Source: Bacteroidaceae bacterium (GTDB lineage Bacteria; Bacteroidota; Bacteroidia; Bacteroidales; Bacteroidaceae). Taken from it: 64,000 bases of DNA. How positions within the stretch are numbered: position 1 is the stretch's first letter; each line of letters begins with the position of its first letter. The position numbers were made by a program, and so were the translations under genes. The notes under the pieces were generated by a model. That model saw only the letters and a list, made by a program, of their open reading frames with translations, had not been told where the DNA came from and ran no database searches. The stretch covers positions 1 through 64,000 of the forward strand of contig JAKSLI010000006.1 of assembly GCA_024401305.1 (NCBI GenBank). The letters run 5' to 3'. Positions 1-64,000 of the stretch are shown here, one piece after another.

Positions 1-3000
1 ACGACCGTGGTTTCTGTTTCAGTATTTTCTGTCTTGGTTGGAGTTGTTGGGGTTTCTTCCTCCACAGTAACTTCATTTACTGGATCAGAAACTACAGGAG
101 TTGCAACTTCCGGAGTGACATTCGTCTCTTCGGAAACGACAGGAGTAGATTCTTCGGAAACGGTTGGAGCAGTCTCTTCTGGAATAGCGAAACCGTCGTC
201 CTCAGGAGTGCCTTGCTGTTCGGTTTCCTCTCCGTCCTTTGGCTCAGGCTTCTTCTCAGGTTCAGGGTCAAGGTCGTCGGCATTGCGGACTTCGATGATC
301 GGTTCGTTGAGAAGTTGGATTGTAGAGAGTTTCAGAGGCACATAATGCGTCTCGTAGAATTTCTCGTAATCATCGTAACTATACTGGTTTCCAAGCAGTT
401 CAAGGTTGCTGTCGCTGATGATTATCGGTCGCGCCTTGGCAGCAAGAGCTGGAATAAGTTCGCTCTGCTCGTAAAGTTGGCGGGCATATTGGCGTGCTTC
501 CTGATATGATTGGAAGCCGTTGACCTTCATTCTATGTACGCCATCAACATCTTCAAGACCAATCTCGAAGTTACGAACCATGAATGTCGTGAAGTTGAAG
601 CGTGCAAGTTCGAAGAGAAGCTTGTTCTCATTCTCAAGCGAATCCGGATTGTAAGCAAAGAGGAATGTGTAAGGAACCTTCAAATCTGGCAGGAACTCGC
701 GATTTGCTATCGAGTCGCTGTCAGCCATAACCATTGCTCTTCGTGACCAGATATCGCCCATGTCAAAGCGTCCGCCATGAAGTTTCTTGCCTTCTTTCAC
801 ACCGTTTATTATCATACCTGCAAGCGGCTGGACACCACTCTTCGGGAACTTGTCAACAACTGCCTGCATGTCCTCAAGACAAGTCTTCGTATCGCCGTCG
901 TTGAGTTTCGAGAGACCATGTATGAAAACAAACTTATCGCGGTTGGCGCCTAGCGGATAACGGTCGGTAGAAAGCTGATAATTGCTGTATGCCTCCGAGA
1001 AGCGATTAGCCTTGAAAGCTTCGTAGGTTGCGGCATAAAGCGAGTCTTCAAGATGCGCTCCGTTTATGGCATTTTCCTTGAAATAAGGGTCGGAGAGTAT
1101 CTTTGTATATTCATTATCAGGGAAACTATCCTTCAGGAGTTGCAAGTATTTCCTTGCCTCGTAAGCCTCGTCCTTGCGACTGTAAAGCAGATAGTTATGG
1201 TAATACACATCCGCATTTTTCTCAAAGGTAGGATAATCCTTCATCAAACGGTTGAACTGCTTCTCGCTCAACGCAAGATTGTCGAGCTTATCCTTGAAGA
1301 TTACGCCCGAATTGTAAAGACCATCAGCAATCTGGCTATGGCAATCAGCCTTCTGACTCTCCTCGAACGGAATCTGTAGCATATAGTATTCACGCTTGTG
1401 AGGGTCGTTCTCAGGCTTCTCCTTTTCGTTGTCGATTGAGTCTTGCTTTGCTGTTGCCGAAGCAATGGAATCACGCTGTTCGTCAGTAAGTTGCGACTCA
1501 TCAATCTGATCCGCAGGAGTCTGCGCTACAACAGTCTTGTTCTGTCGCTGCCAGTCGTCAACATTCTCTCTCCTACCCCACAACCTTTGGAACTGCTGCT
1601 TACCTTGGTTTACAGCCATCTGGTTGTAGAAATAGAACGTCGAGCCCTGGTTATTGTTATTCTGATTAGGGTTCTGACGATTAGGATTCATGTTGCGATT
1701 GTTGGCAGGATTCATGCCATTCTGCTGATTTCCAGCGGCATTCTGTTCCGCCAGCTTATCCTTTTCCTCTTTTTCCTTCTTCTTGAGCGCTTCGATTACG
1801 CGGTCGATGGCAGCGTTTCTTTCCTTCTCAGGCATGACAGAGAGGGCAAGAAGAGAGTCGTTCAGATGGATAGCATCGGTAAATGGCACAAGTTCGTCAA
1901 GAATCTTCGAGCGGTTTGAGAGCTGTTCATAGTCGTCGCGCTCCTTGTCGAGCAAACCGATAGCCTCGCCGTAACATCTCTTTGCGTCAGAATACTTCTC
2001 CTTTTGCCAGTAGATGTCGCCAAGTCTAAGCAACAACACGCCCTTCTCAATGCCTGAACGGGTAGCCTTCGCGTTTCCTTTTTCGTATGCAGTAATGGCA
2101 TTGGCAGTATCTTTCTGAGCGAGATAGATATTGCCGATAGCATAATAAACCTGGTCAAGATATTCCTTGTTGTTATCGTTTCGTGCCATTCGTTTCAGCA
2201 AGGAAATCATGCCTTTCGCATTATTCTCAGCAGCAACCTCGGTCATTGCGATGCGGGCGTTGAAGTCGAGCTGATAAGGAGGATTGCAACGAGAGCAAGA
2301 ACGGTAAGCCTTGTAAGCCGCGTCCTTGTCGCCAATGGCAGTATAGATTTGTCCGAGAAGGAAATATTCGCGTGCCTTCTGCTTGATTCGCGACTCTCTC
2401 TTGATGACTTTCTTCAGGTAAGGAATAGCCTCATTCCACTGCTGCGTGTGAATATAATAGTCGGCAAAGGTCAAGTCCCATTCCTTCTGCGCACGCCAAT
2501 CGATGGAATCACGCTGCATCTTCTTGATGACGTCCTCTGCGTCGTAAAGCCAATCCTGCTGGATATAACTCTTTGCAAGCCAAGCTCTTGCCTTTCCATA
2601 GATGGCAGGTTGGCCGCTATACATTCGCGCCATGTAGGCAAAGGTGGAAGCCGCCTCATCGAAAGCACCCGACATGAACTGCGACTTACCCATCATGAGC
2701 CACGCTTTCCAAAGGAAAGGATTATACTCCTTGCGGTTAAGCCACTCGATGTCTTTCTCCGTCTTCTTGCGATTCTTTGTCCATTCCGGACGTTTCTTGA
2801 TGGAATGGCGCTTGATAGCCTTCTGTGATTTCTCGATAGCACGGTCAAAATTGCCCTTGCCCAGTTCACGGCTCTGCTTGTTTGCCACGGTATAGAGCGG
2901 AATCATCTCCGTGAAGTTGTCCTTGTTGCCGTTCTCTTTCTCAAGAGCGCCGTCGATGTAAGCCAAAGAACCATTGTAGTACGTGTTGTATTTGGCAGTA

Positions 3001-3104
3001 AAAGAGTGCCACCAACGCGACTGCGAGGTGTTCTTTGCATTCGAGCAGCCATACAAGATAGCCACCGTTGCAACGAGAATCGATATGTAGAGAAGTTTCT
3101 TCAA
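1..3104 (-). CDS. porW: PorW/SprE-like tetratricopeptide-repeat lipoprotein (3' end cut by the window)
   Basis: About 1034 residues are visible and the C-terminus runs off the left edge. The best start is a TTG at 3104-3102, one base after the stop of the upstream gene. It gives an N-terminus LKKLLYISILVATVAILYGC with a lipobox Cys at about residue 20, so an outer-membrane or periplasmic lipoprotein is expected. Next comes a conserved 'SRWWHSFTAKYNTYYNG' stretch, then many TPR-like helical pairs, an Asn/Gln-rich spacer (around 1630-1750) and a Pro/Glu/Thr/Val-rich tail. This order matches my memory of PorW/SprE, a lipoprotein needed for type IX secretion and gliding in Bacteroidota, although homologs also occur in species without T9SS. 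Naming is from family resemblance; the TPR lipoprotein assignment itself is firm. It is probably translationally coupled to the gene upstream. Confidence 0.72.
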   Translation of the reverse strand, partial: MKKLLYISILVATVAILYGCSNAKNTSQSRWWHSFTAKYNTYYNGSLAYIDGALEKENGNKDNFTEMIPLYTVANKQSRELGKGNFDRAIEKSQKAIKRHSIKKRPEWTKNRKKTEKDIEWLNRKEYNPFLWKAWLMMGKSQFMSGAFDEAASTFAYMARMYSGQPAIYGKARAWLAKSYIQQDWLYDAEDVIKKMQRDSIDWRAQKEWDLTFADYYIHTQQWNEAIPYLKKVIKRESRIKQKAREYFLLGQIYTAIGDKDAAYKAYRSCSRCNPPYQLDFNARIAMTEVAAENNAKGMISLLKRMARNDNNKEYLDQVYYAIGNIYLAQKDTANAITAYEKGNAKATRSGIEKGVLLLRLGDIYWQKEKYSDAKRCYGEAIGLLDKERDDYEQLSNRSKILDELVPFTDAIHLNDSLLALSVMPEKERNAAIDRVIEALKKKEKEEKDKLAEQNAAGNQQNGMNPANNRNMNPNRQNPNQNNNNQGSTFYFYNQMAVNQGKQQFQRLWGRRENVDDWQRQNKTVVAQTPADQIDESQLTDEQRDSIASATAKQDSIDNEKEKPENDPHKREYYMLQIPFEESQKADCHSQIADGLYNSGVIFKDKLDNLALSEKQFNRLMKDYPTFEKNADVYYHNYLLYSRKDEAYEARKYLQLLKDSFPDNEYTKILSDPYFKENAINGAHLEDSLYAATYEAFKANRFSEAYSNYQLSTDRYPLGANRDKFVFIHGLSKLNDGDTKTCLEDMQAVVDKFPKSGVQPLAGMIINGVKEGKKLHGGRFDMGDIWSRRAMVMADSDSIANREFLPDLKVPYTFLFAYNPDSLENENKLLFELARFNFTTFMVRNFEIGLEDVDGVHRMKVNGFQSYQEARQYARQLYEQSELIPALAAKARPIIISDSNLELLGNQYSYDDYEKFYETHYVPLKLSTIQLLNEPIIEVRNADDLDPEPEKKPEPKDGEETEQQGTPEDDGFAIPEETAPTVSEESTPVVSEETNVTPEVATPVVSDPVNEVTVEEETPTTPTKTENTETETTV

Positions 3105-3105
3105 A

Positions 3106-3525
3106 TTATTCTTGCAAAAGCAATACTAGTTCGTCTTTTATCTGGTCAGGAACATTTATCTCACGAAGTATGAGCGAGCGATTCCAGTCCTTCACCTCTT
3201 CGGTCTTCATCGAATAGAGTATTTCGCGGAATTCCTCAGCCTCTTCGTCGGTATAATCGTCGGAAGCGCGACGGGCAAAGCGGTCGAGTTCCTCATCGTC
3301 GAAGTACTCAACTTCCTTTGTTGCGGCTTCCATCATGCACTCTTGCTCACACTTGCTGTCAGTTCCGTCACAACCGCCACAGTCGCCAGCGGCAGGTTCG
3401 TTCACTTTTAGCGCTTCGTTGAGTTCATGACTTGCCATGTAACGACGCAATATCTTCGTGGCTATGGCAAGAACAACAAGAATGGCTGCTATGTAGATTG
3501 TATTGGGATTAATCATTTTATTCAA
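3106..3525 (-). CDS. Small single-pass membrane protein with a Cys-rich linker, unknown function
   Basis: 139 residues. A hydrophobic segment at about residues 8-24 (IYIAAILVVLAIATKIL) is followed by a basic RR and a short Cys-rich stretch, CGGCDGTDSKCEQEC, at about 49-63. The C-terminal half is acidic and helical, with a 'YFDDEELDRFARRASDDY' segment. The Cys cluster could bind a metal or an Fe-S centre, but no known domain is recognised. It ends one base before the PorW-like gene and follows aroA at 86 bp, so it is most likely transcribed with PorW. No good -7 box is visible directly upstream. Confidence 0.7.
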   Translation of the reverse strand: MNKMINPNTIYIAAILVVLAIATKILRRYMASHELNEALKVNEPAAGDCGGCDGTDSKCEQECMMEAATKEVEYFDDEELDRFARRASDDYTDEEAEEFREILYSMKTEEVKDWNRSLILREINVPDQIKDELVLLLQE

Positions 3526-3540
3526 TTTTCACTTTGTTCA

Positions 3541-3642
3541 AATTGAGGGTAAAGGCTAAAGGCTGAAAGCTAAAGGCAACCATCCGGAAGGCTGCTTTTA
3601 GCCTTTAGCCTTTAGCTTTTAGCCTCGCTCTCAAGAGCGAAC
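3541..3642. repeat. Heptamer-armed palindromic intergenic element E1 (GGCTAAA arms)
   Basis: Left arm repeats GGCTAAA/GCTGAAA units, the centre is ACCATCCGGAAGG, and the right arm repeats the complement TTTAGCC. A GCTCTCAAGAGC hairpin ends it at 3628-3639. The last codons and stop of aroA (encoding SEAKS) are made of repeat sequence. Related elements lie near 49.2, 51.2, 52.4, 55.2 and 63.0 kb. Confidence 0.8.
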
Positions 3643-4886
3643 CCTGCTTTTGCCAAGTCATCCCAGAAGTTTGGATATGATTTCGAAACCACTTCAGGAT
3701 TGTTTATCTCGATTTTTCCGAACTTTATGGCAAGCGGAGCGAAAGCCATTGCCATGCGATGGTCTTCGTAAGTGTCGATAGGAGCGAATGAAGGTTCGCA
3801 TGTCTCGCCGTTCCAGACGAGCTCGGAGTCGTTGCGGTCTTCTACCACATAACCCACCTTCCTCAGTTCCGCCTTCAACGCTTCTATGCGATCGGTTTCC
3901 TTTATCTTCAGGCTGGCAAGTCCGGTGAAGTGGAAAGGTATGCCTAGAGCACAGCATGTCACGACAACTGTCTGCGCCATGTCCGGGATGTTCACGAAGT
4001 CGTACTCAAGCTTAGCAACGCGAGTGATGGCAGTCTTCAAGATGACATCAGAGATGTTTTCCTTGTCCTTGAAAACAGACTTCACGCCGAGCAGGTTGAA
4101 CAGGTAGCGGATGCTTGAATCGCCTTGTCGTGAGCTGTAGAGCAAGCCTTCTATCGTCACCTCGTCATCGTCGTTCATGAACTCGTTGTTTGCCGAGAGA
4201 AGTGCCGACATCTCATACCAATAGCTCGCCGCACTCCAGTCATTTTCAACGATATACGAGCGCTTCTTGTAGCCGGTTGGTTCGATTATGATGTCGTCAT
4301 TATCATGCCAATAGGCTTTTGCGCCAAACTCCTGCATGATGGAGAGCGTGAGGTCGATGTATGGGCGTGAATAAATGTCGCCTACAAGGTGCAGTTTCAA
4401 GCCTTCCCGAAGCTTTGGGGCTATCATCAGAAGGGCTGAAATGTACTGCGAACTGATGTTTCCAGGCACATCAAGATGACCGCCCTTGAGTTTCTTTCCC
4501 TGTATTTTCAGAGGCGGATAGCCTTCTTCGCCGACATACTGGATGCTTGCACCGATGCTTCTCAAGGCATCAACGAGCACCTTTATCGGACGATGCTTCA
4601 TGCGATCGGTGCCGGTTATGACATGTTCCTCGCCGTCTCTTTGTGCGAGAAAAGCCGTCATGAAACGCATCGCCGTACCTGCCGCGCCGATGTTTATCTC
4701 GTAAGGCAAACCGTCGGCAAAGGCGTTGTTCACAACCTTCGTGTCGTCGCAAGTGGCGAGATTGCCTATTACGCCAGCACCATCCTCATCGCAAAGGGCA
4801 GAAACCACCAGAACGCGGTTGCTGATGCTTTTTGACGCAGGCAGGTTGATGCTGCAGTTTATATGTTTTGGAGCTGTTATTATCAT
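3612..4886 (-). CDS. aroA: 3-phosphoshikimate 1-carboxyvinyltransferase (EPSP synthase)
   Basis: 424 residues, normal for the family. Transfers enolpyruvate from PEP to shikimate-3-phosphate in the cytoplasmic shikimate pathway. The N-terminal LPASKSISNR motif (residues 16-25) and the phosphate-binding RMKHRPIKVL stretch are clear, as are the C-terminal 'KETDRIEALKAELRKVG' and 'DHRMAMAFAPLA' segments. The PEP/glyphosate loop reads GAAGTAMRF where E. coli has GNAGTAMRP, so the Asn and Pro positions (94 and 101 in E. coli numbering) are Ala and Phe. From memory this divergence is common in Bacteroidales. The last residues (SEAKS) are encoded inside a palindromic repeat. A promoter lies just upstream with a leader of only about 8 nt. 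Confidence 0.95.
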   Translation of the reverse strand: MIITAPKHINCSINLPASKSISNRVLVVSALCDEDGAGVIGNLATCDDTKVVNNAFADGLPYEINIGAAGTAMRFMTAFLAQRDGEEHVITGTDRMKHRPIKVLVDALRSIGASIQYVGEEGYPPLKIQGKKLKGGHLDVPGNISSQYISALLMIAPKLREGLKLHLVGDIYSRPYIDLTLSIMQEFGAKAYWHDNDDIIIEPTGYKKRSYIVENDWSAASYWYEMSALLSANNEFMNDDDEVTIEGLLYSSRQGDSSIRYLFNLLGVKSVFKDKENISDVILKTAITRVAKLEYDFVNIPDMAQTVVVTCCALGIPFHFTGLASLKIKETDRIEALKAELRKVGYVVEDRNDSELVWNGETCEPSFAPIDTYEDHRMAMAFAPLAIKFGKIEINNPEVVSKSYPNFWDDLAKAGFALESEAKS

Positions 4887-4900
4887 AATAAAATCGCGTA

Positions 4901-4908
4901 CAAAGTTA
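4901..4908 (-). promoter_or_regulatory. -7 box of the aroA promoter
   Basis: Read on the minus strand it is TAACTTTG, a perfect Bacteroidota -7 box (TAnnTTTG), about 15 nt before the aroA ATG. No convincing -33 TTTG is seen. Confidence 0.6.
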
Positions 4909-4948
4909 ATAAAATCTTATATAATAACGCGAAAATATTGAATTTATT

Positions 4949-5480
4949 TGATTTTTCATGCAAAATACCCAAAATTTAGCAATGCCAGAGCAATAACTTC
5001 CGACGATTACCGCATGTGCTTCCCATGGTACCACAGAAATCAAAGTGTCGGTTTTTCACGCATTTTACTTACACTTTGTAAAATTTCACTTGTACACTTT
5101 TTAGCTCCTTCTAGCAAATCCAGGCCCTCTTTTCAAGGCTTCCATGGGGTGTTTAGGTCAGTTAGCAACTGTTTTCCTATGACTTTTGAAATTATCTCTA
5201 AGGGAAACGATGCGAAATCCATAGGATTTTTAGGCAAAAAGCACCCATTTTTCGACCAAAATTCGGGCTTTTTCGGACCGATTTTCCGCAAGATTTTTCT
5301 ATCCTCCTGATTATCAAGAAGTTGGTTTCGTCGAATTTTGGGCATTATTTTCAGCCAAATGTAAAAGATTTCAAAAACTCGCCGTTTTAAAGAGGTACGA
5401 TTTTACAAAGTGTAAGCAAAAGCACCCGTTTTCGTTACAGAGTGTAAAGTTCGTACATTCCGCTTATCTTCACATCTCGT
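4949..5480. other. Gene-free interval with inverted TTACACTTTGTAAAAT copies
   Basis: The 809 bp between aroA and pyrB hold no convincing gene. A segment at 5061-5083 reads TTTTACTTACACTTTGTAAA, and its near-complement recurs at 5399-5420 (ATTTTACAAAGTGTAAGCAA), giving an inverted pair about 315 bp apart. A second short motif, AAAAGCACCC followed by TTTTCG, occurs at about 5238 and 5418. The interval could be a decayed non-autonomous element. Reading frames inside it look like chance. Confidence 0.5.
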
Positions 5481-5586
5481 TTCATGCCCTTAGACTATTA
5501 AAAGAAGAACCTGCTGCACCTGAATATATAATTAAATGTAAACTTATAGCAACTAAAACTCCGAAGAGCATCACTTTTTTCATCGC

Positions 5587-5621
5587 TTTTGCTAGTTTTT
5601 CCAATAAAAATCGTAACTTTG
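5587..5621 (+). promoter_or_regulatory. Promoter of pyrB-pyrI-glyA
   Basis: TAACTTTG at 5614-5621 matches the Bacteroidota -7 box, with TTTG at 5588-5591 as a possible -33 element (22 nt spacing, slightly long). The ATG is about 75 bp downstream. Confidence 0.6.
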
Positions 5622-5695
5622 CCGCGAATATAATAAAGCGTAATGCGTAAATCCGCAATGCGCAACTTGCTATCGCAAAGAAATAAACAAAACAA

Positions 5696-6625
5696 ATGGA
5701 AAAGCGAAATTTCGTAACCATAGCCGACCTTTCTCGCGAGAAAATCCTCTACATGCTCAAGATGGCTGAGGAATTTGAGAAACGTCCTAACAGAGATTTG
5801 TTGAAGGATAAGATCGTAGCAACTCTCTTTTTCGAACCATCCACTCGTACACGACTCAGCTTTGAGACTGCCGCAAACCGTCTCGGAGCCAAGGTTATCG
5901 GCTTTGCCGACCCGAAAGTGACTTCGGGAACTAAGGGTGAAACGCTGAAGGATACTATCCTCATGGTGTCAAACTATGCGGATGTCATCGTGATGCGCCA
6001 CCACATTGAAGGTGCTGCACAGTATGCTTCGGAGATTTCTCCAGTGCCTATCGTCAACGCTGGCGACGGTGCCCATCAGCATCCATCGCAGTGTATGCTC
6101 GACCTTTACAGCATCTACAAGACCCAAGGCACTCTCGAGAACCTCAACATCTATCTCGTTGGCGACTTGAAGTACGGCAGAACGGTGCATTCGCTCATCA
6201 TGGCTATGCGCCATTTCAACCCAACATTCCACTTCATCGCACCAAAGGAACTCGCAATGCCTAACGAATACAAGCAGTATTGCAAGGCACATGGCATAAA
6301 GTTTCAGGAGCACACTGCCTTCAACGACAAGATCATTGCCGACGCAGACATCATCTACATGACTCGCGTACAGAAGGAGCGCTTCTCCGATCTCATGGAA
6401 TATGAGCGCGTAAAGGATGTATATATCCTCAACCGCGACATGCTTCACCTTGCAAAGGACAACATGCGAATCCTGCATCCACTGCCTCGCGTGAACGAAA
6501 TCGCACAGGATGTTGACGACGATCCACACGCATATTATATCCAGCAGGCAAAGAACGGTCTCTTCGCTCGTGAGGCTATCTTCGCCGATGTGCTTGGATT
6601 TGAATATGATGATATAAAAGAGTAA
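5696..6625 (+). CDS. pyrB: Aspartate carbamoyltransferase catalytic subunit
   Basis: 309 residues. Condenses carbamoyl phosphate with L-aspartate, the committed step of pyrimidine synthesis. The carbamoyl-phosphate loop [13 protein letters not shown] is at residues 45-57. The '[13 protein letters not shown]' and '[10 protein letters not shown]' segments of the aspartate-binding domain are intact. It is followed 13 bp later by the regulatory chain gene, so the product should assemble into a class B (PyrB/PyrI) holoenzyme. Confidence 0.97.
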
Positions 6626-6638
6626 AAGGAGGGCTTAT

Positions 6639-7094
6639 ATGAACAAGAAAGAACGACTCGTTGCCGCCATCGAAAACGGCACTGTTATCGACCATATCCC
6701 AACAGCAAAGACTTTCCAGGTGGTTAGTTTGCTTGGTTTGGACAAGGAATACAAGGACGGAACAATAACCATCGGTCTCAACTTTGCATCAAACAAGGTT
6801 GGACACAAGGGTATCATCAAGGTGGAAAACCGCTTCTTCACCGACGAGGAAATCTCTCGCCTCTCTGTTGTAGCGCCAAATGTTGTACTCAACATCATCA
6901 AGGATTACGAGGTGGTGGAGAAGAAAACCGTCCATATCCCAGAGCATTTGCACGGTCTTGTGAAGTGCAAGAACCCTAAGTGCATCACTAACAACGAACC
7001 AATGCAGACCGTCTTCCACGTCATCGGCGAAGACACTGTGAAATGTCATTATTGTGAAGTAGAACAAAAACTAAATAAAGTACAATTATGCTAA
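6639..7094 (+). CDS. pyrI: Aspartate carbamoyltransferase regulatory subunit
   Basis: 151 residues. Allosteric chain that binds CTP/ATP and joins PyrB trimers. The N-terminal allosteric domain ('[21 protein letters not shown]') is followed by a C-terminal zinc domain. Four Cys are spaced C-x4-C ... C-x2-C (CKNPKC, then CHYC). The last 7 bp overlap the start of glyA, so the two are translationally coupled. Confidence 0.96.
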
Positions 7095-8368
7095 GAGACA
7101 ATCAAATTTTCAATCTCATTGAAGAGGAGCACCAGCGTCAGCTCCGCGGTATCGAACTCATCGCTTCTGAGAACTTCGTTTCAGACGAGGTTATGCGTGC
7201 CATGGGTTCTTATCTTACTAACAAGTATGCTGAAGGTTACCCTGGCAAGCGTCACTATGGTGGTTGCCAAGTAGTAGATAAGGTAGAGCAGCTTGCTATC
7301 GACCGCATCTGCAAACTTTATGGTGCAGAGTATGCTAACGTTCAGCCACACTCAGGTGCTCAGGCTAATGCTGCTGTTCTCCTTGCTTGTCTCCAGCCAG
7401 GCGACAAGTTCATGGGTCTTGACCTCAACCATGGTGGTCACCTCTCTCACGGTTCGCTCGTAAACACTTCTGGTCTTATCTACAAGCCAGTACCATACTT
7501 CCTCAACGCTGAGACTGGTCGCGTTGACTACGACGAGATGGAGCGCATCGCTACTGAAGAGAAGCCAAAGCTCATCATTGGTGGTGCTTCTGCTTACTCT
7601 CGCGAATGGGACTACGCTCGTATGCGTGCTATCGCTGACAAGGTTGGCGCTCTCCTCATGATCGACATGGCTCACCCAGCAGGTCTTATCGCTGCAGGTC
7701 TCCTCGACAACCCTGTTAAGTACGCTCATATCGTAACTTCTACTACTCACAAGACTCTCCGTGGTCCTCGTGGTGGTATCATCTTGATGGGCAAGGACTT
7801 CGACAACCCATGGGGCAAGACTACAAAGAAGGGTGTTATCCGCAAGATGTCTTCACTCCTCAACTCAGCAGTATTCCCAGGACAGCAGGGTGGTCCGCTT
7901 GAGCACGTTATCGCAGCTAAGGCAGTTGCCTTCGGTGAGGCTCTCCAGCCAGAGTTCAAGGAGTATGCCCTCCAGGTCAAGAAGAACGCAGCTGTTCTCG
8001 CAGAGGAACTCGTAAAGCGTGGCTTCAAGATCGTTTCTGACGGTACTGACAACCACTCTATGCTCGTTGACCTCCGCACAAAGTATCCTGAGATGACAGG
8101 TCGCATCGCAGAGAACGCTCTCGTTGCTGCTGACATCACAGTAAACATGAACCTCGTTCCATTCGACACTCGTTCAGCATTCCAGACTTCAGGTATCCGT
8201 CTCGGTACACCAGCCATCACAACTCGTGGTGCAAAGGAAGACCTCATGGTTAAAATCGCTGAGCTCATCGAAACAGTTCTCAACGCTCCAGAAGACGAAA
8301 GCGTTATCGCAAGCGTTCGCCAGGAGGTTAACGAGATCATGAAGGATTATCCGCTCTTTGCTTATTAA
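7088..8368 (+). CDS. glyA: Serine hydroxymethyltransferase
   Basis: 426 residues, PLP enzyme interconverting serine and glycine with tetrahydrofolate. The Schiff-base lysine is K222 in [12 protein letters not shown]. Codon choice is strongly biased (GGT, CGT, GCT), as expected for high expression. It overlaps pyrI by 7 bp, linking one-carbon supply with pyrimidine synthesis in one transcript. The stop codon is directly followed by a C-rich palindromic repeat. Confidence 0.98.
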
Positions 8369-8430
8369 AAAAAGCCTCTCCCCCCTTACCCCCTCCCCGA
8401 TTATGGGGAGTGGGAGTAATATGACTTGCT
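8368..8430 (+). repeat. C-rich palindromic repeat S1
   Basis: Reads AAAAAAAGCCTCTCCCCCC, then a CTCCCC/GGGGAG hairpin around GATTAT, then GGGAGTAATATG. It abuts the glyA stop. Orientation is opposite to copy S2 at 8881-8930. Other copies: S3 10903-10958, S4 11050-11097, S5 29716-29768, S6 50780-50840. Confidence 0.85.
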
Positions 8431-8432
8431 AG

Positions 8433-8861
8433 ATGGAAAAGGATTATGGTTCTTTTGAAGGTTTTGTTCTTTCGCAGGAATATAAGACATCTGATCCTGC
8501 GTGGTATCATATACTGAAAGAATTGGCAAAAAAGAATAGGAAGAATCCTACTTTGGCTGAAAGCAGAATGTGGGATTTGCTTCGTGAGAATTTTCCAGAT
8601 ATAAAATTCAGAAGGCAACATATTATAGGGGATTATATAGTGGATTTTGTTTCTCTTTACCATAATCTTGTAATAGAGATAGATGGCGGTTATCATGATT
8701 CCGCACAACAATCAGAATATGATGAATTGCGAACAAAATGGTTGGACAAACATAAAAATCTATCTGTAATTCGTTTCACCAACGAAGAAGTTTTGTTTAA
8801 TAGCGAAGCTGTACTCTCAACCTTAAGCGAAAGGTTGCAAGAAATAGAACTGTATAAGTAA
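8433..8861 (+). CDS. DUF559-family endonuclease-like protein
   Basis: 142 residues. The core resembles the DUF559 / very-short-patch-repair-like fold: 'NPTLAESRMWDLLRE', 'FRRQHIIGDYIVDFVS', 'LVIEIDGGYHD', 'VIRFTNEEVL'. The D in YIVDF and the E/D in VIEIDG would be the PD-(D/E)xK-like catalytic positions. Its codon use is AT-rich and unlike glyA and glnS on either side, which suggests a recent arrival. It sits between inverted C-rich repeats (8368-8430 and 8881-8930) and looks like a cassette inserted between two housekeeping genes. Substrate unknown; function is inferred from fold only. Confidence 0.85.
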   Translation: MEKDYGSFEGFVLSQEYKTSDPAWYHILKELAKKNRKNPTLAESRMWDLLRENFPDIKFRRQHIIGDYIVDFVSLYHNLVIEIDGGYHDSAQQSEYDELRTKWLDKHKNLSVIRFTNEEVLFNSEAVLSTLSERLQEIELYK

Positions 8862-8880
8862 AGTTCTCACCCTACAAATA

Positions 8881-8930
8881 CATATTCCTCCCCCTCCCCA
8901 TAATCGGGGAGGGGGCTGGGGGGAGAGGCT
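8881..8930 (-). repeat. C-rich palindromic repeat S2
   Basis: Same element as S1 in reverse orientation (CTCCCCATAATCGGGGAG core, ending GGGGAGAGGCT). S1 and S2 form inverted arms of about 50 bp around the DUF559 gene. Confidence 0.85.
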
Positions 8931-8943
8931 TGCCTTAAACAAA

Positions 8944-8985
8944 TCGAGGCCGACTCAGGACGAGTCAGCCTCTTGAAAATTTTGA
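8944..8985 (+). terminator. Possible terminator downstream of the DUF559 cassette
   Basis: GAGGCCGACTC-aggac-GAGTCAGCCTC forms an 11-bp stem with one mismatch, followed by TTGAAAATTTT. The T-run is weak. Confidence 0.45.
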
Positions 8986-9066
8986 TTTCGCTATAGCCTC
9001 TAACGGCTTAAAAAGAAAAATGTGCGAAATCTAAGATGCTGCAAATTTATATACTTTTAATGAAAC

Positions 9067-9082
9067 TGCCAAACATTTGGCA
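9067..9082. promoter_or_regulatory. Palindrome upstream of glnS
   Basis: TGCCAAACATTTGGCA is a near-perfect 16-bp palindrome 30 bp before the glnS ATG. It could be an operator or a leader hairpin; nothing else supports either role. Confidence 0.3.
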
Positions 9083-9111
9083 AGAAAAGTGCAAAAAAAG
9101 TTTTAAAATAT

Positions 9112-10905
9112 ATGTCAGAAACAGTTATCAATAACGCTGAAGAAAAGAAATCAATGAGTTTCGTGGAAGAGCAAGTCGTGGCAGATCTTGCTGCAGGAAA
9201 GAACGGCAATCGCCTACAAACTCGCTTCCCACCAGAGCCAAACGGCTATCTTCACATCGGTCATGCCAAAGCCATTGCTATCGACTTCGGTCTTGCACAG
9301 AAGTATGGCGGTGTCTGCAACTTGCGCATGGACGACACTAACCCACAGAAGGAGGACATCGAATATGTTAACGCCATCAAGCGTGACATTGAATGGCTTG
9401 GCTTCAAGTGGGGCAACATTTACTATGCTTCTGACTATTTCCAACAGCTTTGGGACCTTGCTGTTGCTCTCATCAAGCAGGGCAAGGCATACGTTGACGA
9501 GCAGACAGCAGAACAGATTGCTGCTCAGAAAGGTACGCCAACAACTCCTGGCACAGAGTCTCCTTACCGCAACCGTCCTGTAGAAGAGTCACTTCGCCTC
9601 TTTGAAGAGATGAACTCTGGCAACATGGAGCCAGGAAAGATGGTTCTTCGTGCCAAGATAGACATGGCTTCCGACAATATGCACTTCCGCGATCCTATCA
9701 TGTATCGCGTGCTCAACATGCCTCACTGGCGTACTGGCAACAAGTGGAATGCTTATCCAATGTACGACTATACTCACGGTCAGTGCGACTATTGGGAAGG
9801 CGTTACTCACTCTTGGTGTACACTTGAGTTCGTTAGCCACCGTCCTCTCTATGATCTCTTCGTGGATTGGGCAAAGCAAGTTGGCGGCGACGACCAGCCA
9901 TTGGATGACAATCGCCCACGCCAGACTGAGTTCAACAAGCTCAACCTCACTCACATCCTTCTCTCAAAGCGTAACCTTCTCATCCTTGTTAAGGAAGGTG
10001 TCGTAAACGGTTGGGACGATCCTCGTATGCCTACTATCAGCGGTTTCCGCCGTCGCGGTTACTCTCCAGAAGGAATCCTTAGCTTCATCGATAAGATTGG
10101 CTACACTAAGTTCGACGCTCTCAACCAGATGTCTCTCTTCGAGGCTGCCGTTCGCGACGATCTTAACAAGCGTGCTGACCGCGTGAGCGCTGTTTGCGAC
10201 CCTATAAAGCTCGTGCTCACTAACGTTCCAGAAGATACAGTTGAAGTTTACCAGGCTATCAACAATCCTGAGCTCAAGGATGCTGAGGGCAATGTCATCA
10301 CAGAAGGCAACACTCACGAGATTGAGTTCAGCCGCGAACTTTGGATTGAGCGCGACGATTTCATGGAAGACGCTCCTAAGAAGTTCTTCCGTCTCGGTCC
10401 TGGTAAGCAGGTGCGCTTGAAGAACTCATACATCATCCAATGTCCAGAGAACGTGGAAGATTGCTGCAAGAAGGATGCTGACGGCAATATTGTTGAGGTT
10501 TATGCTGAGGTTATCCCAGAGACAAAGACTGGCGAAGCAAACTGCAACATGAAGATCAAGGGTAAGACAATCCACTGGGTTTCTTGCAAGCATTGTCTTG
10601 AGGCAGAAGTTCGCAACTACGACCGTCTTTGGATGGTAGAGAACCCACGCGATGAGGTTGCTGCATACTCTAAGGAGCATGGCAAGGACCGCATTGATGT
10701 TGAGGATATGCGCCCATTCATCAATCCTAACAGCCTTGAAATCAAGAAGGCGTATGTTGAGAAGTGGCTCGCAACACGCAAACCTCTCGACTATCTCCAG
10801 TTCCAGCGTATCGGTTATTACACCGTTGATCAGGACTCAACTCCAGAGAAGCTTATCTTCAACCGTACCGTAGGACTCAAGGATTCTTGGAAACCAAAGA
10901 ATTAA
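9112..10905 (+). CDS. glnS: Glutaminyl-tRNA synthetase
   Basis: 597 residues, class I synthetase charging tRNA-Gln directly. The HIGH motif is at residues 48-51 (PPEPNGYLHIGH). The KMSKS-like loop is LLSKRNL around K286. GlnRS-specific segments such as 'DDTNPQKEDIEYV' and 'GFRRRGYSPEGI' are present, followed by the beta-barrel anticodon domain. Codon use is biased toward highly expressed codons. A C-rich repeat starts at the stop codon. Confidence 0.98.
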   Translation: MSETVINNAEEKKSMSFVEEQVVADLAAGKNGNRLQTRFPPEPNGYLHIGHAKAIAIDFGLAQKYGGVCNLRMDDTNPQKEDIEYVNAIKRDIEWLGFKWGNIYYASDYFQQLWDLAVALIKQGKAYVDEQTAEQIAAQKGTPTTPGTESPYRNRPVEESLRLFEEMNSGNMEPGKMVLRAKIDMASDNMHFRDPIMYRVLNMPHWRTGNKWNAYPMYDYTHGQCDYWEGVTHSWCTLEFVSHRPLYDLFVDWAKQVGGDDQPLDDNRPRQTEFNKLNLTHILLSKRNLLILVKEGVVNGWDDPRMPTISGFRRRGYSPEGILSFIDKIGYTKFDALNQMSLFEAAVRDDLNKRADRVSAVCDPIKLVLTNVPEDTVEVYQAINNPELKDAEGNVITEGNTHEIEFSRELWIERDDFMEDAPKKFFRLGPGKQVRLKNSYIIQCPENVEDCCKKDADGNIVEVYAEVIPETKTGEANCNMKIKGKTIHWVSCKHCLEAEVRNYDRLWMVENPRDEVAAYSKEHGKDRIDVEDMRPFINPNSLEIKKAYVEKWLATRKPLDYLQFQRIGYYTVDQDSTPEKLIFNRTVGLKDSWKPKN

Positions 10906-10958
10906 AAAAAGCCTCTCCCCCCTTACCCCCTCCCCGATTATGGGAGGGGGAGTAATTA
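10903..10958 (+). repeat. C-rich palindromic repeat S3
   Basis: Same sequence and orientation as S1, again fused to the stop codon of a highly expressed gene (glnS). Confidence 0.85.
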
Positions 10959-11049
10959 CATAAAGTGGATGAGGCAATATGTATCTTACGTAGAAGTGAG
11001 AGACATAAATAATCATAATATAAAAGAAAAAAACTCTTCCTGCAAATCA

Positions 11050-11097
11050 TATTCCTCCCCCTCCCCATAATCGGGGAGGGGGCTGGGGGGAGAGGCC
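11050..11097 (-). repeat. C-rich palindromic repeat S4
   Basis: Inverted relative to S3. The 91 bp between S3 and S4 hold no gene, so the pair looks like an empty or deleted version of the S1-DUF559-S2 arrangement. Confidence 0.85.
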
Positions 11098-11104
11098 ACT
11101 AACA

Positions 11105-11749
11105 ATGCACGAACTCGCAACCTGGATTTTCGACAACCTCAACTATTGGACAGTGACTCTCGGTATGGCACTTGAGAGTTCTGTCATTCCGTTCCCTTCG
11201 GAATTAGTTGTTACTCCTGCCGCATATCACGCTGCTTCTGGCCAGCTTAATGTATTCCTCGTCGTTCTCTTCGCAACACTTGGTGCTGACATCGGTGCCA
11301 TCATCAACTATGTAGCAAGCTATTACCTCGGCCGCCCTATCGTTTACGCTTTCGCAAACAGCAAGTTCGGTCACGCCTGCATGCTCAACGAAGAGAAAGT
11401 GAAGAAGAGCGAAGACTATTTCAACGAACATGGCGTACTCGCTACACTCACAGGCCGCCTCGTTCCAGTTATCCGTCAGCTTATCTCTGTGCCAGCAGGA
11501 CTTTCAAAGATGAATTTCTTTGTGTTCCTCGGTTACACAACTCTCGGTGCTGGCATCTGGAACTGCGTCCTCGCTGCCCTTGGTTGGTGGATGCATTCGT
11601 TCATCCCAGAAGACCAACTCGTAGAAGCTATCGGCAAGTATGACCACCAGCTCAAGATTGCCATCGTTGGCATCATCGCTCTCGTTGCGCTCTATTTCAT
11701 CGCAAAGAAGTTCGTCTTCAAGAAGAAAGACAACTCCAACAATAAATAA
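11105..11749 (+). CDS. DedA-family (VTT domain) inner-membrane protein
   Basis: 214 residues with about five hydrophobic segments. Family features: 'ESSVIPFPSELVVTPAAYHA', a 'GADIGAIINYVASYYLGR' stretch and 'LTGRLVPVIRQLISVPAGLSKMNFFVF'. DedA proteins are thought to act as lipid-carrier or phospholipid flippases using ion gradients. The exact substrate cannot be read from sequence. The C-terminus is Lys-rich (KKFVFKKKDNSNNK). Confidence 0.92.
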   Translation: MHELATWIFDNLNYWTVTLGMALESSVIPFPSELVVTPAAYHAASGQLNVFLVVLFATLGADIGAIINYVASYYLGRPIVYAFANSKFGHACMLNEEKVKKSEDYFNEHGVLATLTGRLVPVIRQLISVPAGLSKMNFFVFLGYTTLGAGIWNCVLAALGWWMHSFIPEDQLVEAIGKYDHQLKIAIVGIIALVALYFIAKKFVFKKKDNSNNK

Positions 11750-11797
11750 TAAAAAAGGTTGCTGATTTGCCTTCTCGGGCATTTCCGCAACCTTTTT
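11750..11797 (+). terminator. Rho-independent terminator after the DedA gene
   Basis: AAAAAAGGTTGC ... GCAACCTTTTT forms a stem ending in a T-run, right after the DedA stop. Nearly symmetric, so it may act on both strands. Confidence 0.75.
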
Positions 11798-11808
11798 CGC
11801 CTCAAACA

Positions 11809-11837
11809 GCCCCTGTTCTCGAAGCGTCCGCTTCGAG
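11809..11837 (+). repeat. GAAGCG palindromic repeat, copy 1
   Basis: GCCCCTGTTCTCGAAGCG followed by TCCGCTTCGAG. The palindrome is TCGAAGCG-TCC-GCTTCGA. Other copies: 14171-14199 (inside the GH51 gene), 61992-62019, 62035-62062. Confidence 0.8.
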
Positions 11838-11863
11838 CCATATACAAAACCTAACCAAAACCA

Positions 11864-14548
11864 ATGAAAACATTAAGGAATATAACCCTCTCTCTTCTCC
11901 TTTCGTCGGCACTCTCTGCCAATGCAGCACGCCCGGATTCCGTCAGCGTGTTCCTTTATAATCACGGAGATCCAAAGGAAGGTCTAAAGATAGCCTATAG
12001 CATCGACGACCGCACTTGGACAAAACTCTGCGACGACTATTCGTATGTAAAGTCTGATTACGGCTCATGGGGAGGCGACAAGCGCATGCTCTCCACGCCT
12101 TCCTCTATATATAATAATGGAAAGTGGTACACGGTTTGGCAAGTTGACGAGAACGAAAACCAATTTGCCACAACACATTCCAAGGACCTCTTCGTTTGGA
12201 AACCACAGGATTATCCTTACGCAAAAGGCGTAAGCTCCGTCCATAACCCAACCCTCGCTTTTGAGTCATCCCCCCGTTCGGGGGGAACGAGGGGGGCCTT
12301 CGTCGTTCGTTTCACTACCAAGGAAGGCAAATTCTTCAGCATGACAAGTGCCGATTTCGGCACTTGGACCTCGCCAAAAGCCATCTCCGAAAGCGAATAC
12401 AAGAGCAGCCTCAAGGCTCAGACCCTCACAATCTCTGGCAAGCAGATTACCGGCGAGACTCATCGCATGGCAACTTCCGACCTCAACATCCTCCGCGCTC
12501 TCACCAACGACGCCATCGTTCGTAATAACAACAATAACGAACGCGCTGCCCAAGACCCAGAGCGCTTCCGTGGAATGACTGCCCTCAAAGCCTCCCTCAC
12601 ACTAAAGCCAAACGAAACAAAGCCGATTTCGTCAAAGCTTATGGGCATCTTCTTTGAGGACATCAACTACGGTGCCGACGGAGGTCTCTATGCAGAACTT
12701 ATCCAAAACCGCGACTTCGAATACTCAAAGGAAGACAACGGCAGATGGAATGCCATGACTTCATGGAAAGTTTCCGGCAATGGTTTGAAGGCAACAATCT
12801 CGGAAGAGAACCCAATCCACGAGAACAACCCTCACTATGCCATCCTTGAAATTTCCTCTTCCCTCCCTCACAGGGAGGGCCAGGGTGGGTCTTTCCAGAA
12901 CGAAGGCTGGGACGGCATCGCAGTAAAGAAGGGTGAAAAGTACGATATCTCACTCTTTACCAAAATCATTAGCGGAAAGAACGCAATCAAGGTTAAGCTC
13001 ATTGCCGACGGAAAGACCATCGCAGAAACGTCTTTCTCTGTTGCAAGCAAGGACTGGAAGCAGCAGAAGGCTGTACTAAAGGCAAACGAAACAGCTGCTA
13101 ATTGCGTGCTATCCATTGAACCTCAGCAAGTTGGTTCTTTCGCAATCGACTTTGTAAGCCTTTTCCCTCAGAAGACTTTCAAGAATCGCAAGAACGGTCT
13201 TCGTGCTGATCTCGCGCAGACTCTTGCTGATATGAAGCCTCGTTTCGTTCGTTTCCCTGGCGGTTGTCTAAGCCATGGCAACGGTATTGACAACATGTAC
13301 CACTGGAATGAGACCATCGGCGAACTCTGGGAGCGCAAGCCTCAGTTCAATATATGGAACTATCACCAGACAAAAGGTCTCGGTTTCTTTGAGTACTTCC
13401 AGTTCTGCGAAGACATTGGCGCAGAGCCACTGCCTGTACTTCCTGCCGGCGTTCCTTGCCAAAACTCATCTCGTGGCGGCAAAGGTCAGCAGGGCGGTAT
13501 TCCAATGGAACAAATGGAAGACTACACACAGGAACTTCTCAATCTCATAGAGTGGGCTAATGGCGATCCGAAGACGTCAAAATGGGCTGCGATGCGTGCT
13601 AAGGCAGGTCATCCCAAGCCATTCAACCTGAAGATGATTGGCGTTGGAAACGAGGACATCATTGGCGATGTTTTCACAGAACGCTTCAACTTCATCAACC
13701 GTCGCATAAAGGCTAAATATCCTGATATTGAGGTTGTTGGCACCGTAGGACCTTTCAATGAAGGCGCAGACTACGAGGCTGGTTGGGAACTTGCACGCAA
13801 GGAAAACATCGACATCGTTGACGAGCACTACTATGTTCAGCCGGGATGGTTCCTCCACAACCGCGACTTCTACGACAAGTACGACCGCAACGGCACAAAG
13901 GTTTATCTCGGCGAGTGGGCTTCATGGGGCAGAACACTCGAGAACGCCCTCGGCGAGGCACTTCATCTCACATCCGTTGAGCGCAACGCAGACGTTGTCG
14001 TAATGGCTTCTTACGCACCACTTTTCGGTCGCAACGGTCACACACAGTGGAATCCGGATCTCATCTATTTCGACAACACTTCCATTCAGCCAACCGTAAA
14101 CTACTACGTCCAGAAGCTCTACGGCAACAACTCCGGCGACGAATACATCTACTCCGATCTCAACCTCGAAGCCCCTGTGTCTGAAGCGTCAGCTTCAAGA
14201 CCAACATCCGTCCAAATGGCAGCAGCCGAGAAGCGCGTGGCACATTCCGTTGTCCGCGACTCAAAGACTGGCGACATCATCATAAAACTCGTAAACTGCA
14301 CAAACCTTCCTGTCTCTGTAGATGTTAATCTCGCACATATATGTTCCCACCCATTTGAGGGCTCTTCCCTCTCCCCTGTGGGGGAGTCGGAGGGGGTCTC
14401 TGCTACCGTCACATACCTTTCTGGCAACGCTCCTAACGAAACAAACATCAACGGCAGTCTGATGCCAATAGAAAAGAAGGTAGAACTGGGCAATACTTTT
14501 ACTCAGGCAATGCCTGCCTACAGCTTTGTCATCATTCGTTTACATTGA
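11864..14548 (+). CDS. Secreted alpha-L-arabinofuranosidase (GH51) with N-terminal propeller-like domain
   Basis: 894 residues with a signal peptide (about 1-21, cleavage near ANA-AR). Residues about 25-215 resemble a partial GH43-like propeller ('YSIDDRTWTKL', 'FATTHSKDLFVWKPQDYP'). Then come a beta-sandwich/CBM-like region and the GH51 TIM barrel from about 420. The acid/base Glu is E597 in GVGNED and the nucleophile E684 in YLGEWAS. It removes arabinose side chains from arabinan or arabinoxylan. Four stretches look like in-frame palindromic insertions: residues about 135-145, 333-344, 770-779 and 835-846 (see findings). The GH43 gene follows 21 bp later. Confidence 0.93.
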   Translation: MKTLRNITLSLLLSSALSANAARPDSVSVFLYNHGDPKEGLKIAYSIDDRTWTKLCDDYSYVKSDYGSWGGDKRMLSTPSSIYNNGKWYTVWQVDENENQFATTHSKDLFVWKPQDYPYAKGVSSVHNPTLAFESSPRSGGTRGAFVVRFTTKEGKFFSMTSADFGTWTSPKAISESEYKSSLKAQTLTISGKQITGETHRMATSDLNILRALTNDAIVRNNNNNERAAQDPERFRGMTALKASLTLKPNETKPISSKLMGIFFEDINYGADGGLYAELIQNRDFEYSKEDNGRWNAMTSWKVSGNGLKATISEENPIHENNPHYAILEISSSLPHREGQGGSFQNEGWDGIAVKKGEKYDISLFTKIISGKNAIKVKLIADGKTIAETSFSVASKDWKQQKAVLKANETAANCVLSIEPQQVGSFAIDFVSLFPQKTFKNRKNGLRADLAQTLADMKPRFVRFPGGCLSHGNGIDNMYHWNETIGELWERKPQFNIWNYHQTKGLGFFEYFQFCEDIGAEPLPVLPAGVPCQNSSRGGKGQQGGIPMEQMEDYTQELLNLIEWANGDPKTSKWAAMRAKAGHPKPFNLKMIGVGNEDIIGDVFTERFNFINRRIKAKYPDIEVVGTVGPFNEGADYEAGWELARKENIDIVDEHYYVQPGWFLHNRDFYDKYDRNGTKVYLGEWASWGRTLENALGEALHLTSVERNADVVVMASYAPLFGRNGHTQWNPDLIYFDNTSIQPTVNYYVQKLYGNNSGDEYIYSDLNLEAPVSEASASRPTSVQMAAAEKRVAHSVVRDSKTGDIIIKLVNCTNLPVSVDVNLAHICSHPFEGSSLSPVGESEGVSATVTYLSGNAPNETNINGSLMPIEKKVELGNTFTQAMPAYSFVIIRLH
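12267..12297. repeat. In-frame C/G palindrome inside the GH51 gene (insert 1)
   Basis: TCCCCCCGTTCGGGGGGA hairpin encoding SPRSGGTRG between two propeller strands. No such residues are expected at this point in related enzymes. Confidence 0.6.
12862..12893. repeat. In-frame C/G palindrome inside the GH51 gene (insert 2)
   Basis: CCCTCCCTCACAGGGAGGG hairpin encoding SLPHREGQGG in the beta-sandwich region. Confidence 0.6.
14171..14199 (+). repeat. GAAGCG palindromic repeat, copy 2, inside the GH51 gene
   Basis: GCCCCTGTGTCTGAAGCG then TCAGCTTCAAG, the same 28-bp element as the intergenic copies, read in frame as APVSEASASR. Confidence 0.75.
14366..14400. repeat. In-frame C/G palindrome inside the GH51 gene (insert 3)
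   Basis: CCCTCTCCCCTGTGGGGGAG hairpin followed by TCGGAGGGGG, encoding SLSPVGESEGV in the C-terminal beta domain. Confidence 0.6.
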
Positions 14549-14569
14549 TAAAAACAATCTCTATCCAAT

Positions 14570-15568
14570 ATGAAAACCCTCCTTCTCTCCGCAGCAATGC
14601 TGCTGATTGCAGTCTCCGCTTTCGCCCAACCTCATGGCAATCGCCCTCGTACTGGTATCACGAATCCTGGTGCTCACGACCCAGTGATGATAAAGGTAGA
14701 TGGAGTTTACTACGTGTTCTCTACTGGTTGGAATGTAGGCGTGATGACTTCTACCGACCTCAAGACATGGGACATCCAGAATCCTGCTTTGGACAAGACT
14801 CCAGAATGGGCTATAAACTCAGTGCCTGGCTATCGCGGTCACACTTGGGCACCGGACATCGTTGAGCATAATGGCAAGTACCATCTCTTCTATTCATGCT
14901 CAAGCTTCGGCAAGAACTCATCGGCTATCGGTCATGCCGTTGCGGACAAGCTCTCTCAAGACAGCACGAAATGGCACGACACAGGCGCTGTCATTCGCAG
15001 TATTCCTGGCGAAACAGACTGGAATGCCATCGACCCAGCAGTAAATTTCGACGAGAAAGGCAATGCTTGGATGACATGGGGCTCTTTCTGGGGCGGCATC
15101 CAGCTCGTACAACTCAACAAGGACCTCACTGCCCCACTCCACGGAGCTCAGCAAAAAACCATAGCTAAGCGTCGCCAGAAGGCTGACCTTGCAGAGAGTG
15201 ACACAAGCAGCACTCACGCTATTGAGGCACCTTTCATCTTCAAGCACGGAGGTTGGTACTACCTTTTCGTCTCTTGGGACTTCTGTTGCCGTGGCGACAA
15301 GAGCACATATCGCGTCGTTTGCGGCCGTTCGCGCACCATCGATGGCGACTACAAGGACCGTGATGGCCGCAGAATGATTGACGGTGGCGGCACTCCAGTA
15401 TGCTTCCGTAGCGACCGTTATGTGGCTTCAGGTCACAACTCAGCCTATACTTTCGACGGCAAGGACTACTTCCTCTGCCACGGTTATCTCCACAACGACC
15501 GCGCCTCAGAACTCGTTGTCCGCGAGATGAAGTGGGACAAAGACGGTTGGCCAATAGTGGAACTATAA
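14570..15568 (+). CDS. Secreted GH43 endo-alpha-1,5-arabinanase-like glycoside hydrolase
   Basis: 332 residues with a signal peptide (cleavage near AFA-QP). Five-bladed propeller enzyme. The three catalytic acids fit D37 (GAHDPVM), D155 (WNAIDPAV) and E219 (HAIEAPFIF). 'SSFGKNSSAIGHAV' and 'AWMTWGSFWGGI' are typical of the arabinanase branch, where 'G(S)(F/Y)WGGI' is conserved. It would cut the arabinan backbone after the GH51 enzyme removes branches. It is 21 bp downstream of the GH51 gene, so one transcript is likely. Confidence 0.92.
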   Translation: MKTLLLSAAMLLIAVSAFAQPHGNRPRTGITNPGAHDPVMIKVDGVYYVFSTGWNVGVMTSTDLKTWDIQNPALDKTPEWAINSVPGYRGHTWAPDIVEHNGKYHLFYSCSSFGKNSSAIGHAVADKLSQDSTKWHDTGAVIRSIPGETDWNAIDPAVNFDEKGNAWMTWGSFWGGIQLVQLNKDLTAPLHGAQQKTIAKRRQKADLAESDTSSTHAIEAPFIFKHGGWYYLFVSWDFCCRGDKSTYRVVCGRSRTIDGDYKDRDGRRMIDGGGTPVCFRSDRYVASGHNSAYTFDGKDYFLCHGYLHNDRASELVVREMKWDKDGWPIVEL

Positions 15569-15606
15569 GGCTAAGACTAAACACTCACTCTCTTGAACAA
15601 GTGAAC

Positions 15607-15640
15607 TGACACACAATTTGAAATTGAAATTGTAATAAGG
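15607..15640 (+). repeat. ACAATTT palindromic repeat, copy 1
   Basis: CACACAATTTGAAATTGAAA followed by TTGTAATAAGG; arms ACAATTT / AAATTGT around a GAAATTG core. Further copies: 18199-18231, 19628-19658, 23456-23482. Two of them flank the RAYT gene. Confidence 0.85.
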
Positions 15641-15670
15641 GGTTTCCGAAATGGTAACCCCTTTTCTTTT
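15637..15670 (+). terminator. Terminator after the GH51-GH43 operon
   Basis: AAGGGGTTTCC-gaaat-GGTAACCCC followed by TTTTCTTTT, about 70 bp after the GH43 stop. Confidence 0.75.
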
Positions 15671-15686
15671 GCTCACAAACACAAAA

Positions 15687-15772
15687 TGCGTAAAAATGAC
15701 GCATTATATCAAGAAAAGATTGTATTTGCGTCATTTTTACGCTAAAATATTTTGTTATGTCATTTTGACGCA
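15687..15772. promoter_or_regulatory. Three operator-like palindromes upstream of the Nudix regulator
   Basis: Site A 15687-15703 (TGCGTAAAAATGACGCA), site B 15727-15742 (TGCGTCATTTTTACGC, the reverse complement of A) and site C 15758-15772 (TGTCATTTTGACGCA). All share a TGnGTnA...TnACGCA-type palindrome. Site C lies between the -33 and -7 boxes, the expected position for repression by the adjacent regulator. No copy was seen upstream of the GH51 gene. Confidence 0.7.
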
Positions 15773-15781
15773 CTAACTTTG
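15751..15781 (+). promoter_or_regulatory. Promoter of the Nudix-VWA operon
   Basis: TTTG at 15751-15754 and TAACTTTG at 15774-15781 are 19 nt apart, an excellent match to the Bacteroidota consensus. It rules out the longer reading frame that starts at 15752 and supports the ATG at 15812. Confidence 0.8.
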
Positions 15782-15811
15782 CATCCAGAAAAGAACAAAA
15801 TATACACAAAG

Positions 15812-16543
15812 ATGTCTGAAATGTATTCATACAAGTACCCCCATCCAGCGGTGACGACCGACTGCGTAATCTTCGGATTCGATGGAAGTACAATCAACAT
15901 CCTGCTCGTGGAACGTGGCATAGAACCTTACAAAGGATCGTGGGCGCTGCCTGGCGGTTTTCTGAAAATGGACGAAACCGTAGAGGAAGGTGCGCTGCGA
16001 GAACTGCGTGAGGAGACTGGCGTAAGCAAGGTCTATCTGGAACAGTTTCATGTGTTCAGCGATGTAAAGCGCGATCCGCGCGAGCGTGTCTTGACCGTAG
16101 CCTTCCTCGCCTTGGTGAGAAAGAGCGACTATCTCGTCATTGCCGGCGACGATGCTGCCAATGCTCAATGGTTTGAGTGGGACGAACTGCCACCACTTGC
16201 CTTCGACCATTCGGATATCATCAAGTTGGCAAAGAAGAGTCTTCAGCAGAAACTCCGCATCCAGCCCATTGCCTTCAAGCTGCTTAACAATGTGTTCAGG
16301 ATGAGCGAGTTGCAGCGAATCTATGAGATTATCCACGAGACTACATACGACCGCCGCAACTTTGCCCGGAAGATGGTAGCATCGGGATTTGTCAATGAGG
16401 AGACTGTAGATAATGCGATGTGTTTCTCAGCAGCAGAAAAGCCTATACGAGGTAGGGCGGCAACACTATTCTCGTTTGACGAGGAGAAGTTCGAAAAGAC
16501 ACTTTCGTCGCAGGAGTGGCGAAAATTCCCGTTTGACTTCTAA
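15812..16543 (+). CDS. Nudix-domain transcriptional regulator (NrtR/AraR type)
   Basis: 243 residues. An N-terminal Nudix domain with the box [24 protein letters not shown] is followed by a winged-helix C-terminal domain ('[13 protein letters not shown]', '[15 protein letters not shown]'). This architecture is that of NrtR-family repressors, which sense ADP-ribose or NAD-related ligands; a Bacteroides member (AraR) controls arabinose use. The start was chosen because the promoter -7 box lies at 15774-15781. Three palindromes upstream suggest autoregulation. A VWA gene follows 15 bp later. The neighbourhood offers two readings: arabinose control (GH51/GH43 upstream) or ADP-ribose sensing (ADP-ribosylglycohydrolase downstream). 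Confidence 0.88.
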
Positions 16544-16558
16544 AAACAACAAAAAACT

Positions 16559-17272
16559 ATGGAAACTAAGAAAAACCAGATTTACAATCTTATTATTCTC
16601 GACGAAAGCGGTTCTATGGGCTGCGTGACTAACCAGACTATCTCAGGATGCAACGAAACACTCAACACAATCCGTTCTGCACAGCAGAAATATGCTGACA
16701 CTCAGGAGCACTTTGTAAGCATCTATGCTTTCCAAAGCGACGGTCGTCCTTCTCGCTATATCTTCAAGAATGTGCCTGTTGACGAAGTGAAGAACATCAC
16801 CGGCAAGGACTATGAGCCATGGGGATGCACTCCGCTGAACGATGCTGTGGGCATGACTCTCGCCGATCTGAAGGCTACAACGAAGTCCAAGGAGAACGCT
16901 ATCGGCAGCGTAACAATCATCACTGACGGCTACGAGAATGCATCAAAGGAATATACCATTGACAAGGTTGCCCAGATGATTGCGCAGCTGAAGGAACTCG
17001 GTTGGTCGTTCAACTTCATTGGCGCAAACATAGATGTCATCCGCACTGCGTCAGCATACAATATCGACAACACCCTGGAGTTCCAGCAGGACGAGGAAGG
17101 CACTCGCCAGATGTTCCACAAGGAGAGATCATCTCGCATGAAGTACTATGGCAGGGTTCAGGCTTGCATGGCAGCACCAGATTGTGTGGAAGAAGAGTCT
17201 GCCCCATCACTTAAGGAAAGACTGATAGCGGCTGCCAAAGGCTACTTCGACGATGATAAGGAGGAGGATTAA
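16559..17272 (+). CDS. von Willebrand factor A domain protein
   Basis: 237 residues, no signal peptide, so cytoplasmic. A single VWA domain: MIDAS motif DESGSMG from D15, a conserved Thr in 'GCTPLNDAV' and Asp in 'TIITDGYENAS'. The C-terminus is acidic (DDDKEED). Such small VWA proteins often act as metal-dependent scaffolds; the partner is unknown. It follows the Nudix regulator by 15 bp, so it is probably under the same control. Confidence 0.88.
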   Translation: METKKNQIYNLIILDESGSMGCVTNQTISGCNETLNTIRSAQQKYADTQEHFVSIYAFQSDGRPSRYIFKNVPVDEVKNITGKDYEPWGCTPLNDAVGMTLADLKATTKSKENAIGSVTIITDGYENASKEYTIDKVAQMIAQLKELGWSFNFIGANIDVIRTASAYNIDNTLEFQQDEEGTRQMFHKERSSRMKYYGRVQACMAAPDCVEEESAPSLKERLIAAAKGYFDDDKEED

Positions 17273-17274
17273 GC

Positions 17275-17315
17275 GAATTTGCACAAAGGGGTCTGACCCT
17301 TTTGTGCAAATTGAG
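17275..17315 (+). repeat. 35-bp GGGTCTGACCC hairpin, left copy (A)
   Basis: TTTGCACAAAGGGG-tctga-CCCTTTTGTGCAAA is a long hairpin. Its exact reverse complement occurs at 19662-19698, on the far side of the RAYT gene. Confidence 0.85.
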
Positions 17316-17338
17316 ACCATTAAATAGTTTAAGATATT

Positions 17339-18169
17339 ATGCTTGGAGCAATTATAGGAGATATCGTAGGGAGTCGTTGGGAGTTCAACAGAACTAACGA
17401 CTATAACTTCCCGCTGTTCTCAGAGAAGAACGGCTTTACAGACGATACCATCTGTACCATAGCAGTTGCGGATGCTTTGCTTAATCGTAGCGATGACTAT
17501 GGCAAGTTCATTCACGAATGGTGCCGCAAATATCCTAATCCGATGGGAGGTTACGGCGGCAGATTTTGCCAATGGGTAATGAGTGACAATTCACAGCCAT
17601 ATAACAGTTTCGGTAATGGCAGTGCTATGCGAGTGAGTCCGATAGCTTGGGCTCATCGCTATATTGGCGGTGCTGTTCATGAAGCAGAGTTGTCTGCTGC
17701 CTGTTCCCACAATCATCCCGAAGGGATAAAAGGTGCTCAAGCCGTTGTTGAGGCTATTCATTATGGCGATGAACTTCGTAGATTGGCAAAGGAAATCAAC
17801 AAGGAGACAATCACAGAAGTCATTCTTCCTATCGCAGAAAGATACGGCTATAACATAAATATTGACAAAGCCTCTGTGCAGAACAGATTTGACGAAACAT
17901 GCCAAGGCACAGTGCCAGTAGCTCTGTGGATAATAACAGAAAGCAACGGCTTTGAAGATGCCATCAGAAAAGCGGTCAGCCTCGGCGCAGACGCAGACAC
18001 TCTTGGCGCAATAGTCGGCAGCATAGCCGAAGCCATCTGGGGAGTGCCAGAGGACATCGCATCAGAGGCTATGCATTATCTTCCATCGGAAATGAAAGGT
18101 GTTGTACTCAGTTTCTACAGGAAATATCCCAATTCTTGTTCGTTCGTTTGTTCGTTCGTTCGCGAATAG
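17339..18169 (+). CDS. ADP-ribosylglycohydrolase (DraG/ARH-like)
   Basis: 276 residues. Family signatures: an N-terminal 'LGAIIGDIVGSRWEF', a metal-binding TDDT at 34-37 and a C-terminal 'SLGADADTLGAIVGSIAEAIWG' carrying the second metal-binding Asp pair. It removes ADP-ribose from modified targets or related nucleoside adducts. It lies between the hairpin copy A and the RAYT gene, 66 bp after the VWA gene. The final residues (SCSFVCSFVRE) are encoded by a TTCG-type tandem tract at 18137-18167, so the original C-terminus may have been replaced. Confidence 0.9.
   Translation: MLGAIIGDIVGSRWEFNRTNDYNFPLFSEKNGFTDDTICTIAVADALLNRSDDYGKFIHEWCRKYPNPMGGYGGRFCQWVMSDNSQPYNSFGNGSAMRVSPIAWAHRYIGGAVHEAELSAACSHNHPEGIKGAQAVVEAIHYGDELRRLAKEINKETITEVILPIAERYGYNINIDKASVQNRFDETCQGTVPVALWIITESNGFEDAIRKAVSLGADADTLGAIVGSIAEAIWGVPEDIASEAMHYLPSEMKGVVLSFYRKYPNSCSFVCSFVRE
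18137..18167 (+). repeat. TTCG/TTTG tandem tract at the 3' end of the ADP-ribosylglycohydrolase gene
   Basis: About seven TTCG/TTTG tetramers in a row, ending in the gene's stop codon. Slippage here would only alter the extreme C-terminus. Confidence 0.7.
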
Positions 18170-18198
18170 GGGGATGCTCCTCAACTCTTTACTTACTA

Positions 18199-18231
18199 AC
18201 ACACAATTTGAAAATGAAATTGTAATAAGGG
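18199..18231 (+). repeat. ACAATTT palindromic repeat, copy 2 (RAYT 3' side)
   Basis: ACACACAATTTGAAAATGAA then ATTGTAATAAGGG, 10 bp beyond the end of the RAYT gene. Same orientation as the copy on the other side at 19628-19658. Confidence 0.85.
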
Positions 18232-18241
18232 AATCGCTTGT

Positions 18242-19501
18242 TCATTTCCACCAATCATCATTCTTGCCGCAGATAACTCGTGCAAGTTCGTTCATGACCA
18301 TACACATCTCGCGACTTACCTTGACATCCTTCTCATAGCGGTAGTTCCAAGGGGTTATCTGGCAAAGTTTTCTCTCTGCAAGGGCATAGAACGACTTGCC
18401 TACGCCTTTGTACTTCTCAGCGATTCCGTTGTCGATAATCTCCACGAACGAGAGCTGCTCAGCTATAAGCAACTGCTTAATGTCGCGTTCCTTTTGTGAA
18501 ATAAAGGCAGAGACAATCACGAATCCATTCCTTGCAGCATTGATAACAGCCTCCTTCTGGACTTCAAAAAGATTAGCGTCTGCTCTATGGCAAACAAGCG
18601 GTAGCTTCTTCTCTGACGACAGTAACTCAACATTCCCGATATAGTCCAGGGCAATGCCCCTTTCGTCTGCATTCAGCCTTGCCTTTACAGCCTTTTGAGC
18701 CATGGCAAGTTTCTCTGTATTATATGAGAACGCGGCAGCTACGGCATTCATCACCCTGTCAAGAGTCCAATTCCTTGAATGCCTGTTGCGATGCTTTTGG
18801 AAGCACTCGTGCCTATAGCCTTGTATCAGCCTCTTTCGCGGATTGTTACGGATATACAGCCTCTTTATCTCGACTTCATCATCCGTTATGGCCTCCATGT
18901 CGTTGTAGCCACGAACGAAGAGGGCAGGACCACGGAAGGAACGCATGTGGAGGCGGTCTTGATGTTCTTCTATCAGAGCCTTGTGCTTCACTTCTATCTC
19001 CCTTCTTGTTTCATCGTCAATATTAGCACCAGCTTCTTCCAATTTGTGCTTAAGCACATCATCCAATTGCTTGCGCATTTCGCGCCATGGTATGCCAAGC
19101 GTGTCCCAATAGGCGTGCGTGCAGCCTATCATAAGGCCGTTTACGATGCGCCCAAGATGTCCTTTGTTTCCCGGCAATAAATGCAGAAGGGCGTGAATAT
19201 GCTCTGGCATTACCTGCAGCTCATCACAGATGCAATATTTGTAATAACGGTTTATGCTTCGCCATTCCTTCTCAACGGCTTTTCCTAACTGCGTAAGTTT
19301 ACATCTCGGAGCGTCCGTCGCTCCGTCTGCCGCATTGATATCCCCTTCGCAAATGCTTAGCACCGGCACTCCGTCCCTCGTGTTCAATGTCACATGAAAC
19401 CATCCCTCGTAATAGTTTACGTTGGGATCGCGTCTCATGGCGTCAGGAAGAGACGCTTCTTTCTTACGCATCATTGCTTTCTGTTCTGAAGTGTAAGGCA
19501 T
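18242..19501 (-). CDS. REP-associated tyrosine transposase (RAYT, IS200-like Y1 HUH) with C-terminal extension
   Basis: 419 residues. Residues about 25-230 resemble the Y1 transposase domain of the REP-associated type. The HUH motif is HIH at 101-103 in 'VMPEHIHALLHLLPG', and the likely catalytic Tyr is Y216 in LYIRNNPRKR. Residues about 285-390 form an extra domain ('LPLVCHRADANLFEVQKEA', 'NGFVIVSAFISQKERD') that looks like a Rossmann/DprA-like fold; this last point is inference. The gene is intact, with its own promoter, and is flanked on both sides by ACAATTT palindromes. RAYTs are known to be domesticated single-strand transposases linked to REP hairpins. Confidence 0.85.
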   Translation of the reverse strand: MPYTSEQKAMMRKKEASLPDAMRRDPNVNYYEGWFHVTLNTRDGVPVLSICEGDINAADGATDAPRCKLTQLGKAVEKEWRSINRYYKYCICDELQVMPEHIHALLHLLPGNKGHLGRIVNGLMIGCTHAYWDTLGIPWREMRKQLDDVLKHKLEEAGANIDDETRREIEVKHKALIEEHQDRLHMRSFRGPALFVRGYNDMEAITDDEVEIKRLYIRNNPRKRLIQGYRHECFQKHRNRHSRNWTLDRVMNAVAAAFSYNTEKLAMAQKAVKARLNADERGIALDYIGNVELLSSEKKLPLVCHRADANLFEVQKEAVINAARNGFVIVSAFISQKERDIKQLLIAEQLSFVEIIDNGIAEKYKGVGKSFYALAERKLCQITPWNYRYEKDVKVSREMCMVMNELARVICGKNDDWWK

Positions 19502-19561
19502 GTTTTAACGAATTTACAGAACGACTAGTCTTGAGGATTTTGATTGATAGATTGATGGATG

Positions 19562-19592
19562 CAAAATTACAAAATAAATCGGAAGCAACAAA
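19562..19592 (-). promoter_or_regulatory. Promoter of the RAYT gene
   Basis: On the minus strand TTTG (19592-19589) and TAATTTTG (19569-19562) are separated by 19 nt. The leader is about 60 nt. Confidence 0.7.
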
Positions 19593-19627
19593 ACATTCCT
19601 CCATTTTCTGTCGCAAATAGATAGTTT

Positions 19628-19658
19628 ACACACGATTTGAAATTGAAATCGTAATAAA
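19628..19658 (+). repeat. ACAATTT palindromic repeat, copy 3 (RAYT 5' side)
   Basis: ACACACGATTTGAAATTGAA then ATCGTAATAAA. Compensating changes (ACGATTT with AAATCGT) keep the stem paired, which supports selection on the hairpin. Confidence 0.85.
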
Positions 19659-19661
19659 GAA

Positions 19662-19698
19662 AATTGCACAAAAGGGTCAGACCCCTTTGTGCAAATTC
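19662..19698 (-). repeat. 35-bp GGGTCAGACCC hairpin, right copy (A')
   Basis: TTGCACAAAAGGGTCAGACC then CCTTTGTGCAAATTC, the exact reverse complement of the copy at 17275-17315 over 35 bp. Confidence 0.85.
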
Positions 19699-19724
19699 TT
19701 CTATGAACAAGAGAACCGTCCGTG

Positions 19725-20630
19725 CTATTTTTCATCTATTGGTTTTGTGTCAAAAGGCAAGCAGCCATAAGCTACATCATCTTCATTGACAAACAAATCT
19801 TGGCTGTATCCTTCTCCTAAAACCTTTAGGTCTGCAATATGGCGTCTCAGATTAGCTCTTACACTAACATCTTCCAGTTCTTCCCTTCGCGCTTTGCTCA
19901 TTTCGCAAAATTCTTCAGCCTGTTCAATTCCTGCAAACCTACGGTCACAAAGATTAGCAGCTATGCCAGTAGTAGAGCTACCGCTAAAAGGGTCAAGAAT
20001 CCAATCCCCTTTGTCCGTTGAAGCAAGTATTATGCGAGTCAGAACAGATAGAGGTTTCTGCGTAGGATGCTTGCCACATGACTTTTCCCAACGACCGATG
20101 GCAGGCAAACGCCAAACATCAGTCATCTGCTTGTTGTCGTTGAGTTTCTTCATCAGTTCATAGTTGTACTTATGAGCTACTTTCTTGCACTTCCTCGCCC
20201 AGATGATGAACTCAGTTGAGTATGTAAAGAAACGACAAGAGATATTTACAGGCGGATTGGTCTTCTGCCATGTGATTACATTCAGTATCTTGTAGCCAAG
20301 TTCAGTGAGGCAGTTAGCTACAGAAAAGATGTTATGATATGTTCCCGAAATCCAGATAGTGCCATTATCCTTCAGCTTGTCGCGACACAATCCGAGCCAC
20401 TCAATGTTGAAATCCTTCATTTCTTCAGGACTCTTTCCTTTGTCCCATTCGCCTTTGTCCACGCAAACCACCTTCCCGCTCTGTAGGCTTATGCCACCAT
20501 TGGAGAGAAAGTAAGGAGGGTCGGCAAATATCATGTCGAACTTGAAGCTAAAGTCTTTTAGCAACTGAAACGTATCTCCATGAGCAAGAAGGAAATCGTT
20601 ATTGGGAGATTTGTAATAGGTTTCTATCAT
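19725..20630 (-). CDS. dpnA: Second DNA methyltransferase of a DpnII-like system (DpnA-like)
   Basis: 301 residues, beta-class amino-methyltransferase. DPPY catalytic motif at 37-40 and SAM-binding DPFSGSSTTG at 213-222, in the permuted order typical of this class. 'KHPTQKPLSVLTRII' is also characteristic. In DpnII/LlaDCHI-like systems the second enzyme can methylate GATC on single-stranded DNA and protects incoming DNA. Its ATG overlaps the endonuclease stop by 4 bp (ATGA), so it is coupled to it. Confidence 0.9.
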   Translation of the reverse strand: MIETYYKSPNNDFLLAHGDTFQLLKDFSFKFDMIFADPPYFLSNGGISLQSGKVVCVDKGEWDKGKSPEEMKDFNIEWLGLCRDKLKDNGTIWISGTYHNIFSVANCLTELGYKILNVITWQKTNPPVNISCRFFTYSTEFIIWARKCKKVAHKYNYELMKKLNDNKQMTDVWRLPAIGRWEKSCGKHPTQKPLSVLTRIILASTDKGDWILDPFSGSSTTGIAANLCDRRFAGIEQAEEFCEMSKARREELEDVSVRANLRRHIADLKVLGEGYSQDLFVNEDDVAYGCLPFDTKPIDEK

Positions 20631-21460
20631 TTCATTTCTTGCTTTACTTCTTCAAGAAACTCAGGCAATGTCGTAAAATTGTACATACGAGGAATATCAT
20701 TGTAGGCTTCAGCTAGTTTATTCTTTGCGCTATTCCATCCTTCGCCATCAGTAATCCAGACGAATTCATATCCCTCAACGCCATTTACTATAGGAGCCAG
20801 TTCACGATATGCACGAGCAACCTCGTTAAGTTTTGAACCACCTCCACTATAGTAATTCAGCTCTATGAGATAAGTTGTTTGTTTTGTCTTTATGACAAAG
20901 TCAAAGCGCTTTTCATCTTCTCCAAGAACTGCCTTAATCTCAGGAAACTCACTTGAATAAACCTCCATACGATGGATTATGTCGTTTGTGTTTAGGATTC
21001 TATGAAGGAGAGTTTCTGTTATGTCGCCACTTCTGTTCTTTCGCGCATTAGTATCAAGACCAGTTTCAACGCCAAAAACATAATCTACTAAATCGTTCAC
21101 GTCTTTATTAGTGAACACTTCTGCAAGTCCTGTTTCTTCAAGGAACTTCATTACTCCATCAACGGAAGTAAACAACGAACTTACAAGATAAGCCTTACCA
21201 TCATTATCTATGAATTTCTTCCTATCCTTGCGTCTTGTTGCGATAAGAATGTCAAGAACATTAAAGGCCGATTTGTCCCTTACCCAAAGTGCTGTAACCG
21301 CTTCCCTTAAGTTTTCTTTGCCCAACAGGAAATTCAGCATATTTAGGCTAATGGCTATGTTGTTTACATTATTGCGTATCTTCTTGAAATCGGAATAAAA
21401 GTCAAGAGTGGCATTTGTCTCTGATAGTTGAGACATGAATTTATTGAAGTCCTTTTCCAT
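20627..21460 (-). CDS. dpnB: DpnII/MboI-family type II restriction endonuclease (GATC)
   Basis: 277 residues from the ATG at 21460. A longer start at 21496 exists, but the shorter one aligns better with remembered DpnII N-termini. Recognisable blocks are 'NDLVDYVFGVETGLDTNARKNRSGD' in the middle and a C-terminal core with 'RFDFVIK', 'TYLIELNYYSGGGSKLNE' and 'YEFVWITDGEGW'. The last block holds the nuclease active site (D...E-x-N/K type). Predicted to cut unmethylated GATC. It overlaps both neighbouring methyltransferase genes (20 bp upstream, 4 bp downstream), giving the order methylase-nuclease-methylase. Confidence 0.9.
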   Translation of the reverse strand: MEKDFNKFMSQLSETNATLDFYSDFKKIRNNVNNIAISLNMLNFLLGKENLREAVTALWVRDKSAFNVLDILIATRRKDRKKFIDNDGKAYLVSSLFTSVDGVMKFLEETGLAEVFTNKDVNDLVDYVFGVETGLDTNARKNRSGDITETLLHRILNTNDIIHRMEVYSSEFPEIKAVLGEDEKRFDFVIKTKQTTYLIELNYYSGGGSKLNEVARAYRELAPIVNGVEGYEFVWITDGEGWNSAKNKLAEAYNDIPRMYNFTTLPEFLEEVKQEMK

Positions 21461-22367
21461 TTTTGAAAGCTTTGGTTTCTTCGTAATTATGTACAAGTAT
21501 TTCAGTTAGTTTTCCTCTTTTCGTTGGATTCGCATTGATGCTTCTTGATGCCCAAACACGTTCTATTTGATAGTCTTTGTAAAGCAAGTCAAAGAAATTG
21601 TCTGCCTCGTTCTTTCCCTTGCAGTCAGAATTGCTTAGCATAAAATGGAAACCTGCTTCTTTGATTCTATCGCAATACTCCTTCAAGCGAATCTGAGCCT
21701 CATCATTGAAAGACTCTTTAGCATAGTCGTTGAAACTTGAAGTATCGCTCAAAGGGCGATAAGGTGGATCAAAATAGAAGAGCGTATTGCCTTGGGCATA
21801 TTGAAATGTATTTTCAAAATCACCAGTCAATATCTCTACTCGTTGAAGTAATTCGCTATCTTTGCGAATGGTTATTGGATCACAAATCAGAGGATTAGTG
21901 TATTTGCCGAAAGGAACATTGAAAAGACCTTTCTTGTTCACACGATAAAGACCATTGAAACAAGTACGATTCAGGAAGAAGAATTTTGTTGTGTTCTCAA
22001 TCGGTTCAAGATTCTTTTCGTTATATCGGTCACGAGCGGCAAGGAAGAAATCTTTGCGAGCTTCTTCTGTTCCAAGAGCATTGTAAACATTCTGAATATC
22101 CTGTAAAGATGATATTAGTTCTTCTGGATTGTCTCTAACCGTACGATAACATGTCGTCAAATCTGGATTAACATCATTAATTACCGCGTGATTGATATTC
22201 GGGTATCGTTGTAGCATATAGAAGAGCATAGCTCCACCGCCAACGAAAGGTTCAATGTAAGTTACATTATCCCAATTACCAAAGTCAGCTGGCAACTGTG
22301 CATCCAGTTGTTCTATGAGTTGCGACTTTCCCCCAACCCATTTGATAAAAGGTTTTGCTTTTGCCAT
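21441..22367 (-). CDS. dpnM: Dam-like adenine-N6 DNA methyltransferase (DpnM-like)
   Basis: 308 residues, alpha-class D12/Dam family. SAM-binding motif 'KPFIKWVGGKSQL' at 5-17 and 'YIEPFVGGGAMLF' at 37-49, family marker 'NRTCFNGLYRVN' at 133-144, and catalytic DPPY at 200-203. It should methylate the adenine of GATC and protect the host from the nuclease encoded next. First gene of the three-gene operon. A terminator-like hairpin with a T-run sits only about 20 nt before its ATG (22388-22421), suggesting control by attenuation. Confidence 0.93.
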   Translation of the reverse strand: MAKAKPFIKWVGGKSQLIEQLDAQLPADFGNWDNVTYIEPFVGGGAMLFYMLQRYPNINHAVINDVNPDLTTCYRTVRDNPEELISSLQDIQNVYNALGTEEARKDFFLAARDRYNEKNLEPIENTTKFFFLNRTCFNGLYRVNKKGLFNVPFGKYTNPLICDPITIRKDSELLQRVEILTGDFENTFQYAQGNTLFYFDPPYRPLSDTSSFNDYAKESFNDEAQIRLKEYCDRIKEAGFHFMLSNSDCKGKNEADNFFDLLYKDYQIERVWASRSINANPTKRGKLTEILVHNYEETKAFKNGKGLQ

Positions 22368-22387
22368 AGTAATCCTTCTTACATTAC

Positions 22388-22494
22388 GAAAAAGCCCTTG
22401 CCTATTGTTTCAGGTAAGGGCGTGGAAGAAGGATTGTAGTTAATCCATGGCTTAGCACTGCCAGCATCAGACAACAAAGAATCTGTCCACGCCC
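22388..22494 (-). promoter_or_regulatory. Terminator/antiterminator leader upstream of dpnM
   Basis: On the minus strand GCCCTTACCT-gaaacaat-AGGCAAGGGC-TTTTT (22421-22388) is an intrinsic terminator ending 20 nt before the dpnM ATG. A 9-bp stem, GGGCGTGGA (22494-22486) with TCCACGCCC (22426-22418), shares the GCCC of the terminator's 5' arm, so the two cannot form together. This is the layout of an attenuator or riboswitch expression platform. The sensed signal is unknown. Confidence 0.55.
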
Positions 22495-22668
22495 TATGTG
22501 AAGCGTGAACATCGTTGTCGTGACCGTACTGATGCTTATTTCTGAGGTGCTAATTCTGGGTTGTCAGTAACGTCAAGGATGTTCAAGGCTTATGTTCTTG
22601 TTCGGTCTTTGTCAATAAGTGCTGCCAATACCCTAATGCAGACATTACTTAGTTTAGGTTTAGCTCAT

Positions 22669-22812
22669 AAAAAACGTAGGTATTCATTCCGCTCATTCCT
22701 CGATTGAGGCCTTCCACAGCCTTGAGTTGAGAACTTGCAGAGCAATACCTACGTCGGATATACAAATACACCCATAGTGTGCATGAAAGTCCTTGTAAGA
22801 CTTTCTGCACAC
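22669..22812 (-). other. Structured, possibly noncoding RNA segment
   Basis: On the minus strand a hairpin GTGTGCAGAAAGTC / GACTTTCATGCACAC (22812-22777) is followed by CGTAGGTATT ... AATACCTACG (22753-22675), enclosing a small CCTCAATCGAGG hairpin, and then TTTTTT (22674-22669). This looks like a discrete terminated RNA. A 59-codon frame (22749-22928, starting MEKASLMLVF) overlaps the first hairpin, so a short coding function is an alternative. Family not recognised. Confidence 0.45.
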
Positions 22813-22972
22813 ACGGGATGCATGGATTGCATACCAATAGGCATCACTTTCAGCTTTGCTTCTGACAACTCTTTTGAATGTGGAAGTTTCAATCGATCAA
22901 AAACAAGCATCAATGACGCTTTTTCCATATGTCATATTCCTTTAGTTTTATGCCGTAAGGAAAAAATTCGGG

Positions 22973-23176
22973 CTATCGTTTTAGACGAACTTCTTCGTCT
23001 ATTTCGCACATACTAATTTTGTTTGCTATCATATAGTAAACAGACGACTTTTTGTATCCCATCGTCTTGTAAACCAAGTTATCATAATTATTAGCATACT
23101 TGAGAACTGTGTCTTCGGATAAATTTATTAGTTCTACCGTAGCAGTCTCATAATTCAAAATAGCAAGTTGCGCCAT
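22973..23176 (-). CDS. Small protein, unknown function
   Basis: 67 residues (MAQLAILNYETATVELINLS...). No domain recognised; the composition looks like a soluble protein with a helical second half. It has a good promoter about 115 bp upstream and lies ahead of the restriction-modification operon, in the same direction, so a control or accessory role is conceivable. It could also be an unrelated host gene. Confidence 0.5.
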   Translation of the reverse strand: MAQLAILNYETATVELINLSEDTVLKYANNYDNLVYKTMGYKKSSVYYMIANKISMCEIDEEVRLKR

Positions 23177-23455
23177 ATTCTTATTTTCGCTAGCAAAGTG
23201 GTAAATTATTCCATATAAAATAATTCCTCTTTTAGCATTTGTGTTTCAGATTTACTATTAGGTTTAAACCTATCAAGTATGATTAATCTGCTGCAAAAGT
23301 ACGAATATTCTTTTTACCAACAAAAAGATTTTGACATTATCTTTGTGTTTATGTTAAAATTAAACATGATCAACATGATCAGCAATTCTTAATGGCTATC
23401 ACATTACTAGCTCATGTCCAAAATGGACACAAGATCAGGAGAGGAACGGCAGAAC
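23177..23455. other. Intergenic segment with promoter and clustered GATC sites
   Basis: No gene. It holds the promoter below, a TGTCCAAAATGGACA palindrome (23415-23429), and three GATC sites within about 70 bp (around 23368, 23377 and 23433), two of them in a CATGATCA direct repeat. Confidence 0.5.
23294..23326 (-). promoter_or_regulatory. Promoter of the small gene ahead of the RM system
   Basis: On the minus strand TTTGTTGG and TACTTTTG (23301-23294) are spaced as expected for a Bacteroidota promoter. Confidence 0.65.
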
Positions 23456-23482
23456 TGACACACAATTTGAAATTGAAATCGT
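23456..23482 (+). repeat. ACAATTT palindromic repeat, copy 4
   Basis: GACACACAATTTGAAATTGA then AATCGT, in the same orientation as the RAYT-flanking copies. The arms ACAATTT / AAATCGT carry one change that weakens a pair. Confidence 0.8.
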
Positions 23483-23487
23483 GAGCA

Positions 23488-23784
23488 TTAGTGCTCCAAA
23501 ACTTCCTCGAGAATTGTTTCATCAGCGAAGGTTCTTTGATAGAAAATCGGATAACCGAGGGAGACGGGATGTTCTGCTTTGTTGATTCGCTTTACGCTGT
23601 CAAGGTCGGGTAAGCCGAAGTCAAAACTCCTGCCATAGAGTATAATCCTGCCGTTCTGATTGTCTATCTTCCACAATCCGCCGCCATGGCAAGTGGTGTG
23701 ACCTTTGGGCAACAGTTCCCTGTGAAGATAGACATTGCCAAACTTCAGCACGCCGTCGAGCGTTATGATGAATTTGTTATACAT
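23488..23784 (-). CDS. Small conserved-looking protein, unknown function
   Basis: 98 residues, no signal peptide. Mixed alpha/beta composition with 'GGGLWKIDNQNGRIILYGRSFDFGLPDLDSV'. It appears to be a real gene with normal codon use, but no family is recognised. It lies downstream of the aldolase, separated from it by a terminator, and ends 6 bp from an ACAATTT palindrome. Confidence 0.6.
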   Translation of the reverse strand: MYNKFIITLDGVLKFGNVYLHRELLPKGHTTCHGGGLWKIDNQNGRIILYGRSFDFGLPDLDSVKRINKAEHPVSLGYPIFYQRTFADETILEEVLEH

Positions 23785-23797
23785 AGGGTTAGTTTAG

Positions 23798-23838
23798 AAA
23801 AAATCGCCACCGCACTATCTAAAGTACGATGGCGATTC
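23798..23838 (-). terminator. Terminator of the aldolase gene
   Basis: On the minus strand AATCGCCA ... TGGCGATT followed by TTTT, 20 bp after the aldolase stop. Confidence 0.75.
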
Positions 23839-23859
23839 TGTTTGTATGAATGAATTGGT

Positions 23860-24855
23860 TTAGAGCTTGTTGTCTGAACCGAGTACGTTCACGATCTTGT
23901 GCATGTACATCTTCTTCATGTTGTCACGAGCAGGAGTGAGGTACTGACGTGGGTCGAAGTGTGATGGGTTCTCAGCGAGGTGCTTGCGGATAGCAGCAGT
24001 CATAGCGAGACGAGAGTCAGAGTCGATGTTGATCTTGCAAACAGCAGACTTAGAAGCCTCACGGAGCTGCTCCTCTGGGATACCGATAGCGTCAGGAAGC
24101 TGACCACCGAACTGGTTGATAGTAGCAACCTCATCCTGAGGAACTGAAGAAGAACCGTGGAGTACGATTGGGAATCCAGGGAGCTTCTCCTCGATAGCGT
24201 GGAGGATGTCGAATGCCAATGGTGGAGGTACGAGGATACCCTTCTCGTTACGAGTGCACTGCTCTGGAGTGAACTTGTAAGCACCGTGAGAAGTACCGAT
24301 AGAGATAGCGAGTGAATCGCAACCTGTGCGAGTAGCGAACTCGATAACCTCTTCTGGCTGTGTATAGTGTGACTCAGCAGCTGAAACCTCATCCTCAACA
24401 CCAGCGAGAACGCCGAGCTCAGCCTCAACAGTTACGTCGAACTGGTGAGCGTAGTCAACAACCTTCTTTGCGAGAGCGATGTTCTCCTCGAATGGGAGGT
24501 GTGAACCGTCGATCATTACTGAAGAGAAACCTGAGTCGATACAGTCCTTACAAGTTTCGAAAGAATCTCCGTGGTCGAGGTGGAGAACAATCTGTGGGTT
24601 CTCGCAACCGAGTTCCTTAGCGTATGCAACAGCACCTTCAGCCATGTAGCGGAGGATTGTTGGGTTAGCGTACTTGCGTGCGCCCTTAGAAACCTGCATG
24701 ATAACTGGAGACTTTGTTTCAACAGCAGCCATAACGATTGCCTGCATCTGCTCCATTGTGTTGAAGTTGAAAGCTGGGATAGCGTAGCCACCAGCAACTG
24801 CCTTCTTGAACATCTCGCGAGTATTTACGAGACCAAGATCTTTGTAGTTTACCAT
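23860..24855 (-). CDS. fba: Class II fructose-1,6-bisphosphate aldolase
   Basis: 331 residues. Zinc-dependent aldolase of glycolysis and gluconeogenesis. The metal and catalytic region is visible: 'IVLHLDHGDSFETC' (zinc His and catalytic Asp), 'VEAELGVLAG' and 'AISIGTSHGAYKF', then 'IVLHGSSSVP'. The Gly-rich and His positions fit the family. Codon bias is strong, as for an abundant enzyme. It is monocistronic, with its own promoter and terminator. Confidence 0.97.
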   Translation of the reverse strand: MVNYKDLGLVNTREMFKKAVAGGYAIPAFNFNTMEQMQAIVMAAVETKSPVIMQVSKGARKYANPTILRYMAEGAVAYAKELGCENPQIVLHLDHGDSFETCKDCIDSGFSSVMIDGSHLPFEENIALAKKVVDYAHQFDVTVEAELGVLAGVEDEVSAAESHYTQPEEVIEFATRTGCDSLAISIGTSHGAYKFTPEQCTRNEKGILVPPPLAFDILHAIEEKLPGFPIVLHGSSSVPQDEVATINQFGGQLPDAIGIPEEQLREASKSAVCKINIDSDSRLAMTAAIRKHLAENPSHFDPRQYLTPARDNMKKMYMHKIVNVLGSDNKL

Positions 24856-24940
24856 AATTTAATACCTTATTTTAGTTTTTTGGTTTTTAGTTTCTGTTTT
24901 TCGGTTTGGCAAAACCGAGATGCAATTTCTTAAATCGTTG

Positions 24941-24972
24941 CAAAGTTATAGAAAAGAGCAAAAAAGAACAAA
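24941..24972 (-). promoter_or_regulatory. Promoter of the aldolase gene
   Basis: On the minus strand TTTG (24972-24969) and TAACTTTG (24948-24941) are separated by 20 nt. The leader is about 85 nt. Confidence 0.75.
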
Positions 24973-25042
24973 TAAATCAACCATTTTTTAGTGAAAAGCG
25001 AGCAAATAAAAGTCGTGATACTGCCAACTTGAAAAGCAAAGA

Positions 25043-25594
25043 TTACAATGTGAGCACTTTATCCATCATTTTATCATGCTCAGAATGAGGTATTTCACCA
25101 AACTTCTGAAAGGGGAAAGCCACACCTATGAGATACGGAAGCCGCCCTACCCTAGCCTCGACATCAGCGAAGAATCGGTCGTAATATCCCTTGCCTCGCC
25201 CAAGTCTGTTGCCCTTTTCGTCGAATGCCATGCCCGGTACAAGAACCGTCTCAATCCGATTATAGTCATCAAACAACTTTCCCGTAGGTTCCATTATGCC
25301 AAAAACGCCTTCCTTCAGATCGCTCCTTGAATGATATTCGCGCAACACCATCTCGGTATCGGACACCACTTCGGGCAGCAAAACAGTTTTCCCCTGGCTG
25401 ACAAGCGCTTCGATCACCGTAATGACCGACACTTCGTCAGGCAGGGGAAAATATGCCAATATGCAGTTTGCTTCCCTTACATGCTGCTCAGCAAGCAAAC
25501 TGGCGGAGATGTCTTCAGACATAGCCATAAGCTGTTCCTGTGTGTAACCCTTTTTCAAGGAGCGTACATATTTCCTCAGCTCAGGCTTTGTCAT
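25043..25594 (-). CDS. 5-formyltetrahydrofolate cyclo-ligase
   Basis: 183 residues from the ATG at 25594, which overlaps the stop of the preceding gene by 4 bp (ATGA). A longer frame upstream is not supported. It converts 5-formyl-THF to methenyl-THF using ATP. Family features: N-terminal 'KPELRKYVRSL' and the C-terminal 'VLVPGMAFDEKGNRLGRGKGYYDRF' substrate/ATP loop. Last gene of a minus-strand operon of unknown envelope proteins. Confidence 0.94.
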   Translation of the reverse strand: MTKPELRKYVRSLKKGYTQEQLMAMSEDISASLLAEQHVREANCILAYFPLPDEVSVITVIEALVSQGKTVLLPEVVSDTEMVLREYHSRSDLKEGVFGIMEPTGKLFDDYNRIETVLVPGMAFDEKGNRLGRGKGYYDRFFADVEARVGRLPYLIGVAFPFQKFGEIPHSEHDKMMDKVLTL

Positions 25595-26019
25595 TTTTTC
25601 TTTCTTCTTATTATAATGTATAGGATGATGGAAAGCAGGATGGCTCCAAGTCCAACAAGTCCCGCCCACAATGACTTCGTGTTGATCTGCGAGAGCAGGA
25701 AGTCAACCTTTCCGAGCATTTCCTCGTGGTTTCCGTCGATGTTGCCCTTCAAGGAGTTTGTGGTCTTCGTGAGGTTCTTCTGGTCAATCTGCAATGCCGT
25801 GCAGAGGGAGTCGATGAGAATCTGCTGTTCATCGATAACCTTTGACATGCGCTCTATCTGAACAGTATCATTATATATCTGTTCTTCCAGCAGACGCACA
25901 CGCATCTCAAGGTCGTTCAGATGAATCTGAATATTGGCATCAGCACGACCGCTAAGATACTGCGCATTGACAGACAAAGCCAAGAAGCCTATGATGAATG
26001 AAAGGAGAAGTCTTTTCAT
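25591..26019 (-). CDS. Coiled-coil protein with signal peptide and C-terminal membrane anchor
   Basis: 142 residues: signal peptide (1-19, cleavage near VNA-QY), a long heptad-rich helix from about 30 to 100 ('LEMRVRLLEEQIYNDTVQIERM'), and a hydrophobic segment near 117-136 ending in RRKKK. Probably a periplasmic coiled coil anchored in the inner membrane. No family recognised. Coupled to the cyclo-ligase gene by a 4-bp overlap. Confidence 0.75.
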   Translation of the reverse strand: MKRLLLSFIIGFLALSVNAQYLSGRADANIQIHLNDLEMRVRLLEEQIYNDTVQIERMSKVIDEQQILIDSLCTALQIDQKNLTKTTNSLKGNIDGNHEEMLGKVDFLLSQINTKSLWAGLVGLGAILLSIILYIIIRRKKK

Positions 26020-26050
26020 AACCTTATAACCTCATAACCTTATAACCTAC
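26020..26050. repeat. ATAACCT tandem repeats
   Basis: Four ATAACCT-type units in 31 bp between two genes of the operon. Confidence 0.7.
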
Positions 26051-26055
26051 CTCGA

Positions 26056-27381
26056 CTACTTTCTCAACATTGGATGGATGCGGTCGAGCACTGAACGAAG
26101 GTTCACATTGCCATCCTTGCAAGCATCGCGGAGAGCAACCTTTGCATCTTCAACATTGCTCTGTGTCTTGATCTTCTGGAGATCCTTGAGAACCTGGTTG
26201 TAGTAACCATTACGCTTACTCTGGTCTATGCTGTTGTAAGCGTTAGAGCCTACGATATAGTCAATGTTACCGCTGCGGAAAGCTGCAAGGAGTCGCTTGG
26301 CATCGTCAGAAGAAGCTTCTCCCGGTACCCACTTATCTTGCGCCTTGAGGTATGTTACATCAGCATCAGCCATTGCTGCAACTGGTTCTGCCTTAGGTTC
26401 TTCTGCAGGCTTCTCAACCTCCTTTGGTTCCTCGGTTTGTTCCACTTCCTGCACTTCTGGCTGAGGGTCGAGTGTCTGTTCATTCTCGTCAGGCTGCACC
26501 TCATCGTCCTTGACTTCCATTTCCTCTGCTGAGCCTTCTTCATCTGCTACAACTTCGGTCTTGTCCTTTTCGCTGTCGCCATCGCAAGAATTGAACATTG
26601 CAGTGATGGCTATACCAAGGATCAAGCCCACAGCAAGTGAGATGAGATATGGAATGAAGGAAACCTTGCCTGTTGAAGGCTTGTTTGCACCGCCTACTCC
26701 ACCAATCTGAAGTTCGTTGAGCGGAGTGTCTGTGTGGCTTGCATCCTTGATGAACTCATAGACAGCACTTGACTGGTCGATATCCACAGAACCACGCTTG
26801 ATGCCATCAGGAGTGTTGAAAGAAACCACGATGCTCTGCAACTGTGAAGCGAGCATGATGCGCTTCTCGCCCTTCTGAAGGTCAGTGTGGGTAATCTGGA
26901 TACGACGATCCTTGTAACCATCAGCACTGATTGTTACATCGTAAGCATCGCGCGATTCGCTGAAGGTAATCTCCTGACCGTTCATGATTTCCTTCTGGTC
27001 AATCCTGAACTTAGGCAATGCTACGCCAGCGCCATTGACTACGGTAAGAGTGATACGAAGGTTCTTCTTTCCGAACATCTCATTCGGATTCTGAATCTTC
27101 TGAGGCTTATTTGGAGTAGCCGATTGCTTTGGAGCGGCAGGCTGCTGAGGTCTTTGCTGTGATGCAGGCTGAGCAGCAGGTCTGGTTGGTTGAGCAGGAG
27201 TTGGCTGAGCGGCAGGTCTGCTTGGCTGAGCAGAATCTGGCTGCTGCGCAGGCTTCTTCTCCGCAGGTGCATCTTCTTTTGAGTTGAAAACTATAGGGTT
27301 ACCCTGACCGCCCTGAGCGTTTTTATTATTTGTTTCTTCGATATCGTCGCCAAAATGCAACAATGGTTCGTTATTGTTCAT
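26056..27381 (-). CDS. Pro/Gln-rich, single-pass membrane protein with acidic linker
   Basis: 441 residues. The N-terminus has no signal peptide and is rich in Pro, Ala and Gln (about 40-95). A soluble domain follows at about 105-190, with a PEGA-like 'DAYDVTISADGYKDRRIQI' stretch. One hydrophobic segment at about 245-263 (IPYLISLAVGLILGIAITAM) is followed by an acidic Glu/Pro-rich linker and a small helical domain at about 345-441. The layout suggests a cytoplasmic domain joined to a periplasmic domain across the inner membrane. Function unknown; it is co-transcribed with a Pro/Ala-rich lipoprotein upstream. Confidence 0.75.
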   Translation of the reverse strand: MNNNEPLLHFGDDIEETNNKNAQGGQGNPIVFNSKEDAPAEKKPAQQPDSAQPSRPAAQPTPAQPTRPAAQPASQQRPQQPAAPKQSATPNKPQKIQNPNEMFGKKNLRITLTVVNGAGVALPKFRIDQKEIMNGQEITFSESRDAYDVTISADGYKDRRIQITHTDLQKGEKRIMLASQLQSIVVSFNTPDGIKRGSVDIDQSSAVYEFIKDASHTDTPLNELQIGGVGGANKPSTGKVSFIPYLISLAVGLILGIAITAMFNSCDGDSEKDKTEVVADEEGSAEEMEVKDDEVQPDENEQTLDPQPEVQEVEQTEEPKEVEKPAEEPKAEPVAAMADADVTYLKAQDKWVPGEASSDDAKRLLAAFRSGNIDYIVGSNAYNSIDQSKRNGYYNQVLKDLQKIKTQSNVEDAKVALRDACKDGNVNLRSVLDRIHPMLRK

Positions 27382-27397
27382 AGGAAATAGTTGTTTT

Positions 27398-27997
27398 TTA
27401 TTGTGCTTGTCCGTCCACGATTACATCTCTCTTGCCTGGCTCTGACTTCTGAACCACGGTCTGCTGTCTTGCAGGTGCTAGGTCAGCAGCTTTCGCAGGT
27501 GCCGCTGGTGTTACAGTCTTTGCAGGTGCAGCAGGTTGTGCAGGAGTTACAGGCTTTGCTGGTGTTGCAGGAGCTGTTGCTGGTCGTGCTGGCTCTACAT
27601 TTCTTGCAGGTTCAGCAGCACCGGCAGACTGGCTCGCAGGGATTGCTCCCGTAGGTGCAGACGCAACTGACGCAGCCTGAGGATTGTTATCTGTGGACGA
27701 CGATTCTGTGTCGTATTCTATAGTTCCGGTTGGATTGGAAGTTTCAGCAGTAGCGTTTGCCTCAACTGTTTTCTTCTGCTCCTCATCTTTTGCCAAGTCT
27801 GTCAAGCTTCCGTTGAACGACTTTGCGCCGTCGCTCATATCAGTGCTTCTTTTGGTTGAAGTTGTAATACCCTCTGACGATGCTGATCCGTCGTATTCCT
27901 CGAATTCAGCCTCAATCTCAGCGCGTGTCTTCTTGCTTTCACACGCTGTAAATGCCACAACAAACAATAAGAGAAATATAAAATTAAAGATTTTCAT
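27398..27997 (-). CDS. Ala/Pro-rich lipoprotein
   Basis: 199 residues with lipobox VAFTAC at about 14-19. The second half is low-complexity Ala/Pro/Lys ('PATAPATPAKPVTPAQPAA'), probably an extended spacer that could cross the peptidoglycan. No enzymatic domain. First gene of the four-gene operon 27997-25043. Confidence 0.75.
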   Translation of the reverse strand: MKIFNFIFLLLFVVAFTACESKKTRAEIEAEFEEYDGSASSEGITTSTKRSTDMSDGAKSFNGSLTDLAKDEEQKKTVEANATAETSNPTGTIEYDTESSSTDNNPQAASVASAPTGAIPASQSAGAAEPARNVEPARPATAPATPAKPVTPAQPAAPAKTVTPAAPAKAADLAPARQQTVVQKSEPGKRDVIVDGQAQ

Positions 27998-28059
27998 TTC
28001 TTTGTTGAAGATTAATGATGGGTTCTGAAAAATTAGACTTGTAACAATCGTTTAGGGTG

Positions 28060-28067
28060 CAAAGTTA
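28060..28067 (-). promoter_or_regulatory. -7 box of the lipoprotein operon
   Basis: TAACTTTG on the minus strand, about 63 nt upstream of the lipoprotein ATG. Confidence 0.6.
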
Positions 28068-28224
28068 AGTGATTTTTGGGAAAGCAGAAAATCAGCAACG
28101 ATTTTTTTTATTTTATTAAGAAATAACATCAAAAAACTTAACTTGTTTTGGTTTTGATATTGGCAAAAAAGCACAAAAAACAAAACTTTTTACATCAAAC
28201 GACTGATAATTTACATTAATTTAC

Positions 28225-28232
28225 TAACTTTG
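28225..28232 (+). promoter_or_regulatory. -7 box of the WalJ-like gene
   Basis: TAACTTTG, 20 nt before the ATG at 28253. Confidence 0.6.
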
Positions 28233-28252
28233 CGCCGAAAAAAATCAAGAAC

Positions 28253-29059
28253 ATGGTTAGATTTATGGCATTGGGAAGTGGCAGTTGTGGCAATGCGTAC
28301 CTGCTGATGACTGACGGCGACAATCTGATGATTGACGCTGGCATCGGTATTCGCCACCTGAAAAAGCACTTCACCAACCACCAGATGAAGATAACCAGTC
28401 TGCAGCGCATCCTCATAACCCACGACCATGCCGACCACGTAAAGAGCGTCGGCTACCTGTCAACGGAGTTGGAGATTCCTGTCTATGCCACGAAATCAGT
28501 TCACGAAGGCATCTACAAGAACTATTGCGTGAAGAAGAAGGTTCCGATGGACAAGCAGATTTCCATAGAAAAAGACGAGACAATCCAGCTCGGCGATTTC
28601 AAGGTTACGCCGTTCCATGTGCCTCACGACAGCCTTGACAACGTAGGCTACACCATAGAAGTGGAAGGCATCGTGTTCTCAATAATCACTGACTGCGGCC
28701 ATGTTACCGACCGTATAGCGGAAGCCATTGGGAAGAGCAACTACCTTGTCCTTGAGGCAAACTACGACAATGAGATGCTTGCAAAAGGTCCTTATCCTCC
28801 ATTCCTGAAGGTGAGGGTGGCAAGCAACACTGGCCATCTTTCCAACACCCAGTGTGCCGAAGCATTGGTAAACCACGCTACTCCTGACCTTCGCCATGTA
28901 TGGCTCTGCCACCTAAGCGAGCACAACAATCATCCTGAGCTTGTCCGCAAGACGATAGAGGAAGAGCTTCGACAGCACGGAATAATCGCCGGTGCCGATT
29001 TCATGGTGGATGTTCTCAAGAGAAAGCAGCCAAGCGAGATCTTCAAGTTGACAAAATAG
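28253..29059 (+). CDS. MBL-fold metallo-hydrolase (WalJ/YycJ-like)
   Basis: 268 residues, cytoplasmic. The metal motif THDHADH is at 56-62, preceded by the family N-terminus 'FMALGSGSCGNAYLL'. A further His/Asp set follows in 'TPFHVPHDS', 'ITDCGH' and 'LSEHNNHPE'. Related YycJ/WalJ proteins are proposed 5'-3' DNA exonucleases or repair factors; the cellular role is not settled. Divergent from the lipoprotein operon. Confidence 0.88.
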   Translation: MVRFMALGSGSCGNAYLLMTDGDNLMIDAGIGIRHLKKHFTNHQMKITSLQRILITHDHADHVKSVGYLSTELEIPVYATKSVHEGIYKNYCVKKKVPMDKQISIEKDETIQLGDFKVTPFHVPHDSLDNVGYTIEVEGIVFSIITDCGHVTDRIAEAIGKSNYLVLEANYDNEMLAKGPYPPFLKVRVASNTGHLSNTQCAEALVNHATPDLRHVWLCHLSEHNNHPELVRKTIEEELRQHGIIAGADFMVDVLKRKQPSEIFKLTK

Positions 29060-29138
29060 TATCAGTGAAAGAACACTATACAAGAGCTTCTTACGGCATT
29101 TCATAACACATTAATAAACAACGCCTTACAGAGGCACA

Positions 29139-29181
29139 AAAAAACTCATAGCTTTTTGGGTAAAAAAGCTATGAGTTTTTT
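29139..29181 (+). terminator. Terminator after the MBL-fold gene
   Basis: AAAAACTCATAGCTTTTT-gggt-AAAAAAGCTATGAGTTTTTT, a long A/T-bounded stem. Partial repeats of ATGAGTTTTT follow at about 29191-29222. Confidence 0.75.
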
Positions 29182-29323
29182 AATTATCTCTATGAGTTTT
29201 TGGTCGTTTTCCGCTGAGTTTTTATCCGTTTCCCGTAGAGTTATCATTAACCACTCCGGAAATGACAAAATAGTATCAACGGAATTAGACTCAAAAACAA
29301 TACATCTTTCCAGTAGATATTTT

Positions 29324-29400
29324 GTCAATAAATTTCACTTATATGACTTATTCCAATGCTGTTGGATTTGATAAGTACAATAAGTTAGATTTATTGATAA
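29324..29400 (+). repeat. ATCAATAAATT palindromic repeat, copy 1
   Basis: TCAATAAATTTCACTTAT ... ATAAGTACAATAAGTTAGAT TTATTGA forms an imperfect stem. A second copy is at 53571-53633. Otherwise 29182-29434 holds nothing recognised. Confidence 0.7.
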
Positions 29401-29434
29401 TTCATCCATGAATATTCGATAATCCGTGATATTA

Positions 29435-29644
29435 TTAGTCAACAAATGGGCGACCTGCTACAGGAGCATCGAAAGAGAAAGTGCCGTCTGTTACAGGAAT
29501 TCCGTTTGGTTTTGGATTTGGATTTACTGGTGGGTTTACTGGAGGATTTACAGGTGGGTTATCATTACCACCACTACCCAAGATTACTGCGCACTCTACA
29601 TATACAGGAACTGTAGTGAGTGCTGGCTTAATATAGTTTTTCAT
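29435..29644 (-). CDS. Small 'MKxYIxP' peptide with PPVN repeats
   Basis: 69 residues from the ATG at 29644. N-terminus MKNYIKPALTTVPVYVE, then a Gly/Asn stretch, three PPVN repeats and a C-terminal SFDAPVAGRPFVD. The N-terminus resembles the peptide at 44410-44604 (MKKKYISPTIYVKYIS), and both lie directly downstream of a secreted protein with a T9SS-like tail. The family has no function known to me. It probably shares a transcript with the gene ending at 29769; a C-rich repeat lies between. Confidence 0.6.
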   Translation of the reverse strand: MKNYIKPALTTVPVYVECAVILGSGGNDNPPVNPPVNPPVNPNPKPNGIPVTDGTFSFDAPVAGRPFVD

Positions 29645-29715
29645 TTTTCTGAGTTTTGTTTCTGATTTGTTAAATTTGTAAAAGGATTGACATTCTCTCC
29701 ACCACATCTAGTATA

Positions 29716-29768
29716 ACATATTACTCCCCCTCCCATTATACGGGGAGGGGGTAAGGGGGGAGAGGCCT
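29716..29768 (-). repeat. C-rich palindromic repeat S5
   Basis: ATTACTCCCCCTCCCATTAT then ACGGGGAGGGGG, ending GGGGAGAGGCCT against the stop codon of the secreted protein gene. Relative to that gene it has the same orientation as S1 and S3 have to glyA and glnS. Confidence 0.85.
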
Positions 29769-31883
29769 CTACTTCACAATCACCTTCTTGCCGTTCTTCA
29801 CGTAGATGCCTGAAGTTGGGTTGCTAACCTTGCGGCCAGAGAGATCGTAGTAGTTGTTGTCAGCCTTGCTTGCGTTGATCTGCTTGATGGCTGTTGGATC
29901 GTCGTTTACGAGCAAACCGCATACAGGAACCAGTGGGCCGTCGCCAGGAGCAATCTCAAGGTATGCACGGAATGGAGGGAGAACAGCGTTCTCAGAGAGA
30001 GCATACTTGAACTCGCCATTGCTCAAACCATAGTAACCTGTCTGGTACATAGCCATTGGCTGGAATGTAGTAGAGAGAGTGTACTTAGTGCCGCTCTGAT
30101 CCTTGAAGCTTGTTGGTGAGTTGAAAACGTCATCACTGCTAAATACATCTATCAGGTTGAAATTATCCTTCTTTTCCCATGTGATTGTCATCTCGCCAAC
30201 CTCTTTTGCCTTAATAAGTACTGGCTCGTAAACCAAAAGATTGTTCTTATCCATCTCTGACTGGTAGAGGAGGTAAGCCATGTCGTAGATACCATCTGGT
30301 TCAGCATCATACAGCGTAGCTCCTGTGAAAGTAGCCACTTCTGCCTTGCCTTCGAAGTCAGCGCCCTTATAAGTGAATGGCAATACCATTGACTGCCACT
30401 CAGTGTTGTTGAACGTACGAGTGTAAGTTACCTTATCAGCAAAGAAGAACTCTGGAATGTAGAAAGGCTGAGCGTCTGTAAGGTTAAGTTCTTTAGCTCT
30501 ATTTCTAACATTAATTAAGTTAGCACCTTCAAGATAGACAACGTTAGGAATAACGCCTTCTACATCAGAAAGGTCTGCGTCAACGTAGATCAAAGCATTT
30601 GCAGCAGTTGCCTCTGCAGGCTTAACTGTTGGGTCGAAGTTCTCAATAGTAATTGGTGTTTCGTCACCATTGTAGAGAGTAGCTGTGTAGCCCTGTGGTG
30701 CAGGAGCCACATAAGCCATCTCATGAACGAATATATCGCCCTTGCGAACGATTTCGCCGTCTTCCTTAGCAACCTCAGCAACCAAGATTCTCATATCAGT
30801 ACCGTCAGGAAGTTCTTCGAGACCAACGTACTCAAGGTAGTCTTCCATTACATCGAATGTCTGAACGCCATCAACTGCGTTAAAGAACATGTTAGAAAGC
30901 ACATCAAAGAGTTCTGTATTATCTGTAGTTCCAAGAGCTTCCTCAATCTCGCCTACGATAACAGCGAAAGAATACTTGTGGTCGTTAGAAGGAGTGATAG
31001 TTACATTATTACCATCATGCTGGATCTCGAAAGAAGTAGGATCAGCTGCAGGTTCTGGCTCGGTAACAATGACATAAACGAAAGCCTGCTTTTGACCGTC
31101 CTCTGTAGTAACAACGACAGCAGCTCTACCTGCCTTGAGACCTGTTACAACGCCTTCCTCGCAAGTAATGACCTCGTCTTCCTGAATAACAGACCAAGAA
31201 GTATTCTTGTTGGTTGCGTTTGAAGGATAAACCTGAGCCACGAGATATGCAATCTGTCCCTTTTCTATAGTGATGTAGCCGTTGTCGAGAGTTTCTCCAG
31301 TAACGTCCACGAGAGACACGCTCTCTACAGGAGTCTCTTCTGTAGTCACAACGAGAGAAGTGATGAAGAGGTTTGTGCTTGCAGCTTTACGAGTCATGTT
31401 GAAAGAAGTAGCACCTGCCATTTCCTTTGTGACTGTGAGTGTGATGGTCTCTGGGGTGCCTTCGTTCAAGATATCTGGGAACTCTGGATCCACTCCTATC
31501 TCAGCTGTTGCACCATTGTCGAAGTCAAGCCAAGCTGTTGACTTCTTGGAATCATCCCCCTTGCAGCGATAGGCAGTCATAGAGATGACGTCACCTTCCT
31601 TGAGAGCCTGTGAAAGAGTAACATACATATAAGTACCCGCAGCTGTTCCCTTACCAATATCTGTCTTTTTTCCATTAAGGCAGATTGTGTAATAGGCCTT
31701 ATCGCCTGTGTGAAGATAATTGAGACGATCATTCTTGTCGCCTCCGAGACACTCAATAGAACCAACTTCAGCAACATAATCTGCCTTATTCTCAGCATTA
31801 TGCCACTTGAAGATCTCCTTAGTGTCTGCATTCGCTCCTATGAAGACTGTCAGAAGAGCAAACAAAGAGAATAGTTTCTTCAT
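29769..31883 (-). CDS. Secreted protein with Big_2-like domain and T9SS-like C-terminal tail
   Basis: 704 residues with a signal peptide (1-19). About residues 190-280 look like a bacterial Ig-like (Big_2) domain ('VESVSLVDVTG', 'AQVYPSNATNKNTSWSV', 'VVTGLKAGRAAVVVTT'). The C-terminus 'YYDLSGRKVSNPTSGIYVKN' plus GKKVIVK is the tail seen on many Prevotella surface proteins and may be a sorting signal. No catalytic motif is seen. A promoter -7 box lies upstream and a C-rich repeat is fused to the stop. Confidence 0.8.
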   Translation of the reverse strand: MKKLFSLFALLTVFIGANADTKEIFKWHNAENKADYVAEVGSIECLGGDKNDRLNYLHTGDKAYYTICLNGKKTDIGKGTAAGTYMYVTLSQALKEGDVISMTAYRCKGDDSKKSTAWLDFDNGATAEIGVDPEFPDILNEGTPETITLTVTKEMAGATSFNMTRKAASTNLFITSLVVTTEETPVESVSLVDVTGETLDNGYITIEKGQIAYLVAQVYPSNATNKNTSWSVIQEDEVITCEEGVVTGLKAGRAAVVVTTEDGQKQAFVYVIVTEPEPAADPTSFEIQHDGNNVTITPSNDHKYSFAVIVGEIEEALGTTDNTELFDVLSNMFFNAVDGVQTFDVMEDYLEYVGLEELPDGTDMRILVAEVAKEDGEIVRKGDIFVHEMAYVAPAPQGYTATLYNGDETPITIENFDPTVKPAEATAANALIYVDADLSDVEGVIPNVVYLEGANLINVRNRAKELNLTDAQPFYIPEFFFADKVTYTRTFNNTEWQSMVLPFTYKGADFEGKAEVATFTGATLYDAEPDGIYDMAYLLYQSEMDKNNLLVYEPVLIKAKEVGEMTITWEKKDNFNLIDVFSSDDVFNSPTSFKDQSGTKYTLSTTFQPMAMYQTGYYGLSNGEFKYALSENAVLPPFRAYLEIAPGDGPLVPVCGLLVNDDPTAIKQINASKADNNYYDLSGRKVSNPTSGIYVKNGKKVIVK

Positions 31884-31971
31884 TAGATTAAGATTTTGGT
31901 TAATATTAGATGTTGATTAGTTATTTTCAGACATGTTGTGAAAAGTTGCGAAAAGAACACTTTACGCGTAG

Positions 31972-31979
31972 CAAATTTA
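31972..31979 (-). promoter_or_regulatory. -7 box of the 704-residue secreted protein gene
   Basis: TAAATTTG on the minus strand; leader about 80 nt. Confidence 0.6.
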
Positions 31980-32044
31980 CAAAATTAATCAACGGAAAAG
32001 AAAACAAGCAAAACAAACTTACACATCGTATGACACGCATCAAG

Positions 32045-32079
32045 AAAAAGCCCGCCCTCTACAAAAGGACGGGCTTTTA
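32045..32079 (-). terminator. Terminator of the alanine symporter gene
   Basis: AAAAGCCCGTCC ... GGGCGGGCTTTTT on the minus strand. Confidence 0.75.
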
Positions 32080-32114
32080 TGAGTATTGAGTAATGAGTAA
32101 TGAATGTTGACTGA
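32080..32114. repeat. GAGTAATGA tandem units (half element E2)
   Basis: GAGTATTGAGTAATGAGTAA then TGAATGTTGACTGAC, one arm of the heptamer-type element, abutting the symporter stop. Confidence 0.65.
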
Positions 32115-33464
32115 CTACTCGAATTCATCCAAGCGGTTGCGCCATAGATACTTACGAGTTTCGTGAACAATGACGCCGCTAAGGAAGAGGAGTGCAATGA
32201 GGTTCGGAATTGCCATGAGAGCATTGAGACAGTCGGCAAGTGTCCAAACCAAGCCTAGATCCATTGTTGCGCCAATGAAGATTGCTATGACGTATGCAAT
32301 GCGATAATAGCGTGCAATGTTCTTTATCTTAAGATATTCGGCAGCGCGTTCGCCATAAATCTCCCAGCCGAGGATTGTAGAGAAGGCGAAAGTGAGAAGA
32401 CCGAAAGTAAGAAGCGGTGCGCCGATATAAGGAATCTTTGAGAAAGCGAGCTTTGTGAGTGTGCCGCCATTGTCGTAAGTGATGTCAGGATAAGCGATGA
32501 TGCTGCTCACGATGACAATACCTGTAAGAGCACAGATGATGACAGTGTCCCAGAAAGTACCGCTTGAACTTACCAGCGCCTGACGAACAGGGTTGCGTGT
32601 CTGTGCAGCAGCTGCTACGATAGGTGCGCTACCCATACCTGATTCGTTCGAGAAAAGTCCGCGAGCCACACCGAAACGACAAGCCATCATAACCGTTGCT
32701 CCGACGAAACCGCCACCGGCAGCCGAAGGGTTGAACGCACTTTCCACGATAAGTTTCAGTGCTGGCCATACATATTCGCTATTGATGCAAAGGATAACGA
32801 TGCAACCTACCACATACAAGCACGCCATGAAAGGAACAAGAGCCGTACAAACCTTTGCGATACTCTTTATGCCACCGAGAAGGACAGCACCAGCGAGAAG
32901 CGTGATGACGAGTCCGCTAACCCATGTCGGAACGCCAAGAGTCTCATCGGCAATGGTAGAGATGGCGTTTGCCTGGACCGTATCGCCAATGCCAAAGGCA
33001 GCGAGAGCTGTGAAGATGGCGAAAGCTATGCCGAGCCATTTCCAGCCAAGACCTTTTTCAAGGGCATACATCGGACCGCCATGAACCTTTCCGTCCGCAT
33101 CTGTTTCGCGATATTTCACGGCGAGAAGTCCCTCAGCATATTTCGTGGCAATACCGAAGATACCTGTCACCCAGCACCAGAAGATGGCTCCAGGTCCACC
33201 GAGAGAGATAGCCGTAGCCACACCAACGATGTTTCCCGTACCGATAGTGGCAGCGAGAGCAGTGGCAAGAGCGCCAAACTGCGACACCTCTCCGTCGGCA
33301 TCCTTGTCTTTCTTCAGCGAGAGGCGAATAGCCTTGAATATATGGCGCTGAGGAAACTTGAGTCGGACAGTGAGGAAGACGTGAGTGCCAAGGAGCAGAA
33401 TCATCATTGGCCATCCCCAGAGGATGTCGGCAAGTCCAGTGATGATTTGTTCTATAGAAGTCAT
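32115..33464 (-). CDS. Sodium/alanine (AGCS-family) symporter
   Basis: 449 residues from the ATG at 33464; the 20 extra residues of a longer frame lack hydrophobic or conserved character. About ten membrane segments. Family signatures: 'GALATALAATIGTGNIVGVATAI' and 'RGLFSNESGMGSAPIVAAAA'. It imports alanine or glycine with Na+ (or H+). Encoded 31 bp after the SLBB export gene on the same strand, perhaps with read-through. Confidence 0.94.
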   Translation of the reverse strand: MTSIEQIITGLADILWGWPMMILLLGTHVFLTVRLKFPQRHIFKAIRLSLKKDKDADGEVSQFGALATALAATIGTGNIVGVATAISLGGPGAIFWCWVTGIFGIATKYAEGLLAVKYRETDADGKVHGGPMYALEKGLGWKWLGIAFAIFTALAAFGIGDTVQANAISTIADETLGVPTWVSGLVITLLAGAVLLGGIKSIAKVCTALVPFMACLYVVGCIVILCINSEYVWPALKLIVESAFNPSAAGGGFVGATVMMACRFGVARGLFSNESGMGSAPIVAAAAQTRNPVRQALVSSSGTFWDTVIICALTGIVIVSSIIAYPDITYDNGGTLTKLAFSKIPYIGAPLLTFGLLTFAFSTILGWEIYGERAAEYLKIKNIARYYRIAYVIAIFIGATMDLGLVWTLADCLNALMAIPNLIALLFLSGVIVHETRKYLWRNRLDEFE

Positions 33465-33495
33465 ATTGTTTAGAGAGTGTGTTGGTTTTTGGTTG

Positions 33496-36102
33496 TTACT
33501 TGATGATGTTCGCAATAGAAGCAATCATCGTAGCGATAGAAGCGGCGCTAGTACCGATAGAGAGCGATTCGGCAAGTGTCATCTTGGCAGCAGACTTCGC
33601 AGGTACGATAATCTCACAACCAGGACGCGGTTTGGCTCCGTTGGAAAGCTTATCTACAGTACCATTCATATAAACTATGTACGCGCGACCCTTCTTTGCA
33701 TTGTCAGAATATCCACCCGCTTGGTCGATGTAGTAGTTTGCCTTCTTGCCCTTAATATAGCTTACGGTGTTAGGATACATCACTTCACCGTTGATCTTGA
33801 CAGTAGAGATATACTGCGGAACCACTACCCTATCGCCTTCACGAAGCACGATGTCGTCGTCGCTGCCCGGATTCTTCAGGGCTTTTCCGAGGTCGATACC
33901 GACATAGTAAGTGGCACCGATTTCATACTTCTTCGTATTGACCAATTGCGACAGTGAGTTGGCAGCACCAGCATTCTTCATAGCCTCACGCTTTATTTCA
34001 TTCTGCGCATCTTCCTTTGCCTTGTCGAGAACGGCTTCCATTCGGATTCGTTCTTCAGGAGTGATGCGGCGTTCAAGACGGGCACCTGAAGCATAAGCCA
34101 TATCCGTAAGACCGCCAGCAGCCTTCAATGCGTCAGAAAGTCGCATGTTCTTCACTGGCATTGTATAAGTTCCGGCGAACATCACTTCACCGTCAACCAC
34201 TATATTCTGCTGCTTGGAGTACGCAGGACTCTTTCTCACATAGACCTCATCGAAAGGCATCAGTTCGAAGCCCGGTTCACCGTCAATCACAAAACCTTCC
34301 TTGAGAGCGAAGGTGAAAGTCTGTGCGATGAGAGAGTCAGTCTTGAGCGCTGTAGGATTGCTCGTGCGTCGTGCCACATCCACCTTCACCGTTGAAGCAG
34401 TTTCCTTCAGACCACCAGCCTGCAGAACGAAGTCTTCGAGCGTTTCCTTTGCAGCATATTTATACACACCAGGGAAATGCACCTCGCCATGGATCGTGAC
34501 TGTGCGTTCTTCCATCATCTCCGATTTCGTCGGAATGAAGAGCACATCGTTTGCACGGAGAGCGATATCAGGAGTTGTGCCGTTCAATATGCCCTTAACA
34601 TCTACCGAGAGAGCCTCGAGCGTGCGGTCTGGTCTGAGTCTGTGCATCACGCCGCGTGTTATGAAAGCCTCTTCACGAAGACCTTCAGCAGCCTCGATGA
34701 GCGCACGAACAGTGTTGATGCGACCATCTACCTGATACATTCCAGGACGGAACACAGCACCCTTTATCTCAACGCTGTTGGAGAAGCGCTGGATGATTGA
34801 GTCAACGGTTATGGAGTCCTCGTCGTTGACAAGGAATGAAGGCATATCGTATTCGTCCACATTATGGATTGAGAACTCAGTGCCGGTCTTTCGGATTACG
34901 CGAACAGACTTCTTGTAGGCATCTCCCGTGAAGCCGCCTGAATAGCGAAGAATGTCGGAAAGCGTCTCGCTCTTCTTCATTTCGTAATACATTGGGCGCT
35001 TCACCTTACCCACGATGTTCACAAGACAATCGTAAGCACCAACGATGATCACGTCATTGTCGGCAAGTCGCACATTGCCTGTAAGACGACCATTCAGGAT
35101 ATAATCGTAGATATCGACAACGGAGATGAGCTGATTGTTGCGGAATACCTTGATATTACGGAGTGTACCAAGTTCATCAACGCCACCTGCCATGTAAAGA
35201 GCATGGAAAACGGAAGCGAAAGCAGAGAGTGTGTAAGTGCCAGGAGCCTTCACATTACCCATCACATTGACCATGATGGCGCGTGTCTCGCCTACGCTGA
35301 GACGAATCTTTGAAGATGTGTAGCGAGAACCCATCGTGTTTCTCACCTTCTGGTTTGCCTGATCTACGGTCAAACCAATCACGCTGACAGGACCGAAACC
35401 TTCAAGCGTTATCGTACCGTCGGGAGCCACAGTGCTTTGGATTGTCTTTGCAGAAGCGCCATAGACATCGATGAACACGGCATCGCCAGGACCTAGACGG
35501 TAGTTTGTAGGCGTAGCAATGTTCATGTTAGGCTCGAACGACAGCTTCTCATTGTTGAAGATGTCACGACCGAACACCTTCTTCTTCACGATGGCACGCT
35601 CAGCAAGGAGCTTGTCGAGGAGTGCAGCCGTGTCAGGAAGGATATAGTTTATTTCGTCCTGTGCTTCGAGCCAGTTCTGGTTGGTTTCGTCCATGCGGTT
35701 GCGGTTTGCCATGCGACGCTCGTCGTAAGAGTCGATCATGTAGTTGCCGCCACGCTGCTCGTCGTCATAATCGCCATTTCTTGACTTTGTTGATGACCTC
35801 TGGGTCTTCGTGTTCTTGCCTGTACGCATACGGTCGTTGCCATCGTCTTCAGCGCCAAACTGCTCGTCCATCGCACCCATCGAAGCATCCTTCTTGAGCC
35901 TTTCCGCCTTTCTTCTTACGCGACGAATCTGCTCTATGTTAACGCCTTGCTGCATGAGTTTCGTAACGATGCGAGCCGACGAAGTGCCAGCCTCACGCTC
36001 CTTAAGCACAATTTGCATTACCTGTTCGTCGCTCATCGACTGCGCGTTTGCAGTGATGCAGCATAAAGAAAACAGCAGTATGAAGGTCAATATCTTTTTC
36101 AT
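33496..36102 (-). CDS. Polysaccharide export outer-membrane protein with multiple SLBB domains (Wza-like)
   Basis: 868 residues with a signal peptide (1-20). A charged N-terminal region (to about 150) is followed by the Poly_export domain ('YRLGPGDAVFIDVYGASAKT', about 200-290). A series of about five to six SLBB domains then follows, each with a 'V.G.V..PG.Y' pattern (for example 'NVMGNVKAPGTYTLSAF', 'EIKGAVFRPGMYQVDGRI', 'TIHGEVHFPGVYKYAA'). Much longer than E. coli Wza; long SLBB forms are common in Bacteroidota. It should form the periplasmic/outer-membrane channel for a surface polysaccharide. The divergent WecA-like gene would supply the lipid-linked precursor. Confidence 0.92.
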   Translation of the reverse strand: MKKILTFILLFSLCCITANAQSMSDEQVMQIVLKEREAGTSSARIVTKLMQQGVNIEQIRRVRRKAERLKKDASMGAMDEQFGAEDDGNDRMRTGKNTKTQRSSTKSRNGDYDDEQRGGNYMIDSYDERRMANRNRMDETNQNWLEAQDEINYILPDTAALLDKLLAERAIVKKKVFGRDIFNNEKLSFEPNMNIATPTNYRLGPGDAVFIDVYGASAKTIQSTVAPDGTITLEGFGPVSVIGLTVDQANQKVRNTMGSRYTSSKIRLSVGETRAIMVNVMGNVKAPGTYTLSAFASVFHALYMAGGVDELGTLRNIKVFRNNQLISVVDIYDYILNGRLTGNVRLADNDVIIVGAYDCLVNIVGKVKRPMYYEMKKSETLSDILRYSGGFTGDAYKKSVRVIRKTGTEFSIHNVDEYDMPSFLVNDEDSITVDSIIQRFSNSVEIKGAVFRPGMYQVDGRINTVRALIEAAEGLREEAFITRGVMHRLRPDRTLEALSVDVKGILNGTTPDIALRANDVLFIPTKSEMMEERTVTIHGEVHFPGVYKYAAKETLEDFVLQAGGLKETASTVKVDVARRTSNPTALKTDSLIAQTFTFALKEGFVIDGEPGFELMPFDEVYVRKSPAYSKQQNIVVDGEVMFAGTYTMPVKNMRLSDALKAAGGLTDMAYASGARLERRITPEERIRMEAVLDKAKEDAQNEIKREAMKNAGAANSLSQLVNTKKYEIGATYYVGIDLGKALKNPGSDDDIVLREGDRVVVPQYISTVKINGEVMYPNTVSYIKGKKANYYIDQAGGYSDNAKKGRAYIVYMNGTVDKLSNGAKPRPGCEIIVPAKSAAKMTLAESLSIGTSAASIATMIASIANIIK

Positions 36103-36156
36103 TGTGATTTAGTTTTAGGTAGCCTTTTTAATAACGCAAAAGCTTGAAAATTATTG

Positions 36157-36164
36157 CAAAGTTA
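36157..36164 (-). promoter_or_regulatory. -7 box of the SLBB export gene
   Basis: TAACTTTG on the minus strand, about 55 nt before the ATG. Confidence 0.6.
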
Positions 36165-36299
36165 AAAAAAAATCAATCGTTTCATAACTTTTATTCATAT
36201 TTTAGACAATAAAGACTGCAATTCTTAGTTTTTATTTAGGTTGATTACGAAAAAAGAGCCCAAAATCCGTAAATTGTAAATCCGTAAATTGTAAATCCC

Positions 36300-37379
36300 G
36301 TGTCTTACCTCATAATATTCATATCGTTATTCCTCAGCTCTGCGTTGGGATTCATCATTATCCCACGCATCCTGAAGTACTGCAGCAACAAGAACCTGTA
36401 CGACCGCATGGACGAACGAAAGCTGCACACCTCGAACGTGCCTCGTCTCGGCGGCATGTCGTTCTTGCCATCAATGCTGCTGTCGTTCATCATTGCCATC
36501 ATCGTCTATCATTTCACGGCTTTTGAAATAAAGATAAACCTCTGGACAATTGGCGTTGTTTCGGGCATGGTGATCGTCTATGTCGTAGGACTTGTTGACG
36601 ACTACTCAGAACTTTCGCCAAAGACGAAATATCTCGCACAGTTCATCGCTGCTGCCCTCATGCCTCTCTGCGGACTTTACATGAACAATCTCTACGGACT
36701 CTTCGGCATCTACGAGATTTCCCCATTCGTCGGCATTCCGCTCACAATATTCCTGATCATGTTTGTCAACAACTCGATAAACCTCATCGACGGCATCGAC
36801 GGACTGGCTGCAAGTCTCTGTATAATAGCACTTTTCGTATTCCTGCTCACATTCATCCAAGGTGAGTTGCCAGTTTATTCAGCACTCGTTGCCGGCATGA
36901 TCGGAGTGCTTATATCATACCTCTACTTCAACATACTCGGAAAAGCGGAAAAAGGCACGAAGATATTCATGGGCGACAGCGGAAGCCTACTTCTCGGCTA
37001 CATGCTGAGCTTCTTCGCCCTCAAGCATTGCGTAAACAACGCACTCGTAATGCCATACCGTGACTACGCACTAATGCTGCCTCTCACCATACTCATCATC
37101 CCAACATTCGATGTCGTCAGAGTAATCATCGTGCGCAAGCTTCACGGACTTTCAATGTCGCAGCCTGACAAGCGCCACATCCACCACAAGCTGCTCGCCA
37201 TCGGACTAAACCAACATCAGACCCTCGGCGTCCTCATCGTAGCGCAACTCTGCTACATTGCCCTCAACTACGCCCTCTACATCATGCAGCTCAACTGCAA
37301 CATCATCCTTGCCATCGATGTGGCGATATTCATCTTCGGAAACTGGATTCTCAATGTTCTGAAGAAAGAAGAGGAATAA
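36300..37379 (+). CDS. WecA-like undecaprenyl-phosphate sugar-1-phosphate transferase
   Basis: 359 residues, about ten or eleven membrane segments. The GTG at 36300 is the only start before an in-frame stop at 36285. Conserved loops: 'RKLHTSNVPRLGGMSF', the catalytic 'VGLVDDYSELSPKTKYLAQF', 'NSINLIDGIDGLAASL' and 'FMGDSGSLLLGYML'. 'KRHIHHKLLAIGL' holds the C-terminal HIHH motif of the WecA branch rather than MraY. It starts O-antigen or capsule repeat units. A 15-bp direct repeat (CCGTAAATTGTAAAT, twice) lies immediately before the start. Confidence 0.92.
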   Translation: MSYLIIFISLFLSSALGFIIIPRILKYCSNKNLYDRMDERKLHTSNVPRLGGMSFLPSMLLSFIIAIIVYHFTAFEIKINLWTIGVVSGMVIVYVVGLVDDYSELSPKTKYLAQFIAAALMPLCGLYMNNLYGLFGIYEISPFVGIPLTIFLIMFVNNSINLIDGIDGLAASLCIIALFVFLLTFIQGELPVYSALVAGMIGVLISYLYFNILGKAEKGTKIFMGDSGSLLLGYMLSFFALKHCVNNALVMPYRDYALMLPLTILIIPTFDVVRVIIVRKLHGLSMSQPDKRHIHHKLLAIGLNQHQTLGVLIVAQLCYIALNYALYIMQLNCNIILAIDVAIFIFGNWILNVLKKEEE

Positions 37380-37419
37380 CACTAAACACATAAACACTAA
37401 ACACTAAATCGAGATACCC

Positions 37420-37992
37420 TTGGTTCGCATAAAATTCAAATATACGCAAGAGATCGTTCAGGCAAAGTTCGTCAATCTCATTATTCTCACTGACGAGAAA
37501 GAAAGCCGACAGTTGGTTGTCATCACCGACAAACCGACTGCCACGAACATCTCTGCCACTTACGAATCGAGGAAATCAGCACTGACTAGGAAGAAGTTCT
37601 TCGAGCGTTCGGCACTCTATGTAGCCCTTTCGCTGTTGCCTGACGAGATGAAGAAGCTCATGTTCATCCACATCGATGCACTTGTTGACGGACAATACCA
37701 CGCCCACCTCGTGCGCCGCAATGCCGACATCAACGAGCCTGACCACGACCTCCGCATTTCGGAAGCCGTACTGCTCTCCATCGTTGCCGACATACCAATC
37801 TACATCGACGACCACCTCTGGCGCATCCAGTCAACAATTCACAACAAGCTGTCCAACGGCACAAGCATACCATTGAACACCCTCCCCCTCCCGATGCTCA
37901 AGGAAGCTCTGCAGCAAGCCATCGACAAGGAGAACTACGAAATGGCAAAACTCCTCAACGACGAGATACACAACCGCTTCCCAGAAGCGTAA
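37420..37992 (+). CDS. Bifunctional nuclease family protein (DUF151) with UvrB/C-type motif
   Basis: 190 residues. The only start after the in-frame stop at 37405-37407 is TTG at 37420. N-terminal DUF151-like domain ('LIILTDEKESRQLVVITDK', 'DALVDGQYHAHL', 'RISEAVLLSIVADIPIYID'). The C-terminal ~35 residues, 'LKEALQQAIDKENYEMAKLL' plus NDEI, match the UVR motif. DUF151 proteins have reported DNase/RNase activity; in vivo role unclear. It lies 40 bp after the WecA-like gene. Confidence 0.85.
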   Translation: MVRIKFKYTQEIVQAKFVNLIILTDEKESRQLVVITDKPTATNISATYESRKSALTRKKFFERSALYVALSLLPDEMKKLMFIHIDALVDGQYHAHLVRRNADINEPDHDLRISEAVLLSIVADIPIYIDDHLWRIQSTIHNKLSNGTSIPLNTLPLPMLKEALQQAIDKENYEMAKLLNDEIHNRFPEA

Positions 37993-38107
37993 CGAAAAGA
38001 CTTCAAGCAAAAATAACATTTTTACCCTTTTCTTGCAAGGTTCCGGCATTTCATTCGTTATATATAATAATGCTTACAAGAACAAACAAAATAAAACCTA
38101 CATAATT

Positions 38108-40066
38108 ATGAAAAAGACATTTGGACGAGTACTGATGCTCGTTGCTATCATGCTCCTTATGGGTATCTCTACTGCTGATGCCCAGGGAAAGAAGGTGAAG
38201 TTCGGTCAGGTTTCCACAGAAGAATTTTCGGTAAGACCTAGCGAGAAGGATTCTAGTGCCACAGCCATCTACCTGCATGAGAAAGACGATTATACGTTCA
38301 CTCTTACGGTACATGGTCTGAAGGTGAGCCAAATTCACGACGCCCGCATCCTTGTGCTGAAGGACGACGGCAAGGACTACGCCAACTTCACTGTGCCTGA
38401 AGGTACAAGGGCGCTGAAGGCTTGTGCCATAAACATGGAAAACGGCAAGCAGGTGCGCACAGACATGAAGAAAGAGAACATCAATGTGGAAGAGTTATCG
38501 AAGGGCAAAGAACGATATTCAATAAAGAAATGTGCAGTGCCAGAAGTGCGCGTTGGCACCATTATCGATATTCATTACGAATATGACCATGACTGGGTAA
38601 GCGAGATAAACTTCCAGCGCAGCGTGCCTATCAAGTACCGTTACGTGAACTATGCAGTGCCAGACATCGTTATGATAAGCATGAACTCTCGCGGCTATTA
38701 CCATGTTTCGCCAAAAACAAAGGAAGCTGATGTGCGTCTGGGCGATGAGGTTTATGGCGGCAAGAGCCATGTCTTCGAGTTGAACGACGTGCCAGCAATC
38801 AAGAAGGACGACTACGTGAATTGTGTAGCCGACTATTGCAGCGGCATTGACCTTCAGTTTGTTGGCATAAACATCCCTGGCGTTGCTTGGACAAAGAACA
38901 ACTACGATTCATGGGGAGAGGTTTTCCGCATAATGAATGAAGACGACGATTTCGGCGGTCAGCTTAAGACGAAGAACCCTCTGTCAGCCGAAACAAAGAG
39001 CATCATGGCTTCAGACAAGAGCGATGCCGACAAGATTCTCGCGCTAACACGTCTTGTCCAGGAGAAAATAAAGTGGAACGAGCATTACAGCGAGTATCCG
39101 AAGAATGGCATTCGTAAGGCATTGAAGGAAGGCGAAGGCAACAGTTCCGACATGAACTTTCTGCTTTACACCATGCTCAAGGATGCTGGCTACGACGCAA
39201 ACATCATCCTTCTCAATCCTCGCTCCGACGGTAGATTGCCATTCGGCCGTCCTTTCCTCAACAAGATAAACATGGCTATCATCCAAGTCGTGACGAAAGA
39301 TGGCAAGACGCTCTATGTAGATGCTTCGGACAAGTACGGTTGGCCAGGTGTCATCGACTCTGACTACATGGCAAATCGCGCACTCGTCTTTGACCCGACA
39401 AGTGCTATGGAGAAGGCTGTTGACCTTAGCAAGATAAATACGAGTCGCCAAGTGGAACAATACAACATGAAACTCAGCGAGGACGGCACAATAAGCGGCA
39501 ATGCCCGTTGGAACCTAAACAACGAGATAGCCCGCGATTTCAAGGAAGCCCACGCTGACGACACTGAGGACGAGCGCACAAAAAGCGTGGAGTCCATGGA
39601 GGAAAGATATGACTGCACCATCAGCGACTACGAGGTAAAAGGCATGGACGGAACTGTAGTTGACCGCAATTTCACTATGGAAAAGGAAACTACGGTAAGC
39701 GCCGACGGTCGTATCACGTTGAATCCAATGATAATTCCTTTCATGGCAAAGAATCCGTTTACGGAAGAGGAACGAATGTTGCCAGTGGAATTCAGTTATC
39801 CTGCAAATTACATCGTTACTTCTGTCATTGAGCTGCCTGATGGTTATGTGGCAGAAGAACTGCCAAGACCGATACAGATGCAGGCTTGCGACGGGAAACT
39901 GGCTCTGCGCTACACTATCGGACAGCAGGACAATCGACTTACGACAAACTTCACTTTCAATCACAAGGAAACACTTTTACCTGTGACCGACTACAAGGAC
40001 ATCGCGTTCTTCTTTGCTGAGTTGAGCCGTTTGTCCAATCTCCAAATCGTACTGAAAAAGCAATGA
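38108..40066 (+). CDS. DUF3857/transglutaminase-like envelope protein (first copy)
   Basis: 652 residues from the ATG at 38108, which starts a clean signal peptide (MKKTFGRVLMLVAIMLLMGI, cleavage near ADA-QG). DUF3857-type beta-sandwich to about residue 250. A transglutaminase-like fold follows ('LTRLVQEKIKWNEHYSEYPK' to 'DSDYMANRALVF'). The usual Cys of the catalytic triad is replaced in 'GEGNSSDMNFLLYTMLKDAG', where related proteins have G(D/N)C, so it may be inactive. Exported; function unknown. It overlaps the next gene, a paralogue, by 4 bp. Confidence 0.85.
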   Translation: MKKTFGRVLMLVAIMLLMGISTADAQGKKVKFGQVSTEEFSVRPSEKDSSATAIYLHEKDDYTFTLTVHGLKVSQIHDARILVLKDDGKDYANFTVPEGTRALKACAINMENGKQVRTDMKKENINVEELSKGKERYSIKKCAVPEVRVGTIIDIHYEYDHDWVSEINFQRSVPIKYRYVNYAVPDIVMISMNSRGYYHVSPKTKEADVRLGDEVYGGKSHVFELNDVPAIKKDDYVNCVADYCSGIDLQFVGINIPGVAWTKNNYDSWGEVFRIMNEDDDFGGQLKTKNPLSAETKSIMASDKSDADKILALTRLVQEKIKWNEHYSEYPKNGIRKALKEGEGNSSDMNFLLYTMLKDAGYDANIILLNPRSDGRLPFGRPFLNKINMAIIQVVTKDGKTLYVDASDKYGWPGVIDSDYMANRALVFDPTSAMEKAVDLSKINTSRQVEQYNMKLSEDGTISGNARWNLNNEIARDFKEAHADDTEDERTKSVESMEERYDCTISDYEVKGMDGTVVDRNFTMEKETTVSADGRITLNPMIIPFMAKNPFTEEERMLPVEFSYPANYIVTSVIELPDGYVAEELPRPIQMQACDGKLALRYTIGQQDNRLTTNFTFNHKETLLPVTDYKDIAFFFAELSRLSNLQIVLKKQ

Positions 40067-41841
40067 TAATGCACCGAATATTATCAATAACAGCCGTCGC
40101 ATTCCTGTTTGTTGCCAATGCTTTGGCTGCCGATGAGAAATATCCCTTGTCAGCCATTCCTGACAGCCTCAAGACTGGTTGCGATGCCGTGGTTCGTCTC
40201 GATGACGTGACGGTTACCGTTATTAGTGACCGTGAGACAAATGTCAGCAACACATACGTTGTAACCGTGCTAAACGAGAAGGGCGCTTCCGCTGCCAGGT
40301 TTCACGAAATGAGCGATGAATACGACAAGCTTTCCGACTTCCGCGCCGTTGTGTATGACGCGGCAGGAAAGGTTGTGGAGCGAGGCAAGAAAAGCGATTT
40401 GATACGCTCGGAGTTTTCGGGCGAAACGACATTGGCTGACGATAATGTAAATTACTATTTCACACCTACTTGCAAGGATTATCCTTACACCGTGGAATAC
40501 ATCTATACCATCGAAAGCAAGAAACTAGTGCCAATATACCCAGGCTTTCATCCAGTGACGCAGACGGAGACTTCCACTCAGGACGCTTACTACCGTCTGA
40601 TTACGCCAAAAGGCTTTGAGGTTCTTACGCAAGAGTTCAATCCGCAATGGAAAAAGGATGTGCGAGAGACGCCAAAAGGCACTGAGCAATGCTGGCAGAT
40701 TCATGGCATGACAGGTTTGAAGACAGAGCGTTTCATGCCGGATGCCGACACTTTCGTGCCAAGCCTTTATGTGGAGCCGAAGCAGTTTGACTTCAACGGA
40801 CAGAAGGTTTCAAACGAATCATGGGCGGCTTACGGTCAGTGGATGTACTCGCTTATGGAAGGTCGCGGCGAACTGCCAGCGGAACTGAAGACTAAGGTTC
40901 ATGCACTTACGGACAATGTCCAGAGTCGCAAGGGCAAGATTGAGGCGCTTTATAGATACATGTGTGAGACTTGCCGCTACATGAACGTATCTCTTGGCGT
41001 GGGCGGCTTGCAGCCAAAGACCGTGACAGACACTTATCGTACGAAATATGGCGACTGCAAGGCTCTCGTGTTCTATCTTCTTTCCATGCTTCGTGAGATA
41101 GGCATCGAGTCAAACATGTGCATGATAAGCACCGGCAACGAGCGCATCTGCCCCGACTTCGCTTCCCATCAAGGCATAAACCACGTTATACTGAAAGTGC
41201 CTGGCACAGATGGCGAAGAAACATTGTGGTTGGAATGTACCAATAGCCAATTGCCTTTCGGCTACATCCATTCCAAGATGGACGGTCACGACGTGATAGT
41301 TATTGCCGACGGAAATTCGCATCTGGAAACTATCCCTGCGCAACTTCCCGACTATCACTACGAGCGAAACATTGCTTCCCTGACCATTGCTGCCGACGGA
41401 AACATACAAGGCTCTTATCGCATAGAGCAGCCGGATGAGAAAACGGAGACGAAGGACTACAAGTCGCACAAGGCTTGCACGCAGAACAGCATCTCCATCG
41501 ACGCCAATCCTTTCAACGAAGGCTTCGGCAAGCTCCGCACCGCACGCACTTACGACATCTGCATTCCGATTGCCTTCAGCGAGTTGGATTCCATCGTCTA
41601 TGCTCTTCCGGAAGGCTACAAGATGGACATTGCGCCAGCTGCCGTAAGCGAGAGCTGCCAGTTCGGCACTTTCCAGACGAGCTACACCTACAATGCAGAG
41701 AAGCACACCGTGAGCATTGTTCAAAGCCTGCGCATGAACCGTGGCACATATCCGAAATCTTCCGCTACGGAACTTAAACGCTTCTTCGACCTTATAAACA
41801 AGCACCGCAAAGCAACGGTAATGGTGAAGGCGGAGAAATAA
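40063..41841 (+). CDS. DUF3857/transglutaminase-like envelope protein (second copy)
   Basis: 592 residues with a signal peptide (cleavage near ALA-AD). DUF3857 domain ('YVVTVLNEKGASAARFHEMS', 'DFRAVVYDAAGKVVERGKKS', 'DNVNYYFTPTCKDYPYTVEY'). The transglutaminase core is intact here: 'YRTKYGDCKALVFYLLSMLREIG' has the catalytic Cys and 'GINHVILKVP' the His. With the preceding protein this gives one probably active and one probably inactive partner. Translationally coupled (ATGA overlap). Confidence 0.88.
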   Translation: MIMHRILSITAVAFLFVANALAADEKYPLSAIPDSLKTGCDAVVRLDDVTVTVISDRETNVSNTYVVTVLNEKGASAARFHEMSDEYDKLSDFRAVVYDAAGKVVERGKKSDLIRSEFSGETTLADDNVNYYFTPTCKDYPYTVEYIYTIESKKLVPIYPGFHPVTQTETSTQDAYYRLITPKGFEVLTQEFNPQWKKDVRETPKGTEQCWQIHGMTGLKTERFMPDADTFVPSLYVEPKQFDFNGQKVSNESWAAYGQWMYSLMEGRGELPAELKTKVHALTDNVQSRKGKIEALYRYMCETCRYMNVSLGVGGLQPKTVTDTYRTKYGDCKALVFYLLSMLREIGIESNMCMISTGNERICPDFASHQGINHVILKVPGTDGEETLWLECTNSQLPFGYIHSKMDGHDVIVIADGNSHLETIPAQLPDYHYERNIASLTIAADGNIQGSYRIEQPDEKTETKDYKSHKACTQNSISIDANPFNEGFGKLRTARTYDICIPIAFSELDSIVYALPEGYKMDIAPAAVSESCQFGTFQTSYTYNAEKHTVSIVQSLRMNRGTYPKSSATELKRFFDLINKHRKATVMVKAEK

Positions 41842-41869
41842 ACCCTCTACTCATAAAAATCAGAATTCT

Positions 41870-42973
41870 ATGCGTACCATTTATTCTTTATTGCTGACAT
41901 TCTTTATTGCACTTCCGTCTTATGCGCAGATTGAGGATGAATACGACACTGCTTGGGTTGACACTGTTGCGGTTGCTGATGGTGATTTTGGCGAATACGT
42001 CGAAGAGTCTTTAGAAGTTCCTTCTGATTCTGCTTTTACGGCTGCTTTTATCCAAAAGGAGCTCCAAGAGCAATTTGGAGAAGGTGTCGATGTAAATGAA
42101 GTTCTTAAAGATCCCGATGCTTTCTGTCAGAAGATGAGAAAACGCCATGACCTGAAGGCAAAGACTCTCATATCGCTCTCTGTGATGGAACCAATTTTAG
42201 GCTATTACAATAGGCAAAAAGCTTCTGGAGAAGCTGTTAGCGACGGTGAAGAGGTTAAAAGGGAAAATGCAGATATCTTAAACCCAAGATTCTGGACAGA
42301 CTTCTATGCCGCTATCTTTGAACATCAGCTGCTCATTGCCATGGGTGGAGAGGACGCAGAGGAAAGTCAGGTACTTTCTGCTCTAAGGGGTAATCTGGCA
42401 GAAGCTTTTGCACCTGTGATGCAACGCAATCCGGAAGTCTATTGTCAAGCCGTTGATTCCGTGGCGCAGTATCTTCGCAATCTTGACTATATTGGCGATA
42501 TCTACAAAGGTCAGGACAGCATAAAGCCAGCTGCCGACCAGGAGGCTACCGTCTATGGAATGATTGAGGCGTTGGACATATTGAAGGATAACATTCGTGA
42601 ACAGGCGCAAGCGTACGACCTTTTCACTCAGCTCGTGACTGACCTCTATCGCAATCCGAAGGATACAGACCTCAGCAAGTATTTTACGCCGGAAGCACAA
42701 AAGGCAATAAAGAAGCGTAAGCTCAAGCTCAATCTCATTACTCCTTCTTCGGAATGGGATGAATGGGACGCAAGCGATATCCGATTATGCTCTTTGCTCC
42801 CTTATGACGAAAATACCTATTCCGCTATCATTTCTAGATATGACCTTAATTTAGCACTACAGGAGAATGCAACGGAAAGTGACGTAAAGGGATTCTACAT
42901 CACTTTCGAGAAGCACGGCGACAAATTGCTGATAAGCAGTTTTGTGGATTTAAGGAATGGATGGAAAGATTGA
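41870..42973 (+). CDS. Exported protein, unknown function
   Basis: 367 residues with a signal peptide (cleavage near SYA-QI), an acidic N-terminal third and a helical middle. No family recognised. Near the end 'KGFYITFEKHGDKLLISSFV' is a small beta segment. In line with the two DUF3857 genes (28 bp gap) and followed 18 bp later by a membrane protein, so one operon is likely. Confidence 0.75.
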   Translation: MRTIYSLLLTFFIALPSYAQIEDEYDTAWVDTVAVADGDFGEYVEESLEVPSDSAFTAAFIQKELQEQFGEGVDVNEVLKDPDAFCQKMRKRHDLKAKTLISLSVMEPILGYYNRQKASGEAVSDGEEVKRENADILNPRFWTDFYAAIFEHQLLIAMGGEDAEESQVLSALRGNLAEAFAPVMQRNPEVYCQAVDSVAQYLRNLDYIGDIYKGQDSIKPAADQEATVYGMIEALDILKDNIREQAQAYDLFTQLVTDLYRNPKDTDLSKYFTPEAQKAIKKRKLKLNLITPSSEWDEWDASDIRLCSLLPYDENTYSAIISRYDLNLALQENATESDVKGFYITFEKHGDKLLISSFVDLRNGWKD

Positions 42974-42991
42974 TGAAAGATAGTCATTTCT

Positions 42992-44149
42992 ATGAGAAAG
43001 GCATTTAAATACACATTGTTTGCCGTATCAGCCTTGATGGTGTTGGTATGGCTGTGTCTGGGAGCCATAAAGGCGTGGAATAAAGGCTGTCAAGTGTCGC
43101 CTTTGTCAAAGTATTACTTTACGGACGGCAAGGGCGTGTTCTTCCGTGAGTCATCGGGGGCGGACGATCGTTTGTCCAACAATCTGCTGCTGAACAAGCA
43201 TTATCTTGAGGATGCTGATCCAGAGAGCTTTGTGGTGCTTGACGACAATCTTGCGCGAGACAAGAGCCATTTGTTTTGTCGGGATTCCATTGTCAGTGGT
43301 GTCGATTTGAACACGCTGAAGGTAAAAGACGGTATGGTTTACGACAAGGACTATGTATATGAGTATAATTTCCTGACTCTGAAAAAGAGCGATATTCGCG
43401 TGAACACAAAGAAGTTGCGACAGTTGGCGAATTCTGCAGATGACAATTACCAGTATTGGACGGACGACAGTCGCATCTACGCATATATGCGAAGCAACGG
43501 ACTTGAAATCCTTGACACTCTTCGCCAACCGCTTGATACTATAAACAGCAGCATACTGCGCAATGGCAACAACATAATATGCTACGACACGATAGTTCCT
43601 TTCGACACCATCAAGAGCATCACTCGTCTTGAGCGCAACTATGTTAAGGTAAACGACAGCATTGTAAGGCCGAATGGCTTCTTTACGGGGAGCGGCGGCG
43701 TAGTTTCAAAGGAGGAATACGAGAAGGATATTAGCATACCTATAAAAGACAGTTTCTTCGCAGACCCTTCATTTGCAGATAAATGCATTGTCTTGATAGT
43801 TTATCTGGTGTCTGCCTTGTTTGCTTGCGCTTTTTTCACTATAAGGGCAAAACTGCCAATGGCAATGAGGATAGCGAACGCCTTTATCTTGGCACCAGTT
43901 CTATACATTCCTTTTGTATTGCTTCTTACGGGAATGGTACATTTTCCTCCATACAGCATCGACTCCTTTCAGCGTCTGCTATTCTTTACGTTGGACTACT
44001 ACGCAGTATTCCTGTTCCAAATAGTCTATGGCGCGAAGCAAGTGCATCTGAGATTCCAGAAACCGTTGCTCACAGCTCTCTATTACCCGCTAGGCATCGC
44101 AGCCTTCATTCTGTTCTACTCTCTCGTATTTTGGGTGGAAAGACTATAA
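42992..44149 (+). CDS. Membrane protein with DKNYY-like periplasmic repeat domain
   Basis: 385 residues. One N-terminal hydrophobic segment (about 10-28), then a repeat-rich soluble region with DKNYY-like units ('VVLDDNLARDKSHLFCRDS', 'VKDGMVYDKDYVYEYNF', 'YWTDDSRIYAYMR'). About four membrane segments follow from 262 to 380. Function unknown. Last gene of the 38.1-44.1 kb plus-strand group. Confidence 0.75.
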   Translation: MRKAFKYTLFAVSALMVLVWLCLGAIKAWNKGCQVSPLSKYYFTDGKGVFFRESSGADDRLSNNLLLNKHYLEDADPESFVVLDDNLARDKSHLFCRDSIVSGVDLNTLKVKDGMVYDKDYVYEYNFLTLKKSDIRVNTKKLRQLANSADDNYQYWTDDSRIYAYMRSNGLEILDTLRQPLDTINSSILRNGNNIICYDTIVPFDTIKSITRLERNYVKVNDSIVRPNGFFTGSGGVVSKEEYEKDISIPIKDSFFADPSFADKCIVLIVYLVSALFACAFFTIRAKLPMAMRIANAFILAPVLYIPFVLLLTGMVHFPPYSIDSFQRLLFFTLDYYAVFLFQIVYGAKQVHLRFQKPLLTALYYPLGIAAFILFYSLVFWVERL

Positions 44150-44165
44150 TAAATTTAGCTACAAC

Positions 44166-44272
44166 TCTCCACCTCTCCGCAGTTGCCCTGTAAATAGCTG
44201 ACCTCCAATGGCTTGCAATTGCGGAGAGTTACGTAAACTCTCCGCAACTCTCCGCAACTCTCCGCAGCTTTT
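44166..44272. repeat. CTCCGCAACT tandem/palindromic repeats
   Basis: Several TCTCCGCAAC units. At 44219-44247 TTGCGGAGAGTT-acgt-AACTCTCCGCAA forms a hairpin. Same style as the heptamer-armed elements, with different units. Confidence 0.75.
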
Positions 44273-44330
44273 TTTGCCTCATAACTCACAGAAATACACT
44301 CCATAACTTATCGGGAAAATATAATAACTC

Positions 44331-44376
44331 ATAAGAAAACGCCTCAAAAAATGCATTTTTTGAGGCGTTTTCTTAT
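44331..44376. terminator. Perfect 46-bp palindrome, probable bidirectional terminator
   Basis: ATAAGAAAACGCCTCAAAAA-ATG and its exact complement meet with no loop. It lies between convergent genes (44149 plus, 44410 minus). Stem GAAAACGCCTC with flanking A/T-runs on both strands suits termination in both directions. Confidence 0.7.
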
Positions 44377-44409
44377 GGAGGAAGATCCTTATTTCTCAAA
44401 AATGGGCAG

Positions 44410-44604
44410 TCAATAGAAGCTTGCTTCCTGCTCTCCCCATTCTTCTAGCTCATCAGAATCATCTTGGATAGTCGTAGCACGCTTTGCATCTCCTTGGATG
44501 CCAGGCTTAGGCGTATCATCTATTAAAATACTCCATACAGTGAGAGTGTGTTCTGTTGAAATATATTTGACATAGATTGTTGGGGATATATATTTCTTCT
44601 TCAT
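44410..44604 (-). CDS. Small 'MKxxYIxP' peptide
   Basis: 64 residues: MKKKYISPTIYVKYISTEHT, then a polar, acidic tail (DDSDELEEWGEQEASFY). No signal peptide. It begins 3 bp after the stop of the large secreted protein gene and so is surely co-transcribed. Shares the N-terminal pattern of the peptide at 29435-29644. Function unknown. Confidence 0.65.
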   Translation of the reverse strand: MKKKYISPTIYVKYISTEHTLTVWSILIDDTPKPGIQGDAKRATTIQDDSDELEEWGEQEASFY

Positions 44605-44607
44605 ACC

Positions 44608-46737
44608 TTACTTCTTGAGCATTTTCTTTCCGTTCATTATCACTATGCCTTTCGTACCTTGTGGAATGCGTATGCCACTGACATTATGGCGAACTGCTTC
44701 ACCACCCTCAATGCGGATGCCGCTAACATTAGTGGCTCCATCAAGTCCGATGACTGCCATCTTTGCAGCAGCTACAGAGCCTTCCACATACGGTGGAACC
44801 TCATCCATATCAATGTAAGCACGATTGCCAGCAATAGAGCAGCCTTCACCACACTTCACGAACGTATTGTTCGAAAGAAGATAAAGGCCTTCTGCCACAT
44901 CCATATACTCGAAACTTCCCACAAGACCGTTCTGCGAACCTGCCTCAGCTACAGCCTCACCAGAATAGATGACGTGCAGATTAGCGCCTGAACCTAGGAA
45001 GATATATGGCTGTCCTGCAGCAATGTCGCTAACTTCCTCAAGCACAATCGATGTAGGAACATCATTACCATTCACACGTTTACCGGCTATGCTGTAGAAT
45101 GTTGCGCCGGTGATGTTGTCAGCTGTTGCCCCCTTAGGCAGGCAGACTGTGCCATAACGACCTTCGGTAGTGGCGCGGGTGTAAGAAAGTATATCTTCCC
45201 ACACAGCGTAAAGAGTTGTCTCGCCCTCGTCATAGATTACTCCATCCTTATGAACGAACAATTCGCCAGAAGCGTAATCGACACTACCGCCTTCCGTCGC
45301 ACTCCATCCTAAGAATATAGAACCAGGCTTAACTGGAACCACAGACGAAACCGCAACTTCACCATAGTTTGCAGAAGTTGGAGCCACCGTGCTTCCATTC
45401 GCTCCAGTACTATAGTTTATGGTTACATTGTTTGAAATAGCCTTAAGACCGACTTGCAAGATGCAACCATCATTGTCGCCAGTAGAACCTTTGATGACAG
45501 AATAGCAGCTTACGCGTACATAATCCGTATTGGCAGGAACAACAACGGAAGAAGTCTTGTCATGTATAACGTATGAGGTTGTATTTGGCCATTCATGATC
45601 TTTGTTGGTAAAGTGCACTTTGCTGCCAATCAAAACGCCATTCTCATCGTAGAATCTGAATTCAATACCAGCATAGTCTCCTTGGGTTTTATAGTATGAC
45701 AATGTACCATATACATCTACATTGAGGTTACCTGTCTGAGGCACGAAGTTATCCAAGCGAATATCCTGATAGATATAGCCATGTGAATTGCTAGCACCAT
45801 GGAAAACAACTCGCTGCGCATTGAAATCGGTTGTATGATCCCCTTCATAACTTGTAGAATAGCCTTTCATCAGAGCATCCGCAACCATTTTTGTGTATGA
45901 CACACCGTCCACTACTCCGTTCTTCTGCTTCCAACCATCAAGAGCAGGATTCTCGCCATTCTTAACGAGGTTTTCGCCATAAGCCAAATCAACGGCTTCA
46001 CCAACAATGCCTATTGTCACATCATGGGTTATGATAGAACTCCAACGATTATTGGTGTCGCAGAAACGAATGCTCAGATTATGGTCACCGAGAGACAGGT
46101 TATCTACATTTATAAGCTCGTTCAGTTCAAGATTCTTCACCTCTGGATCAAGCGATGTGGTAACTACTGTTGAGAAGTCATTGTCAAACCAATACTGATA
46201 AGAAGCTATGTTTGCTGAATTATAAACGGTTTGGTCAATCTTGAAAAAAGTGTGACTGAGAATGGAACTCCAATTTCCTTCTGTATCCTTGACTCTGAAT
46301 TTGAGGGAGTGAACTCCATCAGGAATATTTGGAATATCAATCGTAGGATCAATCGTAGTCGTGCCTTCTGGAACAGATTGTGTGATAGCCGCAGCATCAT
46401 TCTTGTCAAACCAATACTGATAACAAACAATCTTAGAACTGCTAAAGTTGTCTGCATTCAGTTTCACAAAAGCATGTTTCATTATTGAACTCCACCTAGC
46501 ATATGTATCAACGACACGGAAGTACATTGTATGCGCACCATCCGCCAAAGCAGAGGCATCAATGGTAGGAGAAACGACTGTTGTGCCAGCCTCCACAACT
46601 ACCATCACCGCATTGGCAGCATCCCGATCAAACCAATACTGATAGGCAGCAATGTTTGTTTGCTTAGGAATTGATGATTGCGCATTGGCAGTTACGATAC
46701 TGCAAATGCACAAAAATAACAGAATTATTCTTCTCAT
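44608..46737 (-). CDS. Secreted protein with three internal repeats, InlB-type repeat and T9SS-like tail
   Basis: 709 residues with a signal peptide (1-19). Three tandem repeats of about 68 residues at about 31-235, each beginning YQYWFD and ending W-SSI--H ('GAHTMYFRVVDTYARWSSI', 'GVHSLKFRVKDTEGNWSSI', 'GDHNLSIRFCDTNNRWSSI'). A carbohydrate-binding-like region follows. At about 435-510 there is a Listeria/Bacteroides repeat ('INYSTGANGSTVAPTSANYG' ... 'FLGWSATEGGSVDYASGE'). The tail 'GIRIPQGTKGIVIMNGKKML' resembles other surface-protein tails. Probably a surface or secreted protein; ligand unknown. It is 13 bp after the beta-helix gene. Confidence 0.82.
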   Translation of the reverse strand: MRRIILLFLCICSIVTANAQSSIPKQTNIAAYQYWFDRDAANAVMVVVEAGTTVVSPTIDASALADGAHTMYFRVVDTYARWSSIMKHAFVKLNADNFSSSKIVCYQYWFDKNDAAAITQSVPEGTTTIDPTIDIPNIPDGVHSLKFRVKDTEGNWSSILSHTFFKIDQTVYNSANIASYQYWFDNDFSTVVTTSLDPEVKNLELNELINVDNLSLGDHNLSIRFCDTNNRWSSIITHDVTIGIVGEAVDLAYGENLVKNGENPALDGWKQKNGVVDGVSYTKMVADALMKGYSTSYEGDHTTDFNAQRVVFHGASNSHGYIYQDIRLDNFVPQTGNLNVDVYGTLSYYKTQGDYAGIEFRFYDENGVLIGSKVHFTNKDHEWPNTTSYVIHDKTSSVVVPANTDYVRVSCYSVIKGSTGDNDGCILQVGLKAISNNVTINYSTGANGSTVAPTSANYGEVAVSSVVPVKPGSIFLGWSATEGGSVDYASGELFVHKDGVIYDEGETTLYAVWEDILSYTRATTEGRYGTVCLPKGATADNITGATFYSIAGKRVNGNDVPTSIVLEEVSDIAAGQPYIFLGSGANLHVIYSGEAVAEAGSQNGLVGSFEYMDVAEGLYLLSNNTFVKCGEGCSIAGNRAYIDMDEVPPYVEGSVAAAKMAVIGLDGATNVSGIRIEGGEAVRHNVSGIRIPQGTKGIVIMNGKKMLKK

Positions 46738-46750
46738 AATGCACTATATA

Positions 46751-47752
46751 TTACTGAGCACTTACTTTAATGTTCAGCAGCAACTTGCCCTCTGAGTTGG
46801 TCTTTGTGCCAGATGTATTGCTCATGATGTGAGGATTTGAAGGCATAACATCTTCGTTCCATGGGAAGAGGCCACCATAGAGACCCACCTCAGTGTCATC
46901 TGTGCCGACATAAGTTGTAGGTTCGTTAAGATGGTAGTTTTTGTCAAATGTGAAATTATCGTCATCATAATCAACAAATATCTCTGCATCCTTACCTGTT
47001 CCTACACAATAGTTATTAACTTCAGTGCCAAGATATGTTATGTTCTTTCGCATGGTATTTTCACCTGAATACCAACCACCATATCCACCAGAACTTAATG
47101 TAAAGATATTATTCTCTACGACACATGCAGTTGCTACCAGACCAAAAGAATAACTATTAAAATCATCACCAACACCCCTTCTACGGAATATGTTATTCTT
47201 TATGGTATTCTCACGGCATCTGTGTAAGCCATTGTGAATATAGTTATTGGAAATAACGCAACCTGTTGAAAGTTGGGTAGCACGATCCATTCTACATGTA
47301 TCACCCAATCGTACTGCACCCCAAACAATATTGTTGTACATAAGGAGATTGTGAGAAAGTCTTGCTTCAACTTCTCCTACATGACAATATCTGATAGTTA
47401 CATTTTCTGCGCTATTAAGTCTTATGGCATTAGCTTTTATGCCTTCGATGTGGCTCTCAGTTCCAGCTGCATTTACATAAATCGTAGCTAATTGAGAAAT
47501 TCCTGTAACTTCGGTATTGTTTGGATTTACACCTGTTCCATAGATTTTAAGTTTCTTCTCTACGGTAAGGTCGCCATACGAACCACCAGAGAGGTAGAGT
47601 ACATCTCCATCTACAGCCTGAGCGTATGCCTGAGCCAACGACTGACCTCCATAAAAGATAGTTGATGCTCCTTCATGTTCGAGTGCTACACTCTGTGCAC
47701 TCATCGTGATTGCTAATATCGCCATCAGCGATAACAAAAATAGTTTTTTCAT
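46751..47752 (-). CDS. Secreted right-handed beta-helix protein
   Basis: 333 residues from the ATG at 47752, which gives a signal peptide ending at TMSA-QS; a longer upstream frame is not credible. The middle repeats short beta turns with Asn ladders ('NVTIRYCHVGEV', 'NLLMYNNIVWGAV', 'GCVISNNYIHNGL', 'NTIKNNIFRRRG'), typical of a parallel beta-helix. No clear lyase or hydrolase residues, so a structural or binding role is possible. First gene of a three-gene operon with the repeat protein and the small peptide. Confidence 0.82.
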   Translation of the reverse strand: MKKLFLLSLMAILAITMSAQSVALEHEGASTIFYGGQSLAQAYAQAVDGDVLYLSGGSYGDLTVEKKLKIYGTGVNPNNTEVTGISQLATIYVNAAGTESHIEGIKANAIRLNSAENVTIRYCHVGEVEARLSHNLLMYNNIVWGAVRLGDTCRMDRATQLSTGCVISNNYIHNGLHRCRENTIKNNIFRRRGVGDDFNSYSFGLVATACVVENNIFTLSSGGYGGWYSGENTMRKNITYLGTEVNNYCVGTGKDAEIFVDYDDDNFTFDKNYHLNEPTTYVGTDDTEVGLYGGLFPWNEDVMPSNPHIMSNTSGTKTNSEGKLLLNIKVSAQ

Positions 47753-47799
47753 GTTATTTATTGTGTTTATTGATTTTGCGTTTTTCGTTTTATCTCTTG

Positions 47800-47807
47800 C
47801 AAAGGTA
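47800..47807 (-). promoter_or_regulatory. -7 box of the beta-helix operon
   Basis: TACCTTTG on the minus strand, about 48 nt before the ATG. Confidence 0.55.
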
Positions 47808-47958
47808 CTAATATAATAATGATTGCCGCCTAACACATTAGGCAATATGACTAACAATTCATAAAAAGTTACTAACAATTCGTAAGGATTGCTGATAATC
47901 AGACACATAGCAAATCAAAAAAGAAGAGCCGCACAACCGAGGTTTTGGTTTATTTTTG

Positions 47959-47966
47959 TAACTTTG
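47959..47966 (+). promoter_or_regulatory. -7 box of the AraC-type regulator
   Basis: TAACTTTG, about 70 nt upstream of the ATG at 48035. Confidence 0.6.
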
Positions 47967-48034
47967 CACCTTGAAAAGAGGACTCACATAACCTCTTGCC
48001 TCATACATTTTACCTCTTACCTCTTTCTGCAAGT

Positions 48035-49099
48035 ATGACGGAGACTCAATTACTACATACCGTGTTCAGCATACTGCCTTGCGCTGTATGTCTGTTTTGG
48101 CTCATCTGCTTTCTTGTTCAAAGCAACAGGAACGACATGCCTAAGCGCTACTTCATGGGCTACATCGCCACATGCGTAGTGCTGTATTTCTGTCATGCCC
48201 TATTCTTCACCGTCGGACTGTCGTATGCTATGGAATGTCTTTGGACTCTCTGCTCACTCTCTGTCTATCCACTGTTCTATGGCTACCTCTGCCGACTGAC
48301 ATCAAGCAGTTACAAGATTACGAAGCTACTGCCATGGCTCTTGCCCGGAATCGTTGTGGCACTGTCAAAATTTCTGTTTCCCGAAGCGGGAATGGACAGG
48401 GCGAGGGTAGCCGTTTTTGCCTGTCAGATCATCGGCGTATGCTATTTCGGCATCAAGAAACTCAAGACTTTTGACCGCGAACTACAGTCGGTATATGCCG
48501 ATACGGAAGGGCGCAATACTACTGCTGTGCATCACCTGCTAATCGCAATAATCACCGTAAGCATCCTCGCTGGCGCAGCAAACTCAGTCGGCAAGCAGTT
48601 CTTCGGCGAGAGTCTGTGGCTGCTAGCTCCAATATCGCTGAGCTTTTCCGCGCTGCTTTTCGCTCTAAGCTACATCTGTTTCAACAGAGATTTTACTATT
48701 GACAACATCAGCTCCAACAATGAGGAAGGAGAAGAGCAAGATCTCGCAGACCCACAGGAGCAGACGGAGCAGATAGGCAAGCGATTTGAGGAACTGATGA
48801 TAGCCCAACGCTTCTTCATAAGGAAGGATCTCAAGATAGACGATATTGTGAAGGAGATTGGCTCCAATCGCACCTACGTTTCAAACTACATCAACCGAAC
48901 ATACAATTGCTCTTTCTCCGAATACACCAACAAACTGCGAATAGAATATGCCAAGACGCTACTGGCAAGCTCTGCCAAAGGGACAAAGCTTTCGCAGATA
49001 GCCGAGGAAGCCGGCTTTGCCAGCGAGCAGTCTTTCTACCGGAACTTCAAGAAATTCGTCGGCATGACACCGATAGAATGGGCAAAAGTCAATTTGTAG
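48035..49099 (+). CDS. Membrane-anchored AraC-family transcriptional regulator
   Basis: 354 residues from the ATG at 48035; a TTG at 47996 would extend it by 13 residues. About seven hydrophobic segments fill residues 1-215. A cytoplasmic acidic linker (NNEEGEEQDLADPQE) and a C-terminal AraC-type HTH pair follow ('KIDDIVKEIGSNRTYVSNYI', 'KLSQIAEEAGFASEQSFYRN', 'FVGMTPIEW'). The sensor is therefore in the membrane. It is divergent from the beta-helix operon and may control it. Confidence 0.88.
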   Translation: MTETQLLHTVFSILPCAVCLFWLICFLVQSNRNDMPKRYFMGYIATCVVLYFCHALFFTVGLSYAMECLWTLCSLSVYPLFYGYLCRLTSSSYKITKLLPWLLPGIVVALSKFLFPEAGMDRARVAVFACQIIGVCYFGIKKLKTFDRELQSVYADTEGRNTTAVHHLLIAIITVSILAGAANSVGKQFFGESLWLLAPISLSFSALLFALSYICFNRDFTIDNISSNNEEGEEQDLADPQEQTEQIGKRFEELMIAQRFFIRKDLKIDDIVKEIGSNRTYVSNYINRTYNCSFSEYTNKLRIEYAKTLLASSAKGTKLSQIAEEAGFASEQSFYRNFKKFVGMTPIEWAKVNL

Positions 49100-49152
49100 C
49101 AAAATTTTCTAAACAGCGAGAGTGTGTTCTATTGAAATAACACTAGATCGAC

Positions 49153-49228
49153 TAATGAGTATTGAGTAATGACTAATGACAGCGTCCCGAACGGACTTCA
49201 TTACTCAACAGTCATTACTCAACAGTCA
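49153..49228. repeat. Heptamer-armed element E3 (GAGTAATGA arms)
   Basis: GAGTATTGAGTAATGACTAA arm, core GCGTCCCGAACGGACTT, then ATTACTCAACAGTCATTACT arm. The core is exactly the reverse complement of that in E4 (51170-51250). Confidence 0.75.
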
Positions 49229-50776
49229 TCAGCGCTTATACCCATAAACGGTGAGAGCCTTGTCGGCAAGCGGTGTCTTGAAGAAGAGCGAAGCGATGTA
49301 GCCCACGATGAGTACGATGAGATGGCTATATACGCCGAGCATGTATGTGGAGTGAGGGAAGTTCCATGAGCCGAGGTCGAGGAGCAGCTGCTTGCCATTG
49401 CCCATGTCGAACTCCGTGGATGTGAGCACGGCGTAGGCAGTGAAGAGCACGGAGGCGGCAATGCCTACCATCAAGCCACGATTGTTTGCACGGCGGGAGA
49501 AGAGTCCGAGGATCAGTACGCCGACGATGCCGGCAGAGAAGATGGCGTAGATGGCAAAGAGGGAGCCTAGCAGACTCTGTCCGCCCCACCTGAGATAGAG
49601 CGTGGCGATGTAAACGGCAAGAACGCCCACGACGAGCACGGCAACCTTTCCGACGCGGAGCTTCTGGCGGTCGGTGGCATTCTTCCTGATGCGTCCGTAA
49701 TAGTCCTCGACGATGACTGCCGATATGCAGTTCACGTCGGAGTCAACGCTGGAGATGCCTCCTGCCACAAGTGCCGCGACGATGAGTCCCGTTATTCCGA
49801 CTGGCATCTGCGTCTTTATGAACTCTGGAAAGACCTTGTCGTTTGCAATGCCTTCTGGAAGGAGTTCGGGATTCTGCTGATAGAACACGAGCAGGCATGT
49901 GCCGACGAACATGAACAGCGCCCATGCTGGTACGCTGAGTCCCACGCCGACGAAGGTGGCACGCTCCGCCTCCTTGTCGCTGCGTGCCGCAAGGTAACGC
50001 TGCACGAGACTCTGGTCAGTGCCGTATTTCTGGAGTGCGAAGAAGAAGCCGTTGAGCACCATGACGAGGAATGTCGTCTCGACAAGGTTCCAACGGTCGG
50101 TGCCGAGATTTATCAGGTTATGCTCCGAAGACTCATGGACAACGGTAGCGAGACCGCCATCGATGGAGGTGAGAAGGACCACTATTGCCACCACACCGCC
50201 AAGAACGAGCAGGAAGCCTTGCACCACATCCATCCAGATGATGGCTTCCATGCCGCCGAGATAAGTGAGCAGTATGACCGCCACGCCGATGGCAACAACA
50301 ATGGTCTGCGCATCGACGAGTCCTCCGGCAAAGACTTCCGTAGCCGATGCCATGAGATAGATGATGGCTGCCATCTTCGCGAAATGCTCCACGAGGAAGG
50401 CTAGGCTGATGTAATAGCGTGCGAAGGAACCGAAACGCCGCTCGAAATATTCGTAGGTGGAGAGTTTTATGACCTTTCTGTACAAAGGCACGATGAAGCC
50501 TATGGCTCCAACAAGAACAATCGGCAGCATCAAGCCCTGCACGAGCAAGACCCAGTCGCCGCCGTAAGCATATCCCGGATAGGCAAGGAATGTTACCGAG
50601 GAGATTATCGTGGCAAACATCGACATGCCGACAGCCCACGCAGGTATATTGCCGCTGGCTGCGTAATAGGCGTCGGTGGATTTCTGCTTGCGCGAAAACC
50701 ACACGCCACAAACAACTGCCAGAAGGACCGAGACAATGACTATTGTGGAGTCTATCCAGTGAAGAATACTATGCAC
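49229..50776 (-). CDS. Sodium:solute symporter (SSS family)
   Basis: 515 residues with about thirteen membrane segments. Family landmarks: 'SGNIPAWAVGMSMFATIISS', 'YEYFERRFGSFARYYISLAF', 'GGMEAIIWMDVVQGFLL', 'KYGTDQSLVQRYLAARSDKE' and 'GGISSVDSDVNCISAVIVED'. Imports a small organic solute with Na+. The sialic acid/sugar branch is plausible, but the substrate cannot be told from sequence. A heptamer-armed element abuts its stop, and a C-rich repeat lies just upstream of its start. Confidence 0.93.
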   Translation of the reverse strand: MHSILHWIDSTIVIVSVLLAVVCGVWFSRKQKSTDAYYAASGNIPAWAVGMSMFATIISSVTFLAYPGYAYGGDWVLLVQGLMLPIVLVGAIGFIVPLYRKVIKLSTYEYFERRFGSFARYYISLAFLVEHFAKMAAIIYLMASATEVFAGGLVDAQTIVVAIGVAVILLTYLGGMEAIIWMDVVQGFLLVLGGVVAIVVLLTSIDGGLATVVHESSEHNLINLGTDRWNLVETTFLVMVLNGFFFALQKYGTDQSLVQRYLAARSDKEAERATFVGVGLSVPAWALFMFVGTCLLVFYQQNPELLPEGIANDKVFPEFIKTQMPVGITGLIVAALVAGGISSVDSDVNCISAVIVEDYYGRIRKNATDRQKLRVGKVAVLVVGVLAVYIATLYLRWGGQSLLGSLFAIYAIFSAGIVGVLILGLFSRRANNRGLMVGIAASVLFTAYAVLTSTEFDMGNGKQLLLDLGSWNFPHSTYMLGVYSHLIVLIVGYIASLFFKTPLADKALTVYGYKR

Positions 50777-50779
50777 GAT

Positions 50780-50840
50780 AAAGCCTCTCCCCCCAGCCCC
50801 CTCCCCATAATAATGGGAGGGGGAGTAATATGTCTTGCAG
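50780..50840 (+). repeat. C-rich palindromic repeat S6
   Basis: AAAGCCTCTCCCCCCAGCCC then CCTCCCCATAATAATGGGAG, 3 bp from the symporter start codon on its 5' side, so it would be transcribed only in the leader. Confidence 0.85.
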
Positions 50841-50869
50841 GAGGAGTTATATTTTTTATGTTATATGAT

Positions 50870-51120
50870 AGGGTGTCCAGTTTATGGTTCTGGTTTAGTT
50901 AGGATTTTTAGTAGGATTTTTGGTTAAGATTTTGAGAAGCTATGCTTCGACCATCTAAATACTATCGTTGAGATATTTTCTGTAAGATTTTAAGTAAAGA
51001 TTTTAAAATCATAACAAAAAATCTTTCTGAAAATAATGAAAGGTATTGATATTTAGGTCGCTGCGCTCAAAATCTTATTGAAAATCTTACAGAAAATCTT
51101 TACTGATAACTGGACATCCT
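50870..51120 (+). mobile_element. MITE-like element, copy 1 (251 bp)
   Basis: Bounded by AGGGTGTCCAGTT and AACTGGACATCCT, an imperfect 13-bp terminal inverted repeat. The interior is AT-rich with repeated GATTTT/GAAAATCTT units and a GAGAAGCTATGCTTCGACC hairpin. It has no coding potential. Copy 2 at 53217-53469 is about as long, in the same orientation, and very similar throughout. Confidence 0.75.
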
Positions 51121-51169
51121 AGTTATAGATATATGAATTTATATTACGCTTTGCTCATCCCCCTAAAGC

Positions 51170-51250
51170 GAGTATTGAGTAATGACTAATGAGTAATGAA
51201 GTCCGTTCGGGACGCCGTCAACAGTCATTACTCATTACTCAACAGTCATT
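51170..51250. repeat. Heptamer-armed element E4 (GAGTAATGA arms)
   Basis: GAGTATTGAGTAATGACTAA ... core AAGTCCGTTCGGGACGC ... CAGTCATTACTCATTACTCA, abutting the end of hisC. Confidence 0.75.
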
Positions 51251-51253
51251 GCC

Positions 51254-52294
51254 TCACTGCTCAATATTCCTGAGCGCCTTGAGGAGTTCCTCGTTTTCGG
51301 ATTTCGAGCCGATGGTTATTCTCAGGCAGTCGCCGCAGAGGGCTATCTTGCTGCGGTTGCGAACGATAATGCCGAGGTCAACGAGATAGTTGTAGATAGC
51401 AGTGGCGTTAGGCATCTTTGCCAGGAAGAAGTTGGCGCTGGTAGGGTAAACCTTCTCGCAGATAGGCAGCACCTTCATCGCCTCTATCATCTTAGCGCGT
51501 TCGTGGAGAAGAATCTTCACCCATTCGTCAACCTGGAAGAAGTCTGACACTATCTCCTTCGCCTTCTGCTGCGTAAGCATGTTGATGTTGTAAGGATACT
51601 TCACCTTATTGAAGATGGCAATGATGTCAGGATGCGCGAATGCCATGCCCAAGCGGAGTCCCGCCGATGCCCATGCCTTGCTCATCGTGTTGAGCACTAT
51701 CATGTTAGGATATTTCTCCAGCTCGTGTCGGAAGGAAGGAGATGGCGAGAAGTCGCTGTAAGCCTCGTCTATGACAACGAGTCCGCCGAACTCCACAAGC
51801 ACCTTCTCTATCTGTTCACGGCAGATGTCGTTGCCGGTAGGGTTGTTTGGCGTGCAAATCCAGATAGCCTTGGTGTTCTCGTCGCAAGCGGCAAGCACCT
51901 CGTCGGCGTTCATCTGGAAGTTTTCGTCGAGGAGAACCTTGCGATATTCCACATCATTGATGTCGGCACATACCTTGTACATGCCGTAAGTAGGCTCGAT
52001 GGCAACAACATTGTCGATGCCAGGGCGAGTGAAACTGCGATAGACAAGGTCGATGGCCTCATCGGAACCGTTGCCAAGGAAGATGCACTGAGCAGGAACG
52101 CCCTTCACCCTGCCGATCTGCGCCTTGAGCTCGCGCTGAAGGGGGTCTGGGTAACGGTTGTACGGACCGTTGTAAGGATTCTCGTTGGCATCGAGAAACA
52201 CATGTGCTTCCTTGCCAGAATACTCATCGCGAGCAGAGCTGTAAGGTTCAAGTGCCCAGATGTTTGGGCGTGTGAGTTCCTGTAAATTTTTCAT
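51254..52294 (-). CDS. hisC: Histidinol-phosphate aminotransferase
   Basis: 346 residues, PLP class I/II fold. The Schiff-base lysine is K206 in '[16 protein letters not shown]'. '[19 protein letters not shown]', '[11 protein letters not shown]', 'CTPNNPTGN' and '[10 protein letters not shown]' are all intact. It acts in histidine synthesis. It follows hisD on the same strand, but 1.58 kb lies between them instead of the usual tight junction. No hisB follows within the window. Confidence 0.95.
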
Positions 52295-52303
52295 TTTATT
52301 CTT

Positions 52304-52490
52304 TTTGTTCGCGACTAGTCGCGAGGGTAAAGGCTAAAGGGTAAAGGGTAAAGGCTGTTGAGTAATGACTGTTGAGTAATGACTTCCCGTCCTATATCTC
52401 AAATCCGAGAGGCTGTCATTAGTCTTTAGTCTTTACTCATTACTCTTTAGCCTATAGCCTCAGGTTTCGACCGCGAAACCTGAATTATTT
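52304..52490. repeat. Large heptamer-armed palindromic element E5
   Basis: Starts with TTCGCGACTAGTCGCGA, then GGTAAAGGCTAAAGGGTAAA-type and GTTGAGTAATGACT-type units. The centre is TTCCCGTCCTATATC, followed by complementary units and a closing CAGGTTTCGACCGCGAAACC hairpin. It combines the two arm types seen separately in E1/E6 and E3/E4. Confidence 0.75.
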
Positions 52491-53186
52491 CTTTTTCTTG
52501 ACCACATAGACAGGGCGGATTGACAATCCTTCATAGAATAAATTCCAACTGCTACGTATGGTCTTTCTGCCTTCATTGAACCTCAATGCCCATGATGATT
52601 CATTACCACCTTTTGTTGAAGTCCAATAGCAGCCTAACCACTCGGTGTTAGGTGACTTACCGTCTTCATATTTGTAGTTTGCTGCAGGAAGGAAAATCCA
52701 GTTACTGTTTCCTGCCTTCTTGCTCTTTACCTTGAATCCCTTAACACCATTAAGTTCAGTCTGTTCCCAGTTACAGTATTTGCGGAGTTCGTCGAAATGT
52801 CCAAGGTTAGGCATTCTCCAATTGCCTCCCCAATGAGAAAACGCGGCATCATAAATTTCGGTGCCAGCAATATCCAGAGGAAGTGGTCTTGGTGTAGGCA
52901 TACCAACACCTTCCGGTTTGAGATGCATGTATGTCTTGTCGTCATAATACGACTTTGGCTGCAATTCTGCCCATGCGAAGTAATCGCCGAACGCCTCTGG
53001 TGAAGCTGCGCCGAGATTGCATGAAGCCCAAAGCGTACCTGAAGGCAAGCCGAGATCAACTGCTTCTACTGAAACCTTCTGTCCCTTGACAATAACAATT
53101 TGTTCAATACCAGTCTTTGACTGTGCCGAAGCACTGACAAACAATGTAACGGCAAATAATAAAGCAAGAAAATGTTTCATAAGCAA
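52485..53186 (-). CDS. Secreted FISUMP-type (DUF1566-like) protein
   Basis: 233 residues with a signal peptide (cleavage near ASA-QS). ATGs at 53186 and 53180 are both possible. The body matches the common Bacteroidales 'VDLGLPSGTLWASCNLGA..PE..GDYFAWAE' family, ending 'CYWTSTKGG', 'ALRFNEGRKTIRSSWNLF' and 'GLSIRPVYVV'. Fold related to C-type-lectin-like surface proteins; ligand unknown. It sits inside the his gene order, between hisC and hisD, next to a MITE-like copy, so it was probably inserted. Confidence 0.82.
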   Translation of the reverse strand: MLMKHFLALLFAVTLFVSASAQSKTGIEQIVIVKGQKVSVEAVDLGLPSGTLWASCNLGAASPEAFGDYFAWAELQPKSYYDDKTYMHLKPEGVGMPTPRPLPLDIAGTEIYDAAFSHWGGNWRMPNLGHFDELRKYCNWEQTELNGVKGFKVKSKKAGNSNWIFLPAANYKYEDGKSPNTEWLGCYWTSTKGGNESSWALRFNEGRKTIRSSWNLFYEGLSIRPVYVVKKKK

Positions 53187-53216
53187 GTAATCATATTTAT
53201 TTTTAGGTTATTATAT

Positions 53217-53469
53217 AGGGTGTCCAGTTTATTGCTCCATTTTTAGTTTAGATTTTTAGCATGATTTTAAGTCGAGATTTTGAGAAGCTTTGCTTCGACC
53301 ATCTAAATATAACCGCAAAAAAATTTTTAGCTTGATTTTTAGTTTAGATTTTAAAATCAATACTGAAAATCTTTCTGAAAATAATGCAAGGCATTTATAT
53401 TGTAGTCGCTACGCTCATAATCCTCACTGAAAATCTCACTGAAAATCTTTACTTAAAACTGGACACAAT
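53217..53469 (+). mobile_element. MITE-like element, copy 2 (253 bp)
   Basis: AGGGTGTCCAGTT at the left and AACTGGACACAAT at the right. Same interior as copy 1: the GAGAAGCTTTGCTTCGACC hairpin followed by repeated GAAAATC(T/C)(T/C)ACT units. Confidence 0.75.
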
Positions 53470-53570
53470 AGTTATTATATACAATTTGGCATTATAGTTT
53501 GGACTCTTTTAGACAAAAAACATTAAAAACAACGCTTCGCTAAAAACAAGGTCGCAGTCAACTGAAGATT

Positions 53571-53633
53571 ATCAATAAATTATACTTATACAACTGATGC
53601 ACACGATAAGTATAATAAGTTAAATTTATTGAT
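53571..53633 (+). repeat. ATCAATAAATT palindromic repeat, copy 2
   Basis: ATCAATAAATTATACTTATA ... ATAAGTATAATAAGTTAAAT TTATTGAT; better paired than copy 1 at 29324-29400. The rest of 53470-53876 shows no gene. Confidence 0.7.
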
Positions 53634-53876
53634 CAGATATAGTTTTCAGTCGAAATGTTTTTCCTGTTTTTTGCATGAAAGAGAAGAAACTCGTAGAGTG
53701 ATGCTTTGAATTTGGGATTTTGTCTGTGAGCTTGCTCACTAGGAAAATCACGAAGGCAAAGCATCAATGGCAAAGCCATCTTCTCTTTATGCGGTTTTTA
53801 TTGTTTTTGTTTTATCATCATCTGACATTGTGCCTAATCGTATATAGTTTCCATTATAAAAATCCTTTTTACACAG

Positions 53877-55172
53877 TTACTTATTATTATTTTTCAGGGA
53901 TTCAATACGCACTGTCATCGCGTTCTTGTGGGCATCAAGGCTTTCGGCAGCTGCCATGAGTTCAACGGCGCGACCGATAGAGCGGATGCCATCCTCAGAG
54001 AGATGCTGGAAAGTGACCTTGCGCATATAGGAATCGAGGTTCACGCCGCTGTAGCATGTTGCCCAGCCGTGGGTTGGGAGCGTGTGGTTTGTGCCTGAAG
54101 CATAGTCGCCAGCGCTTTCGCAAGCGTAGTTTCCGAGGAATACGGAACCAGCGTTGATGACCTTCTCGGCAAGCATTTCGTACTTGTCTGATGCAAGGAT
54201 GAGGTGCTCTGGAGCGTAAGCATTGCTGAGAGCCATAGCCTCCTCGTAGTCTTTCACGAGAACGAGAGTTGAGTTCTCGAGAGTCTTCTTCGCCATTTCC
54301 ATGCGTGGAAGCAACTCCACCTGGCGCTCAACCTCTGCCTTAACCTTCGCGAGCATGTCCTCATCGGTAGAGATAAGGATGACCTGAGAGTCGATGCCAT
54401 GCTCTGCCTGTGAGAGAAGGTCGGCTGCAACGAACTCAGGATTGCTTGTCTCGTCAGCAACAACGCAAACCTCGCTTGGTCCTGCCGGCATGTCGATAGC
54501 CACATCACCAAGAGAGACAGCCTGCTTTGCAGCCATCACGAAGCGGTTGCCAGGACCGAAGATCTTGTAAACCTTTGGCACGGATTCCGTTCCGTAAGCC
54601 ATTGCACCGATAGCTTGAACGCCGCCAATCTTGTAAATCTTGCTAACGCCAGCTATCTCCGCAGCAGCGAGAATAGCAGGATTGACCTTGCCTTCCGCGT
54701 TTGGAGGTGTGCAGAGAACAATCTCCTTGCAACCGGCTATCTTGGCAGGAATGGCAAGCATGAGGACAGTAGAGAAGAGAGGTGCCGTGCCGCCTGGGAT
54801 GTATAGTCCTACCTTCTCGATGGCAACACTCTTCTGCCAGCAGCGAACGCCAGCGCAAGTCTCTACGACCTGTCCTTCAAACTTCTGGCTCTCATGGAAC
54901 TTCGAGATGTTTGAGTGGGCAAGACGAATGGCGTCAAGCAGTTCGGCAGAGACTTCCTTCATCGCAGCGTCAATCTCTTCCTGAGAGACGAGAAGCGCAG
55001 AAAGCTCCGCCTTATCAAACTTCCTTTCATACTCCTTCACCGCCTCATCGCCACGAGCCTTGATGTCAGCGAGGACAGTAGAGACAGTCTCGTTGAGCGA
55101 AGCAAGGTCAATGACTGGGCGAGCGCAAATGGCAGCGTAGTCGGAAGTTTGTGGGTTCTTTATTATTTTCAT
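53877..55172 (-). CDS. hisD: Histidinol dehydrogenase
   Basis: 431 residues. Zinc/NAD enzyme performing the last two steps of histidine synthesis. Signatures: '[20 protein letters not shown]', '[23 protein letters not shown]' (catalytic and zinc residues) and '[21 protein letters not shown]'. It follows hisG by 168 bp occupied by a palindromic element, and is separated from hisC by the inserted 1.58 kb. Confidence 0.97.
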
Positions 55173-55185
55173 TGTGGAGGATTTA

Positions 55186-55340
55186 TCCCAGCGGAAAACC
55201 GCTGGGCACAGTGGCTAATATGCGCGAGAAAAGGCTACAGAGTACAGGCTACAGAGTACAGGCTTTCCATCCGGAGGTTAGCCTTTAGCTTTTAGCCTTT
55301 AGCTTTTAGCCTTTAGCCTTTACCCTCGCTCAAGAGCGAA
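55186..55340. repeat. Heptamer-armed palindromic element E6
   Basis: CCCAGCGG-aaaa-CCGCTGGG hairpin, two CTACAGAGTACAGG units, core TTCCATCCGGAGGTT, then many TTTAGCC units, then CTCGCTCAAGAGCGA. Its core is the exact reverse complement of that in E7 (63009-63130). Confidence 0.75.
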
Positions 55341-56192
55341 CTAGAGTATCATTTTCTCGATTGGAGTGACGAGGATGCCCTGAGCGCCGAGTTCCTTGAG
55401 CTTTCCGATGATGTCCCAGAAAGTCTTCTGGTCGAGGACTGCGTGAACTGAACACCAATCTGGATCAGCGAGAGGGATGATCGTTGGACTCTTCAAGCCA
55501 GGAAGAACATCGATGATCTCCTGCATCTTCTCCTTAGGAGCGTTCATGCGGACATACTTCTTGTCCTCTGCCTGACGAACAGCCTCCATGCGGAAGAGAA
55601 TCTGTGCGAGAATATCCTTCTTCTCCTGAGTGAGATTCTTGTTGCCAATGAGCAAAGCCTCGCTCTGCATAACGACTTCCACCTCGCGGAGGTTGTTGCT
55701 TACGAGAGTAGAACCGCTGCTCACGATGTCGAAGATAGCATCAGCGAGACCGATGCCAGGGGCAATCTCCACAGAACCAGTGATGACATGAACATCAGCA
55801 GTAATGTTATTCTCCTTAAGGAACTTATTGAGGATAACAGGATATGAAGTGGCAATCTTTTTTCCGTTGAACCATTCAAGACCCTTATAGTCGATAGCCT
55901 TTGGAATGGCGAGCGAAAGACGGCACTTAGAGAAGCCGAGACGCTTGATGATCTCTGCGTCCTCTGCCTTCTCGCAGAACTCGTTTTCACCAACAATACC
56001 TACATCAGCTACACCTGAAGCCACACTTTGTGGAATATCGTCATCACGAAGATAGAGCACCTCAAGTGGGAAATTTGACGACTGCACGAGCAATGTGCGC
56101 TTTGAAGAACCGATCTTGATGTCGGATTCCGTGAGCAGATTCATTGTGTCTTCGTAAAGTCTGCCCTTGCTCTGAATAGCAATTCTTAACAT
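55341..56192 (-). CDS. hisG: ATP phosphoribosyltransferase, long form
   Basis: 283 residues, the long HisG type with a C-terminal regulatory (ACT-like) domain for histidine feedback. First step of histidine synthesis. N-terminal 'LRIAIQSKGRLYEDTMNLL', 'ASGVADVGIVGENE', and PRPP loop 'GSVEIAPGIGLADAIFDIVS'. C-terminal 'MRMNAPKEKMQEIIDVLPGL'-like segment (KYVRMNAPKEKM). First gene of the his cluster, with its own promoter. Confidence 0.97.
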   Translation of the reverse strand: MLRIAIQSKGRLYEDTMNLLTESDIKIGSSKRTLLVQSSNFPLEVLYLRDDDIPQSVASGVADVGIVGENEFCEKAEDAEIIKRLGFSKCRLSLAIPKAIDYKGLEWFNGKKIATSYPVILNKFLKENNITADVHVITGSVEIAPGIGLADAIFDIVSSGSTLVSNNLREVEVVMQSEALLIGNKNLTQEKKDILAQILFRMEAVRQAEDKKYVRMNAPKEKMQEIIDVLPGLKSPTIIPLADPDWCSVHAVLDQKTFWDIIGKLKELGAQGILVTPIEKMIL

Positions 56193-56280
56193 CTTAATAT
56201 TTAGTTTTTGTATGTTTACAAATTACAATTTGTTAGTTTTTACGCACCTAAATGTGTAAAAGTATCTTAAAAATACGGCG

Positions 56281-56288
56281 CAAAGATA
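56281..56288 (-). promoter_or_regulatory. -7 box of hisG
   Basis: TATCTTTG on the minus strand, about 90 nt before the hisG ATG. No obvious His-rich leader peptide was seen. Confidence 0.6.
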
Positions 56289-56330
56289 CTATTTTTTTAC
56301 AGAAACAATGCAGATTTGTACAAAAAACAC

Positions 56331-56338
56331 TAATTTTG
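56331..56338 (+). promoter_or_regulatory. -7 box of the MltF-like pair
   Basis: TAATTTTG, 20 nt before the TTG start at 56358. Confidence 0.55.
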
Positions 56339-56357
56339 CGCCAAAATATTAAGATAA

Positions 56358-57539
56358 TTGAAACAATTCCTACCCATTATACTAATAATGTGCGCCTTGA
56401 TGTTCTCGTGCGAAGAGAAAAAGGAAGGCAATAGCGCCATAACAACTCCTTGGGGCGACACATTGGACACCAGCGGAAATCTTAGCGGCGACACGAGCAA
56501 TGTTTTCTCCGTTTCTGACCTTATCAGGAACGGCGAGCTCATCATGCTCACGCAAAACGGTCCGAAGACATATTACGAATATCACGGTTGCTATCTCGGC
56601 ACGCAATATCTCATCATTGAATCGCTTGCGAAAAAGCTTGGAGTACGCGTCAGAGTGGAACTTTGCAAAGATTCCGTTGACATGATGAAACGCCTCGAAA
56701 ACAATCAGGGCGACATCGTAGCATTCCAGGAAGTCGGCAAGTTCAAGGCGGCTAACGGTGAGCTTCAGGCAATGCTCAAGAAGCTGGTTACCATGAGTTT
56801 GATTAACCAACTCAGCAATCAGGAAAGCAGGATTGTTGCAAGTGGTGGCGTAACCCGAAAGGTTTATTCTCCTTTCCGCGATCCTTCAGGCGGAGTAATC
56901 TCCGAATACGACAATTTCTTTCGCAAATATGCCCAACAAACAGGTTGGGACTGGCGACTGGTGGCAGCACAATGTTACCAGGAATCATGCTTCGACCCTC
57001 AGGCGGTATCTTACGCTGGTGCCAAAGGTTTGATGCAGATAATGCCAAAGACAGCAGAACATCTTGGCATAGCGCCTGACGATGTCTATAACCCGGAAAA
57101 GAGCATTTCGGCTGCTTGCAGATATATCGTGGAACTATCGAATGTCTTCAAGGATGTGCCTGACAACTACGAGCGACAGAATTTCGTGCTTGCTGCCTAC
57201 AATGGCGGTGCTGCACACATACGCGATGCAATGGCTCTTGCACAAGCTGACGGCAAGAACAAGTATTTCTGGGACGACGTGAAGCAATATGTGCTTAAGC
57301 TGGCCATTCCGGAAGGCTATACAAGTCCGCTGGTAAAGCATGGCTATATGCGTGGTACTGAGACTGTTGGCTATGTTGACAACATTCGCCGACGCTTCTC
57401 ATCTTACGGAGGTTCGAACAATGCTTCCGGCAGAACCTACTCACGCCCTAGCGCTGCGGAAAGCAGCATTCGCTTCTATGCTCCAACAGCAACTCCACAA
57501 AGGGCTGGAGCAAACAATGACGAGAAAAACAACAAATGA
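56358..57539 (+). CDS. MltF-like membrane-bound lytic transglycosylase (first copy)
   Basis: 393 residues from a TTG start, giving a lipoprotein signal (lipobox LMFSC at 14-18). An N-terminal solute-binding-like domain at about 50-150 is followed by an SLT lysozyme-like domain. The catalytic Glu is E209 in 'AAQCYQESCFD', with 'GLMQIMPKTAEHLGI' and 'NFVLAAYNGG' behind it. It cleaves peptidoglycan glycan strands to give anhydro-muropeptides. The C-terminal 40 residues are Ser/Asn-rich. It overlaps the paralogue downstream by 4 bp. Confidence 0.9.
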   Translation: MKQFLPIILIMCALMFSCEEKKEGNSAITTPWGDTLDTSGNLSGDTSNVFSVSDLIRNGELIMLTQNGPKTYYEYHGCYLGTQYLIIESLAKKLGVRVRVELCKDSVDMMKRLENNQGDIVAFQEVGKFKAANGELQAMLKKLVTMSLINQLSNQESRIVASGGVTRKVYSPFRDPSGGVISEYDNFFRKYAQQTGWDWRLVAAQCYQESCFDPQAVSYAGAKGLMQIMPKTAEHLGIAPDDVYNPEKSISAACRYIVELSNVFKDVPDNYERQNFVLAAYNGGAAHIRDAMALAQADGKNKYFWDDVKQYVLKLAIPEGYTSPLVKHGYMRGTETVGYVDNIRRRFSSYGGSNNASGRTYSRPSAAESSIRFYAPTATPQRAGANNDEKNNK

Positions 57540-58774
57540 AAAAGCTACCTCTCATAACATTCCTTCTGATCATTGTTCTCGGTGCTTGCCAAAACAAGGA
57601 TTTCACGGATTATTGCATAATAACACCACAGGGCGACTCCATATTCCTCAACGACACCACTCCTCCACCCCACGCTCTCACTTTCAAGGAAATAAAGGCA
57701 AGGGGAGTAATACATCTGGCGGCTTTCGTTGACCATAAGACTTACTATCGTTACAACAATCAAGAGCTTGGCACTCAGTATCTTATAGCAAAAGCATTCG
57801 CAAAGCATCATGGACTTGAAATCGTTGCGGATTCATGCAAGGACTCTACGGAAGTGAACGCAAAACTGAAGGGTTTCGAAGTGGATTTCGGAGCTTGTGC
57901 TGAGGTGGGAAAATTCCATGCAACAAGCAAGGAACTGCTCGACAGCATAAATGCGTGGTACGATGACTCCATCGTCAGCTATGTTGAAAACTGGGAAAAG
58001 GATTGGCTGCTCAACGGTGGCATTGTCCGACATGAATATCCGATGTTCATAAACCTCAAGGCTGAGCATTATTCGGAATATGATTCGCTGTTCAGGAACT
58101 ATGCTCGCGAGTGCAAATGGGACTGGAAGCTCATTGCTGCACAGTGCTATCAGGAATCAACATTCGACAAAGAGGCGGTGTCTTTCGCTGGTGCTCGTGG
58201 ACTCATGCAGATAATGCCTAAGACGGCTGAGCATCTTGGACTGCCTTTCACCGAGATGTTTACGCCAGACATGAGCATAAAGGCTGCCGTGAAATACATT
58301 AAGGAACTTGAGGAAGACTTCAGTTTCATTGAGGATGAATACGAGCGACAGAACTTTGTGCTCGGTGCCTATAACGGCGGAACTGCTCACATCATGGACG
58401 CGATTGCATTGGCTGCGGAAGATTCCGTGACCTCCTTGAAATGGGATTCTATCGCTCCTTATGTGCTTTATCTTTCAGAACCGAAAGGCTACAGGAATCC
58501 AGTTGTAAAGCATGGCTACATGCGTGGTACGGAGACAGCAAACTATGTCCAGCGCATCAGAAAGATTTACGGTGTCTATGGCGGTGAGAATCTCCTTCAG
58601 ATAGAGCCTTACGTCATGCCAGAATTCGGCAAGAAGCGAGAAGAAGCCGAGCTTAGGGCACTCGAAGCGGAAAACGGCGAGCAAGAAGATGAAAACACCC
58701 CAACCGCCAAGAACGATAAATCCGCCAAGAACGATAAATCCGTTAAGAACGTCAAAAACGCCCAAAAACGTTAA
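57536..58774 (+). CDS. MltF-like membrane-bound lytic transglycosylase (second copy)
   Basis: 412 residues, lipobox VLGAC at 14-18. Same architecture: solute-binding-like domain (about 45-150), SLT domain with catalytic E208 in 'AAQCYQESTFD' and 'GLMQIMPKTAEHLGL'. The C-terminus ends in tandem units of NDKSAK/NDKSVK from a 21-bp DNA repeat around 58703-58760. Clearly a tandem duplication of the preceding gene, diverged in the N-terminal domain. Confidence 0.9.
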   Translation: MKKLPLITFLLIIVLGACQNKDFTDYCIITPQGDSIFLNDTTPPPHALTFKEIKARGVIHLAAFVDHKTYYRYNNQELGTQYLIAKAFAKHHGLEIVADSCKDSTEVNAKLKGFEVDFGACAEVGKFHATSKELLDSINAWYDDSIVSYVENWEKDWLLNGGIVRHEYPMFINLKAEHYSEYDSLFRNYARECKWDWKLIAAQCYQESTFDKEAVSFAGARGLMQIMPKTAEHLGLPFTEMFTPDMSIKAAVKYIKELEEDFSFIEDEYERQNFVLGAYNGGTAHIMDAIALAAEDSVTSLKWDSIAPYVLYLSEPKGYRNPVVKHGYMRGTETANYVQRIRKIYGVYGGENLLQIEPYVMPEFGKKREEAELRALEAENGEQEDENTPTAKNDKSAKNDKSVKNVKNAQKR

Positions 58775-58820
58775 GAACGAAAAAATCCGTTAAAAAGCAA
58801 TAAATCAAACCCCTTAACCG

Positions 58821-60263
58821 ATGAACAAACTTTTACTAACCTTACTCTCAATCTGCTTATCAGCAGCAACTTACGCCGCACCAAAGGACTACTCTTACCT
58901 TTACAAAGACCTGCCTTTCAAGATGGAAAAGGTCAAGGTGGCAAGTTTTCCAAACCGTTCTGTAAACCTTTGGGATTTGAACATCAAAGGTGACGGCAAG
59001 ACAATGCACACAGCGAAAATACAGAAAGCCATTGACGACCTCTCGAAGAAAGGCGGTGGAAAGCTCGTTGTTCCTTCTGGCACATGGCTCACAGGACCTC
59101 TCAACCTCAAGAGCAATGTGAACCTTTGCATCAACAAGGGCGCTATCTTGCTTTTCTCTCCTGATGTCAAGGATTATCCTCTCGTCAAGACTACATACGA
59201 AGGACAGCCTGCAGAGCGTCATCAGAGTCCGATAACTGCCGACAACTGCACAAACATTGCCATCACAGGACAAGGAATCATCGATGGCAACGGTCAGTCT
59301 TGGCGTCCGCTAAAAAGGGAGAAAGTGACTGATTCCCAATGGAAAAGACTCACCGGCAATGGCGGTTCATTCCGTCGTCCCGACCTTTGGGCACCAGCAG
59401 AAAAGGACTATGCTCGTCCTGTAATGGTGCATCTCATCAAGTGCAAGAAAGTGCTTCTTGAAGGTGTTGTATTCCAAAACTCACCAGCTTGGAACATTCA
59501 CCCGGAACTTTGCGAAGACTTCATCATGGACGGCGTTGAGGTTCGCAACCCAAGTTACGCGCAGAATGGCGACGGACTCGACCTTGAATCTTGTCGCAAC
59601 TGTCTGATTGTCAACTCTTCGTTCGATGTCGGAGATGATGGCATTTGCTTGAAATCCGGCAAAGATGAGGCAGGAAGAAAGCGTGGCAAGGCAACTGAAA
59701 ATGTGATCATAGATGGCTGTACCGTCTATGCTTCTCACGGAGGTTTCGTAATCGGCTCGGAGATGAGTGGCGGCGTAAGGAACATCAAGTGCGCAAACAG
59801 CCAGTTCTCAGGCACTGACATCGGTCTTCGCTTCAAAAGTTGCCGCGGTCGTGGTGGTGTTGTCGAGAACATCTGGGTGGAAAACATTGCGATGATAAAC
59901 ATCCTCGCCGATGCCATCCGCTTCAATCTTTATTACGGAGGAAAGTCGGCTGTGGAGGAACTTGCCGACGGCACAAAGCGTCCTGCGAAGATTGCATCGG
60001 AACCTCTCAGCGAGAAGACTCCTTCTTTCCGTGACATCCATATCAAGAACATCACTTGCAACGGCGCTCTTCGTGCACTTTACTTCAACGGACTGCCGGA
60101 AATGCCTGTCAAAAAGATCACTCTCGATGATGTTCACATCAAGTCTGACGAGCCTGGCGAACTCATTTATTGCGAGGATATCAAGATGAAACGAGTTACC
60201 ATTGACGCAAAGAACGGCAAGAATCTTCCTGAATACTATTGCAAAAATATAAGCAAGAAATAG
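58821..60263 (+). CDS. Secreted GH28 polygalacturonase-like glycoside hydrolase
   Basis: 480 residues with a signal peptide (cleavage near YAA-PK). Right-handed beta-helix with GH28 active-site residues in order: 'YAQNGDGLD' (D251, D254), 'VGDDGICLKSG' (D272, D273), 'SHGGFVIGSEMSGG' (H306) and 'GLRFKSCRGRGG' (R337, K339). It hydrolyses galacturonan or rhamnogalacturonan in pectin. It lies 46 bp after the MltF pair, without a visible promoter. Confidence 0.93.
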   Translation: MNKLLLTLLSICLSAATYAAPKDYSYLYKDLPFKMEKVKVASFPNRSVNLWDLNIKGDGKTMHTAKIQKAIDDLSKKGGGKLVVPSGTWLTGPLNLKSNVNLCINKGAILLFSPDVKDYPLVKTTYEGQPAERHQSPITADNCTNIAITGQGIIDGNGQSWRPLKREKVTDSQWKRLTGNGGSFRRPDLWAPAEKDYARPVMVHLIKCKKVLLEGVVFQNSPAWNIHPELCEDFIMDGVEVRNPSYAQNGDGLDLESCRNCLIVNSSFDVGDDGICLKSGKDEAGRKRGKATENVIIDGCTVYASHGGFVIGSEMSGGVRNIKCANSQFSGTDIGLRFKSCRGRGGVVENIWVENIAMINILADAIRFNLYYGGKSAVEELADGTKRPAKIASEPLSEKTPSFRDIHIKNITCNGALRALYFNGLPEMPVKKITLDDVHIKSDEPGELIYCEDIKMKRVTIDAKNGKNLPEYYCKNISKK

Positions 60264-60312
60264 GCTTAACGCCTAAAAAACCGCATGAAAGTGACAATTT
60301 TTGTGAAAAAGT

Positions 60313-60343
60313 TTTGTTGTTTGCTTGTTTTAGACTAAATTTG
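60313..60343 (+). promoter_or_regulatory. Promoter of nadB
   Basis: TTTG (60313-60316) and TAAATTTG (60336-60343) are 19 nt apart. The ATG is at 60380. Confidence 0.7.
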
Positions 60344-60379
60344 CAGCGAAATATATAAATATAGAATTCGACAAAAAAA

Positions 60380-61972
60380 ATGATTTTCGAATACGACTAT
60401 CTAATCATAGGTAGTGGCGTAGCTGGAATGAGTTACGCACTAAAGGTTGCCCGAAAGCATACGGGCAAGATTTGCATTATCTGCAAAACAACTCTCGACG
60501 AAGCAAATACAAAGTTTGCTCAAGGTGGTATTGCGAGCGTTACAGACCGCGTTGTTGACAACTTCGAAAAGCACATCGAAGACACGATGATTGCGGGCGA
60601 CTACATCAGCGACCCTGCAGCAGTGAAGCAGGTTGTGGAAATGGCTCCTTCGCAGATCAAGGAACTCGTTGAATGGGGCGTGAAGTTCGACAAGAAACCT
60701 TCCGGACAGTTCGACCTTCACCGTGAAGGCGGACACTCTGAATTCCGCATCCTTCACCACGCCGATGACACTGGTCGCGAGATTCAGCGCGGACTCATGG
60801 AGGCTGTTCGCAGCAATCCTTACATCGACATCAAGGAAAATCATTTCGCTGTTGAGATCATCACGCAGCATCACCTCGGCATTGAGGTCACTCGCCGCAC
60901 TCCGGACATTGAGTGTTTCGGTGCATACGTGCTCAACCCAAAGACTCAGAAGGTTGACACTTACCTCAGCAAGGTTACCGTGATGTGTACTGGCGGCTGC
61001 GGTGCTGTTTACGAGACGACGACAAACCCAATCATTGCCACTGGCGACGGCGAAGCAATGGTATATCGTGCTAAGGGAACAGTGAAGGACATGGAGTTCG
61101 TTCAGTTCCACCCAACAGCACTCTATCACCAAGGCGAGACACACCCTGCTTACCTCATCACAGAGGCTATGCGCGGTTACGGCGGCATACTTCGTCTTCC
61201 TGACGGAACTTCGTTCATGGAGAAATATGACGAGCGTCTCTCTCTTGCTCCACGCGACATCGTGGCACGCGCCATCGACAAGGAAATGAAGATTCACGGC
61301 ATCGACCATGTTTGCCTGGATGTCACTCACAAAGACCCAGAAGAGACAAAGCGTCACTTCCCTAACATCTACAAGAAGTGCCTTTCCATCGGCATCGACA
61401 TCACAAAGGAATACATTCCTGTTCGCCCAGCAGCCCACTACATGTGCGGCGGTATCTTGGTTGACACCGACGGATGTTCTTCAATCAAGCGACTCTATGC
61501 TCTCGGCGAATGTTCTTGCACTGGTCTTCACGGCGGCAACCGCCTCGCATCAAACTCTCTCATAGAAGCTGTAGTATATGCTGAGACTGCTGCCAACCAC
61601 TCTATGGCACACATTGACGAGTACGAATTCAACCACAATGTGCCGGAATGGAACGACGAAGGCACAATGACAAACGAGGAGAAGGTGCTCATCACACAAA
61701 GTGTGAAGGAAGTAGGCGAAATCATGGCTAACTATGTTGGCATCGTCCGTTCCGACCTTCGTCTGAAGCGTGCTTGGACTCGCCTCGATGTTCTCTACGA
61801 AGAGACAGAAGCTCTCTTCAAGCGTGTTCATGCCACAAAAGACATCTGCGAACTGCGCAACATGATAAACTCAGCTTATCTCATCACACGCTTCGCCATC
61901 GAACGCAAGGAATGTCGCGGTCTCCATTACACTATCGACTACAAGCACCACGCTTACGACGAGAAAGCGTAA
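60380..61972 (+). CDS. nadB: L-aspartate oxidase
   Basis: 530 residues, FAD enzyme making iminoaspartate for de novo NAD synthesis. The FAD site 'YDYLIIGSGVAGMSYALKVA' is at the N-terminus. 'TKFAQGGIASV', 'EGGHSEFRILHHADDTGREI', 'QFHPTALYH', and 'RPAAHYMCGGILVDTDG' followed by 'GLHGGNRLASNSLIEAVVYA' separate it from the SdhA branch. No nadA or nadC lies next to it in this window. Confidence 0.96.
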   Translation: MIFEYDYLIIGSGVAGMSYALKVARKHTGKICIICKTTLDEANTKFAQGGIASVTDRVVDNFEKHIEDTMIAGDYISDPAAVKQVVEMAPSQIKELVEWGVKFDKKPSGQFDLHREGGHSEFRILHHADDTGREIQRGLMEAVRSNPYIDIKENHFAVEIITQHHLGIEVTRRTPDIECFGAYVLNPKTQKVDTYLSKVTVMCTGGCGAVYETTTNPIIATGDGEAMVYRAKGTVKDMEFVQFHPTALYHQGETHPAYLITEAMRGYGGILRLPDGTSFMEKYDERLSLAPRDIVARAIDKEMKIHGIDHVCLDVTHKDPEETKRHFPNIYKKCLSIGIDITKEYIPVRPAAHYMCGGILVDTDGCSSIKRLYALGECSCTGLHGGNRLASNSLIEAVVYAETAANHSMAHIDEYEFNHNVPEWNDEGTMTNEEKVLITQSVKEVGEIMANYVGIVRSDLRLKRAWTRLDVLYEETEALFKRVHATKDICELRNMINSAYLITRFAIERKECRGLHYTIDYKHHAYDEKA

Positions 61973-61991
61973 TGCATAATTTAACGATAAA

Positions 61992-62062
61992 GCCCCCGTG
62001 TTCGAAGCGTCAGCTTTGAAAATATAACGATCACGCCACTGTGTTTGAAGCACCAGCTTCGA
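61992..62062 (+). repeat. GAAGCG palindromic repeat, copies 3 and 4 in tandem
   Basis: GCCCCCGTGTTCGAAGCG-TCAGCTTTGA (61992-62019) and GCCACTGTGTTTGAAGCA-CCAGCTTCGA (62035-62062), 15 bp apart, between nadB and the coiled-coil lipoprotein gene. Confidence 0.8.
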
Positions 62063-62093
62063 ATCCCAAACCAAAAACCAAAAAACAAAAACA

Positions 62094-63008
62094 ATGAAAA
62101 AGCTATATTATCTTTTGATTGCCGCTGTAATCGGCTCATTCGCATCTTGTAATCTCAACAAGAACGAGAAGTTGAAGGACATGGAAATCAGCGACTCTCT
62201 CCAGCATCTTCTTAACCTTCGTGACGCAGAAATCAACGACCTGCTCACCACTTTCAACGATGTACAGGAGAGTTTCAACGAGATTAACGAGGCTGAAGAC
62301 CGCATCGTACTTGCCCAGAGAGGCGAGCGTGGTTCTTCTGCACAGACCATCAAGGAGAACTTCAACTTCATCAAGGATAAGATGCGCCAGAACCGCGAAC
62401 TCATCGACCAACTCCAGCAGCAGCTTCGTGAAAGCACTTTCAAGGGCGAAGAACTCAAGCGCACACTCAACGGACTCATCAAGCAGCTCGAGGAGAAGGA
62501 CCGTGAGATGGCAGAGATGGCTAAGCTCATCGAGGAGAAGAATGTGACTATCGCTTCTCAGGACGAGAAGATCATCGCCCAGGACCAGCGCATCACTCAG
62601 CAGGAGAACACAATCACTGAGCAGAACCAGAACATCACAAGCCTCAATACTCAGGTTGACGAGCAGAAGGCAGAGAACACCCGCAACCAGGAGACCATCG
62701 CTTCTCAGGACAAGGCTATCAACACAGCATACTATGCTTTCGGTACAAAGTCTGAACTCAAGGAGCAGAACATCCTCGTGAAGGGCAAGGTGCTTCAGGG
62801 CAACTACAACAAGAACTACTTCCGACAGATTGATATCCGCAACATGAAGGAAATCAAGCTCTACTCTAAGTCGGCAGAACTCCTTACTGCACACCCAGCA
62901 GGTTCTTACTATCTCCAGAAGGACATGAACAACCAGTATGTCCTCAAGATTTCCGACCCTCAGAGATTCTGGTCTTCAAGCAAATATCTCGTCATTCAGG
63001 TTAAATAG
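62094..63008 (+). CDS. Coiled-coil lipoprotein, possibly Cbp1-like adhesin
   Basis: 304 residues, lipobox SFASC at 15-19. Residues about 25-215 are a long coiled coil with short Gln/Glu repeats (IASQDEKIIAQDQRITQQEN). A C-terminal beta domain of about 85 residues follows ('YYAFGTKSELKEQNILVKGK', 'FRQIDIRNMKEIKLYSKSAE', 'HPAGSYYLQKDMNNQYVLKI'). From memory this resembles proteins annotated as the Cbp1 collagen-binding family in Bacteroides; that role is uncertain here. Anchored in the envelope. Confidence 0.75.
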   Translation: MKKLYYLLIAAVIGSFASCNLNKNEKLKDMEISDSLQHLLNLRDAEINDLLTTFNDVQESFNEINEAEDRIVLAQRGERGSSAQTIKENFNFIKDKMRQNRELIDQLQQQLRESTFKGEELKRTLNGLIKQLEEKDREMAEMAKLIEEKNVTIASQDEKIIAQDQRITQQENTITEQNQNITSLNTQVDEQKAENTRNQETIASQDKAINTAYYAFGTKSELKEQNILVKGKVLQGNYNKNYFRQIDIRNMKEIKLYSKSAELLTAHPAGSYYLQKDMNNQYVLKISDPQRFWSSSKYLVIQVK

Positions 63009-63130
63009 TTCAACTTTCGCAAGCTCAAGTTGAGGCTACAAACTACAGAGTACAAACTACAGGCTAACCTCCGGATGGAAAGCCTGTACTCTGTAGCCTG
63101 TACTCTGTAGCCTCGCGATGATCGCGAATC
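63009..63130. repeat. Heptamer-armed palindromic element E7
   Basis: CAACTTTCGCAAGCTCAAGT-TG hairpin, CTACAAACTACAGAGTACAA arm, core AACCTCCGGATGGAA, then GCCTGTACTCTGTAGCCTGT arm, then TCGCGATGATCGCGA. Abuts the lipoprotein gene stop. Confidence 0.75.
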
Positions 63131-63135
63131 AATTT

Positions 63136-64000
63136 ATGCACAAGCCAATAACCCTACAACGCGTTATTCATTTCACCACGATTGCCGTGGTAGTCATTGC
63201 TGTGATAGCTCTTCTGAACTATCTCAGCAATGTTCTTATGCCCTTCTTCGTAGCATGGGCGCTGGCTTACCTCATCTATCCGCTCGTAAAGTTCGTGCAG
63301 TACAAGATGAAGGTCAAGAACCGTTCTCTCGCCATCATCATCTCGCTCATTTTCATCATCATTGTCGTTGGCGGATTCATCGGATTGTTCAGCGGACAAA
63401 TGATTTCACAGCTCAAGCAGCTCGGTGGCTATATCGACAACTTCGTCAAGATGCACACCGAAAGCGACAGCGTGACAATGTATATTAAGGAATGGCTCGA
63501 CGAGAACCGCGAGGAGATAGGACGCTTCGTGAAAGAGCAAGATGTGGCAGGCACGCTGAAATCCGCACTTCCGCAGCTCTGGCTTGTCATCAGCAAGACC
63601 TACAACATCATCATCGGCTTCGGTGTTGTGCTCATGGCAATGCTTTACATGTTCTTCATACTCCTCGACTACGAATATCTCACCACCAACTGGATAAAGA
63701 TTTTCCCAAAGAGCGTTCGTCCGTTCTGGCAGAATGTGGCTACGGATGTCGAGAAGGCAATGAACAGCTACATTCGTGGACAGAGCCTTGTCGCACTGAC
63801 CATGGGCATCCTGTTCTGCATCGGATTCACGATAATCGATTTCCCTATGGCAATAGGTCTCGGCATTCTTATCGGCATAATGGACCTCGTGCCATATCTC
63901 CACACCTTCGCACTCATTCCAACAGCCTTCCTCGCACTGATGAAAGCTGCCGACACAGGTCAGAACTTCTTCGTCGTCTTCGGACTTGCCGTGCTGGTCT
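63136..64000 (+). CDS. AI-2E family transporter (PerM-like), 3' end cut by the window
   Basis: 288 residues visible from the ATG at 63136. Two membrane segments near the N-terminus ('HFTTIAVVVIAVIALLNYLS', 'FFVAWALAYLIYPLVKFV'), a third at about 67-88, a soluble stretch, then the conserved 'SYIRGQSLVALTMGILFCIG' and 'GILIGIMDLVPYLHTFALIP' segments. Family members export various small molecules or ions; despite the family name, a quorum-signal role is not shown by sequence. Confidence 0.92.
   Translation, partial: MHKPITLQRVIHFTTIAVVVIAVIALLNYLSNVLMPFFVAWALAYLIYPLVKFVQYKMKVKNRSLAIIISLIFIIIVVGGFIGLFSGQMISQLKQLGGYIDNFVKMHTESDSVTMYIKEWLDENREEIGRFVKEQDVAGTLKSALPQLWLVISKTYNIIIGFGVVLMAMLYMFFILLDYEYLTTNWIKIFPKSVRPFWQNVATDVEKAMNSYIRGQSLVALTMGILFCIGFTIIDFPMAIGLGILIGIMDLVPYLHTFALIPTAFLALMKAADTGQNFFVVFGLAVLV

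Follow-up and report, generated by a model that had tools for sequence, protein, structure and literature searches.

The window, a stretch of 64,000 nucleotides, comes from the assembly of a gut bacterium (Bacteroidaceae bacterium, GCA_024401305.1; 3.2 Mb in 115 contigs). Positions 15605-23490 of the window hold four copies of a palindrome that we call P, all in one orientation, together with one pair of a second palindrome, A, and genes of the NUDIX, VWA, ADP-ribosylglycohydrolase, RAYT and DpnII types. Processing of REP hairpins is what RAYTs are known for. The features are as follows:

15605..15641, + strand: P palindrome, between GH43-like and NUDIX genes
15752-16543: NUDIX gene with an NrtR-type winged helix
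16559..17272, + strand: VWA-like gene, 5′ of A; its relatives adjoin NUDIX or ADP-ribosylglycohydrolase genes in other genomes
17275..17312, no strand assigned: A palindrome with a GGGTCTGACCC core; 17-bp stem on the + strand, one G.T pair
17339..18169, + strand: ADP-ribosylglycohydrolase gene (PF03747, 8.5e-34)
18195..18231, + strand: P palindrome, just past the RAYT stop
18242..19501, − strand: RAYT-type transposase gene, 419 aa, intact
18245..18649, − strand: predicted C-terminal DprA-like domain, residues about 285-419, from sequence profiles
18854..18856, − strand: candidate catalytic tyrosine Y216 (YIRNNP), from the alignment, position derived by hand
19193..19201, − strand: HUH motif H101-x-H103, from the alignment, position derived by hand
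19560..19571, − strand: TAATTTTG box between the upstream P and the RAYT start, which we take to fit the Bacteroidota −7 promoter consensus
19624..19660, + strand: P palindrome, upstream of RAYT, its stem kept by paired changes
19661..19698, no strand assigned: A′ palindrome, forming a P-A composite with the P before it
19725..22367, − strand: DpnII-type restriction-modification genes, between two P copies (PF01555, PF04556, PF02086)
23454..23490, + strand: P palindrome at the 3′ end of a 98-aa gene, stem without compensation

These coordinates bear out the order A, ADP-ribosylglycohydrolase, P, RAYT, P, A′ given in the initial annotation. Three modules can be distinguished (NUDIX-VWA-ADP-ribosylglycohydrolase, RAYT and DpnII restriction-modification), with a P of the one orientation at each junction; the edges of the modules are also where any insertion would be least harmful.

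The RAYT gene has 419 codons and no internal stop. Its product has the HUH motif and the catalytic tyrosine of Y1 transposases, and H101, H103 and Y216 are invariant in 38 aligned relatives, all of which match NF047646 at E <= 0.1 and 16 of which match Y1_Tnp. The window protein scored 18.8 bits against the NCBIfam model NF047646 (cut-off 80) and had no Pfam match when searched by itself. Searches within the genus covered 150 (or 120) genomes from a larger group, and counts are among the matches listed; the RAYT branch was matched, wholly or in part, in 77 of 150 genomes. The protein is 419 aa long with 113 residues between H103 and Y216, and for the published TnpAY1 subclasses the medians are 148-325 aa for length and up to 110 for the HUH-Y distance (PMC6006769).

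The C-terminal tail of the RAYT was compared with eight DprA sequences using HHalign, and 102 profile columns over the DprA Rossmann core were aligned with a probability of 69% and an E-value of 4.4e-5. DprA is a DNA-uptake protein that loads RecA on single strands. In control alignments the reversed tail gave an E-value of 0.096, the N-terminal half of the RAYT 0.34 and the VWA protein against DprA 0.092, and the best of 40 column shuffles reached 26.2 bits versus 38.7 bits for the real alignment. The similarity is weaker or absent in single-sequence and Pfam comparisons. None of the 38 members matched Pfam DprA, the RAYT family alignment (A1) set against E. coli Smf alone gave a probability of 0.7% and was out of register, and a PDB profile search with the tail returned DprA (0.12) alongside ribosomal protein S3 (0.2). 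From these profiles the RAYT family appears, on moderate evidence, to carry a DprA-like C-terminal domain, which differs from DprA/Smf in its fusion to an HUH domain and in the missing Pfam match. The DprA-like tail seems to be what is new here and the less expected part of the locus. The word DprA does not occur in PMC6006769, and of the papers that link DprA to Y1 transposases, HUH or REP-associated proteins in a literature search, none of the best 12 of 22 had a title describing a fusion of this kind.

As was first noted, 35 nt of A and A′ are exact reverse complements; over all 38 nt the two are 97% complementary. Because A itself is nearly palindromic, the term 'inverted' rests on one stem position and the centre base. 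The deciding stem position is G.T on one strand and A.C on the other, the stem being fully paired on the former and mismatched on the latter. A folds into strong hairpins (−11.7 to −15.6 kcal/mol, z −4.9 to −7.6; 0 of 200 shuffles as good). Counted in the window only, the A core (<=3 mismatches) does not exceed chance: 16 of 100 shuffles equalled its 2 matches. Genome-wide, its 15-nt core occurred at 24 places with <=2 mismatches (control 0), and it is this count, not that in the window, that makes A a family. A 23-nt form of A was found in five of the 150 genus genomes, with 20 places in the host genome, three in G037 and one each in G018, G071 and G096, and had no match in the other 145. The enrichment that the initial annotation expected of at least one palindrome is thus present for A. 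In genome_contigs, an exact scan for A returned two named assemblies, Horse_feces96 (11 stretches; G150 hereafter) and Horse_feces55 (one), whose whole-genome counts were 15 (control 0) and 1, respectively.

The setting of A was assessed at 31 sites, comprising 16 of the 24 core places here, 14 of the 15 G150 places and one G151 place. Most (27 of 31) lie outside predicted genes, and 20 of 31 are <=38 bp from an upstream stop codon. Tandem gene pairs account for 16 sites, convergent pairs for nine and a divergent pair for one; four sites are within an ORF (>=90 aa) and one is at an edge. Orientation within the tandem pairs shows no bias (9 vs 7), and 18 of 20 host places and 11 of 15 G150 places show the stem asymmetry exactly. 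When 15 A-bearing loci of the host genome were compared with 27 loci of G150 and G151, some of them overlapping, one A site was common to the host genome and G150, with flanks 94% identical, and a second locus pair, 68% identical, likewise aligned across an A. A is therefore an imperfect palindrome of 20-40 bp that is extragenic, dispersed and found downstream of genes, a placement described for REPs (PMC3733652), and its stem asymmetry is the kind of irregularity by which TnpAREP proteins distinguish strands of REPs (PMC8266576). Most likely A is a REP-like element scattered in the host species and a near relative. Of 16 papers listed for the A core string, none concerns a bacterial repeat, judged by title.

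P is a 37-nt unit present at 15605, 18195, 19624 and 23454, with copies 81-95% identical to the first. The shared orientation originally reported for the two copies flanking the RAYT was confirmed, and all four window copies are on the + strand. The P pattern has seven matches in the window (both strands) compared with a mean of 0.00 in 100 shuffles. At <=3 mismatches, 11 matches in the genome correspond to seven places, some matched on both strands (backwards control 0). Six of these are found at <=1 mismatch, four in the window and one each at C49:24530 and C34:16425 (C-numbers denote contigs, of the host genome unless G-prefixed), and one further place at 3. The C34 copy is upstream of another RAYT, at a distance of ~1.2 kb. 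The P units form weak hairpins (−3.3 to −4.4 kcal/mol, z −1.5 to −2.6; 6-22 of 200 shuffles fold as well). Pairing maintained by compensating changes, another early claim, holds for the stem at 19624 (ACGATTT/AAATCGT), but the P at 23454 has the 3′ change only and folds otherwise (−2.0 kcal/mol, z −0.02). The two P copies farther from the RAYT had been attributed to local dispersal. The clustering is real, with four of the six good copies within 7.85 kb (p ~5e-7 for uniform placement, a simple null that ignores gene layout), but simple REP scatter does not explain it. Nine other genus genomes, including carriers of the nearest RAYT relatives, had no forward or reverse match to P, and G150 has one exact copy, one at 2 mismatches and two at 3. 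P is rarer than A and by its position would be the better candidate substrate.

The two families meet physically at 19624-19698, where the spacer between P and A is the same as at C49:24530-24588; a degraded version of the composite lies at G150 C14:53243. There is no RAYT match on contig C49. An 85% match on G150 C67 resembled a third composite but consists of A next to AT-rich sequence. The P-A composite recalls the mosaic make-up of the BIMEs of E. coli (PMC8266576).

The flanks of 15 RAYT loci besides that in the window were scanned for both palindromes; the scan at G150 C7 covered only ~420 bases on one side, and the G150 C54 and G021 loci are fragments. The host genome has six RAYT loci, of which only the one in the window adjoins A or P, and its closest other RAYT is 56% identical. 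G150 has five RAYT matches, one a fragment, the nearest being 52% identical to the window RAYT and 64% identical to that on C91, and none lies beside A or P in the stretches scanned. In the window P stands on both sides of the RAYT and A on one, whereas the same-subfamily RAYTs at C91, G150 C1, G079 and G110 have neither at their flanks, so the pairing of P with RAYT rests on one locus. As the genome has six RAYT loci and some 20 copies of A, finding one beside a RAYT could be a coincidence, and the link between RAYT and A is weak. The autonomous RAYT-REP unit proposed at the outset is consistent with an intact HUH/Y1 RAYT that has a palindrome on each side and copies of them elsewhere in the genome; it does not agree with the unflanked RAYTs of G150, a genome with 15 A plus P, nor with those of C91, G079 and G110. 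G037 carries a RAYT of a different type with two A-like copies 1-2 kb away, in keeping with another partner for A. The C85-type RAYT was tried as this partner, since it is common to the host genome, G150 (73% identical) and G037, all of which have A-type copies. However, it is also present in G040, G057 and G067 (56-59% identity), genomes without A, and no A is near the C85 and G150 C13 loci. A viral origin was discarded, as viral_contigs contained no exact P, exact A or RAYT relative, and a check for a plasmid or phage origin gave no RAYT match in plasmids or phages.

The initial annotation also suggested that the outer hairpins mark a mobile block that carries the ADP-ribosylglycohydrolase gene, which would make A and A′ the ends of a TIRtron-like unit. 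A and A′ do bracket the block as exact inverted copies over 35 nt, and TIRYT genes are flanked by inverted repeats, some self-complementary and some in families (PMC3733652). The locus resembles TIRYTs/TIRtrons (Di Nocera 2013, PMC3733652) in having a RAYT-like gene bracketed by inverted, partly self-complementary family repeats, and most A strands match 7 of the 8 letters of GGGGWSAS; it differs in that A and A′ enclose another gene and P besides the RAYT, that A is mostly found away from any RAYT and that same-subfamily RAYT genes lack A. The A at 17275 splits a VWA-ADP-ribosylglycohydrolase pair that occurs without A in G004 and G110 (2 of 24 loci, L201 and L209); at 3 of 24 loci (L188, L189 and L209) VWA relatives also have a NUDIX match as their neighbour, in genomes without A. 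Because the gene pair exists without A, A seems to have entered the pair rather than to mark an edge, although there are only two examples. A second inverted A pair (C39:83690/85211) encloses an ordinary dipeptidase gene, none of the 15 A copies of G150 is beside its RAYT matches, and the composite to which A′ belongs is present at C49 too, where no RAYT accompanies it. No copy of the 17275-19698 block was found in G150 or, at the DNA level, among the matches listed for the 150 genus genomes. G150 offered no clean empty site, its counterparts of the flanking and inner genes being scattered over several contigs; beyond the 98-aa gene beside the last P it has other sequence. Given an A inside a known gene pair and an A′ that is part of a P-A composite, the A...A′ segment is probably not a mobile block, and we consider a TIRtron-like unit improbable. 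A and A′ are probably two ordinary A copies and not the bounds of a transposon.

The explanation that we favor, with a little more confidence than doubt, is that two families of palindromes come together at an intact RAYT present as a single copy, with P the nearer candidate substrate and A...A′ no transposon. An alternative that we regard as unlikely is that P-RAYT-P is a self-contained unit like IS200/IS605, with P as its end hairpins and the other P copies as relics of hops. The two P copies share one orientation and stand outside the gene, one 12 bp beyond the stop codon and the other about 130 bp ahead of the start, like the two hairpins around the Y1 gene of IS200/IS605; the stem at 19624 is kept by paired changes, and P occurs elsewhere in low copy. 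IS200 elements, however, are multi-copy and near identical (PMC6006769), and such copies are absent here, with no second RAYT unit in the genome beyond the 56% identical match, no P around the subfamily relatives and no empty site found. The gene further differs from IS200/IS605 in its YIRNNP motif rather than Y---Q, and no tnpB was noticed. It is similarly doubtful that A and P are used by the host as mRNA 3′-end hairpins, terminators or protein-binding sites, with the placement of the RAYT being coincidental. The strong folding of A just after stop codons and the five of six RAYT loci of the genome without an adjoining A would agree with this, but copies with a common stem asymmetry and no bias in orientation are more in keeping with a DNA element than with an RNA terminator, and the limitation of A to the host species and a near relative among the genomes searched suits spread by copying. 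Quite improbable, finally, is that a DprA-armed RAYT assembled the stretch by cutting P, passing the strand to RecA and inserting or swapping P-bounded modules.

Among the closest known systems are also the REPtrons. The locus shares with REPtrons and their TnpAREP proteins the HUH motif and tyrosine, a low, single gene copy number, palindromes beside the gene with mostly extragenic copies elsewhere, and, for A, strand asymmetry of the stem (PMC6006769, PMC8266576). It differs in the 419-aa RAYT with a putative DprA-like domain, compared with medians of 148-325 aa, in having about 20 A copies rather than hundreds and in the direct, not inverted, arrangement of P. The GT[AG]G tetranucleotide, a REPtron trait, was not seen by eye at the feet of the listed A or P copies. 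TnpAY1 subclass 2.6 is also found in Bacteroidetes and has atypical flanking structures without GT[AG]G, a median length of 179 aa and an HUH-Y distance of 82 (PMC6006769). The phylum, the HUH-Y core and the presence near the gene of weak, atypical hairpins that recur elsewhere are alike; the length of 419 aa, the spacing of 113 and the apparent extra C-terminal domain are not.

By analogy with other TnpAREP proteins, the RAYT is most likely an HUH/Y1 nuclease that acts on single-stranded hairpins. TnpAREP cuts single-stranded REPs strand-specifically, helped by stem irregularities (PMC8266576), and the RAYT would likewise cut hairpins of one strand while the DNA is single-stranded. P would be the nearer candidate substrate by position, and A is a candidate by structure. 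The dispersal of A may be the earlier work of a RAYT that both species have, with one copy ending up inside the VWA-ADP-ribosylglycohydrolase pair and another joined to P in a BIME-like composite. The DprA-like tail, judging from its profile similarity, might bind the single strand or pass it to RecA. The A family would be a small, recently spread set of REPs in a group for which we found little written on REPs. A DprA-tailed RAYT in Bacteroidales, if true, would tie single-strand cutting to RecA loading, a link that is directly testable.

The C34-type RAYT, named for a contig of this genome, has an 88% relative in Horse_feces96, a genome that also carries A and P copies, and the surroundings of the two genes differ (L174:14133-15194 and L131:422-1469). 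DNA similarity between them runs from the start codon to about 80 bp beyond the stop, where a small hairpin closes the shared DNA; its stem is kept by paired changes (CGTCAG..CTGACG versus CGACAG..CTGTCG).

Ahead of the A copy at C48:23176 (L031:1470-1520) stands part of a second A arm, which looks like a duplication of half the element. In G037, another genome of the genus, a RAYT has two A-like palindromes nearby (L085:5189-6180); they are separated by 958 bp, their flanks are duplicated, and the first forms the end of a short ORF. The region of the 98-aa gene stops resembling Horse_feces96 beside the last P (window 23454-23500), so this P is at, or close to, a rearrangement joint. At Horse_feces96 L172:6079-6290, two degraded P-like copies separated by about 175 bp point in opposite directions.

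Horse_feces96 has a DpnII-type set at a different locus from that of the window (L232:4341-9369), in which two additional genes separate the endonuclease and one methylase. DNA identity is 82-90% for the methylases and 66% for the endonuclease.

One further window feature is probably the operator of the NUDIX/NrtR-like gene:

15688-15742, upstream of that gene: perfect inverted repeat, 16-bp arms, 23-nt loop, GCGTAAAAATGACGCA
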